A stretch of DNA of 41,791 nt from assembly GCA_016124735.1 (NCBI GenBank), contig WGMZ01000028.1:1-41791 (forward strand). Reading direction: 5' to 3'. A program made the translations under genes and the position numbers. Position 1 is the first letter of the stretch. Each line of letters opens with the position of its first letter. The notes below the pieces were generated by a model. The model had not been told where the DNA came from. It did no database searches and saw only the letters and a program-made list of their open reading frames with translations. This document shows positions 1-41,791 of this stretch, in pieces. The stretch is from Bacteroidota bacterium (lineage in GTDB: Bacteria; Bacteroidota; Bacteroidia; UBA8524).

Positions 1-73
1 CACGAATCGCATCCAATGCGACCTTGGTCTTGAATTCTGCCGAAAATTTCCGACGCGTTCTTTTTGTTGTCAT
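1..73 (-). CDS. IS3-family transposase OrfA, N-terminus (runs off left edge)
   Basis: The minus strand from an ATG at 73 encodes a basic N-terminus beginning MTTKRTRRKFSAEFK and continuing to the window edge. This is the typical opening of the helix-turn-helix OrfA protein of IS3-family elements, which binds the element ends and is joined to OrfB by programmed frameshifting. Only 24 codons are visible, so the subgroup, the frameshift site and whether the transposase is intact cannot be judged. Confidence 0.75.
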   Translation of the reverse strand, partial: MTTKRTRRKFSAEFKTKVALDAIR

Positions 74-138
74 GGTTAGTCAAATTTAATTTCGATTTCT
101 TAACTAACCCGATGGTCTTAAATTAGGGGAGTGTTACA
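1..138 (-). mobile_element. IS3-family insertion sequence, left end (partial)
   Basis: The minus strand carries the start of an OrfA-type transposase. Its ATG lies 65 bases inside a terminus that reads TGTAACACTCCCC on the minus strand, so the element should end at about 138 with the TG...CA border usual for IS3-family elements. The rest of the element lies beyond the left edge, so neither the other inverted repeat nor the target duplication can be seen. The boundary is further supported because a different coding frame (a TonB receptor C-terminus) begins immediately at 139. Confidence 0.75.
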
Positions 139-315
139 AAACAGCTAACAAAACATATTGATGTTATTCTTAGCGCGAAAAATTTGTTAAATCAGAGCTA
201 TACTTTGCTTCAGGACTATAATAGAGACATGAAGTATCAACGGAAGGTCGACTCCAAATTGATGGATTACAAACCAGGACGCTATTTCAATGTCATGTTC
301 CGGTTAAGTTTGTAG
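139..315 (+). pseudogene. C-terminal remnant of a TonB-dependent receptor, cut by the IS element
   Basis: An open frame starts at the inferred IS border and runs 58 codons to a TAG at 313-315 with no credible start. It reads like the last strands of an outer-membrane receptor: SAKNLLNQSY resembles the SaxNLFNxxY motif near the end of TonB-dependent receptors, and the end DYKPGRYFNVMFRLSL resembles the PGRxFxxxxxxxL terminal strand. The plug and most of the barrel would lie left of the window, on the far side of the IS. The next gene, a beta-helix lipoprotein, is of a kind often found just downstream of such receptors, so the two may once have worked together. Family assignment is by motif recognition only. 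Confidence 0.6.
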
Positions 316-651
316 GGGATTGATTAGTCACCCAAATAATTCTCGTTTGCGGGCAAATTCAGAGCGTAACCTTAATTCCATGCAGAATGGTTCGTTTTGG
401 ATTTAGATTATAGCAATTCATAGCTTCCTGCGCACCAGTAGTGGTAAATAGAAAATGAAGTGCTGAGTCCGGGCCTAAGCCATTTTGAAGGTGCCTATGC
501 GGATGGATAAGGTTGATTTCAGGCGTTGAATGTTAAATTAATTCAAAGCCAATCCAACAAAATGCCTGAAACAGATAACGATTAAATAATAAAACCGTCA
601 CCTTTTATAAATACTAGAACTGTCCTTTTGTGGGGAATAAAAAAGGAAAAA
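316..651. other. Intergenic stretch between receptor remnant and beta-helix lipoprotein
   Basis: There is no convincing intact gene here. The minus strand at 359-532 holds one possible degraded coding remnant (listed separately). The last 100 bases are AT-rich and probably hold the promoter of the lipoprotein gene, but I see no clean TTG-N20-TAnnTTTG match. Confidence 0.4.
359..532 (-). pseudogene. Possible degraded C-terminal coding remnant, receptor-like end
   Basis: The minus strand is open from just after a TAA at 533-535 to a TGA at 359-361, giving 57 residues with no ATG at its head. The end reads NLNPKRTILHGIKVTL, which resembles the closing beta-strand of some TonB-dependent receptors. 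It could be a fossil of a second receptor gene in opposite orientation, or a chance open frame. The evidence is weak. Confidence 0.2.
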
Positions 652-2178
652 ATGAACAAACTTAATTTGAGAAGGGGCGCTCGAATTGCTTCACTTCTAA
701 TGGTTTCTGGGATTACTCTGTTTTCTTGTAAGAAAGAAAGTACTCCCGCCGACACAAATCAACCTTCATCAAGTGGAAACGTAATCACTGTGCAAGATAG
801 TCTTACTGGTGACGTTCATTGGACGGCAGACAACGTTTATTTTCTTAAAGGATGGGTTTATGCTGTTGATGGCACAACCTTGACGATTGACCCAGGTACA
901 ATCATCAAAGGAGATAAAGACACAAAAGCAGCACTTATTATCGAACCCGGTGCTAAAATCATGGCACAAGGTACTGAGATGAAACCGATCGTGTTCACCT
1001 CTAACCAGCCTGTTGGCGGAAGAAGCTACGGTGACTGGGGCGGAGTAATCCTTTGTGGTAAAGCACCAGTAAACAGTGTGGTAAATGGTGTTTATCCAAT
1101 CGTTGAAGGTGGACCAAGAACGCGTTATGGAGGTACTGATCCTGCTGACAACACGGGAGTATTCTCTTATGTACGTATTGAATATGGTGGTATTGCATTT
1201 TCACCAGACAACGAAGTAAACGGCTTAACGCTTGCCGGTGTTGGTAATGGTACAAAACTCGATCACGTGATGGTTTCTTTCTCAGGTGATGACTCTTACG
1301 AATTTTTTGGCGGAACAGTAAATGCGGATCACCTTGTTGCACTTGCTGGATGGGACGATGACTTTGATACAGATAATGGTTATTCTGGAAATGTTCAGTT
1401 TATCGTTGGTTTGAGAGATCCTTATGCAGCAGATGCTTCAGGGTCAAAAGGATTCGAATCAGACAATGACGGAGCTGGTTCTTCTAATCTTCCTCAAACT
1501 TCAGCTGTGTTCTCTAACGCTACCATCATCGGTGGATTGGTTGACCCTAACTCCACTGCGTATAGCTCTAACTTTGTTTCTGGTGCGCATATCAGAAGAA
1601 ATTCTTCTATCAGCATCTTTAACACAGTAATTATGGGATGGCCTGCAGGTGTTCTTATCGACGACAAACCAGCAGGTAGCACAAGTGGTAATGTGAACAG
1701 CGATAAATGTAAATTCATTAACAACATCGTAAGCGGTATCCCAACCGGCCCAATTACCGGAAGCGATCAGAAAAATGTTGTTTACGTAATTAATGGAGCT
1801 GGTAGCTTGACTTCTACTGCTAAAATGGACGACTCTACTGGCTATTGGGCAAAATATATGGGTCCAATTACCTGGTTCAATACAGCATCATTTAACAATA
1901 AGATTTATGCTACACCAGGCGAAGTTCGTTTGCAAAATCCATTTAACTTGACGAATCCAAACTTCATTCCTACTACTACTTCACCTATTATTGATAGTAA
2001 AGTGAATGGTTCTTGGTCAGGAAAACCAGTTATTGCCGCTGATTTCTCTGATTCTAAACTTAGCAATGCATTTTTCCAAAAAGTGGGATACATCGGTGCA
2101 TTTGCAGGAACACAAAGTACCTCTGATAATTGGCTGGCTAACTGGACGAATTTCGATCCATTACACACTGCATACTAG
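652..2178 (+). CDS. Beta-helix lipoprotein, probable outer-membrane surface protein
   Basis: This is a 508-residue protein of unknown exact function. The ATG at 652 is preferred over an upstream in-frame TTG because it gives a normal lipoprotein signal: MNKLNLRRGAR, a hydrophobic stretch, then the lipobox LFSC with Cys26 followed by KKES. A low-complexity linker follows, then a long region of short Gly/Asn/Asp-rich beta repeats (WTADNVYFLKG, DPGTIIKG, GTEMKPIVFTSN, SYGDWGGVILCGKAP) typical of a right-handed parallel beta-helix. The end NWLANWTNFDPLHTAY is a tail I associate with a conserved Bacteroidota family, and no type IX sorting domain is seen. The gene lies behind a truncated TonB receptor and is closed by a strong terminator, so it may be the surface partner of that receptor. 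The substrate is unknown. Confidence 0.75.
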   Translation: MNKLNLRRGARIASLLMVSGITLFSCKKESTPADTNQPSSSGNVITVQDSLTGDVHWTADNVYFLKGWVYAVDGTTLTIDPGTIIKGDKDTKAALIIEPGAKIMAQGTEMKPIVFTSNQPVGGRSYGDWGGVILCGKAPVNSVVNGVYPIVEGGPRTRYGGTDPADNTGVFSYVRIEYGGIAFSPDNEVNGLTLAGVGNGTKLDHVMVSFSGDDSYEFFGGTVNADHLVALAGWDDDFDTDNGYSGNVQFIVGLRDPYAADASGSKGFESDNDGAGSSNLPQTSAVFSNATIIGGLVDPNSTAYSSNFVSGAHIRRNSSISIFNTVIMGWPAGVLIDDKPAGSTSGNVNSDKCKFINNIVSGIPTGPITGSDQKNVVYVINGAGSLTSTAKMDDSTGYWAKYMGPITWFNTASFNNKIYATPGEVRLQNPFNLTNPNFIPTTTSPIIDSKVNGSWSGKPVIAADFSDSKLSNAFFQKVGYIGAFAGTQSTSDNWLANWTNFDPLHTAY

Positions 2179-2200
2179 TTTAATATTGTTCATTATACGA

Positions 2201-2230
2201 ACGACGGTCCTAATGGCCGTCGTTTTTTTT
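2201..2230 (+). terminator. Rho-independent terminator of the beta-helix lipoprotein gene
   Basis: ACGACGG at 2201-2207 pairs with CCGTCGT at 2217-2223, with an additional CC/GG pairing inside the loop, and is followed directly by a run of T. It begins 22 bases after the stop codon. Confidence 0.9.
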
Positions 2231-2379
2231 TGCTCTTTTTTGAAATAGATGACTCCTTGTTTTCACTGTCCATGGAGCACATCCTCTGATGGGAATAAAC
2301 AGATTAACAAATCATTCAGTATTGAATTTAGCAATGGCTACGGCAGGATTTTAATGCTTGTGGCTTATAATTGTGGTCA

Positions 2380-2733
2380 ATGGCAAAGCTGAATTGGATA
2401 AAAATCTACGACTTTAATATGCATGGATCGGAGCCTCAGCAATTGGGAAGTGTTCGGGTAATCAATGTAGATGATAAGCGCTTTTGCCTGGCTTATACAG
2501 ACAAAGGATATTTTGCTGTCAACAATCGTTGCCCGCATGCGGGATCCTGGCTAGGAGAGGGCTGGTGCGAAGAAAACCATGTGGTATGCCCGGTGCATCG
2601 CTGGAAATACGATTTGGAAACAGGAAGAGGTGGCCCTGGTCAGGGTGATTATGTAGAGACCTACCCGGTAAGGCAAACAGAGGAAGGCGTTTTTATCGGA
2701 TTAAGAATCGACCCTTGGTGGAAGATCTGGTGA
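2380..2733 (+). CDS. Small Rieske [2Fe-2S] ferredoxin-type protein
   Basis: This 117-residue protein is a single Rieske domain. The cluster ligands are visible as C51-P-H53 and C70-P-V-H73, the CxH...CxxH pattern that binds a [2Fe-2S] centre through two Cys and two His. Size and the absence of a signal peptide or membrane helix fit a soluble ferredoxin or a NirD-like/dioxygenase ferredoxin subunit rather than a bc1-complex Rieske protein. The ATG at 2380 is chosen over a TTG nine bases upstream. No oxygenase, reductase or nitrite reductase large subunit lies nearby, so its redox partner is unknown. It stands alone between a terminator and a non-coding gap. Confidence 0.85.
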   Translation: MAKLNWIKIYDFNMHGSEPQQLGSVRVINVDDKRFCLAYTDKGYFAVNNRCPHAGSWLGEGWCEENHVVCPVHRWKYDLETGRGGPGQGDYVETYPVRQTEEGVFIGLRIDPWWKIW

Positions 2734-3116
2734 AAAAAGTAGTAACCTTTTTAAAAGAAGAACTTTTTATGCCGGAGATAACAAACTGATTCTATTTGAA
2801 AATACCGACAATTTGAACCCAATTGGCCTAAGAGAAAAAGACCGGCATGCCAGGATGGGAAAATACTTTGAGACACATACAAGGATATATGGTATTTTCA
2901 TCTTTAGTATAGAAGTGCTGGAATGATTCTGAGGTTCTTCGTGCATCTGGCAATATTTTTATGAATTGCATTCCGGCAGCACCCGTTCTTAAGTTACCGA
3001 ATGAAGGCAATATCCGGGCGGTCTGAAGGCAAAGATAAAATCGTGGACAGAAAAATGCATCGCTGTAGTACACCGCAAAATAAACAACAATAAGAGTTTC
3101 TCCTTGGACGTTTTAG
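2734..3116. other. Intergenic stretch after the Rieske gene
   Basis: No gene is called in these 383 bases. The plus strand is open from 2735 to a TGA at 2924-2926 (63 codons, first ATG only at 2855, residues such as FYAGDNKLILFENTDNLNP), which could be the decayed end of a former gene. An 81-codon minus-strand frame over 2828-3073 is Cys- and Phe-rich, fits no family I know and overlaps it. Neither is strong enough to call, and I see no clear terminator hairpin. Confidence 0.4.
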
Positions 3117-4247
3117 TTAAATTTCTGATTTACCGCGCGTTTCCTGCCACCATTCATTAAACGATTGATCAGCAGTCTTTGGGAATTCGCGCTGATTGCC
3201 CCATGGTTTTTTGTAAAAACTGCGGAAAGTGAAGTTTTTCATGGAGCCGCCTTTGTTCAGCCACTTTCGGCTCATCATGGCGGTCTTCCAGGCTTTCCAG
3301 GCAAGCGCATCCGAACGGGAATCAAGTTTGGAATCAACGGCTAATTTACGGTTTTCCAGAACCAATCCTTTCAAATCGATATTTACCGGACAGGCCTCTG
3401 TAGCTCGTCCGCTAAGTGGAAACATGAAGTTGTCATTGAAATGCGTCGGACCAATTGTAAAAGGATATTGCAATGCATCAATTACCGAGAGAGGTGCCGA
3501 CTGTTGTTTGTCGAAATTGCTGAATTTTGAACAGGCTCCGCAATGGATACAATACAGCGCCTGCCGCTGAGGAATTGCTGCCAGAAGTTCACTGCGTCCA
3601 TTGTCAAGCATCAGAACATAAGTTTCCTTGGGGCCGATTTTTTCTTTAATGTTTCGATTTCCAAAGGAGAATTGAATTGCGGGAAAATCGTTGGGAAAAC
3701 CGTTTTGAAGGGCCAGGAGATGAATCAGGTTTTCTGCTTCATTCATGGTCGGACATACCTGCTCGATTCCGCAAACAAAGATGATTTTGTCCGCATCAGC
3801 CATCCATTTTTCTGTAAGTGAATTCGAATGATGCAGCGCCAGCGAGCCATTTTCACTGATGTAGAAATCGGGAAATACAATCAGACATCTGGGGGTTTTC
3901 GCAGATGTATCCGGTTCAGAATAGTGCCAGTCTTTGTGCCCGCTCAGCCCCATCTCATCCAACAAACCATGTTCCATGGAAAAGGTAGTAAATCCCTGGC
4001 TTTGGCTGATTAATTCTGACTTTCCTGCCTCTGCATTTGGAGCCCAGATGATTTTCCCCTGATTGCGGGTAAAATGTGTTTCGAAATCAATCAGGTGTTT
4101 GTCCAGATTTTCAATGGCCTTGCTTCGGGTAGAAAAGGCCCTTTTTCTCGCCAGATTCCAGTCGATACTCTGCTTAAAAGCTTCTAAAAGGGGTTTGTAT
4201 TCCGGGGTGCTGCTCACTGGATCACATTGTTTCGGGCTAAAATACAT
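3117..4247 (-). CDS. LUD-domain protein, LutB-like, with one retained [4Fe-4S] ligand set
   Basis: This 376-residue protein resembles LutB/YkgF, the iron-sulfur subunit of the lactate-utilisation complex. An N-terminal LUD-type region (about residues 20-225) precedes a ferredoxin-like part. Family members normally carry two CxxCxxCxxxCP motifs. Here the first reads C233-IH-C236-GA-C239 and lacks its fourth Cys, while the second keeps only C286-P. Those four are the ligands expected for one cluster of a two-cluster ferredoxin, so a single [4Fe-4S] centre is likely. The ATG shares its last base with the panC stop (minus-strand TAATG), implying translational coupling. LutA and LutC homologues are absent from the window, so a role in lactate oxidation is inferred from family only. 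A small redox role beside pantothenate synthesis is equally possible. Confidence 0.75.
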   Translation of the reverse strand: MYFSPKQCDPVSSTPEYKPLLEAFKQSIDWNLARKRAFSTRSKAIENLDKHLIDFETHFTRNQGKIIWAPNAEAGKSELISQSQGFTTFSMEHGLLDEMGLSGHKDWHYSEPDTSAKTPRCLIVFPDFYISENGSLALHHSNSLTEKWMADADKIIFVCGIEQVCPTMNEAENLIHLLALQNGFPNDFPAIQFSFGNRNIKEKIGPKETYVLMLDNGRSELLAAIPQRQALYCIHCGACSKFSNFDKQQSAPLSVIDALQYPFTIGPTHFNDNFMFPLSGRATEACPVNIDLKGLVLENRKLAVDSKLDSRSDALAWKAWKTAMMSRKWLNKGGSMKNFTFRSFYKKPWGNQREFPKTADQSFNEWWQETRGKSEI

Positions 4248-5089
4248 TATTTCAGCAGGAGATTGTCGATCAGGCGCACATCCCCTGCATAAATTGCGGC
4301 AAGAACCACCGGTTCCGACTGAGTAGAATTTTCCCGAAAGGGTTTCAGGGTGCGGCTTTCTGCTATTTCCAGGTAATCGATTTGCAGATGATTATGTTGT
4401 TCGATGCTGGCTCGCGCTTCCTCCAGAATCAATCCCATCGGTTTTTTACCAAAAGAAGCCTTCACCTGGGATAATGCCTTGTAAATGGCCGATGCTTCTT
4501 CTCGTTCTTCCTTGTTCAGACGCAGGTTTCGGGAGCTCATTGCCAGGCCATCGGGTTCCCGGAGTGTGGGCACGAAGTGAAGAGCTACCGGAAGATGGAG
4601 TTGATCCACCAGGGCTTGAATGACCATGCATTGTTGGAAATCTTTTAATCCAAAAAAGGCATCATCTGGTCCGATCGCATCAAAGAGAAGTTTCACTACC
4701 CGGCAAACTCCTTGAAAATGACCTGGTCGGGAAGCCCCTTCATACCTGGATGCCAGGTCGTTAATGTCAATCTGAAAGGGTTTTTCCAAAGCATATAAGT
4801 CGTTTACTTCGGGCATAAAGACAATATCGCAACCCGCCTTTTCCAATATGCCGAGGTCCTTCTCCGGTGTCCTGGGATAGTTCATCAAATCATCTGGATT
4901 GTTAAACTGGGTAGGGTTCACGAAAATGCTGCAGGCGTGAATATCACAGGTTTTTTTGGACTCTTCAAGAAGGGAAAGGTGTCCTTCATGTAGCGCTCCC
5001 ATTGTGGGGAAAAAGCCAATTCTTTTTCCGTTATTTCTAAGGCGCTTAATTTCTTCGGAAATCGCGCTGGGCTGCTTGATGATCAACAT
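4247..5089 (-). CDS. panC: Pantothenate synthetase
   Basis: PanC condenses pantoate with beta-alanine using ATP, the last step of vitamin B5 synthesis, in the cytoplasm. The 280-residue product has the family signatures in order: PTMGALHEGHL with the HxGH nucleotide site, VNPTQFNNPDDL, RYEGASRPGHFQGV, FFGLKDFQQ and the MSSRN loop. Length equals the family norm. The ATG at 5089, giving MLIIKQ, is preferred over a start eight codons upstream that would add an atypical MPRFRYSP. The stop codon overlaps the start of the LUD gene by one base. It is divergent from the GT5-like gene, with a 68-base shared intergenic region. Confidence 0.95.
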   Translation of the reverse strand: MLIIKQPSAISEEIKRLRNNGKRIGFFPTMGALHEGHLSLLEESKKTCDIHACSIFVNPTQFNNPDDLMNYPRTPEKDLGILEKAGCDIVFMPEVNDLYALEKPFQIDINDLASRYEGASRPGHFQGVCRVVKLLFDAIGPDDAFFGLKDFQQCMVIQALVDQLHLPVALHFVPTLREPDGLAMSSRNLRLNKEEREEASAIYKALSQVKASFGKKPMGLILEEARASIEQHNHLQIDYLEIAESRTLKPFRENSTQSEPVVLAAIYAGDVRLIDNLLLK

Positions 5090-5106
5090 AGGTGAATAGC
5101 GAAATC

Positions 5107-5137
5107 TTGGCAAAGTTGATTATTTTCCGTAACTTTG
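5107..5137 (+). promoter_or_regulatory. Bacteroidota-type promoter for the GT5-DUF4270-aroF-glmS-thiN run
   Basis: TTG at 5107-5109 (-33 element) lies 20 bases before TAACTTTG at 5130-5137, an exact TAnnTTTG -7 box. The downstream ATG is at 5158, which leaves a short leader. This is the best complete promoter match in the window. Confidence 0.6.
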
Positions 5138-5157
5138 AATACCCAAATTATTCGCTT

Positions 5158-5970
5158 ATGAGTAGAAAAAAGGTTCTTTTCATTTCTTCCGAAATGAACC
5201 CTTTCTTAGAAGGTTCTACAGTTGCAGAGATTGCGCGCCAGCTTCCGCAGGCTATCCAGGAAAAAGATAACGAAATCAGGATTTTAGTTCCTCGTTTCGG
5301 GGTGATCAATGAACGCAGAAACCGACTTCACGAAGTGGTACGTTTGTCTGGCATCAACATTACCATTGATGACAATGACAATCCTTTGATTATCAAAGTA
5401 GCCTCCTTACCAGAGGCAAAAATGCAGGTATATTTCCTGGATAATGAAGATTACTTCCACCGGAAGTTTGTGTACACCGACGAAAACAATGCCTTTTTCC
5501 CGGACAACGATGAACGCACAATATTCTTCTGTAAAGGTGCGCTCGAAACAGTGAAAAAATTAGGATGGGCCCCGGATATCATACATTGCCAGGGCTGGAT
5601 GACCAGTTTGATTCCTTTGTATCTCAGAAGTATTTACAAAGATGAACCGGTATTCCGTAACTCGAAGGTGGTTTATTCCGTCTTTGAAAATCAGTTTGAA
5701 GAAAGTCTTGGAAAAGATTTTGCTCGCAAGGCAAGCTTGAATAATATCGATCAGGAGCAACTGGCAGTTTACAACAGCGGCGATTGTGTGAATCTCTACA
5801 AAGGAGCAATTCAGCATGCAGACGCGGTGGTTATGGCCAGTGATCAGATTGATCCCGATGTAGATCAGTTTATCGCAAATTTGGCCACCGAAAAACCGGT
5901 GCTCCAATACATGGTTGAAGGACATGCTGACGTATACTCTGAATTCTACGACAGTTTGTTAACGAGTTAA
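5158..5970 (+). CDS. Glycogen/starch synthase N-terminal-like (GT5) protein, probably non-catalytic
   Basis: This 270-residue protein matches only the N-terminal Rossmann half of GT5 glycogen synthases. MSRKKVLFISSEMNPF and the segment PDIIHCQGWMTSLIPLYL correspond to the opening strand and the PDIIHCxDWHT region of the enzyme. The KTGGL ADP-glucose motif is not present (the place reads FLEGSTVAEIARQLP), the DWHT motif has become GWMT, and the whole C-terminal GT-B domain is missing. Glycogen synthesis is therefore unlikely, and a binding or regulatory role is more plausible. Bacteroidota commonly carry such short forms next to panC and DUF4270 genes, so it is not a recent truncation. The ATG at 5158 is chosen over an upstream one at 5092 because the latter runs through the promoter box. 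Confidence 0.7.
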   Translation: MSRKKVLFISSEMNPFLEGSTVAEIARQLPQAIQEKDNEIRILVPRFGVINERRNRLHEVVRLSGINITIDDNDNPLIIKVASLPEAKMQVYFLDNEDYFHRKFVYTDENNAFFPDNDERTIFFCKGALETVKKLGWAPDIIHCQGWMTSLIPLYLRSIYKDEPVFRNSKVVYSVFENQFEESLGKDFARKASLNNIDQEQLAVYNSGDCVNLYKGAIQHADAVVMASDQIDPDVDQFIANLATEKPVLQYMVEGHADVYSEFYDSLLTS

Positions 5971-5980
5971 ATAGAGTCCA

Positions 5981-7312
5981 TTGAACAAAACAATTTTTGC
6001 AGCGTGGGTAATGGCGTTAATGACCGTTACCCACGTTTCCTGTAAAAAGGAAACCGGTTCGGTAGGTTTGGATAGCGGAAATGCAGCACTTCAGGCTTTC
6101 GAGATCGATACCTTTACCCTGATTACGCGCACCGTCCGGGAAGATTCTCTGGTTGGTTATACACCAACGAGTCCATTAACTTACCAGTTGTTGGGTGCGA
6201 CAAAAACCAGTGATTTTGGCTTAAATAAATCATCTTTTGCAGTTAGTTTTAGCCTGCCCACCTCATCTTTCAAATTTCCGGACAATGTGGTTATTGACTC
6301 GGTGGTTTTTCAGGCCGTTTATACCGGTCCTGATCAATACGTGGGAAACCTGACTACCCCCATGAACTATACTGTGGGGGAAATTACAGAACAACTTTTT
6401 CAGGATTCGACCTACTATACGAATCGCAAGTTTAGCACCTTTGCAGACGAAAATCTGAATAATATCATTCACGATTTAAAAGATTCCATAGGAGTGGTAG
6501 AAAATGGAGTGCTGCAAATGTATCCTCCGCATTTGCGGGTAAAAATGGGGCCGAAAGTGGTCAATAAATTTATCAATGCAACCAATGCAGATCTCGGATC
6601 AAATGCGGCCTTCCAATCCTATTTTCATGGGCTTTTATTTGAAACGGTAGCATCCGGACTGAATGATGGCGATGGAAATGTGGTGTACCTTAACTTCAAT
6701 ACCGGAATTTCCGGACTCGCGGTCTATTTCAATGATACGGGTAAATACGTGTTCCCCGTGGCGGGAAATGGAACAAAACTTAACCTCTACGAAAATGATT
6801 TTACAGGAGCTACCGCTGTGCTGAACCAATTGAATGATACCACAGGAAATTTTGATGAGACTTATATTCAAAGCATGTGTGGGTTAAAAACCTATGTTGA
6901 GGTTCCCGGATTGCTTGATTTGTTGAATCAGGGAGTTTATGGGGTCATAGATGCCAAGTTTGTATTCAATTTTGACAAGAACAATACGTCCACGGAATTT
7001 CCTTCTTTTTCCAGGACATTATTACTCAAACGGGATTCTACCGGAAGAAATAATTTTGTGTTGGACCTCCTTTTGAATTCCGGATTTTATGGGGGCGATG
7101 TAACTAGTGATGCATCGTATGAGTTCCATATATACAGGGAGATTCAGGATATATTGAACAATTATCGTCTGAATGGGTTAAACTTGAATACAGGTTTCTT
7201 TTTAATTGCTCCATCCGATAAACCTATATCCGGTTCTCACATGAAAATGGACATGCGGAAAAATGTGGATCGGGGCGTTAAATTTGTTTTGACAGTCGTA
7301 AAAACGAAATAG
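5981..7312 (+). CDS. DUF4270 lipoprotein
   Basis: This 443-residue lipoprotein belongs to the DUF4270 family, found almost only in Bacteroidota and of unknown function. A TTG start at 5981 gives MNKTIFAAWV, a hydrophobic core and the lipobox THVSC with Cys21 followed by KK. An internal ATG at 6011 would leave a signal with no positive charge. The mature part is Ser/Thr/Asn-rich beta protein with motifs such as DSVVFQAVYTG and YTVGEITEQLF that recur in the family. It sits 10 bases after the GT5-like gene and overlaps the aroF start by one base, so it is translated as part of this operon. The location is probably the outer membrane. Confidence 0.8.
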   Translation: MNKTIFAAWVMALMTVTHVSCKKETGSVGLDSGNAALQAFEIDTFTLITRTVREDSLVGYTPTSPLTYQLLGATKTSDFGLNKSSFAVSFSLPTSSFKFPDNVVIDSVVFQAVYTGPDQYVGNLTTPMNYTVGEITEQLFQDSTYYTNRKFSTFADENLNNIIHDLKDSIGVVENGVLQMYPPHLRVKMGPKVVNKFINATNADLGSNAAFQSYFHGLLFETVASGLNDGDGNVVYLNFNTGISGLAVYFNDTGKYVFPVAGNGTKLNLYENDFTGATAVLNQLNDTTGNFDETYIQSMCGLKTYVEVPGLLDLLNQGVYGVIDAKFVFNFDKNNTSTEFPSFSRTLLLKRDSTGRNNFVLDLLLNSGFYGGDVTSDASYEFHIYREIQDILNNYRLNGLNLNTGFFLIAPSDKPISGSHMKMDMRKNVDRGVKFVLTVVKTK

Positions 7313-8358
7313 TGATTCTCGCATTTGCATCGGTTTTAGGAAATCAGGAGGCTAAAGCAATAGCCGATTTTCTTCATGCTCAAGGAATTGAGTTTAAAAG
7401 CGCAATAAACCAGGGACGATCGGTTTTTATCACGCGTAAAAATCTGGATCCAATTCAGAAAAATTCGGTGAGCAGCTTATTGTCGGATATTCAGTTTATT
7501 GATACCCAAACACCTTATCAACTGGCTTCTTCCAAGTGGAAAAAGGACAAAACCATCTTTTCTGTTAAAGGGGCCCAGATAGGAGGAGATGAAGTGACTA
7601 TGATTGCCGGACCCTGCGCGGTCGAATCGGAAGAACAAATGTTTGCGATTGGCGACTACCTTCAGAGTCGTGGTATTCGCTTCATGAGAGGCGGTGCATA
7701 CAAACCAAGAACAAGTCCCTATGCTTTTCAGGGAATGAAACTGGAGGGTTTGAAACTCCTGAAAAATGTGGCAGACAATCATCAACTGAGAATCGTCACA
7801 GAATTAATGGATCTAAGCTATCTGGAAGAGGTCTATGATTATGCAGATGTAATTCAGATAGGAACGCGTAATATGTTTAATTACACCTTGTTACGAGAAC
7901 TAGGAAAAATTGATAAACCCGTAATGTTAAAACGGGGTTTTAGTGCTAAAGTAGAAGAGTGGTTGCAGGCAGCCGAATACATTTTACTTGGCGGAAATGA
8001 AAAAGTTATTCTCTGTGAACGCGGAGTTCGCAGTTTTGAAACGGAAACAAGAAATACACTTGACCTGGCTTCATTGGCTCTTGTAAAAGAGCTTTCACAT
8101 TTGCCTGTTATGGTGGACCCCAGTCAGGGTACTGGTATACGAAGCTTGGTAACTCCCATGAGTCTGGCAGCAATTGCTGCAGGATCAGATGGATTGATGA
8201 TAGAGGTACATGGACACCCGGAAGAAGCCCTTTCGGATGGTCAGCAATCTTTAAATTTTCGTGAATTTGATACCCTCTTAAAGTCTTGCAGGAACCTATT
8301 TGACGTAAAGTCGCGCTCTTTTGATTTCGAGAAGAATTCAATTAATTTTACAACGTAA
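7312..8358 (+). CDS. aroF: 3-deoxy-7-phosphoheptulonate (DAHP) synthase, type I-beta, with a metal-ligand change
   Basis: DAHP synthase condenses phosphoenolpyruvate and erythrose 4-phosphate at the entry to the shikimate pathway. The 348-residue protein has an N-terminal ferredoxin-like regulatory domain (about 1-75), as in the Thermotoga enzyme, then the barrel with AGPCAVES, RGGAYKPRTSPYAFQG, VMLKRGF and ILCERGVR. By alignment to the well-studied Thermotoga enzyme, metal ligands Cys102, Glu298 and Asp309 are present, but the His of DPSH is Gln272 (VDPSQGTG). The N-terminal domain suggests feedback inhibition by an aromatic amino acid. The GTG start overlaps the preceding TAG by one base. 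The protein lies in an operon with glmS and thiN rather than other aro genes. Confidence 0.9.
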   Translation: MILAFASVLGNQEAKAIADFLHAQGIEFKSAINQGRSVFITRKNLDPIQKNSVSSLLSDIQFIDTQTPYQLASSKWKKDKTIFSVKGAQIGGDEVTMIAGPCAVESEEQMFAIGDYLQSRGIRFMRGGAYKPRTSPYAFQGMKLEGLKLLKNVADNHQLRIVTELMDLSYLEEVYDYADVIQIGTRNMFNYTLLRELGKIDKPVMLKRGFSAKVEEWLQAAEYILLGGNEKVILCERGVRSFETETRNTLDLASLALVKELSHLPVMVDPSQGTGIRSLVTPMSLAAIAAGSDGLMIEVHGHPEEALSDGQQSLNFREFDTLLKSCRNLFDVKSRSFDFEKNSINFTT

Positions 8359-8376
8359 CAACTCCCCAGAACAAGT

Positions 8377-10218
8377 ATGTGTGGTATAGTAGGGTATATC
8401 GGGACTAAAGATGCTTTTCCGATACTAATTAAAGGTCTCAAAAGGCTTGAGTACAGAGGGTATGATAGTGCCGGTGTTGCTCTGTTAGGTGATAAACTGG
8501 AAGTATTCAAAAAAGCAGGTAAGGTTTCCGCTTTAGAAGCATTTGTTGCGGAAAAAGGACGCTCTTCAAGCAAGGTGGGTATTGGACATACCCGCTGGGC
8601 CACGCACGGCGAACCTAACGATGTGAATGCACACCCACACCTTTCTCAAAATGGAGAAATCGCAATTATTCACAATGGAATTATAGAAAACTACAATTCA
8701 CTCAAGGTGGAATTGCAGCAACGCGGTCATAAGTTTTCCAGTGATACGGATACGGAAGTGCTGGTTCATTTGATTGAAGACATTTATGTAAATAATAAGT
8801 CCCTCGGATTTGAAGAGTCCGTACGTATGGCATTGAGCCAGGTTATTGGTGCCTATGCAGTAGTTGTGTTGCATAAAAATATGCCGGATCTCTTGATTGG
8901 AGCGCGGAAAGGAAGCCCGATGGTAATCGGGATCGGGGAAAATGAGCATTTTATTGCCTCCGATGCGGCACCCCTGGTCGAGTACACTAGGAATGTGGTA
9001 TATCTGAATGATGGTGAAGTTGCGGTTATTGATAAAAACGAGCTCATTATTAAGACCATTGAAAACGACATTAAAACCCCCTACATACAGGAACTCGAAA
9101 TTCATCTGGAAAACATTGAAAAAAGTGGCTATGAACACTTTATGTTGAAGGAAATTTTTGAACAACCTAAATCGGTACACGACAGTATTCGTGGTCGAAT
9201 TAGCTTGAATGAAGAGCTGATTGAAATGGCCGGAATCAAGCAATATGAACATAAATGGATGAACCTGAAGCGCCTCATTATTGTAGGTTGCGGTACGTCC
9301 TGGCATGCGGGTTTGGTTGGAGAATACTTATTCGAAGATTTGGCAAGAATCCCGGTTGAGGTGGAATATGCCTCGGAATTTCGCTACCGAAATCCTGTTC
9401 TTTTTGAGGACGACATGGTAGTAGCCATTTCTCAATCCGGAGAAACAGCAGACACGCTCGCGGCAATCGAACTCGCCAAAAGCAAAGGGGCCACCATTTT
9501 TGGAATCTGCAACGTGGTCGGGGCATCGATTCCAAGAGCATCAGATGCCGGAGCTTACACACACGCCGGACCAGAGATTGGGGTGGCTTCAACCAAAGCT
9601 TTCACGGCACAGGTTACCGCATTGATATTAATAGCAACGGCTGTTGGACAGCGCAAAGGAACACTGACCAAAGAGCGTGTGCGGACCCTTTTAAATGAAT
9701 TGGAGACCATTCCTTCAAAAATCGAAAAGACGCTGGAATCCAATGAATTGATCAAATACATCGCGGAAGAATTTAAGGATGTCAGCAACTTCTTATACCT
9801 GGGACGTGGATATGGTTTCCCGGTAGCCCTCGAAGGGGCATTGAAACTGAAGGAGATTTCCTATATCCACGCGGAAGGATATCCTGCTGCGGAAATGAAA
9901 CACGGGCCTATTGCCTTGATAGATGAGGAAATGCCAGTAGTATTCATCGCAACCAATCACAGCAATTACGATAAAGTTGTGAGCAATATTCAGGAGGTAA
10001 AAGCCAGAAAAGGAAAAGTAATAGCAGTTGTTTCAGAGGGTGATACCATGATCCGGAAAATGGCTGATTATGTGATCGAAATACCAGACTGCGACGAAGT
10101 ACTCCTGCCTCTGCTTGCAACCATTCCTTTACAGCTGCTTTCATATCATATTGCGGTAATGAGAGGCTGTAATGTGGATCAACCGAGAAACCTCGCCAAA
10201 TCAGTGACGGTGGAATAA
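8377..10218 (+). CDS. glmS: Glutamine-fructose-6-phosphate aminotransferase (isomerizing)
   Basis: GlmS makes glucosamine 6-phosphate from fructose 6-phosphate and glutamine, the first step to UDP-GlcNAc for peptidoglycan and lipid A. The 613-residue protein has the complete architecture. Cys2 in MCGIVGYIG is the glutaminase nucleophile, with HTRWATHG and HNGIIENY in that domain. Two SIS isomerase domains follow, with GCGTSWHAG, SQSGETADT and VASTKAFTAQ, and the C-terminus ends in the conserved DQPRNLAKSVTVE. It starts 18 bases after aroF and its stop overlaps the ATG of thiN by one base. I see no glmS ribozyme upstream, as expected outside Firmicutes. Confidence 0.97.
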   Translation: MCGIVGYIGTKDAFPILIKGLKRLEYRGYDSAGVALLGDKLEVFKKAGKVSALEAFVAEKGRSSSKVGIGHTRWATHGEPNDVNAHPHLSQNGEIAIIHNGIIENYNSLKVELQQRGHKFSSDTDTEVLVHLIEDIYVNNKSLGFEESVRMALSQVIGAYAVVVLHKNMPDLLIGARKGSPMVIGIGENEHFIASDAAPLVEYTRNVVYLNDGEVAVIDKNELIIKTIENDIKTPYIQELEIHLENIEKSGYEHFMLKEIFEQPKSVHDSIRGRISLNEELIEMAGIKQYEHKWMNLKRLIIVGCGTSWHAGLVGEYLFEDLARIPVEVEYASEFRYRNPVLFEDDMVVAISQSGETADTLAAIELAKSKGATIFGICNVVGASIPRASDAGAYTHAGPEIGVASTKAFTAQVTALILIATAVGQRKGTLTKERVRTLLNELETIPSKIEKTLESNELIKYIAEEFKDVSNFLYLGRGYGFPVALEGALKLKEISYIHAEGYPAAEMKHGPIALIDEEMPVVFIATNHSNYDKVVSNIQEVKARKGKVIAVVSEGDTMIRKMADYVIEIPDCDEVLLPLLATIPLQLLSYHIAVMRGCNVDQPRNLAKSVTVE

Positions 10219-10880
10219 TGTCTTCTCACCACGTCATCCGCGACAAACAGGAACCTGCACTTATCATTGCAAACGGAGAGGCCTGTTCCATGGATATTCT
10301 TGGACAATTGCTCGAATGGAGCCCAACAGTCATTGTATTAGACGGGGCTGCCCGCCGCGTGCATGAGCTGGGAATTAAAATTGATGCCATTCTGGGAGAT
10401 TTTGACAGCGAAAAAAGCCCGGATGACATTGCAGCAAGCCAGCAGCCAGTTCAGTTGATTCATGCACCCGATCAGAATAAAACGGATTTGGAAAAAGCCA
10501 TTGAATGGTTAATTAAAGAAGGATATCCCGCAGCCAATATTCTGTGGGCAACCGGACTCCGAGCAGATCATACCATCAATAACATGATGAGCCTGGTCAA
10601 ATTCAGAGATCAGATTGATCTGGTTATGCTCGACGATCATTCGCGAATCTTTACTTTGCCCTTCGAATTCAAAAAAAAATATCCGGTAGGCAGCAATATC
10701 TCGCTGATCCCGATAGGAGTCGTAGAAGGAATATTTTCAAAAGGACTGAAATACGAGTTGGATAATGGAACACTGGAATCCGGTGTTCGTTCGGGAAGCA
10801 GTAACCAGGTGACTGAAGTAGGCTGGGTGGAAATTTCGTATCTGAAAGGAAATTTGCTGATGATGGAATGCTGGGATTAG
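10218..10880 (+). CDS. thiN: Thiamine diphosphokinase
   Basis: This enzyme transfers pyrophosphate from ATP to thiamine, giving the active cofactor used for example by the E1 dehydrogenase at 27868. The 220-residue product shows the family motifs: LDGAARRVHELG, ILGDFDS with the acidic metal-binding residues, APDQNKTDLEKAIEWL and GLRADHTINNM. The length is typical. The ATG overlaps the glmS TAA by one base (TAATG), so it is probably translated by coupling. Its TAG at the 3' end overlaps the stop codon of the convergent barrel protein gene by four bases. Confidence 0.92.
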   Translation: MSSHHVIRDKQEPALIIANGEACSMDILGQLLEWSPTVIVLDGAARRVHELGIKIDAILGDFDSEKSPDDIAASQQPVQLIHAPDQNKTDLEKAIEWLIKEGYPAANILWATGLRADHTINNMMSLVKFRDQIDLVMLDDHSRIFTLPFEFKKKYPVGSNISLIPIGVVEGIFSKGLKYELDNGTLESGVRSGSSNQVTEVGWVEISYLKGNLLMMECWD

Positions 10881-11989
10881 CGATAAAACTGAATCGCTCC
10901 TGAGTTCTTCATATCTGACTTCAATCTTACTACCTGCGTCTCATCTCCCATATTAATTTGAATCACGCAGGTGTTGGGTGGAATTTTCCCCTCATTCAGA
11001 GCATGAACAATCAGGGTATTACTAGCATCAGGACTTAATACCAGGTTGAAGCAATAAGCTTGCCTTTCAATCATAATATTTCTGTGAATGAGGCGCTGAT
11101 TGAATTCTACAGCAATGCTGTCTCCGTCAACAGTTTGATCATCAAATACGCAGATTTGTACACTGTCACTTTTAACCTGGACCTTTACCGGATCCTTGAC
11201 ATTTCGATAGGCCAACAGATCGTATTCATCAAACTCTACTGTGACGCGTTTTAGATTGATGGGATCAATCTTTTCTTTCAACAGGTATTTGACTGTAAAC
11301 GTGAAGGCAGATCCGTTGCTGTATATAGGAATTGGGGTAAAATAGTCCACGCCGAGGTATTGTTGTTTGATCATATTTACAAAACCCTGAGCATAGCCGA
11401 TTTCGAAACTGAAAGGAGCGGAAAAGGAGTTGTGAATCATCTCTAAACCAAAATAAATCTGAGGAGAGAAAACATGTTTTTGTTCCACATTGATGTTTCT
11501 CGGAATATGTTCCGGAATGGCAGATGACAACAGAAATTGAGCTCCTATATTTTGTCGGAACGACCAGAATCTGCCAGGCCATGGACAAAAAGAAATATAA
11601 GCTGGTACAGTATAGGTGCGGTAACTAACCAAAAGATCATTGCTAAAATCGGATTTGATAATATACCCGCGCGCACCCAATACAGCCCCCGTAACAAAGG
11701 AAACTTTTTGGTTAAAAAAGCGTTCGTACTGAAAACCCATGTGTAACTTTCTGCCGAGATTTTCCATGCCTGAGTATTGCGGATTAGGATATCCCCAAAG
11801 CGGACTGAACATGGGTAGAATGTGGTGGGCACCAGTAATATCAGGAGCGGAAACACTGGTTGCTCCTCCGACAAAGGCATTGCCCACTGTGACCGACGGT
11901 CCGAATACAAAATGCCATCTGCTCCCGGATTGACCTGCAACAGAAGTGACCCAACCGACGAACAGTAGGATGCCAATTAGCCTGTACAT
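10877..11989 (-). CDS. Outer-membrane beta-barrel protein with a C-terminal beta domain
   Basis: This 370-residue secreted protein has an unknown role. The ATG at 11989 gives a clean signal peptide, MYRLIGILLFVGWVTSVAGQ, so an upstream TTG start is rejected. Residues from about 25 to 245 alternate aromatic and polar residues as in small outer-membrane barrels (MGFQYERFF, VYFGLEM-like strands, FTFTVKYLL). The last 100 or so residues form a separate domain with VQICVFDDQTVDGDSIAVEF and IPPNTCVIQINMG. I recognise this DGDxIxVxxN module at the end of various Bacteroidota surface proteins. It follows the GH3-lactamase fusion by 37 bases on the same strand, so the two are probably co-transcribed and may share an envelope role. 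Confidence 0.65.
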   Translation of the reverse strand: MYRLIGILLFVGWVTSVAGQSGSRWHFVFGPSVTVGNAFVGGATSVSAPDITGAHHILPMFSPLWGYPNPQYSGMENLGRKLHMGFQYERFFNQKVSFVTGAVLGARGYIIKSDFSNDLLVSYRTYTVPAYISFCPWPGRFWSFRQNIGAQFLLSSAIPEHIPRNINVEQKHVFSPQIYFGLEMIHNSFSAPFSFEIGYAQGFVNMIKQQYLGVDYFTPIPIYSNGSAFTFTVKYLLKEKIDPINLKRVTVEFDEYDLLAYRNVKDPVKVQVKSDSVQICVFDDQTVDGDSIAVEFNQRLIHRNIMIERQAYCFNLVLSPDASNTLIVHALNEGKIPPNTCVIQINMGDETQVVRLKSDMKNSGAIQFYR

Positions 11990-12026
11990 GAGCACATAAC
12001 GTAAATTGGTGCATGGAGGGTTCAAA

Positions 12027-14960
12027 TCAAGGGGCGCTTTTAAGACAATTTACGTCGATAAATTCATAAAGCATATCCTGAATATTCGTCCGAACATTCA
12101 TTTTACTGATTTTGGAATTCGAAGCGTCAGGGTGAACCCTGTTACTTAGGAAGATATAAATCAACTGATAATCCGGATCCACCCAAATATAGGTCCCGGT
12201 AAATCCACTGTGTCCGAATGACATGGGCGAACAGCAACGAGAGCATGGAGTCCCTTTGTTTGGGTCCGTTTCGGGTTTGTCAAAACCATAGCCTCGTCTG
12301 CAAATTTTAGTGTCGCAATACCCGGTAAACAATTGAACTGTTTCAGGTTTTAAAATTCGAACATCACCATAACTTCCTCCATTGAGAAGCATTTGTAAAA
12401 TGACTGCCAGATCCTGGCTGTTGCTAAAAAGTCCGGCATGGCCTGCAACACCACCGAGCATAGCAGAAGCAGGATCATGGACATAACCACGTACCACCTG
12501 TTTCCGAAAAACAGTGTCATTCTCTGTCGGCGCAATGCGGTTCAAAGCGAAATGTTCCAATGGCCGAAACGAGGTATTGCCTAAATTTAGCGGGCCATAA
12601 ATGTGTTCATCCACGTATTCATCGAGTGATTCATGACTGATTTCCTCCACTATTTTCTGAAGCATCATAAAGCCGAGATCGGAATACTTATAGTGGTTCG
12701 GCTTGTCGACAGGACTTTCCAATATCCAGTGCCAAATAGAATCAGGAAGATATTCCGCCCCGAAGATATCATGCGCGACTTCCACCGGAAAGGACTCACT
12801 TCTGCATGATGAGTAATAAGTGGGATATTCAAGGCTGTCAATGGTTCTCATGTAAAAGGGAATCCAGCTTTGAAGCCCCGCGGTGTGACTAAGCAATTGC
12901 TTGATGGTAATATCTGCTTTATTCGTTTTTCTTAATTCCTTGAGATAGTAGGATGCTTTTTTCTGAATGTCCAGTTTCCCGCGATCAACCAAGTGCATAA
13001 CGGCCAGGGTAGTGGCAGCTACCTTCGTCACTGAAGCAATGTCATAGACCGTATTTGACTGGATGCTTTGCTTATGCGAATAATCAAAGTAGCCGAAATT
13101 TTTAGCATATACGACTTGTCCCCCTTTTGCCACCAAAACCTGACAGCCCGGAAAAACGTCTTCTTTTAATGCATAATCAATGGCAGAATCAATCCGCACA
13201 AAATCTTCGGTTTTCATGCCTGCCGATTCTGGAAGGGTATAGCGCAGCAGGCTGCTGTCTCCGGGCATTGAGATACCCGTTCGGTATGGGATTTTATCGC
13301 TAACGGTTACACTTAGTTTTCCCTCCAAAGGAAGGACGCCATGCAGCGCTTGCGCCGCCTTTGCCATATTGAGATTGATATCTTGATAGGAGACAAGTAT
13401 AGTTTCAATCTTTTCAAAATACTGCAGGTTGTAGGGAATCCCGAAACTGACTAAAATAACATCGCTAAATTCGTTCAAATCATTCACCAATTGAATCCCG
13501 GCTTCAGAAAGTCCGTAGTTGCGGGTTTTTAAACGGTTGGTGTTGTGGAGGCTCACAATAATTTGATCGTAGTCTTCCTGCTTCAAATAAGCTTTTAATT
13601 GTTCAAAAGCCAATGGCTTGGCATCTCTTAAGATTCCGTAGTAATCATATTGGCCATAAGCATTCATGGATTGATGGAAAGCATTCCATGACTCGGTTCC
13701 AATGGCGACGCAGGCAATTTTTTTATTTCTGGCCAAGGGAATAGCTCTTTTCTTTTTGCGAACCAAGGTAAGCTGGCGCGCACTCGCTTCATCTAAAATG
13801 GATAATGCATGGCCGTTATTCAGGTCGAGGTAGAGGTGATTGATTTCGGGCGCCTGGTAATGATTTAGTCCTACTTTATATTTAGCAGCCAGGACTTTTT
13901 TCACAGAATATTCAAATTCGATGCTGTCAATCTCGCAGCTGTCTAAAGCCAGTTTAATTTGTTGAATAGCCGCAGGCACATCTTCAGGAAACAAGAGAAT
14001 ATCGTTACCCGCCTGAAGCGCTTTTACTTCGAGCTTCCCTGATTCAATGTATTTACTCACCCCTTTCATGTTCAAGGCATCCGTTATTATAAGCCCATCA
14101 AAACCCATAGAATCAATGAGTTTTCCTCTTACAATTCGGTACGATAAGGAGCTGGCTTGTTGCGGCTTCGGATCAAGTGTGGTCACGTAAAGATGAGCTG
14201 TCATAATGCTCATGGCTCCCGAGTCAATCAGGTAGCGAAAGGGGTAAAGTTCAAGCGTATCCAGTCGTTTGTAAGGAAAACGAATGACCGGAAGATCGAG
14301 ATGAGAATCTGTTTCCGTATCACCATGTCCGGGATAATGTTTGACACAAGCGATGATACCTTCATCCTGAAGGCCTTTCATATACATCAATGCCTTGCGT
14401 GAAACGACATACTTATTTTCGCCAAAGCTCCGGTCGTTGATTACCGGGTTATTGGGATTGTTATTGATGTCGGCCACAGGAGCGAAATTGATATGAATAC
14501 CCAGCCGCTTACACTGACGACCTATTTCTCTACCCATTTCATAAATCAGACTGTCGTCGTCAAAAGCCGCCAATGCCATTTGTCGAGGATATTTAATGGT
14601 ACTGTCCAGGCGCATATTCAGTCCCCATTCGGCATCAATTCCTACCAGCAATGGAACAGGAGAAATGTCCTGAAGCCGGTTTAACATTTCCAGTTGACGT
14701 TCAGGACTTCCTTTGAAAAAGATGACGCCTCCAATTTGATACTGGGAAATCAATTCATTGAGTTCGCCTTCATTGTCTTGATTTGGGTTGGAATAAGCGG
14801 CAGCCATGATAAGCTGAGCAATTCTTTGCTCGGGAGTCAGGGCATTATAAACAGAATCCACCCAGGAATTCGTTTGAAAATGATACCGTTGACCAAAACT
14901 TGATAATAGAAGGCCGAAACTAAAAATAATGAAGCAAAGCGTGCGGGCCAAAGAGGTCAT
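12027..14960 (-). CDS. GH3 beta-N-acetylglucosaminidase-type hydrolase fused to a beta-lactamase-fold serine hydrolase
   Basis: This 977-residue exported two-enzyme fusion has a signal peptide from an ATG at 14960 (MTSLARTLCFIIFSFG...SFGQ). Residues up to about 350 form a GH3 domain of the NagZ type, with KHYPGHGDTETDSH holding the NagZ His-Asp dyad and ITDALNM holding the nucleophile Asp (about 294). A GH3 C-terminal region follows. From about residue 580 comes a class C/penicillin-binding-like serine hydrolase with S643-VT-K646, Y759-SD and a late HSG in place of KTG. It probably acts on peptidoglycan in the periplasm, cleaving GlcNAc-anhMurNAc and peptide or ester bonds. This fusion is known across Bacteroidota. 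It is upstream of the barrel protein and divergent from the mutL operon. Confidence 0.88.
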   Translation of the reverse strand: MTSLARTLCFIIFSFGLLLSSFGQRYHFQTNSWVDSVYNALTPEQRIAQLIMAAAYSNPNQDNEGELNELISQYQIGGVIFFKGSPERQLEMLNRLQDISPVPLLVGIDAEWGLNMRLDSTIKYPRQMALAAFDDDSLIYEMGREIGRQCKRLGIHINFAPVADINNNPNNPVINDRSFGENKYVVSRKALMYMKGLQDEGIIACVKHYPGHGDTETDSHLDLPVIRFPYKRLDTLELYPFRYLIDSGAMSIMTAHLYVTTLDPKPQQASSLSYRIVRGKLIDSMGFDGLIITDALNMKGVSKYIESGKLEVKALQAGNDILLFPEDVPAAIQQIKLALDSCEIDSIEFEYSVKKVLAAKYKVGLNHYQAPEINHLYLDLNNGHALSILDEASARQLTLVRKKKRAIPLARNKKIACVAIGTESWNAFHQSMNAYGQYDYYGILRDAKPLAFEQLKAYLKQEDYDQIIVSLHNTNRLKTRNYGLSEAGIQLVNDLNEFSDVILVSFGIPYNLQYFEKIETILVSYQDINLNMAKAAQALHGVLPLEGKLSVTVSDKIPYRTGISMPGDSSLLRYTLPESAGMKTEDFVRIDSAIDYALKEDVFPGCQVLVAKGGQVVYAKNFGYFDYSHKQSIQSNTVYDIASVTKVAATTLAVMHLVDRGKLDIQKKASYYLKELRKTNKADITIKQLLSHTAGLQSWIPFYMRTIDSLEYPTYYSSCRSESFPVEVAHDIFGAEYLPDSIWHWILESPVDKPNHYKYSDLGFMMLQKIVEEISHESLDEYVDEHIYGPLNLGNTSFRPLEHFALNRIAPTENDTVFRKQVVRGYVHDPASAMLGGVAGHAGLFSNSQDLAVILQMLLNGGSYGDVRILKPETVQLFTGYCDTKICRRGYGFDKPETDPNKGTPCSRCCSPMSFGHSGFTGTYIWVDPDYQLIYIFLSNRVHPDASNSKISKMNVRTNIQDMLYEFIDVNCLKSAP

Positions 14961-14989
14961 ATAGCGACGAAAATACAATAAGAATGCCC

Positions 14990-14997
14990 TATCTTTG
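14990..14997 (+). promoter_or_regulatory. TAnnTTTG -7 box before the mutL operon
   Basis: TATCTTTG is an exact -7 match 23 bases before the ATG at 15021. No clear -33 TTG lies at the right distance, so it is a partial promoter only. Confidence 0.4.
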
Positions 14998-15020
14998 AAT
15001 TTCTTTCCCGATCATTTATC

Positions 15021-15281
15021 ATGTTTCGTTTCATCAAGACACCATCACATAGAAAATTTGATCATACACCGATTTATTACAATCCTGAAAAGGAGGATTT
15101 AAAAAGGACTGTTGCTGAGGCGGAAGGAAAACAAAATCCGCTTTCTCAGGGGGTATTAAAGGAACGTTGGGCTCGGAATCATGACCGCTTATCTGTTCAG
15201 AACAGAGCTTCGAATGTTCGGATTATTCTTATTGCAGCCATCCTGGCAGTCCTAGTTTGGTGGATTTTCTTTGCCGGCTAG
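15021..15281 (+). CDS. Small conserved single-pass membrane protein upstream of mutL
   Basis: This 86-residue protein of unknown function has a basic, polar N-terminal part (KFDHTPIYYNPEKEDLKR), an alpha-helical middle rich in charged residues, and one C-terminal transmembrane helix (IILIAAILAVLVWWIFFAG). It has no signal peptide, so the likely topology is N-in with the helix as a tail anchor. A small protein with a PxYYxPE-type motif just before mutL is familiar to me from other Bacteroidota, which supports it as a real gene. It ends six bases before mutL. Confidence 0.7.
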   Translation: MFRFIKTPSHRKFDHTPIYYNPEKEDLKRTVAEAEGKQNPLSQGVLKERWARNHDRLSVQNRASNVRIILIAAILAVLVWWIFFAG

Positions 15282-15287
15282 AAGATT

Positions 15288-17102
15288 ATGGGAAATATCA
15301 TTTCAGTATTACCAGATGCCATTGCCAACCAAATTGCAGCGGGAGAGGTCATTCAAAGGCCTGCCTCGGTTGTAAAGGAATTGGTTGAAAACGCCATCGA
15401 TGCGGGTGCCGATCAGGTAGATTTAATAGTGAAAGATGCCGGCAGAACCCTCATTCAGGTTATCGATAACGGAAAAGGAATGAGTCCGCTGGATGCAAGA
15501 ATTTGCTGGGAGAGACATGCAACTTCCAAAATTCGAAAAGCCGAGGATCTGTTTCAAATTCGTTCTTTTGGCTTTCGGGGAGAAGCCCTCGCTTCCATCG
15601 CCTCCGTGGCGCAGGTAGAGATGAAAACCTGCCTGGAATCGGATGAACTTGGCACCTTGATTTATATTGAGGGCAGCGAAGTAAAAAAACAGGAGAATTG
15701 TGTCCAATCCAGGGGAACGAGTATCGCCGTTAAAAACCTGTTTTATAATATTCCGGCGAGGCGTAATTTTCTAAAGTCGAATGCCGTTGAATTCAAGCAT
15801 ATTGTCGATGAATTTGTTCGGGTGGCCATGCCCAACGAGGAGGTGGGTTTTCGTCTCTATCACAATGAACATTGTCTCTACGACCTGAAAGCCGGGAGCA
15901 GAAAACAAAGGCTGGCAGAATTGCTGGGTGTGAAAGAAGAAGATTTCTTTTTCGGTGAAGAGCATTCGCCGGCAGCCAATTATCAGCTTTATCTGGGCAA
16001 TCCATCGATCAGTAAACGAACCCGTGGCAACCAATACTTTATTGTGAACGGTCGTTTTATTAAAGACCCTTATCTGAATCACGCGATCCAGCAGGAATTT
16101 AAAAACTACCTGCCGGAGGAGCATCACGCCACCTATGTGGCTTTTTTGGATCTGGATCCTTCACATGTCGATATCAATGTTCACCCAACCAAAACGGAAA
16201 TTAAGTTTGATGATGAACGTACCTTGTATTCATTATTGAGGTCAGTGGTTAAGAAGATTTTGGCGGAAAATCATCTGGGAAATACAGAAGAAAGTCTTTT
16301 CGATGATCATAGCTTCCATCATCTTCTCAATGCACAGGGAGACAAACCAGATTTCCCGACCGAACCAAAATTAAAATTTAATCCATCGTACAATCCGTTT
16401 CAGGGAGAGTCCACACAGCAAAAGAGGAATTTGGGTCAATGGCAGGATTTATATGCCGGTATTGAAAATATTCCGGAAACGTATAAAACAGTATCCCCTT
16501 CCATGAAGCTCAACCTTGAAAAGAGAGATCCGGGAATCCAGGTACTGGGATCTTTTCAGTTGATGCATTCCTATGTGTTGATTCAGGGAGCAGACGAGCT
16601 TCTTATAGTGGATCAGGAACAGGCACATCAACGTGTATTGTATGAGAAATTCATGCATCATATTCAGGAGCAAAAGAGTATATCGCAACAATTATTATTT
16701 CCCAGGGTCGTTGAATTTTCTGCCAATGATGCGGCTCTGGTAGAAGATATTTTGGATGAAATACGCCATCTTGGCTTTGATATCAGTTCCTTCGGGAATA
16801 CCAGCTTTATTATCAATGGATTGCCTCCGGAAGCAGATAAGGCAGATGCCAGAGGGCTTTTGGAGGGTTTGCTCGAGGAATATAAAAATTCTTCGCAGGT
16901 CGATACACGCGACAAACAAATGCATGTGGCACGAGCTTTGGCGAAGAAAAGTGGTATTCGTAAAGGACAAAAACTGGGTTCTGTGGAAATACAGCATTTG
17001 GTCAAAGACCTTTTGGCCTGTCAGGAGCCTGGAATATCGCCATTTGGTAAGGCCGTTTTTGTCAGGATGGATGAAAATACATTGAATAAATTATTTCAGT
17101 AG
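15288..17102 (+). CDS. mutL: DNA mismatch repair protein MutL, endonuclease motifs degenerate
   Basis: MutL links mismatch recognition by MutS to strand incision. The 604-residue protein has the GHKL ATPase part with IAAGEVIQRPASVVKELVEN, DNGKGM, TSKIRKAEDL and GFRGEALASI, then NIPARRNFLK and the VDINVHPTKTEIKF segment. In the C-terminal dimerisation domain, the place of the DQHAxxExxxxE nuclease motif reads D442-QEQAHQRVLYE, without its His and first Glu. The later CPHGRP site reads SPFGKA, so nuclease activity looks lost. It is followed with no gap by a rhomboid gene. Assignment to MutL is secure and the nuclease loss is inference from motifs. Confidence 0.95.
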   Translation: MGNIISVLPDAIANQIAAGEVIQRPASVVKELVENAIDAGADQVDLIVKDAGRTLIQVIDNGKGMSPLDARICWERHATSKIRKAEDLFQIRSFGFRGEALASIASVAQVEMKTCLESDELGTLIYIEGSEVKKQENCVQSRGTSIAVKNLFYNIPARRNFLKSNAVEFKHIVDEFVRVAMPNEEVGFRLYHNEHCLYDLKAGSRKQRLAELLGVKEEDFFFGEEHSPAANYQLYLGNPSISKRTRGNQYFIVNGRFIKDPYLNHAIQQEFKNYLPEEHHATYVAFLDLDPSHVDINVHPTKTEIKFDDERTLYSLLRSVVKKILAENHLGNTEESLFDDHSFHHLLNAQGDKPDFPTEPKLKFNPSYNPFQGESTQQKRNLGQWQDLYAGIENIPETYKTVSPSMKLNLEKRDPGIQVLGSFQLMHSYVLIQGADELLIVDQEQAHQRVLYEKFMHHIQEQKSISQQLLFPRVVEFSANDAALVEDILDEIRHLGFDISSFGNTSFIINGLPPEADKADARGLLEGLLEEYKNSSQVDTRDKQMHVARALAKKSGIRKGQKLGSVEIQHLVKDLLACQEPGISPFGKAVFVRMDENTLNKLFQ

Positions 17103-17855
17103 ATGAATCAAGCGTATGGATTTGGAAGATTTAACATTCTTCCTCCGGTTGTAAAGAATTTGTTAATAATCAACGGCCTGGCCTTTTTGGCTTCTGTGGT
17201 AATAACGGAACGTTTTGGCTTGAATGTTTTTAATTTGTTGGGCCTGCATTATTGGACATCAGAGGCATTTAGTCCGTATCAAATTTTTACGCATCTGTTT
17301 ATCCACGCGAACTTTGAACATATTTTCTTCAATATGTTTTCGCTTTGGATGTTCGGAGCAGTCATCGAAAATTATTGGGGTGGAAAGCGCTTTCTGACTT
17401 ATTATCTGATTACAGGACTGGGCGCCGCAATCGTATACAATTTTTCGAAATCCATTGATATTCATATGATTTCGACGCACCTGAATCCGGATCAAATTGC
17501 ATTGGTAAAGAGCGAGGGCTATTCAATTTGGCAGAAGCAGATGAACTATACAGATCACTACATGGCGGCCCTCAACGAAGCAATCAACGAGCCTTCGGTT
17601 GGAGCGTCCGGAGCAGTCTATGGAATTCTATTGGCATTTGGGATGATATTTCCGAATTCCCTCATCTATTTGTATTTCTTGGTTCCGATCAAAGCAAAAT
17701 ACCTCATCATTGGATTTATCGTGCTTGAGCTATCGCTCGGCTTAATGAACAAACCAACGGATCATATTGCCCATTTCGCACATTTGGGTGGGATGATTTT
17801 CGGATATTTGCTGATTAAATACTGGAACAAAACAAACCGACAATCGTTATTCTGA
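17103..17855 (+). CDS. Rhomboid family intramembrane serine protease (first copy)
   Basis: Rhomboids cut transmembrane helices inside the membrane. This 250-residue protein has about six hydrophobic segments and the catalytic pair Ser169 in VGASGAVYG and His227 in HFAHLGG. The HxxxxH...N signature of helix 2 is also present (HANFEHIFFNMFSLW). A hydrophilic insert of about 45 residues sits between helices 2/3 and the catalytic serine (about 115-160), which I take as a periplasmic loop. The ATG abuts the mutL stop and the gene ends one base before a second rhomboid gene, so all belong to one transcript. Substrates are unknown. Confidence 0.92.
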   Translation: MNQAYGFGRFNILPPVVKNLLIINGLAFLASVVITERFGLNVFNLLGLHYWTSEAFSPYQIFTHLFIHANFEHIFFNMFSLWMFGAVIENYWGGKRFLTYYLITGLGAAIVYNFSKSIDIHMISTHLNPDQIALVKSEGYSIWQKQMNYTDHYMAALNEAINEPSVGASGAVYGILLAFGMIFPNSLIYLYFLVPIKAKYLIIGFIVLELSLGLMNKPTDHIAHFAHLGGMIFGYLLIKYWNKTNRQSLF

Positions 17856-17856
17856 G

Positions 17857-18750
17857 ATGGCTGGTTTACTGAGCGACATACGGCAGTCTTTTCACAAGGG
17901 AAACAACATGGTGAGAAAGCTGATGTTCATCAATATTGGTGTTTTCATCTTTCTTAACCTGTTGATCGTGGTTTCGTACCTCACAACCGGTTCGAAAGAA
18001 GGGGGGAGGGAATTGGCGGAATGGATAATGCTGCCTGCTAATCCGATTGATTTTCTTTACCGTCCCTGGACGCTTTTCACCTATATGTTCGCCCATATTG
18101 AAATCTGGCATATCTTCTTTAATATGCTTTGGCTCTATTTCATGGGAAATCTGTTCATGGAATTTCTGGGGAACCAAAAGCTACTTAGAATTTACATTTA
18201 CGGCGGACTGGCTGGAGGTATCCTTTACTTATTAGGGATGAATGTTTTTCCGGTATTTCGGGAGTCAGCCTTCAGTTCCGGGTCACTTTTAGGAGCTTCG
18301 GCCGGAGTGATGGCTGTGATTGTAGGCATCGCTGTCCTTATTCCCAACTATGCGATTCGAATCATCTTTTTTGATGTCAAATTAAAATACATTGCTTTTT
18401 TTGAAGTAGTTATCTCCATTATCAGCATGTATGGCAGCAATCCCGGAGGGAATCTTGCCCATATTGGTGGTGCTCTGGTTGGCTATTTTTATATTCGCTA
18501 CCTGAGGGAGCATACGTGGTTCGACCGCTTTGAAAATACCGTAGGTCAATTTTGGAGAAAGAGATTTCGCTCCAGAAGGAGTAAAAAGAAGATATACCAT
18601 ACGGTTGTCACGCATATGAAAGTGGAGAACACGCAAAGACCCGATCAGTCGGAGGTAGATGCAATTCTCGACAAAATCAATATGTCGGGGTATGAAAGCC
18701 TTTCGCAGAAAGAAAGAGAAACCTTATTCAAAGCAAGTAAGCAAGATTGA
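17857..18750 (+). CDS. Rhomboid family protease with cytoplasmic C-terminal tail (second copy)
   Basis: This 297-residue rhomboid has the catalytic Ser148 in LLGASAGVMA and His202 in LAHIGGALVGY. Helix 2 holds HIEIWHIFFNMLWLYFMG with the oxyanion-site His and Asn. After the last helix comes a basic stretch (KRFRSRRSKKK) and a short C-terminal domain, VDAILDKINMSGYESLSQKE, of the kind seen at the end of many Bacteroidota rhomboids. It differs clearly from the first copy, which lacks this tail and has a large loop, so the pair is not a recent duplication. The stop overlaps the next ATG by one base. Confidence 0.92.
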   Translation: MAGLLSDIRQSFHKGNNMVRKLMFINIGVFIFLNLLIVVSYLTTGSKEGGRELAEWIMLPANPIDFLYRPWTLFTYMFAHIEIWHIFFNMLWLYFMGNLFMEFLGNQKLLRIYIYGGLAGGILYLLGMNVFPVFRESAFSSGSLLGASAGVMAVIVGIAVLIPNYAIRIIFFDVKLKYIAFFEVVISIISMYGSNPGGNLAHIGGALVGYFYIRYLREHTWFDRFENTVGQFWRKRFRSRRSKKKIYHTVVTHMKVENTQRPDQSEVDAILDKINMSGYESLSQKERETLFKASKQD

Positions 18751-19817
18751 TGGTCATCGTAAACAGGATACTTTGGATAGTAAATATCCTTATTGGCATT
18801 GCACTCCTGCTTTCCTATTTGTCCCCTTATATCAATCCAATGATTTGGTGGATTGGAGCCTTTTTCGGATTGGCATTTCCGCTTTTATTCTTATTGAATT
18901 TAATCTTCGCTGTTTACTGGCTTATCATGGGCAAGCTCAAGCTGTTATTCTCAGTGGCCTGCATGGTATTGGGTTATTCGCACTATGCCAAGATTTATAA
19001 ATTAAGTGGCAGAGAGGCCAATAAAGAGGCGGGCGATATCCGGTTGGTAAGTATGAATGTGCGGTATTTCGGACAAGGAACAGATAAGATATATCTGGAT
19101 AGTATCGTGGATTATCTGAAAGAGGTGAAGCCTGATATTATTTGTTTTCAGGAATATGCGGAATACCCCGTGTATAAGGGGGCAGCCACTTCGAATAGTA
19201 TCAGGAGAAAATTGGGCTTAAAGTATGCTGTCAAAAAGAATTCGAAATATGGCGCAAAAGACAAAGGCACCATCATCTATTCCCGTTTTAAACCAATTCA
19301 TTCTGGCTATGTAAGTTTTGGCGAAGGAGTGATAAATGGTGCAATCTGGGCTGATTTTGTCTTGGAAGGAAACGATACCGTGCGTATCTATAGCTGCCAT
19401 CTGCAGTCCAATAAGCTGAGTTCGGAATATGAGTTTCATCAGGAGGATGTGCAGAATCAGGAACTGGCCATGAAGAAATCCAAGAGCATCATCAAAAGAT
19501 TGAAAATGGGTTTTGAGAAACGCTCGGAACAGGTGAGCCTGGTTTGTGACCATATGAATAAGTCGCCATATCCGGTTGTCTTGGCTGGCGATATGAACGA
19601 CACACAGCTTTCTTATACCTACCGTAAAATGAAAGGAAATAAGAATGATGCCTTTGTAGAGTCTGGCTCAGGGGCAGGAAATACTTACGTGGGTCCGTTT
19701 CCCTCGTATCGAATTGATTATATCTTTCTTGACCCTTCCTTGAATTCCTACAATTACAAAACAGGAGGAAATTTTGGCTCTGATCACAAGCTCATTCAAG
19801 CTTTAATCAAACATTAA
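18750..19817 (+). CDS. Membrane-anchored endonuclease/exonuclease/phosphatase (EEP) family hydrolase
   Basis: This 355-residue protein has three N-terminal transmembrane helices (about 8-85) and an EEP catalytic domain facing the periplasm. Domain motifs follow the DNase I/sphingomyelinase order: VSMNVRYFG, DIICFQEY with the metal-binding Glu, YSCHLQS, VLAGDMNDT, YRIDYIFLD and FGSDHKLIQ with the catalytic Asp-His. The substrate could be a phospholipid, inositol phosphate or nucleic acid, and the sequence does not decide. The ATG at 18750 shares a base with the rhomboid TGA, so translation is coupled. The same gene order (mutL, rhomboids, EEP) suggests a stable operon. Confidence 0.88.
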   Translation: MVIVNRILWIVNILIGIALLLSYLSPYINPMIWWIGAFFGLAFPLLFLLNLIFAVYWLIMGKLKLLFSVACMVLGYSHYAKIYKLSGREANKEAGDIRLVSMNVRYFGQGTDKIYLDSIVDYLKEVKPDIICFQEYAEYPVYKGAATSNSIRRKLGLKYAVKKNSKYGAKDKGTIIYSRFKPIHSGYVSFGEGVINGAIWADFVLEGNDTVRIYSCHLQSNKLSSEYEFHQEDVQNQELAMKKSKSIIKRLKMGFEKRSEQVSLVCDHMNKSPYPVVLAGDMNDTQLSYTYRKMKGNKNDAFVESGSGAGNTYVGPFPSYRIDYIFLDPSLNSYNYKTGGNFGSDHKLIQALIKH

Positions 19818-19821
19818 AAAC

Positions 19822-19829
19822 TATATTTG
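19822..19829 (+). promoter_or_regulatory. TAnnTTTG -7 box before the YfhO gene
   Basis: TATATTTG is an exact -7 box, 22 bases before the ATG at 19852. The nearest -33 candidate (TTTA at 19802-19805) is imperfect and somewhat close at 16 bases. It could give YfhO its own promoter in addition to operon read-through. Confidence 0.4.
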
Positions 19830-19851
19830 AGGCTTAAGCTCGCTTCAAATT

Positions 19852-22323
19852 ATGGTACAAAAGCTCATACAGCGCATCTGGAAGCAACTTGTTTGCATTC
19901 TGGCTTTTCTGGTTATTTCTGCCGCATATTTTTCACCTTTAATCAGTGGGAAAAAAGTCATGTTCCAACATGACATCAAACAGGCTCAGGGAATGGCACA
20001 CGAAACTGAGCTTTACAAAGAAGCAACCGGAGAGCAAAGCCTTTGGACGAACAGTATGTTTGGGGGGATGCCCACTTATCAGATTCGGGCAGAATACAAG
20101 AATAACTGGTCGGCTTATATCTTTTCCGCTATTACGTATATGTTTGGGTACGACCGCTACCCGATGACCTCTTTGTGGTTGTTGATGACCTGTTTCTTTC
20201 TGATGCTATTGGCCTTTCGTGTCAATGTTTGGATAGCTGCTGCCATTTCATTGGGTTATGGTTTCACTACCTTTAACCTGATTGGGCTCGAAGCGGGCCA
20301 TGCGAATAAGGTATGGACCCTTATGTATGCGCCCATTATTTTGGCAGGTATTCAATTGGCATTTGATAAAAAGTATATAACAGCTGCTGTGGTCACGGCC
20401 CTCGGACTGGCCATTAACGTATACGCCAACCACCTTCAAATTACCTACTACCTCTTTATCGCCATTTTGATTTGGATGCTGGTGAAATTGGTGTTTGCAA
20501 TCCGGGAAAAGACCTTGTCTGATTTCTTTAAAGCCGCTGTGATTCTGTTAGTTGCTGCATTAGTTGGAATCTCAACGAATGCAGGGACCCTGATGACCAA
20601 TTATGAATATGGAAAAGAATCGACACGGGGCGGGTCTGACCTGACCCTGAACAAAGAAGCAAGCAATAGCGGACTGGATTACAACTATATTTTCGACGAT
20701 TACAGCTACGGGAATATTGAAGTGCTCACCTTTTTGGTCCCTAATTTTAGCGGCGGTGCTTCAACCATGGATATTGATAAAAAATCGGACCTGGCCAAAG
20801 CAATCAACAGAAGCAATGACCTGCCGACATATTGGGGTGGACAGCGTTACGTGGCGGGGCCTTATTATTTGGGCGCTATTCTAATCTTTTTAATGGCCCT
20901 CGGGATCATTCTGAGCAAACGGAAACAGATGAAAATTTGGATGCTGATTGTGGGTGTTCTGGCCTTGCTGCTCAGTATGGGTAAATACAGCTTCCTCTCG
21001 GACATGTTCTATTATTATGTACCGCTCTACAATAAGTTTAGAACGCCAACAATGATTACGGCTATTACCCAGATGGCAATAGCCGTTCTGGCTGCTTTGG
21101 GATTGCAGGCGTTGTGGGAAAGGAAGTTTGAACCAGGGATAGTGAAAAAATTGAACCTGGCATTTTATATTGTCGGAGGACTTACCCTTGTCATTGCCTT
21201 GATTGGAGGAAGCCTGTTCAGTTTTACAAACTCAATGGACGAGTCGATCGGAATCAAGGGAGACGTGCTCCAGTTATTCCGCGACTATAGAATGGGGATG
21301 ATGCGTTCTGACGCAATTCGCTCCCTCGTTTTTATTGCCCTGGCCTGGGCAGCCTTGTGGGCCTGGGTGACAGACAAATTAAAACCGGAAGTAGCTGTTA
21401 TCCTGGTGGGCCTGCTGATGTTGAGTGATCAATGGATGGTGAACAAGCGTTACATGTCGGATGATACGTATAGAAAGAAAGCTAAAACGGAAAACCTGTA
21501 TACCAAGTCTCAATCGGATGAAATCATCTTACAGGATAAAGGACTTGATTTCCGTGTGTTAAACATGGCAGTGAGTCCGTTCAATGATGCCACCACCAGT
21601 TATTATCATAAATCGATTGGTGGATACCATGGTGCGAAATTACGCAGATACCAGGAAGTAATTGAATACGGCATTACACCCGAGATGCAGAAGTTTCAAA
21701 CAATAATGCAACAACAAAACGTGTACTTGCTCGATTCTGCCCTTCGTAACATGTCTGTGATGAACATGTTGAACACCCGCTATTTTATCGTGAACCCGGA
21801 TGGCGCACCTCTTAAGAACAACTATGCCAATGGAAACGCCTGGTTTATAAAAACAGTGAAGAGAGTGGCAGATGCCAATCAGGAAATTTTAGGATTGAAC
21901 ACCTTCGATTCAAAATCGGAAGCTTTGGTGGATGTTTCGCGTTGGAGCGATCAATTGGGCGATTTCAATGGTGGAAGCGGAGAAGGAAGCATTCAGCTCA
22001 GCACTTACGAACCAAATCATTTGATCTACGAAACGAATACCAATGGCGAACAATTGGCGGTATTCTCGGAAATTTATTATCCATATGGATGGAAGGCATT
22101 CATTGACGGCAATGAGGCCGACTATTTCCGATGCGATTATATACTGCGCTGCATGAAAATTCCTGCAGGAACACATACCGTCGAATTTAAATTTGAACCG
22201 AAGAGCTATGCACAGGGAGAGAAAATATCACTTGCAGGGTCTTTACTTCTGCTTGTTGGAGCTATTGGAGGTGCAGGATTGGGACTTTTCAGAATGAGTA
22301 AGAATATCAAAGAAGAGGAGTAA
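19852..22323 (+). CDS. YfhO family membrane protein (GT-C-like)
   Basis: This 823-residue polytopic protein has about 12 hydrophobic segments in the first 500 residues and a further helix near the C-terminus. It matches the YfhO family, GT-C-fold proteins linked in Gram-positives to glycosylation of teichoic acids. Typical features are the first-loop segment VMFQHDIKQAQGM with an acidic residue, a WTNSMFGGMPTYQ motif, and a large C-terminal soluble part with NGNAWFIKTVKRV and YYPYGWKAFIDG. It probably moves a sugar from a lipid carrier onto an envelope acceptor, but the acceptor in Bacteroidota is unknown. Its end overlaps the convergent LD-carboxypeptidase gene by 17 bases. Confidence 0.85.
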   Translation: MVQKLIQRIWKQLVCILAFLVISAAYFSPLISGKKVMFQHDIKQAQGMAHETELYKEATGEQSLWTNSMFGGMPTYQIRAEYKNNWSAYIFSAITYMFGYDRYPMTSLWLLMTCFFLMLLAFRVNVWIAAAISLGYGFTTFNLIGLEAGHANKVWTLMYAPIILAGIQLAFDKKYITAAVVTALGLAINVYANHLQITYYLFIAILIWMLVKLVFAIREKTLSDFFKAAVILLVAALVGISTNAGTLMTNYEYGKESTRGGSDLTLNKEASNSGLDYNYIFDDYSYGNIEVLTFLVPNFSGGASTMDIDKKSDLAKAINRSNDLPTYWGGQRYVAGPYYLGAILIFLMALGIILSKRKQMKIWMLIVGVLALLLSMGKYSFLSDMFYYYVPLYNKFRTPTMITAITQMAIAVLAALGLQALWERKFEPGIVKKLNLAFYIVGGLTLVIALIGGSLFSFTNSMDESIGIKGDVLQLFRDYRMGMMRSDAIRSLVFIALAWAALWAWVTDKLKPEVAVILVGLLMLSDQWMVNKRYMSDDTYRKKAKTENLYTKSQSDEIILQDKGLDFRVLNMAVSPFNDATTSYYHKSIGGYHGAKLRRYQEVIEYGITPEMQKFQTIMQQQNVYLLDSALRNMSVMNMLNTRYFIVNPDGAPLKNNYANGNAWFIKTVKRVADANQEILGLNTFDSKSEALVDVSRWSDQLGDFNGGSGEGSIQLSTYEPNHLIYETNTNGEQLAVFSEIYYPYGWKAFIDGNEADYFRCDYILRCMKIPAGTHTVEFKFEPKSYAQGEKISLAGSLLLLVGAIGGAGLGLFRMSKNIKEEE

Positions 22324-23188
22324 GCCTGCCTGCATCAAGACGATATTCCATACCCATAATTATTGTTCGATTCAAAGGCTCATGACCGGCAGGTATGTCA
22401 AAGACAAGGGGTGAATTCAATCCTTCATGTGCTTCCCGTATGATTTGTCGCGCATCCTTTCCAAAGGGGATGGTATTATTGCGCATATCGCTCATTCCTC
22501 CGATGAGCCAGGCCGCCGAGCCCGGGCCAATGCCAGATCGGTTTATGGCCTGCATCATGCGGTCAATATGATAGAGATACTCGTCCAAATCTTCTAAAAA
22601 GAGCAATTTCTTATTACTTATTGTCTGCAGATCGGAGCCTAATAAACTGTATATCACGGAAAGGTTTCCTCCGCAAAGTTCTCCTTGAACCTTTGTTTCT
22701 GTGTCTGGAACAATCAGGGTTTCGGGATTTCCTAAAAGCGCATTCACCAGGGATTGCTTGCTTTGTATTCTTTCCATTCCAGCCTGCAGCATATTGACAG
22801 GCATGGTTCCGTGCATGCTCATCCATCCCAGTTTTTGGTTCACCCAATGATGCAAAACAGTAATATCGCTGTATCCGATAATCCATTTGGGTGTGGGGTA
22901 AGATTTCCGCAAATAGGGAAGTAGCCTCACGGACCCGTAACCTCCTCGGAAGGCGAGAATAGCTTTGATACTCTCATCCATCAAAAGGGAGTCGAGATCC
23001 GCCGCGCGTTCCGCATCTGTTCCCGAAAATTGATTGTCTTCTTTTAAAAGGTTGGGTGCAAATACTGCTTCAAAACCCTTCTCGGAAAGCAGCTTGGCTG
23101 CCAACAAGGCTTCGTTTTCTGTCAGTTTTCTGGCGGGTGCAAACAAGCCAATTCGGTCGCCGGCTTGAAGAAATGGAGGCTGTATCAT
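22307..23188 (-). CDS. LD-carboxypeptidase, peptidase family S66
   Basis: S66 enzymes remove the terminal D-alanine from tetrapeptides of murein, mostly in muropeptide recycling. This 293-residue protein has the RGGYGSVRLLPYL motif, the nucleophile Ser107 in IGYSDITVL, the CGGNLSVIYSLLGS region before the acidic residue of the triad, and a late GHEPLN with the His. There is no signal peptide, so it should act in the cytoplasm, as LdcA does. The ATG at 23188 (MIQPPFL) is preferred over a TTG three codons upstream. It fits functionally with the GH3 hydrolase and GlmS in the same window, but is not in an operon with them. Confidence 0.9.
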   Translation of the reverse strand: MIQPPFLQAGDRIGLFAPARKLTENEALLAAKLLSEKGFEAVFAPNLLKEDNQFSGTDAERAADLDSLLMDESIKAILAFRGGYGSVRLLPYLRKSYPTPKWIIGYSDITVLHHWVNQKLGWMSMHGTMPVNMLQAGMERIQSKQSLVNALLGNPETLIVPDTETKVQGELCGGNLSVIYSLLGSDLQTISNKKLLFLEDLDEYLYHIDRMMQAINRSGIGPGSAAWLIGGMSDMRNNTIPFGKDARQIIREAHEGLNSPLVFDIPAGHEPLNRTIIMGMEYRLDAGRLTPLL

Positions 23189-23240
23189 GCTATGCAAAAC
23201 TCGTTATTTCTGTAGAAAAGGAGAATAGAAGGAAGGAAAC

Positions 23241-23248
23241 TATCTTTG
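23241..23248 (+). promoter_or_regulatory. TAnnTTTG -7 box directly before metG
   Basis: TATCTTTG ends only seven bases before the ATG at 23256. In Bacteroidota transcription starts a few bases after this box, so the metG mRNA would have almost no leader. No good -33 TTG is seen. Confidence 0.4.
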
Positions 23249-23255
23249 TCGCCGA

Positions 23256-25313
23256 ATGAAACGAAATTTGATTACCGCGGCCTTGCCCTATGCCAACGGG
23301 CCCATTCATATTGGTCATATAGCCGGTTGTTATTTGCCGGCAGATATCTATGTACGTCATCTCAGAAAAAAAGGAGAAGAAGTGCTGTTTGTCTGTGGAA
23401 CAGATGAGCATGGTGTGGCGATTACGATGCGGGCAAAGAAGGAAGGAATAACTCCGCATCAGGTGGTAGATAAATACTATGAGCAAATAAGCAGCTCCTT
23501 TGAAAAATTTGGGATTCGTTTCGACCATTTTTCAAGAACAAGCCGTCAAATACACCACGAAACGGCGCAGGGTTTTTTTAAGACACTTTACAACAAAGGT
23601 CTGTTTGAAGAGATAGAAACGGATCAGTATTTTGATGAAGAGGCAAATCAATTCCTCGCCGATCGGTATATCGTAGGAACATGTCCGGTATGCGGTAACG
23701 ACCATGCTTATGGCGACCAATGCGAAAAATGTGGTTCGGCATTAAGCCCGACGGATTTGAAAAACCCGAAATCGGCATTGAGCGGTTCAAAACCGATACT
23801 CAGGAAGGCAACCAATTGGTTTTTGCCAATGGATAAAATTTCGGAAACTCCGGAATTTAAAGAATACTCCAAGCGAGTGGAACATTGGCGGGGCACCGTG
23901 CGAGGCCAGTTCAAATCCTGGTTGGCTGAGGGCTTGCAGCCCAGAGCAATGACCCGTGATTTGGATTGGGGCATCCCCGTTCCGGTAGATGGGGCAGATG
24001 GAAAGGTGCTTTATGTGTGGTTCGATGCGCCGATCGGTTACATTTCTGCCACCAAAGAATATTTCCGGGAAAAAGGAAAAGAAGAGGAATGGAAAAAATG
24101 GTGGCAGGATGAGGAAAGCCGGCTGGTACATTTTATCGGAAAAGACAATATTGTATTTCATACGATCATTTTCCCCATGATGCTTATGGAGCATGGGTCT
24201 TATATTTTGCCTGCAGAGGTGCCGGCAAATGAGTTTTTGAATTTGGAAGGACAAAAACTTTCCACTTCAAGAAATTGGGCGGTTTGGTTGCATGAATACC
24301 TGGAAGATTTTCCGGGAAGAAACGATGAATTGCGGTACACCCTCACCTCGATTGCACCAGAGTCGAAGGACAGTGATTTTACATGGAAGGATTATCAACT
24401 AAAGGTAAATTCGGAATTGGTGGCAATCCTGGGGAACTTTGTGAACCGGGTAATGGTGCTTTGTTCCAAATATTTTGAAGGTACGGTTCCCACGGGATTT
24501 GCACATGGCACGTACCCTGAACTGTCTGCAAAAGCAGAAGAAATGAAGCAAAGGGTTATGGGGCTTGGCGCGAATGCAGGGGCACTGATGGACGCTTTTA
24601 AATTCAGGGAAGCGCAGGCAGAATGGATGAATATTGCGCGTGAGGGAAATCGCTTTTTGCAGGAGACAGAGCCCTGGAAACTTTGGAAGACGGATCCAAA
24701 AGCCGTGGAAGGAATACTTCACGAGAGTTTGAACCTCTGCGCTTATTTGGCAGTTTCAGGTTCTGCTTTTCTGCCCGAGACCAGCGCGAAAATTCTGGAG
24801 CAATTGAATCTGGAAGAATACGATCTGGTTTCGAATGCCTGGAATCAGCTGGAAGATGGAGCCAATTTGGGTAAGCCATTTCTTTTATTTACTCAGATTG
24901 AAGACAAGGAGATTGAACAACAGACGGAAAAACTGAAAAAAACCATAGAAGCAAGTCAGCAAAACGACAGAATACCGGAACCTCAAAAGGAAACCATTCA
25001 ATACGATGATTTTGCCAAGATGGACATTCGGGTGGGAACCATACTCGAGGCTGTGAAAGTTCCGAAAGCAGATAAGCTGCTGCAGCTGACAGTGGATACA
25101 GGTCTAGACAAGAGAACTATCGTTTCTGGAATTGCCGAGCATTTTTCACCTGAAGAAATTGTAGGAAAGCAAGTGAGTGTGCTTGTCAATCTGGCTCCCA
25201 GGAAGTTAAGAGGGATCGAATCTCAAGGCATGATATTAATGGCGGAGAGTGAAGGCAGGCTTATGTTTGTGAAGCCTGAAGCGATTGCAGAAAACGGCTC
25301 GGGAATTTCCTAA
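23256..25313 (+). CDS. metG: Methionyl-tRNA synthetase with C-terminal tRNA-binding domain
   Basis: MetG charges tRNA-Met with methionine. The 685-residue protein has the class I signatures: PYANGPIHIGH with the HIGH motif, a zinc knuckle CPVC...CEKC (about residues 148-167), WFDAPIGY, and KLSTS in place of KMSKS. The last 110 residues form an EMAPII/Trbp111-type domain (MDIRVGTILEAVKVPKADKL, VNLAPRKLRGIESQG) that dimerises the enzyme and holds tRNA. All expected parts are present and the length is normal. The stop overlaps the convergent PP2C gene by four bases. Confidence 0.97.
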   Translation: MKRNLITAALPYANGPIHIGHIAGCYLPADIYVRHLRKKGEEVLFVCGTDEHGVAITMRAKKEGITPHQVVDKYYEQISSSFEKFGIRFDHFSRTSRQIHHETAQGFFKTLYNKGLFEEIETDQYFDEEANQFLADRYIVGTCPVCGNDHAYGDQCEKCGSALSPTDLKNPKSALSGSKPILRKATNWFLPMDKISETPEFKEYSKRVEHWRGTVRGQFKSWLAEGLQPRAMTRDLDWGIPVPVDGADGKVLYVWFDAPIGYISATKEYFREKGKEEEWKKWWQDEESRLVHFIGKDNIVFHTIIFPMMLMEHGSYILPAEVPANEFLNLEGQKLSTSRNWAVWLHEYLEDFPGRNDELRYTLTSIAPESKDSDFTWKDYQLKVNSELVAILGNFVNRVMVLCSKYFEGTVPTGFAHGTYPELSAKAEEMKQRVMGLGANAGALMDAFKFREAQAEWMNIAREGNRFLQETEPWKLWKTDPKAVEGILHESLNLCAYLAVSGSAFLPETSAKILEQLNLEEYDLVSNAWNQLEDGANLGKPFLLFTQIEDKEIEQQTEKLKKTIEASQQNDRIPEPQKETIQYDDFAKMDIRVGTILEAVKVPKADKLLQLTVDTGLDKRTIVSGIAEHFSPEEIVGKQVSVLVNLAPRKLRGIESQGMILMAESEGRLMFVKPEAIAENGSGIS

Positions 25314-26866
25314 ACTTTTCGAATACAAAGTAAGGTGCGGTCGTCGTCGGCAAATTCGTAGCCTGAATTTTTGAGCGAAATATCAATCTGAAGGGCAGTG
25401 TCTTGCGAAACATAGCGGAGCAATTCCTGCCCAAATTTTTCGAGTTTGTTTTGTTCTTCAGATGGATGATTGTCGTCTAAGTAGCCATCGGTGAATAGGA
25501 AGAGCGCGTCTCCCGGTTTGATATCAATCTCAATATTCTTGTATTTCTCTTTTTCAGCAAGTCCAAGCAGGAACCCTTCTGCGCGAACGGGAATGATTTC
25601 ATTTGCGTTCTTTTTAATAAGTACTGCAGGCAGGGCCCCGGCTGAAGCGAAACGAACTCTTGAACCTTGGCGGTCGAGCAACACAACACTGAGGGTGGTA
25701 AATACTTCCGAAATTTTAAAATCACGAAAGATGGCTTCGTTCAAGGTCTCGAGAAGATGTGCCGGGTCGTTGAAATTCTGATAGGCAAGGTTTCGGACGG
25801 TACTTCTGATATATCCGAGGTAGGCCAGAGAGAAGAACCAGGCATCCCATTTTTTACCCATAACATCGCCAATCAACAGAATGCGTTGTTTGTCGTTAAT
25901 GGTAATCATCTCGTAAAAGTCGCCACCGGGTATTGCATCATGATACAAGTGAACGGCGCTTATGTCCCACACGCCATAATTTAATTGCATGGTTTTTTCG
26001 GAACGAATAGGAAGCTTCGAAGCTGCAGTTGTCAGCGCATTGATGTATTTTTCTTTGAAATACATTTCCCGGTCGATGCGACTATTTATTTGTCGACTCA
26101 GGATAAATGCAGGTTTATTCAGGGAGGTGATATCATCGCCTCCCTGATTAAAAAAGTCTACCACAACATTGTCAAGGGTCTGATTGCTACGCAGCAAGAT
26201 CACCTGAATACTGTAGGCCTCGTCATTTTTAATTTTGCCGACCAATGGCAACGCCCATTTGGCATGCGTTCCGATAAATACAATCCAGACATTTTGTGAA
26301 TACAGGGTTTTGAAAAGATCTGATTCATTGGTAACAACGACAGTGTCTGTTTCAATGGATTTAGCCGGAATTTCCAGTAAATCTTTGCTTGCTGAACACA
26401 ATACCACAATGCCCTTTTCGGTGTTCAGGTCCTTTTTCAGGTATTCTCCCTGATGAAACCGGCGGTATATTAAGCGCCTGAGGTATAAATTCAAATGGGA
26501 ATAGATTTGATCTTCATCAAAGGGTTTATTGATGAATCCATCTGCACCTTTATCAAGATAGGAAGCTCCATGTGTGGACTGATTCTCCGGAACAAGGATG
26601 AGAAGTGGCGTCCTTTCATAACCACGAATGGCCCGAACATTTCCCAGGAATTTTTCCATACCACTTGCGCTTTGTTCGGGATTGAGCAGGATGATCTGAA
26701 AAAAGAGATTGTGCAATTTTTTCATTGCGGTCTCTTCATCCGAGCAAAAAGTACAGGTAAATCCCAGGGTTTCGCCAGCTCTTTGGATGAACTGGCAATA
26801 CATCTCGTTTTTTTCTACACAAAGAATCCGGGATTTTCCGGATGAAGAAAAGAGACGGTCGTTCAT
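25310..26866 (-). CDS. PP2C/SpoIIE-type phosphatase with two N-terminal receiver-like domains
   Basis: This 518-residue regulator is the likely RsbU/RsbP-type phosphatase of a partner-switching module. Its C-terminal 230 residues are a SpoIIE-type PP2C domain with the metal-binding acids in place: PGGDFYEM, LIGDVMGKKWDA, LFLFTDGYLDD and DDDRTLL. The first domain (about 12-130) has a receiver fold and keeps the conserved Lys114 (NKPF), but the phosphoacceptor Asp is replaced by Asn62 (LLNPEQ). The second (about 150-265) also looks receiver-like and has no acceptor Asp (VFIGTHAK). Input may therefore be protein binding rather than phosphorylation. It starts one base after the anti-sigma-like kinase gene ends. 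It should dephosphorylate the STAS protein encoded two genes upstream. Confidence 0.85.
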   Translation of the reverse strand: MNDRLFSSSGKSRILCVEKNEMYCQFIQRAGETLGFTCTFCSDEETAMKKLHNLFFQIILLNPEQSASGMEKFLGNVRAIRGYERTPLLILVPENQSTHGASYLDKGADGFINKPFDEDQIYSHLNLYLRRLIYRRFHQGEYLKKDLNTEKGIVVLCSASKDLLEIPAKSIETDTVVVTNESDLFKTLYSQNVWIVFIGTHAKWALPLVGKIKNDEAYSIQVILLRSNQTLDNVVVDFFNQGGDDITSLNKPAFILSRQINSRIDREMYFKEKYINALTTAASKLPIRSEKTMQLNYGVWDISAVHLYHDAIPGGDFYEMITINDKQRILLIGDVMGKKWDAWFFSLAYLGYIRSTVRNLAYQNFNDPAHLLETLNEAIFRDFKISEVFTTLSVVLLDRQGSRVRFASAGALPAVLIKKNANEIIPVRAEGFLLGLAEKEKYKNIEIDIKPGDALFLFTDGYLDDNHPSEEQNKLEKFGQELLRYVSQDTALQIDISLKNSGYEFADDDRTLLCIRKV

Positions 26867-26867
26867 T

Positions 26868-27365
26868 TTAGCAAGTGATATGCAGGTAGTTGAACGAGTT
26901 TGGAACGAAATGGTAATGCAGGTCTTGAGCTGCTTTGAGGATACTAATTAAACCACGGTGGTTTTCTTTCAGGTCGGCTTCCTGGTTTGCTTTTTCAATC
27001 TCAAGACTAAAATGCAGGGTATTGGCATCACTTACTTCGGCGATAAGTCGCGTTTCGCGATCCTGAACCAGGTTCCACCTAAAACCAATGGCGGCCTTGT
27101 CAAAACTGCCCAGGTCCTCAGGCAGGGAAAAACCTTTTCCCGGATCAGCTACAGTAATTTCCAGATGATCCAATTGCCGAATCATTACTACAATGTTGGA
27201 TTCAGGAGTTGCGGAATATTTGCAGGCATTGACAAAGGCTTCGTGAACAACAAATCGCAACCGATGATAAGGGATATTTTCCAAGGCAACACTCACTTCC
27301 TCCAACCACTTTGCGAGAAGTTCTGTTTGCGCCAGTTTCGAAGAGAAACTTCTGATAAAAAGCAT
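26868..27365 (-). CDS. RsbW-type HATPase, anti-sigma/switch kinase
   Basis: This 165-residue protein with a single GHKL ATPase domain matches serine kinases of the RsbW/SpoIIAB type. The N box is HEAFVNACKYS with Glu42 and Asn46, and the G1 box is DPGKGF with Asp74. The G2 region is reduced (AIGFRWNLVQD). In known systems this kinase phosphorylates a STAS protein on Ser and releases or holds a sigma factor or other target. The gene lies five bases after the STAS gene and one base before the phosphatase gene. No sigma factor gene is adjacent, so the target is unknown. About 40 residues past the ATPase core (from residue 125) are specific to this protein. Confidence 0.85.
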   Translation of the reverse strand: MLFIRSFSSKLAQTELLAKWLEEVSVALENIPYHRLRFVVHEAFVNACKYSATPESNIVVMIRQLDHLEITVADPGKGFSLPEDLGSFDKAAIGFRWNLVQDRETRLIAEVSDANTLHFSLEIEKANQEADLKENHRGLISILKAAQDLHYHFVPNSFNYLHITC

Positions 27366-27370
27366 ACTGA

Positions 27371-27718
27371 TTATTTTATGAGATGGGCAACCTCTTGCAG
27401 GGAAGAACAGGTTTCAAATACGTTTAGGAGTTGCATGAGGTCCATTAATTCTCTGACCTCATTAGAAATGCCACATAAAATCAAGCGGCCATTTCGGGCT
27501 TTCATTTCTTTTAAAATGGAAATCAAAGTGCCAAAACCCGTGCTGTCGATAAAATGAACTTGACTTAAATCAATAGCCAGATTTTGAATATTTGAATCAA
27601 TCAATCCTTTGATCTCAGCTTTTACTCTTTGAGCGTTGTTGACATCGAGGGATTTTATTCCATCAAAATGGATGGAGCTGTAGCCAGCTTCATTTTGGAT
27701 TTTAACTAATTGAGTCAT
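27371..27718 (-). CDS. STAS-domain anti-sigma factor antagonist (RsbV/SpoIIAA type)
   Basis: This 115-residue single STAS domain shows the phosphorylation site motif FIDSTGFGTLI, with Ser59 (or Thr60) as the residue modified by the partner kinase. The motif is intact. The ATG at 27718 (MTQLVKIQ) is preferred over a TTG five codons upstream. It is the first gene of the three-gene minus-strand unit STAS, HATPase, PP2C, in the classic order antagonist-kinase with the phosphatase at the end. Transcription starts from the 149-base region shared with the divergent E1 dehydrogenase gene. Confidence 0.88.
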   Translation of the reverse strand: MTQLVKIQNEAGYSSIHFDGIKSLDVNNAQRVKAEIKGLIDSNIQNLAIDLSQVHFIDSTGFGTLISILKEMKARNGRLILCGISNEVRELMDLMQLLNVFETCSSLQEVAHLIK

Positions 27719-27810
27719 AGATGTTCTTTTCAAAGATTCGATTTAAACGGTACTAATCCAAGTTAAAAAATCGATACCACGTTTGTTTGTGAATTACACC
27801 GATATTTTTG

Positions 27811-27855
27811 GAACCGCTCTGCAACCGGTTTACCGGTTCAATTTTTGTATACTTG
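27811..27855 (+). promoter_or_regulatory. Palindromic operator-like site and -7 box upstream of the E1 gene
   Basis: AACCGGTTTACCGGTT at 27823-27838 is an inverted repeat with 7-base arms and a 2-base centre. An outer pair, GAACCG at 27811-27816 and CGGTTC at 27834-27839, makes a second overlapping inverted repeat. It lies just before TATACTTG at 27848-27855, a one-mismatch TAnnTTTG box, and the ATG follows at 27868. The position suits a repressor or activator site for the E1 gene or for the divergent switch operon. The binding protein is unknown. Confidence 0.45.
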
Positions 27856-27867
27856 CAGGCACAAAAA

Positions 27868-29919
27868 ATGGTAAATAAAGAAACCTTATTGCAGGTATAT
27901 AAGTTGATGTGCTCCGCTAGAGCAATGGCTGATATATATGATGCTAATAGACAGATAACCAAATACGTACATTCGACCTCTAAAGGACATGAAGCCATTC
28001 AAATGGCCACCGGTCTCTTACTAAAAGGGTGTGATTTTGCCGCTCCATATTATCGGGATGAAGGCATGTTGCTGGCGATGGGGATGAGCCCCTATGAACT
28101 CATGCTTCAGCTACTGGCCAAAAAAGATGATCCTTTCAGCGGTGGCAGGACGTATTATGCGCATCCTTCACTTCGTAGAACGGGACTGCCGGTTATGCCG
28201 CACCAGAGCAGCGCAACTGGCATGCAGGCAATTCCTGCAACAGGAATGGCACATGGGGTGGCATATCTGGAAAGTCAAAAATTATTGGAGGGAGTCGATA
28301 AACCTGTCGTGCTCTGTTCCTTGGGTGATGGCTCGGTTACGGAAGGCGAAGTGGCAGAGGCACTTCAAATGGCGGTATTGCATAATTTGCCGGTTATTTA
28401 TCTGATTCAGGACAACGATTGGGGGATTTCTGCTAAGGGAGGTGAGATGCGTGCCATGGATGCCTACGAGTATGCGGCAGGTTTTAAAGGACTCAAGCGT
28501 GTACGTGTGGATGGCACAGACTTTATCTCTTCCTACGAGGAAATGGAGAAGGCGATTGAATATGTAAGGAATAAGAGAAAGCCCATCTTAGTTCATGCCG
28601 CAGTTCCTTTATTAGGGCACCATACAAGCGGTGTGCGTAAAGAGTTTTATCGTACAGAAGAAGATCTCGCGCAGCATGCCGCCACGGATCCTTTTCCGGC
28701 ATTAAGGAAAGTGCTGCTGGATTTAGGTGTCGAAGAAGCGGAACTCGACAAATTGGTGGAAGATTCGAACACCAGCATTGCAGAGGACTTTGAGCGGGCA
28801 AAGCAGGCAGAAGAGCCAAGTGCAGCTTCCTTGTACGATCACGAATTTGCCCCTACTACAGTCACAGAGGAAAAAGGAGAAAGAGCTCCTATAGATAAAG
28901 AACCAATCATCATGGTAGATGCCGCATTGTATGCCATGGATGAAATACTGAAGAACAACCCCGAGGCACTCTTGTACGGACAAGACGTAGGAAGTCGATT
29001 GGGAGGTGTTTTCAGGGAGGCAGCCACTCTTGGAAAGAAATATGGAGACGACCGGGTTTTTAACACCCCGATTCAGGAGGCATATATTATCGGCTCAACA
29101 GCAGGATTCTCGGCTGTTGGTTGCAAACCAATCGTAGAGATTCAATTTGCAGATTATATCTGGCCAGGGGTAAACCAATTGGTGACAGAGCTTTCCAAAA
29201 GCTGCTATCTATCCAATGGAAAATATCCTGTTCAAGCCTTGATAAGAGTTCCAACAGGAGCTTATGGTGGGGGTGGACCATACCATTCGGGAACGGTTGA
29301 AAGCAGTATTCTGCAGATCAAAGGAATCAAAGTGGCGTATCCTTCGAATGCAGCTGATATGAAAGGTTTGATGAAGGCCGCTTTCCATGATCCGAACCCG
29401 GTGGTTATGTTTGAGCATAAAGGTCTCTATTGGAGTAAAGTTCCGGGAACGGAATCCACTAAAACTATCGAGCCTTCAGAAGATTATATCATTCCCCTGG
29501 GCAAGGCCAGAGTGGCTCTTGAGGCAGATCAGGAAAACGTAGAAAATGGTGAATCGGTTGGAGTAATCACATATGGAATGGGTGTTTATTGGGCATTGGC
29601 GGCTGCGAAGAAACTGCCAGGTAAGGTAGAGATACTCGACCTGAGGTCTTTGAACCCTTGCGATGAAGAAGCAATCTATGCACAGGCTGAAAAACACGGT
29701 AAATTGCTCATTCTAACAGAGGAGACCTTGAAGAATTCATTTGCTGAGGCCATTGCCGGGCGCGTTGCCAGAGATTGTTTTCAGTATTTGGATGCCCCGG
29801 TTCAAACCATGGGCTCGGCAAATGTGCCTGCGGTTCCGCTTAATATGGGACTGGAACACGAGATGTTGCCCAATGGAGATAAGGTGGCTGAGAAACTGGA
29901 ATGGCTGCTCAATTACTAA
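27868..29919 (+). CDS. 2-oxo acid dehydrogenase E1, fused alpha and beta subunits
   Basis: This 683-residue fusion of both E1 subunits belongs to a thiamine-diphosphate-dependent 2-oxo acid dehydrogenase, most like the branched-chain (2-oxoisovalerate) type. The alpha half (about 1-335) has RDEGMLLAMGMSP and the cofactor motif GDGSVTEGEVAEAL...QDNDW. The beta half (about 355-683) has LYGQDVGSRLGGVFR, NTPIQEAYIIGSTAG, EIQFADYIWPGVNQL and GAYGGGGPYHSG. The ATG at 27868 is chosen because an earlier start would run through the palindrome and promoter box. The E2 and E3 subunits are not in the window, so the substrate (branched-chain 2-oxo acids, pyruvate or acetoin) cannot be fixed. It is probably co-transcribed with the exonuclease gene six bases downstream. 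Confidence 0.9.
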   Translation: MVNKETLLQVYKLMCSARAMADIYDANRQITKYVHSTSKGHEAIQMATGLLLKGCDFAAPYYRDEGMLLAMGMSPYELMLQLLAKKDDPFSGGRTYYAHPSLRRTGLPVMPHQSSATGMQAIPATGMAHGVAYLESQKLLEGVDKPVVLCSLGDGSVTEGEVAEALQMAVLHNLPVIYLIQDNDWGISAKGGEMRAMDAYEYAAGFKGLKRVRVDGTDFISSYEEMEKAIEYVRNKRKPILVHAAVPLLGHHTSGVRKEFYRTEEDLAQHAATDPFPALRKVLLDLGVEEAELDKLVEDSNTSIAEDFERAKQAEEPSAASLYDHEFAPTTVTEEKGERAPIDKEPIIMVDAALYAMDEILKNNPEALLYGQDVGSRLGGVFREAATLGKKYGDDRVFNTPIQEAYIIGSTAGFSAVGCKPIVEIQFADYIWPGVNQLVTELSKSCYLSNGKYPVQALIRVPTGAYGGGGPYHSGTVESSILQIKGIKVAYPSNAADMKGLMKAAFHDPNPVVMFEHKGLYWSKVPGTESTKTIEPSEDYIIPLGKARVALEADQENVENGESVGVITYGMGVYWALAAAKKLPGKVEILDLRSLNPCDEEAIYAQAEKHGKLLILTEETLKNSFAEAIAGRVARDCFQYLDAPVQTMGSANVPAVPLNMGLEHEMLPNGDKVAEKLEWLLNY

Positions 29920-29925
29920 TTAAGC

Positions 29926-30693
29926 ATGAAGAAAATCAGTACTTATAATGTAAACGGGATCCGGGCAGCTTTGAAAAAAGGGCTGGTTCAATGGATGCAA
30001 CAAGAAAGTCCGGATATCCTGTGTGTTCAGGAAACAAAGGCATACAAAGAACAGGTTGAAACGGCTGTTTTTGAGCATCTTGGTTACCATCATTATTGGT
30101 ATTCCGCAGAAAAGGCGGGTTATAGCGGGGTGGCAATTTTTAGCAAGGAAGAACCCATCCATGTAGAATATGGTACCGGAAACGATGTATACGACCGGGA
30201 GGGAAGGGTCATTCGTGCCGATTATGATGGCTACTCTGTGATGAGCATTTATCATCCCAGCGGATCCAGCGGAGATTTGCGTCAGGAGTTTAAAATGGGT
30301 TGGTTGGATTTCTTTCTGGATTATGTCAATAATCTAAGAAAAGAAATTCCAAACCTTATTCTGTGTGGTGATTACAATATATGCCATAAACCCATTGATA
30401 TCCACGATCCTGTTGGAAACAAGAATTCATCTGGTTTCCTGCCCGAAGAAAGAGAGTGGTTCGATAAATTTGTGGAAGAAGGCTATGTCGATAGCTTTAG
30501 GGAGTTACATCCGGAGCCCCATCAATATACCTGGTGGAGCTATCGGTCAAATGCCAGGGCCAATAATAAAGGCTGGCGTATCGATTACATCATGCTGACT
30601 GAATCCCTGAAGTATAAATTAACAGATTCCCTGATTTTACCTGATGCTATGCAATCTGATCATTGCCCTATGTATAGTGTGCTTGACCTGTAG
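29926..30693 (+). CDS. xth: Exodeoxyribonuclease III (AP endonuclease)
   Basis: This enzyme cuts DNA at abasic sites and trims 3' ends during base-excision repair. The 255-residue protein has all the EEP nuclease motifs in order: YNVNGIRAA with the conserved Asn, CVQETKAY with the metal-binding Glu, YHPSG, CGDYNICH with catalytic Asp and Asn, WWSYRSNARANNKGWRIDYI and SDHCP with the catalytic His. Length and motif spacing match ExoIII rather than the membrane-anchored EEP protein at 18750. It follows the E1 gene by six bases, although their functions are unrelated. Confidence 0.95.
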   Translation: MKKISTYNVNGIRAALKKGLVQWMQQESPDILCVQETKAYKEQVETAVFEHLGYHHYWYSAEKAGYSGVAIFSKEEPIHVEYGTGNDVYDREGRVIRADYDGYSVMSIYHPSGSSGDLRQEFKMGWLDFFLDYVNNLRKEIPNLILCGDYNICHKPIDIHDPVGNKNSSGFLPEEREWFDKFVEEGYVDSFRELHPEPHQYTWWSYRSNARANNKGWRIDYIMLTESLKYKLTDSLILPDAMQSDHCPMYSVLDL

Positions 30694-30697
30694 GCAT

Positions 30698-30720
30698 AAA
30701 AAAACCCGCCGAAGCGGGTT
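30698..30720 (-). terminator. Rho-independent terminator with UUCG loop, for the minus-strand lipoprotein
   Basis: On the minus strand AACCCGC-TTCG-GCGGGTT is followed by a run of T (plus-strand A run 30698-30704). The C(UUCG)G loop is an extra-stable tetraloop. The same hairpin may also end transcripts from xth on the plus strand, but the T run there is weaker and set back. Confidence 0.9.
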
Positions 30721-30738
30721 TCTCATTGAAATTTTTTC

Positions 30739-31224
30739 TTAGTATTTGATATAAAACTTGCCACTGGTCACATTGATCTTTGCGCTATTCAGGTTCTGAG
30801 CCGAAAAGCTAAAAGTGCCCTCTGCAATTCGGTTGGTTCTGTCGTTGGTGGAAAGATTAACGTTTCCGTCTACTGCCTCATACAGGCCATCTGTATTAGA
30901 GGATGTCTGAACATTTCCGAAAGCAGTTGAACCAAATGCCAAGGTGTTTCCTTGATCCAATTGCATCGTGAGGGCAAGCGTAGTTACCTGGTCTTTATCG
31001 TATACGGTGGCAGTAAGAATACCCTTGTCGGCTTCATATGAAATTGTAGGCAGACCGGAAGGGTCAACTATCTTTGTTCCAATAATGGCGGTCAGGCTAT
31101 TGTCTTTAGCTGGGGTATTCGAGTTACTTCCGTTATTGTCATCATTTTTTTTGCATGAACTCAACATGGCGGATGAACCCAGCAGAGCAAAAGCAAGCAG
31201 TAAAGTAGAAATTTTCATTTTCAT
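30739..31224 (-). CDS. Small lipoprotein of unknown function
   Basis: This 161-residue lipoprotein starts MKMKIST, with a hydrophobic core and the lipobox MLSSC (Cys24) followed by KKNDDNN and a low-complexity Asn/Ser linker (about 27-42). The mature domain of about 115 residues is beta-rich (ILTATVYDKD, LALTMQLDQGNTLAFG, GTFSFSAQNL). It resembles small Bacteroidota lipoproteins with one beta-sandwich domain, but I do not recognise a named family. It stands alone with its own terminator, and the upstream region is long and AT-rich. Confidence 0.75.
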   Translation of the reverse strand: MKMKISTLLLAFALLGSSAMLSSCKKNDDNNGSNSNTPAKDNSLTAIIGTKIVDPSGLPTISYEADKGILTATVYDKDQVTTLALTMQLDQGNTLAFGSTAFGNVQTSSNTDGLYEAVDGNVNLSTNDRTNRIAEGTFSFSAQNLNSAKINVTSGKFYIKY

Positions 31225-31399
31225 CTGGTTTAGTATTTATACAATTATAGTCAGACTCCATGAAATTTTTCCGGAAAATCGTTTGAAATCATCTCAAGGT
31301 CAGACAGAAGTATAAATTTACACCAAATGAATAATAATTTAGACAAACGGGATATCTGATATTCATAAACACGCGTTATTATTACAGGGGGAGAATAAC

Positions 31400-31549
31400 A
31401 TGAATGATTTAATCAATCGGATACTGCGGCATATCCGTGAAAAAGGAAAAAATAGATCGACGGAAGTGTTGTTGCGTTTCTTTAAAATTTACTACCACAT
31501 TTCTATGAGCAGCGAAGTCCTGGAAAAAAGATTGACGCAGCTACAATAA
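31400..31549 (+). CDS. Possible small basic helical protein (49 residues)
   Basis: An ATG at 31400, with a purine-rich AGGGGGAG six bases upstream, opens 49 codons to a TAA. The product is basic and amphipathic (INRILRHIREKGKN at the start, then EVLLRFFKIYYHISM and EVLEKRLTQLQ), a composition that looks more like a real helical protein than a chance frame. I recognise no family. The stop codon lies in the loop of a 7-base-stem hairpin. It could be a small regulator or an unimportant frame. Confidence 0.35.
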   Translation: MNDLINRILRHIREKGKNRSTEVLLRFFKIYYHISMSSEVLEKRLTQLQ

Positions 31550-31557
31550 ATGTAGCT
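31539..31557 (+). other. Stem-loop spanning the stop of the small ORF
   Basis: AGCTACA at 31539-31545 pairs exactly with TGTAGCT at 31551-31557 around a 5-base loop holding the TAA stop. A T5 run follows nine bases later, so it may be a weak terminator or a transcript-stabilising hairpin. Confidence 0.45.
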
Positions 31558-31664
31558 ACTGGCATCTTTTTCGCTTGTAATGGCCACGTATATGGAAAGG
31601 TTTTCTTACAGAAAAAACCATCCGGGCTAAAAAGCGTATTAATTTGCGGCGTGTTATCATTTAC

Positions 31665-32693
31665 ATGAGATTAGGACTTATCATTTTAACAATGGCTCTT
31701 GCCGCCTGTGGGGGCGAAGAAGCGAATAAAGGTGCAGCAACTGGTTCAAAGGGACTCAATGCCGACATATATGTCGTCCATCCCGAGAAACTCGATGAGA
31801 CCATTAATGTAACAGGCTCTGTTATTCCAAACGAGCAGGTCGAGTTGAAGTCGGAAGAATCGGGCCGATTAATGAAAATTTCTTTTAAGGAAGGGAGTCA
31901 TGTGTCCAAAGGCGAGCTATTATTTCAAATAGATGATCGCGACTTTCAGGCACAGGCTAAGAATATTCAAGTGCAACTGAACCTTGCGAAATCTGAGCTT
32001 AAGAGGAACAGGGAGTTACTGGAGGCCCAGGCTATTAGTCAGGAGACTTATGATGTCAGCTATAACAAGGTGGAGTCTCTGGATGCACAATTGGAGTTGC
32101 TGAAAGTTCGCATTGATCGATGCCAGATTCGCGCACCATTTTCCGGACGTATTGGTTTGCGAATGGTCAGCGAAGGGGCTTTTATCAGTGTGGGACAAAC
32201 GCTGGTTTCGCTGGTACAGGAAAATCCATTGAAGATAGAGTTCGAAGTGCCGGAAATTTATTCTACCCGGGTTCACACCGGGATGCAATTGACTGCAATG
32301 CGCGCTGGGAGCGACGATAGCCTGAATGCCTCAATATATGCATACGATGCTCAAATTAATTCGGGAAACAGAAACCTAAAGGTACGTGCCCTGGACGAGG
32401 CCAATAAATCCCATTGGCTACCGGGTTCTTTTGTTAAAATCAGGTTAGCTCTGGAAGAAATGGATGAAGCGATCCTCATTCCTACTCAATCGCTTGTTCC
32501 TGAATTAAATGGGCAAAAGGTGTTTGCTGTGAAAAATGGGGTGATAGAAAGCATTCAGGTTAAAACAGGAATTCGGCTTTCGGATAAGATACAGATTACA
32601 GAAGGATTGCAGGAAGGCGACAGCATCCTGACCACCGGAATTTTACAAGCAAGAAACGGCATGCTCGTTCAGGTAAATCCAGCCAATAACTAA
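31665..32693 (+). CDS. RND efflux periplasmic adaptor (membrane fusion protein), lipoprotein
   Basis: This is the adaptor of a tripartite RND pump, bridging the inner-membrane transporter and the outer-membrane channel. The 342-residue protein starts at an ATG at 31665 with the signal MRLGLIILTMALAAC, Cys15 being the lipid anchor. An upstream TTG is rejected. The usual parts follow: the first lipoyl half (GSVIPNEQVELKSEESGRLMKI), an alpha-helical hairpin with coiled-coil character (about 95-150), the second lipoyl half (IRAPFSGRIGLRMVSEGAFI) and beta-barrel and membrane-proximal domains. It ends one base before the transporter gene. The substrate is not predictable. Confidence 0.92.
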   Translation: MRLGLIILTMALAACGGEEANKGAATGSKGLNADIYVVHPEKLDETINVTGSVIPNEQVELKSEESGRLMKISFKEGSHVSKGELLFQIDDRDFQAQAKNIQVQLNLAKSELKRNRELLEAQAISQETYDVSYNKVESLDAQLELLKVRIDRCQIRAPFSGRIGLRMVSEGAFISVGQTLVSLVQENPLKIEFEVPEIYSTRVHTGMQLTAMRAGSDDSLNASIYAYDAQINSGNRNLKVRALDEANKSHWLPGSFVKIRLALEEMDEAILIPTQSLVPELNGQKVFAVKNGVIESIQVKTGIRLSDKIQITEGLQEGDSILTTGILQARNGMLVQVNPANN

Positions 32694-32694
32694 G

Positions 32695-35600
32695 ATGAAT
32701 ATATCGGGAGTTAGCATACACAGACCGGTATTGGCCACGGTAATCAATGTTTTTATCGTGCTCTTTGGTATCATTGGGTTTACCTACCTTGGAATTCGAG
32801 AGTTTCCTAGCGTCGACCCGCCGGTAGTCACAGTTACAACGAATTATTCCGGAGCCAATGCTGACGTGATTGAATCACAGATTACAGAACCTCTGGAAGA
32901 ATCCATTAACGGTATCGCAGGGATTAGAAACCTGACATCCATCTCCAGCGAAGGACGCAGTAACATAACCGTAGAGTTTGAGTTGGGTGTGGATCTCGAA
33001 GCTGCAGCCAATGATGTGCGCGATAAAGTTTCCCGTGCGGTAAGAAACCTTCCTTCCGATGCTGACCCTCCTGTCGTCGTGAAATCTGATGCAGATGCGG
33101 AAACCATTTTATCCATCACAGTTCAGAGCGACAAACGCGATTTACTGGAGTTGTCGGCTGTTGGGAACAATATCTTTAAGGAACGAATGCAGACCATCCC
33201 CGGAGTAAGTGAAATACGTATCTGGGGCGAGAAGAAATACTCCATGAAACTGGAGATTGATCCGAATAAACTGGCCGGATACGAACTCACCCCACTGGAT
33301 ATTCGCAATGCCCTGGACAAGGAGAACGTGGAGCTCCCATCTGGCAGGGTAGAAGGGAATGAAACAGAATTGACCATCCGCACTTTCGGACGACTCACAA
33401 CAGTAGAAGATTTTAATAACCTGATCGTTTCTGAGAATAATGGGGTGCTGGTCCGCTTTAAAGATGTGGGAAAAGCGCGTCTGCTCCCCGAAAATGAACG
33501 TACTCTTTTACGGGGAGATGGCGGAATTCCAATGATTGGTATTGCAATCACTCCTCAGCCTGGCACCAATTATATTGAAATTGCTGATCGGGCGTATGAA
33601 CGCGTCGAGCAGATTAAAAAAGAATTGCCCGAAGATTATAAAATTGGTGTGGCTCTCGATACGACCCGCTCGATACGCACCGCCATTACAGAAGTACAGG
33701 AAACCATCATCATTGCCTTCCTTTTGGTGGTGCTGGTTATTTCCATCTTCTTAAGAAATTGGCGAACTACTCTGATTCCGGTAATTGCCATCCCTATTTC
33801 CCTGATTGGTGGATTCTTCATCATGTACCTCCTGGACTACTCAATAAACCTGCTGACTTTGCTTGGCCTTGTCCTAGCCACGGGTCTGGTAGTAGATGAT
33901 GCCATCGTTGTGATGGAGAATATTTATTCCAAAGTTGAAAAGGGAGTACCTCCCATGGAGGCAGGAATCCAGGGTTCGAAAGAGATTTTCTTTGCGGTTA
34001 TATCAACCACGATCACGCTAACAGCGGTTTTCCTACCTATCATCTTCCTCGAAGGATTGACAGGAAGGTTGTTTCGCGAATTTGGGATGGTTGTAGCGGG
34101 AACGGTTATCATCTCAACCATTGTTTCATTGACACTTACGCCAATGATGAGTTCCCGGATACTTCGCAAATCCACCTGGCAATCGCCATTCCTGAAAAAG
34201 ACAGATGCTTTTTTTGATGGCTTGAATAATGTCTATAAAAAAAGCCTTCATGTATTTATGCATTGGCCCAAGATTGCCTGGTTGGTGGTGGTGGTTTCCG
34301 GAGTTGCGATCTTCTGGCTGGGAAATATTCTGCCTTCGGAACTGGCCCCTATGGAGGATAAAAGCCGCCTCCGCATCGTGGCAACAGCGCCGGAAGGGGT
34401 GTCCTATGAATTAATGGACCGCTACGTGCAGGAGCTCGTCAGTTTAACCGATACCTTGCCGGAAAAAGAATCTTTGTTGAGTGTAACCTCGCCGGGTTTT
34501 GGATCATCTATCAATATCAATTCCGGATTTGTCCGACTCACCCTGGTGGATCCGAAGGATCGCAGGAAGTCACAACAGCAACTCGCCGGAGAGCTGACAA
34601 AGATTCTAAGTAATTACAGTTTTGCCAGAACCTATGTGGTGCAGGATCAGACGATAGGCGGAGGCAGATTGAGTGGATTGCCTGTTCAATTTGTATTGCA
34701 GGCACCCAATTTCGGCGAATTGAAGGAAGCATTGCCCAGATTTATGGATAGCGCCATGGCAACCGGACAGTTTGAAGTGATGGATGTGAACCTCAAATTC
34801 AATAAACCAGAGTTGAAGGTTACCATCAACCGGGAGAAAGCACAGTCGATGGGAGTGTCGGTAAGGGATATTGCCCAAACCATGCAGTTATTGTTCAGTC
34901 AGCAGCGCTTTGGCTATTTTATCAAAGATGGCAAACAGTATCAGGTGATTGGCCAGGCTTCCCGTAATAACCGGAATGAACCGTCTGACTTATCCTCGGT
35001 CTACGTGCGAAATAAAAATGGAGATCAGGTGCAGCTGGCCGACTTGGTGGATATGGAAGCAGAAAGCAGTCCGCCGCAATTGCACCGATACAACCGCTTC
35101 GTTTCAGCCACTGTTTCAGCGCGTCCAATAGAAGGAAAAACCTTGGGAGATGGCATTGAGACCATGGAATCGGTAGCTAAAAAAGTTTTGAACGATCGTT
35201 TCAGTACTGATTTGTCGGGAACATCAAAAGAATACCGAGACAGTTCCGGCAATCTGATGTTTGCTTTTTTGTTGGCTTTGGTATTGATCTATCTGGTTCT
35301 GGCAGCGCAATTTGAGAGCTTCCGCGACCCATTGACGATCATGATCACCGTCCCCTTGGCCTTGGCAGGAGCGTTGTTGTCGCTTTGGTTGTTCGGACAA
35401 ACCCTGAATATTTTTAGTGAGATTGGAATCATCGTTTTGGTGGGAATTGTAACGAAAAACGGTATCCTGATTGTAGAGTTTGCGAATCAGAAGAAGCAGG
35501 ATGGCCTGAATACTAAAGAAGCAGTGATGGAAGCGGCAGTTCAGCGATTCCGCCCAATCCTTATGACCAGTCTGGCCACGATCCTGGGAGCTCTTCCTAT

Positions 35601-35775
35601 TGCATTGGCATTGGGTGATGCTGCCACAAGTCGCATACCGATGGGTATCGCCATTATTGGAGGATTGATCTTCTCATTGGGATTGACTTTGTACGTCATC
35701 CCTGCAGTTTATTTGTTTATTACTTCAAAACGCGCTCGTTTGTCGGAGATGCAAAAATTGACATATGAGGAATAG
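32695..35775 (+). CDS. RND efflux transporter, AcrB/HAE1-type permease
   Basis: This 1026-residue proton-driven pump has the duplicated RND layout: one N-terminal helix, a large periplasmic loop, six helices, a second loop and six more helices. The opening ISGVSIHRPVLATVINVFIV is typical of the family. The proton-relay residues are present: adjacent aspartates in helix 4 (ATGLVVDDAIVVMENI) and the Lys in helix 10 (GIVTKNGILIVEFANQ). The helix between the two halves and the porter domains have normal length. The last 11 bases overlap the TolC-like gene, so translation of the three pump genes is coupled. The substrate is unknown, with drugs, detergents or lipids likely by family. Confidence 0.96.
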   Translation: MNISGVSIHRPVLATVINVFIVLFGIIGFTYLGIREFPSVDPPVVTVTTNYSGANADVIESQITEPLEESINGIAGIRNLTSISSEGRSNITVEFELGVDLEAAANDVRDKVSRAVRNLPSDADPPVVVKSDADAETILSITVQSDKRDLLELSAVGNNIFKERMQTIPGVSEIRIWGEKKYSMKLEIDPNKLAGYELTPLDIRNALDKENVELPSGRVEGNETELTIRTFGRLTTVEDFNNLIVSENNGVLVRFKDVGKARLLPENERTLLRGDGGIPMIGIAITPQPGTNYIEIADRAYERVEQIKKELPEDYKIGVALDTTRSIRTAITEVQETIIIAFLLVVLVISIFLRNWRTTLIPVIAIPISLIGGFFIMYLLDYSINLLTLLGLVLATGLVVDDAIVVMENIYSKVEKGVPPMEAGIQGSKEIFFAVISTTITLTAVFLPIIFLEGLTGRLFREFGMVVAGTVIISTIVSLTLTPMMSSRILRKSTWQSPFLKKTDAFFDGLNNVYKKSLHVFMHWPKIAWLVVVVSGVAIFWLGNILPSELAPMEDKSRLRIVATAPEGVSYELMDRYVQELVSLTDTLPEKESLLSVTSPGFGSSININSGFVRLTLVDPKDRRKSQQQLAGELTKILSNYSFARTYVVQDQTIGGGRLSGLPVQFVLQAPNFGELKEALPRFMDSAMATGQFEVMDVNLKFNKPELKVTINREKAQSMGVSVRDIAQTMQLLFSQQRFGYFIKDGKQYQVIGQASRNNRNEPSDLSSVYVRNKNGDQVQLADLVDMEAESSPPQLHRYNRFVSATVSARPIEGKTLGDGIETMESVAKKVLNDRFSTDLSGTSKEYRDSSGNLMFAFLLALVLIYLVLAAQFESFRDPLTIMITVPLALAGALLSLWLFGQTLNIFSEIGIIVLVGIVTKNGILIVEFANQKKQDGLNTKEAVMEAAVQRFRPILMTSLATILGALPIALALGDAATSRIPMGIAIIGGLIFSLGLTLYVIPAVYLFITSKRARLSEMQKLTYEE

Positions 35776-37096
35776 TAGGATTTTTGGAATGTTGGGAGGA
35801 GTCTTCCTGTTGGGATTTGCGTTTGGTCAGCAGCCATTGAGTCTGAAACAAATGACGGATTCCGTTCTCGAGCGCAATTATGCCATTCGGCTTGTCCGAA
35901 TTACCGAAGAGTCGGCTGCTATAAACAATACCCCGGGCGCAGCAGGAATGTCGCCAAGTGTTGGGTTTGTTGGATCACTTCAGGGAAGCTCGAATAATAC
36001 CCGTCAGGAATATTTTAGCGGAGATGTACGCCAGGCCAATAATGCGCAAAACCGCTCGAAAAATGCAGCCGTGCAGGTTAACTGGACGCTTTTCAACGGA
36101 TTTTATGTGCAGCATACCCGCGACATGCTCAAAATGCAAGAGCAATTGGCACATGCCAATACCGTGGTGCAGATGGAAAATGAGTTGTTTTCGGCGGCCT
36201 CTTTATACTATGAAATCATCGCTCGCAAAGAGCTGCTGGCAAATTTGGATAGCACCTTGCGTTATAGCCGCCTGCGATTTGAGTTGGCAGAAAAGCAACT
36301 GCAGGTGGGTAAAGGCAACCGATTGGAATTTTTGCAAAGCCAGCTTGACTTGCAGGCCGACAGTGCCCAGTGGTTGCAACAAAAGACACAACTTAAAAAT
36401 TTGTACCTGCAACTGGCCCGGCAAATGGGTGCAAACCCGGATTTAAGTTATCAACTTGATGGGAGCTTCTCCTTACCCCCCATAATGGTGCTGGAAGACA
36501 TCAAGAAACTTGCTCAGAAACAAAACAGTCAGGTGCGTCTTTTAAAATTACAGGAAAGGTTGAGCAATTCTCAATTGCAACGCACGAAAAGTGCACGCTA
36601 CCCGCGATTGGATATCTTCACCAATTACAGTTTTGTGAATTCGCAAAATGCGGTGGGAGTGCTCAAGCAATTGCAGAGTTTGGGGCCTTCTGCCGGATTA
36701 AATGTTTCCTATAATATTTTCAATGGAAATCTGGTAAATCGTCAGATTGAGCAAGCCAGACTTGATGTGCACCGTGTCAATCTGCAGCAGGAGCAAAATG
36801 AATACAATCTGGACATTGATGTGCGTCAGGCATTTGAAAACTATCTCTTGCACCGGAATCTGGCTGAATTCGAGCAAAAAAATCAGGAGTTGGCAATGGA
36901 AAACCTTCACCTTGCCAGAATTCAACTGTCGGTAGGGGCTATCACTCCGTTTCAGTTCAGAGATGTGCAATTGGTCCAACTGGCAGTAGAAAGCCGGTAT
37001 GCTCAGGCTCTCTTTGATTTAAAAGTGGCTGAACTTGAACTGATGCGGTTAAGTGGTGGCTTGTTGCAGTTCCTTCAGAGCGAGGCTTCAAACTAG
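35765..37096 (+). CDS. TolC-family outer-membrane efflux channel
   Basis: This 443-residue outer-membrane factor has a signal peptide (MRNSRIFGMLGGVFLLGFAFG, cut before QQPLSL). Two similar halves of long alpha-helices follow, each with beta strands for the barrel. The N-terminal half contains VNWTLFNGFYVQHTRDM and the C-terminal half LNVSYNIFNGNLVNRQIEQA, the paired FNG motifs characteristic of TolC-type channels. The start lies inside the end of the RND gene (11-base overlap). Its stop overlaps that of the convergent cheB by four bases. Confidence 0.93.
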   Translation: MRNSRIFGMLGGVFLLGFAFGQQPLSLKQMTDSVLERNYAIRLVRITEESAAINNTPGAAGMSPSVGFVGSLQGSSNNTRQEYFSGDVRQANNAQNRSKNAAVQVNWTLFNGFYVQHTRDMLKMQEQLAHANTVVQMENELFSAASLYYEIIARKELLANLDSTLRYSRLRFELAEKQLQVGKGNRLEFLQSQLDLQADSAQWLQQKTQLKNLYLQLARQMGANPDLSYQLDGSFSLPPIMVLEDIKKLAQKQNSQVRLLKLQERLSNSQLQRTKSARYPRLDIFTNYSFVNSQNAVGVLKQLQSLGPSAGLNVSYNIFNGNLVNRQIEQARLDVHRVNLQQEQNEYNLDIDVRQAFENYLLHRNLAEFEQKNQELAMENLHLARIQLSVGAITPFQFRDVQLVQLAVESRYAQALFDLKVAELELMRLSGGLLQFLQSEASN

Positions 37097-37674
37097 GTCC
37101 GGAATAATTTTGCCAATTCACCAATATCTTCCCGCTTAAAATAAAACTCCGCGGATTGTTTTTTTTGTGCCGCCAGTGGCATCATAGCGTACTCGGCTTG
37201 TTCGGGATGAATACAGAGGCTCACTCCTCCTTCTTCACGAATTTCTCTCAGTCCGGCAGCTCCGTCTTCATTGGCGCCAGAAAGCAAAATTGCACCACAA
37301 TTTTCTTTGTATTGATTTGCCATACTGCTAAGTAGCATGTCAATAGCGGGTTTGCAATACCATACAGGCTCTGTATCGAGAAGCTGCCAGCGGTTATTAG
37401 GTCCTACGGTAAGATGAAATCCGGCCGGGGCTATATAAATAGTACCCTTTTGAATGGATTCATCATCTTCTGCCTCTTTTACTTGCGCTTTGGTAAAGTA
37501 TTCCATGAGTCCGACCAAATTGCTTTTGTGCTGATTGTTTCTATGAATCACAATAACCAGCGTGAGGTTGGTTAACTGCTTTACCCATTCGATCATATCG
37601 TTAAAGGAACCGGCAGATCCGGCAATTGCGAGGAGACTGCAATTTTGAGCGCGTGATCTATTCAACGTCATCAT
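37093..37674 (-). CDS. cheB: CheB-type protein-glutamate methylesterase, catalytic domain only
   Basis: This 193-residue protein consists only of the CheB esterase domain. The triad is visible as Ser20 (AIAGSAGS), His44 (VIHRNNQH) and Asp137 (LSGANEDGAAGL). The N-terminal receiver domain that controls classical CheB is absent, so activity is not regulated by phosphorylation in cis. The gene overlaps the 3' end of cheR by 17 bases and must be co-expressed with it. No chemoreceptor, CheA or CheW gene is in the window. The pair may serve a non-chemotactic hybrid signalling system, as is common in gliding or non-motile Bacteroidota. Confidence 0.9.
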   Translation of the reverse strand: MMTLNRSRAQNCSLLAIAGSAGSFNDMIEWVKQLTNLTLVIVIHRNNQHKSNLVGLMEYFTKAQVKEAEDDESIQKGTIYIAPAGFHLTVGPNNRWQLLDTEPVWYCKPAIDMLLSSMANQYKENCGAILLSGANEDGAAGLREIREEGGVSLCIHPEQAEYAMMPLAAQKKQSAEFYFKREDIGELAKLFRT

Positions 37675-38500
37675 CTATCCTTTTTTGAAATATTTTATTC
37701 ACTGGATCCAGTTCTTCGAAGCGATTTGCGAAGGATGTAAACCGAATACTTTCCTTTTCTCCAAGACAGAGGAAACCGCCAGGTTTAAGGTTTTCATAAA
37801 ACACTTTCACCACTTCATCCTGAAGCGCCAGATCAAAATAGATGAGAGTATTGCGGCAAAGAATCATGTCAAAGTCTTCCGGATTTTTCATGTTCAGAAT
37901 ATTCCCTGCTTCGAAACAACAAGATTGGATTATTTCTGGGTGAAGGAAACTCACTCCGGAGCGGGTGGTAAAGTAGTCTTGAAGATGGGACTGACCATTG
38001 GCCAGAAAATAGGCATCGAGAAAAGCATTGAGTTGCCGCTCGCTGATACTGCCTCGCTGGGCTTTTGCAATCATCTCCGGATTCAGATCCCAGCCAGTCA
38101 GTTTGCTTTTTTTCAAAAGGCCATGCTCTTGCAATAGAATAGCCAAGCTATATACCTCCTCACCGGAAGAGCAGCCTGCATGCCAGCAGGAAATAGATTC
38201 TGCTTTTTGAAAATGAGGAAATACTTCCTTTTGCATTGCCGCGAAAAATTCGGGGTTACGAAACATTTCCGTGACATTTACCGTAATGGCATTGACTACC
38301 TGTTGCGCGTAATCGCTGCTTTTTTTTATTTCTTTGATGAGGGAATCCGGCTTCCTGTTTTTGAGATTGATGAATCGTTCAATTCTTCGTTTCAGGGATG
38401 CGCGTGCATAATGATGAAATCGAATTCCTAGTCTGGATTCCAAGGCATCGCATATTTCATTGAGTTCATTGTGTGTGACTTCCAGCAAGACTTCTTGCAC
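37658..38500 (-). CDS. cheR: CheR-type glutamate methyltransferase
   Basis: CheR transfers a methyl group from S-adenosylmethionine to receptor glutamates. The 280-residue protein has the N-terminal helical domain (LNEICDALESRLGIRF, ASLKRRIERF) and the SAM-binding domain with CWHAGCSSGEEVYSLAI, GWDLNPEMIAKAQRG and DMILCRNTLIYFD. A GTG start at 38500 gives MQEVLLEVTHNELNE. No ATG is found upstream in frame before the coding signal fades. No C-terminal TPR repeats are present. It forms a two-gene unit with the receiver-less cheB. The substrate receptor is not encoded here. Confidence 0.92.
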   Translation of the reverse strand: MQEVLLEVTHNELNEICDALESRLGIRFHHYARASLKRRIERFINLKNRKPDSLIKEIKKSSDYAQQVVNAITVNVTEMFRNPEFFAAMQKEVFPHFQKAESISCWHAGCSSGEEVYSLAILLQEHGLLKKSKLTGWDLNPEMIAKAQRGSISERQLNAFLDAYFLANGQSHLQDYFTTRSGVSFLHPEIIQSCCFEAGNILNMKNPEDFDMILCRNTLIYFDLALQDEVVKVFYENLKPGGFLCLGEKESIRFTSFANRFEELDPVNKIFQKRIDDDVE

Positions 38501-38857
38501 TGTATTCGGGCTATTGCGTGAAAATAGGTCTGCGACACGAAATAAAAAAATAACATGCGTCTCCGCTTTAGTTAAACCTCAGATTCATGAGAGTAATCCT
38601 GTTTCTTTTTTATTGTATGTTCATTTTGTCTTGATACAAAACGAACCAAAAGATCAAGGCCAAAATAAGCTTCCCCGCTCTCTGTTTTTTTCTTAACGGT
38701 CGGCCATTGCGTCTGGCCTCCCTAAAAAAAACATCACGCCAACGCGCGACCCGCATTTTGGCCAGCCCACCCGCAAGAAGCTTATCAATTTCTTTCATAC
38801 AGTGATGTTAGCATAAGCTGGCGTCAGCAATAGGCGCCTGGCTTCCGTAGATGGGGT

Positions 38858-38951
38858 ACCCGCTGCCTGACGGAGCGTCTATTTTCTTCCCTGTTTGAGC
38901 GAACAGAGTGAAGCGAGTTTGAAGAAAATAGCGGAGGAAGGCTTAGCGGGT
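38858..38951. repeat. Nested imperfect inverted repeat, about 94 bases
   Basis: The outer arms are ACCCGCT (38858-38864) and AGCGGGT (38945-38951). The inner arms are CTATTTTCTTC (38879-38889) and its exact complement GAAGAAAATAG (38921-38931). Between the inner arms lies GAGCGAACAGAGTGAAGCGA, which has a weak further dyad. Both strands would fold the same way. It may be a mobile palindromic repeat unit, a structured RNA or a recombination site, and nothing in the sequence decides which. Confidence 0.6.
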
Positions 38952-38981
38952 CATTTAGGAAGCAAGCGCGATTTTTTTCTT

Positions 38982-39002
38982 CCTTTTTTTCTAAAAAAAA
39001 GG
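38982..39002. repeat. Oligo-T/oligo-A hairpin
   Basis: CCTTTTTTT at 38982-38990 faces AAAAAAAAGG at 38993-39002 across a CT centre. The flanks continue the purine/pyrimidine asymmetry. It lies 30 bases past the long nested palindrome and may belong to the same repeat unit. Confidence 0.5.
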
Positions 39003-39071
39003 AAATAGAAAGAAGGAAAAATGGATTATGAATTCATTAACTAAAAGGTTTGTTTGGAAATAAACGGATAC

Positions 39072-39109
39072 AAATAAAAAAATAAAGGAGCATCGAACGA
39101 TGCCCCTTT
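39072..39109 (-). terminator. Rho-independent terminator of the head-GIN lipoprotein gene
   Basis: On the minus strand AAAGGGGCATCG and its partner ATGCTCCTTT form a stem with one mismatch and a four-base loop, followed by ATTTTTTT. It starts 20 bases after the stop codon at 39130. Confidence 0.88.
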
Positions 39110-39129
39110 ATACTCTCCACTGCAGGGTT

Positions 39130-39846
39130 TTACCTTGGATAAACTCTTCCGCTACCGCTAATTCGGGTACTTAACCTTGGATTTCCATCGTAGATGATGC
39201 TTCCGCTTCCTGATATATTGGCTTCGAGGTATTCTGAAGTCGCAACTTCCACTTTTCCGCTTCCGGATATTTGGGTATAAGCGTTTTTTGTTTGTAATCC
39301 GAATACTGCTATTTTTCCGCTTCCAGAGATGGAAGCATCTAAATTATCAGCCTCTCCGCTCATTTCCATTTTTCCCGACCCGCTTATTTTTATATTCAAA
39401 GTCTGGTCGGATTTGATCCCACTGCCGTTGATTTCTCCCGACCCGCTGATTTCTGCCCGGGTAAGATGATCGAAAGGTCCATTGATTCGAATAGTACCGC
39501 TGCCAAACACCCGCGTTTCCCAAAGATCTGGCATATGAATAACCACACGGGTTTTGGAATGGGTCATATGAACGAAACGATCTACATCAATAACCAGGAT
39601 ATCTCCCGTTACATCCGAATTGATGTACGATACCAGATTGGCATAATCAAAAACCTCCACATAGAAAATGGAGTCGGAATAGATTTGAACCTCGGCAGGA
39701 TGCTTGAGATGCACGGACTTAAAAGAACTTACCTGACGAATCTGACTGGTTTCCTGACCTCTACCTCGCAGAAATTCACGGCGGCTACAGGAGCTTATCA
39801 GCACGAGCAAAGCGACCTGTAAGATAAGAATCATTTTTGTTTTCAT
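39130..39846 (-). CDS. Head-GIN (DUF2807) lipoprotein
   Basis: This 238-residue lipoprotein has the signal MKTKMILILQVALLVLISSC (Cys20 anchor). The mature protein is a DUF2807 putative auto-transporter adhesin, head-GIN domain, a right-handed beta-helix-like fold. The family repeat is plain: six ISGSG units about 17-20 residues apart (for example AEISGSGEINGSG, ASISGSGKIAV and TRISGSGRVYPR), each starting a turn. The early segment FKSVHLKHPAEVQIYSDS is typical of the family start. The function is unknown and a surface binding role is inferred. It is divergent from the MBL-fold gene with a 125-base gap and has its own terminator. Confidence 0.88.
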   Translation of the reverse strand: MKTKMILILQVALLVLISSCSRREFLRGRGQETSQIRQVSSFKSVHLKHPAEVQIYSDSIFYVEVFDYANLVSYINSDVTGDILVIDVDRFVHMTHSKTRVVIHMPDLWETRVFGSGTIRINGPFDHLTRAEISGSGEINGSGIKSDQTLNIKISGSGKMEMSGEADNLDASISGSGKIAVFGLQTKNAYTQISGSGKVEVATSEYLEANISGSGSIIYDGNPRLSTRISGSGRVYPR

Positions 39847-39971
39847 AATTCTCAGACAGCTTAAAGAGCACTTACCCTACCGGAGTGAAAATTTTCTTTT
39901 CGACCAGCGACTTTTACAAACGGATTGAGGGCCTGGTGTTTGCTCTTTTTGCCGGATCCAGACCTCCCACC

Positions 39972-41105
39972 ATGAAAAGAGTACTTATTGTTTTCATCTT
40001 ATTAGGCCTTTTGCTATTTCAAACTCAGGTAAGCGCTGCTTCGGGCGAGCGTGAAATTTTATACAAGGCACTTGAAAAATGCAGTCCGAAAGAGAATCAG
40101 TTGTTCCACTATCAAAGGAAGAAACAGAGCCTGGGTCATTTCTCTGAACCCTGGCAAACCATGAGTCGTGATTATTCTGGCGCATTTTCCCTGGGGTTGG
40201 GAGGAGCTGAGCTAAGTATTTGTGACACGCTTGACCGTCGCGGGAAGCAATATTATTCGCAGACATATTATACGCCTGGACTTTTGTATCGTGTGTATTT
40301 TGGGCGCGACACGTATGCGGAAATTGATTCCGAAGAGGTAAAAGAATTTCTGTTTGAGGCGGCACTCTATTCTCCATTCTTCCTTTTGAAAGATTGTAAT
40401 CAGGTTCTGGAATCATCTGAAGAGGATGTTCATCTAATTGCGGGTGCAATGAATACTTTTTCCTATTCGAAGGAGCATGGGACAAAGGTTGAATTGGATT
40501 TGGACCCACGGAATAACCAACTTGTCGAAGCACGAATCATCTATGCAGATCCATTGTACGGAGATGTAACAAAGCGAATTCTGTATTCCGGCTACCAGAC
40601 GATGGAAGGTTCAGAAACGAGTTATCCAACCCGGGTGCAAGAAGAAGAGCTGGATATCGTGAAAAATGCCTTAAGCGTGGAATGGCTTCCAGCGGGTTCT
40701 TCGCTCGATTGGGTTAAAATGGAAATTCCTTCAGATTATCGTATTGGTGCACACGTCACCCCAAAGTCTTCAATCCGGTTTGAGCATTATGACAAACATG
40801 TGCATCTCTTGCATTTGCCGCATGCAGATGAGCAAGTTTTGTTGGTAGAATTCAATGACTTTTTACTCGTCGGGGAGGCACCATTCAGTGCAGACAATGG
40901 GCAGATGATTTTAGATGAGGTAAAAAAACTATTTCCTAATAAGCCGGTTAGATATTTTGTTTTCGGGCACCATCATCCCCATTATATTGGGGGAATCAGA
41001 GCATTTGTAGCCAATGGCGCGCATATCATTTCCTATACGGAAGACAGTACCTATGTGCAGCAACTGGTGTTGTTCCTTCACGAGATTCACCCCGACACGT
41101 TGTAA
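39972..41105 (+). CDS. MBL-fold hydrolase-like exported protein, N-terminal part (ends at an in-frame TAA)
   Basis: This 377-residue secreted protein starts at an ATG at 39972 with the signal MKRVLIVFILLGLLLFQTQVSAAS. The long frame further upstream (ATG at 39885) is rejected because it puts the signal inside the protein. About 250 residues of unassigned beta-rich sequence come before a metallo-beta-lactamase fold: VLLVEFNDFLLVGEAP is the strand before the metal site and RYFVFGHHHPHYIGGI the HxHxDH region. Here that reads H333-H-H335-P-H337-Y338, so the usual Asp and last His are replaced. The frame ends in TAA at 41103-41105, and the downstream gene continues in the same frame with the rest of the fold. 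This looks like one gene split by a single stop. Confidence 0.7.
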   Translation: MKRVLIVFILLGLLLFQTQVSAASGEREILYKALEKCSPKENQLFHYQRKKQSLGHFSEPWQTMSRDYSGAFSLGLGGAELSICDTLDRRGKQYYSQTYYTPGLLYRVYFGRDTYAEIDSEEVKEFLFEAALYSPFFLLKDCNQVLESSEEDVHLIAGAMNTFSYSKEHGTKVELDLDPRNNQLVEARIIYADPLYGDVTKRILYSGYQTMEGSETSYPTRVQEEELDIVKNALSVEWLPAGSSLDWVKMEIPSDYRIGAHVTPKSSIRFEHYDKHVHLLHLPHADEQVLLVEFNDFLLVGEAPFSADNGQMILDEVKKLFPNKPVRYFVFGHHHPHYIGGIRAFVANGAHIISYTEDSTYVQQLVLFLHEIHPDTL

Positions 41106-41465
41106 ATGTCACCGAAGGAATTAATGCTGGAAACACTGGATAGTATTCGGGTCATCAAGGAAGGGGACTTTGAAATGCAAATCATTCATATTGGAAAACT
41201 GTCTGATCATACCGAGGATTACCTCATCTACTATTTTCCCAGCCTTAAGCTAATCTATGAAGATGATTTGTGCTGGATTCTAAAAAACAAGGAATTGAAA
41301 GCGGCCTCATCCCGACAGAAAGGGCTCTACGATGCAATTCAGCTTCATGGGCTCGAGGTAGAACGAATTATTCAAAACTGGCCGGTAGACGAGTACGATG
41401 TAAAAACAATTTTCAGCTTTGATGAACTCAAGCGCAGTGTAGAAATGATTCCAGAGGAGAAATAG
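41106..41465 (+). CDS. C-terminal half of the same MBL-fold protein, downstream of the in-frame stop
   Basis: This 119-codon frame starts with an ATG immediately after the TAA and in the same phase as the preceding gene. Its content, IIHIGKLSDHTEDYLIYYFP followed by LKLIYEDDLCWI, corresponds to the second metal-binding His and the strand-Asp pattern (HTxxDxxxYxP...GD) of the metallo-beta-lactamase fold, which the N-terminal part lacks. On its own it has no complete fold and no signal peptide. It may be a pseudogene fragment, be reinitiated at the overlapping TAAATG, or be reached by stop read-through. Coding signal remains good to the end, so any mutation is recent. Confidence 0.6.
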   Translation: MSPKELMLETLDSIRVIKEGDFEMQIIHIGKLSDHTEDYLIYYFPSLKLIYEDDLCWILKNKELKAASSRQKGLYDAIQLHGLEVERIIQNWPVDEYDVKTIFSFDELKRSVEMIPEEK

Positions 41466-41791
41466 CGATTGTTTTTATATGTCTATTGAATTGCGCTCTC
41501 TGCCAACGTTTTGGCACACGACGACACCCTGACTATTTTGGCAACGAAATTAATTTCTTGGATTTACCTACATGTCCTTTCAGTATAACTTGAGGATACA
41601 GAATTAATCCTAGTGAATCAGAATTTAATCGTTCATTTGCTGAAGTAAAGTAAATTAGTCGTTCCTTATGAACCGCAATTCAAGCTCATTTGAACCGGAG
41701 ATTGGAGTACTTCGGTAATTTTTTCGAGTATTTTTTGAAGCCAAAAAAGGGCAAAAGAGCGGATTTTCCGTATCCAACTCTTCATATTCAA
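41466..41791. other. Right-edge intergenic stretch, possible partial minus-strand gene
   Basis: No complete gene is present. TGCCAA-CGTT-TTGGCA at 41501-41516 is a short perfect inverted repeat without a T run, and GAAATTAATTTC is a small palindrome further on. On the minus strand two frames are open from the right edge: one ends at a TAA at 41655-41657 (reading for example NYRSTPISGSNELELRF), the other at a TAA at 41666-41668. One may be the 3' end of a gene beyond the window, but the choice cannot be made. Confidence 0.3.

Follow-up and report, generated by a model that had tools for sequence, protein, structure and literature searches.

A short LutB homologue with four motif cysteines and graded loss of cluster ligands among LutB proteins of Bacteroidia

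Introduction

LutB (LldF/YkgF; TIGR00273) is a component of the LutABC system for L-lactate utilisation, and the LutB/LldF family is recognised by two [4Fe-4S] motifs with a total of seven or eight cysteines. In 2[4Fe-4S] ferredoxins, which have a comparable pair of motifs, cysteines 1-3 of one motif pair with the last cysteine of the other motif. For LutABC, both the mode of lactate oxidation and the roles of the subunits are unclear, though a histidine and an arginine have been proposed as the active site of a LutC protein (2G40; PMC3924224). A link to the use of lactate has been described for lutABC and ldh2 of Bacteroides fragilis (PMC13185528). Variation in the number of cluster motifs has been described for the ferredoxin-like domain of archaeal Rpo3/RpoD, which has one or two motifs in different archaea (PMC5300874).

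Here we report on a reading frame in a 41,791 nt stretch of DNA (referred to as the window) from a member of the Bacteroidota. The encoded protein is homologous to LutB over the LUD, ferredoxin-like and C-terminal regions, and homologues of LutA and LutC are encoded in the same genome. We found no description of short LutB forms in Bacteroidia among the open-access papers searched, and these papers yielded no biochemical data on such proteins. Given the comparisons below, we favour, with somewhat better than even confidence, the interpretation that the window protein is a one-cluster LutB orthologue and belongs to a LutABC system that has been reduced but persists.

Results

The window reading frame (3117..4247, minus strand) encodes 376 amino acids, for which comparisons with Pfam, TIGR00273 and orthologues indicate a truncated LUD domain, a one-cluster ferredoxin-like region and a LutB_C-like C terminus. 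The Pfam LUD match is partial (residues 122-212) and above the cut-off (24.3 versus 22.6 bits), the LutB_C match is below it (24.7 versus 26.8 bits), and the score for the TIGR00273 LutB/LldF equivalog is 88 bits, below the curated cut-off of 444.8. By its sequence, the protein is a diverged, short LutB homologue. Of its eight cysteines (residues 8, 121, 159, 165, 233, 236, 239 and 286), only the last four belong to ferredoxin motifs, and the codons from C286 (3390-3392) to C233 (3549-3551) span exactly 3390-3551 on the minus strand. An earlier note on this DNA, which described a LutB-like protein left with these four motif cysteines, was thus exact in both coordinates and residues. The same note counted eight canonical motif cysteines, a number that does not apply to this class: the canonical motif pair is CIRCGACLNACP...LCGKCTEVCP, with seven cysteines, and among the 68 class relatives with all seven, the eighth motif position is occupied by Ser in 66 proteins and by Thr in the other two. 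The window protein, with four of the seven and without the two complete [4Fe-4S] motifs of LutB/LldF, has therefore lost three ligands, not four.

Alignment with the canonical columns showed that cysteines 1, 2, 3 and 7 are kept, while 4, 5 and 6 are replaced. The first three (C233, C236 and C239; CxxCxxC at 3531..3551, minus strand) correspond to ligands 1-3 of cluster I, with C286 of the second CP motif (3390..3392, minus strand) as the expected fourth ligand, and all four are invariant in the four short forms of the window family. The fourth cysteine is replaced by S243 (3519..3521, minus strand), and the fifth and sixth by S279 and A282, respectively (sites within 3402..3413, minus strand). 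If the pairing known from ferredoxin structures also applies here, the three missing residues are the expected ligands of cluster II, which could then not form in the short LutB, and the remaining site would bind one [4Fe-4S] cluster. The short forms of this family also share a new cysteine in the LUD domain, C165 (IEQVCP; 3753..3755, minus strand), which is invariant in the four proteins and found only there; 68/68 seven-Cys LutBs have I, L or V at this position. Ferredoxin 1fdn and 7bkb_E can both be aligned with the motif region. A search for a solved LutB structure found none, with structure matches limited to distant ferredoxin-like proteins, and an AlphaFold model built from four sequences had a mean pLDDT of 44.7, too low for reading ligand geometry. 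Scans of viral contigs for more sequences to feed the model gained none.

A survey of the class gave matches in 184 of 395 genomes, and LutB proteins from a chosen subset of these, rather than all 184, were aligned (68 rows with all seven cysteines). The four-Cys state is invariant in four genomes of the window family, f1 (the window genome, G001, G002 and G004; 47-60% identity to the window protein), and so is conserved in a clade, as an alignment check proposed in the earlier note had asked. The nearest kin by genome in the canonical state is G003 of the same family, whose LutB (a 461 aa open frame) has all seven cysteines and a full LUD domain. Other families repeat parts of the pattern. 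Exactly cysteines 1, 2, 3 and 7 are left in G221 and G026 (f23), and cysteines 5 and 6, and nothing else, are gone in G031 and G072, whose congeners G106 and G196 have all seven. The one exception, in a single genus (G069/G392), combines C2S with C4S, leaving cysteines 1, 3, 5, 6 and 7; these losses hit both cluster sites and argue against a strict order. On a conservative count of four partial-loss lineages (f1, f23, G031/G072 and G069/G392), losses fall within positions 4, 5 and 6 in three, for which the chance of at least three such lineages under random loss is ~0.0014 (from 1/35, 1/35, 1/7 and 1/7). Cysteine loss across lineages is thus mostly ordered, and the idea that one site was kept and the other removed is supported in the window clade; G069/G392 does not fit.

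The series continues beyond partial loss. All or nearly all motif cysteines are gone in six genomes: five (G038, G252, G227, G269 and G389) are left without a ligand set and with at most one stray cysteine (the G227 protein is a fragment at a contig end), and G104, from the genus of G026, has cysteine 7 alone. The G104 protein and those of f35 and f60 without a ligand set indicate that some lineages can dispense with the remaining cluster. On the LutA tree, at least seven changes of LutB cysteine state are needed, with support weak in places. Judged from the sequences, these relatives show repeated cluster loss in LutB, down to none, while LutA and LutC stay encoded.

The second difference from canonical LutB is the LUD domain, which is ~56 residues shorter in the window protein, with a similar gap in other short forms. 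Truncation and cysteine loss are separable, given that G221 has lost the cluster II cysteines with a full-length LUD domain, and that six short LutBs (G223, G168, G106, G196, G166 and G296) have all seven cysteines. A single clade of short LutB was considered but is not supported, as the short forms are scattered over several places of the LutB tree; the LutA tree requires at least six changes of LUD state, again with support weak in places. The grouping of f1 with f35 in the LutB tree is absent from the LutA tree and may reflect long-branch attraction.

Neither LutA nor LutC is encoded in the window itself, as the earlier note had remarked. The partners are not missing, however: both are present elsewhere in the same genome. 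LutA (G000:C12; two CCG domains, 102 bits) has nine of nine conserved cysteines. LutC was missed by the Pfam LUD search at the thresholds used (17.9 bits), suggesting its absence from the window family, but this was ruled out with a profile of 12 LutCs, which matched a divergent LutC at G000:C14:16414-17028 (E=1.7e-46). The profile also found LutC in 14 of 15 other genomes searched, with the weakest match in G389; G223 was matched by LutB only. In the window genome, as elsewhere in the class, the LutC gene immediately follows an ftsH-like gene, and an lpxH-like gene is also syntenic (both named from sequence, not by family search). There is no lutABC operon, the three genes being at separate loci, as is also the case for canonical genomes such as G003, G014 and G019. 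LutA, LutB and LutC co-occur in nearly all genomes checked.

The LutC proteins differ in a loop, GPSRTADIE...GAHGP, which is missing in every short-LutB genome where LutC was found, including the window genome, and present in G003 (GPSRTADIE/GVHGP). The histidine and arginine proposed as the LutC active site are probably located in this loop, judging from where it lies. In G221 the loop is there with the His changed to Gln, and it is altered also in G156, G212 and G287, whose LutB has seven cysteines. The independent pairs are too few for a phylogenetic test of association between LUD truncation and loss of the LutC loop.

Discussion

We propose that the short LutB would work with LutA as a truncated subunit for electron transfer or scaffolding. 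Since the LutC loop and the LUD insert of LutB are both gone, the chemistry of the reduced complex is likely to be altered or simplified. The relatives form a graded series (LutB with seven cysteines, with cluster I only or with no ligand set; LUD full or short; LutC with or without the loop; LutA persisting) that amounts to a natural dissection of LutABC. It shows which components are dispensable and the order in which they go, and it provides forms of a single subunit, with one cluster or with none, that could be tested.

The graded series, from seven cysteines to none, could also be read as decay, in which relaxed selection has left LutB and LutC as relics heading for loss, and the four cysteines are merely not yet lost. 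The missing LutC loop in the short-LutB genomes would fit this explanation, as would the strong PF01070 match in two f35 genomes with a Cys-less LutB, where another enzyme could replace the LutABC system. However, the reading frames are intact in four genomes, and dN among the four short LutBs is 0.33-0.53, similar to that of panC from the same genomes (0.41-0.44), with dS saturated, for which reason dN alone is given. The short lutB is thus maintained under purifying selection. LutB is less conserved than LutA in the window family (50-61% versus 64-76% identity), but the three proteins are retained together in nearly all genomes, and the LutA cysteines are conserved even in f35, whose LutB has no ligand set. 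We therefore regard decay as unlikely, though it is the strongest of the alternatives, ahead of the structural-cluster reading and, last, of a function linked to panC.

Less likely again is a structural or assembly role for the remaining cluster in place of electron transfer, as in archaeal Rpo3. The two cases are similar in that a dicluster ferredoxin-like domain loses its clusters step by step, and Rpo3 provides a precedent (PMC5300874), but the protein and the complex are unrelated, making this an analogy only, and a LutA with all its redox cysteines favours a redox complex.

The third alternative concerns panC (4247..5089, minus strand), the stop codon of which overlaps the lutB start (TAATG). 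In the window, and likewise in G001 and G004, panC is the gene directly upstream of the short lutB; in G003 it is not nearby. The earlier note took the coupling in the window as a possible sign of a sub-family with a different job. The same position is seen for seven-Cys LutB in seven f11 genomes (G014, G058, G308, G329, G185, G126 and G156) and for Cys-less LutB in two f60 genomes (G269 and G389). The linkage is thus independent of how many cysteines are left and is no sign of a new function; the simplest reading is that it is older than the cysteine loss. With this distribution, and no open-access paper found that treats both lutB and panC, a new function tied to pantothenate synthesis is very improbable.

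Returning to a one-cluster LutB in a persisting system, a broader version, which we consider possible though doubtful, is that LutABC in Bacteroidia has repeatedly moved from a redox system with a two-cluster LutB to one in which LutB is a scaffold, at first poor in clusters and in the end without any, alongside an intact LutA and a LutC lacking the loop with its proposed active site, as a convergent change in function of the whole complex.

Several further observations were made for lutA and the neighbours of lutB. The lutA gene is followed by a gene for an Ldh_2 family (malate/L-lactate) dehydrogenase in G000, where the two adjoin, and in G001, G003, G004 and G014 (for example L085:6940-8022, minus strand), and an Ldh_2 relative is near lutA in G038. 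The FMN-dependent dehydrogenase (PF01070) matches mentioned above are at G038:C23:100392-101471 and G252:C5:9123-10208 (380-386 bits), with no such match in the other ten genomes searched. No lactate permease (PF02652) was found in 12 genomes; as these include canonical ones, the result is uninformative on lactate use. LutA cysteines have been lost in the genomes with a Cys-less, panC-linked LutB (4/9 in G269, L209; 1/9 in G389, L208). In the window, a small Rieske [2Fe-2S] protein of 117 aa (2380-2733, plus strand) is encoded convergent to lutB, and is also near lutB in G001, G002 and G004. Finally, a PorV-like (type IX secretion) gene has left a fossil at 2891-3019 (minus strand), in which 43 aa match the G004 gene at 53% identity and the rest is gone; the gene is intact downstream of lutB in G004 and is also present in G002.
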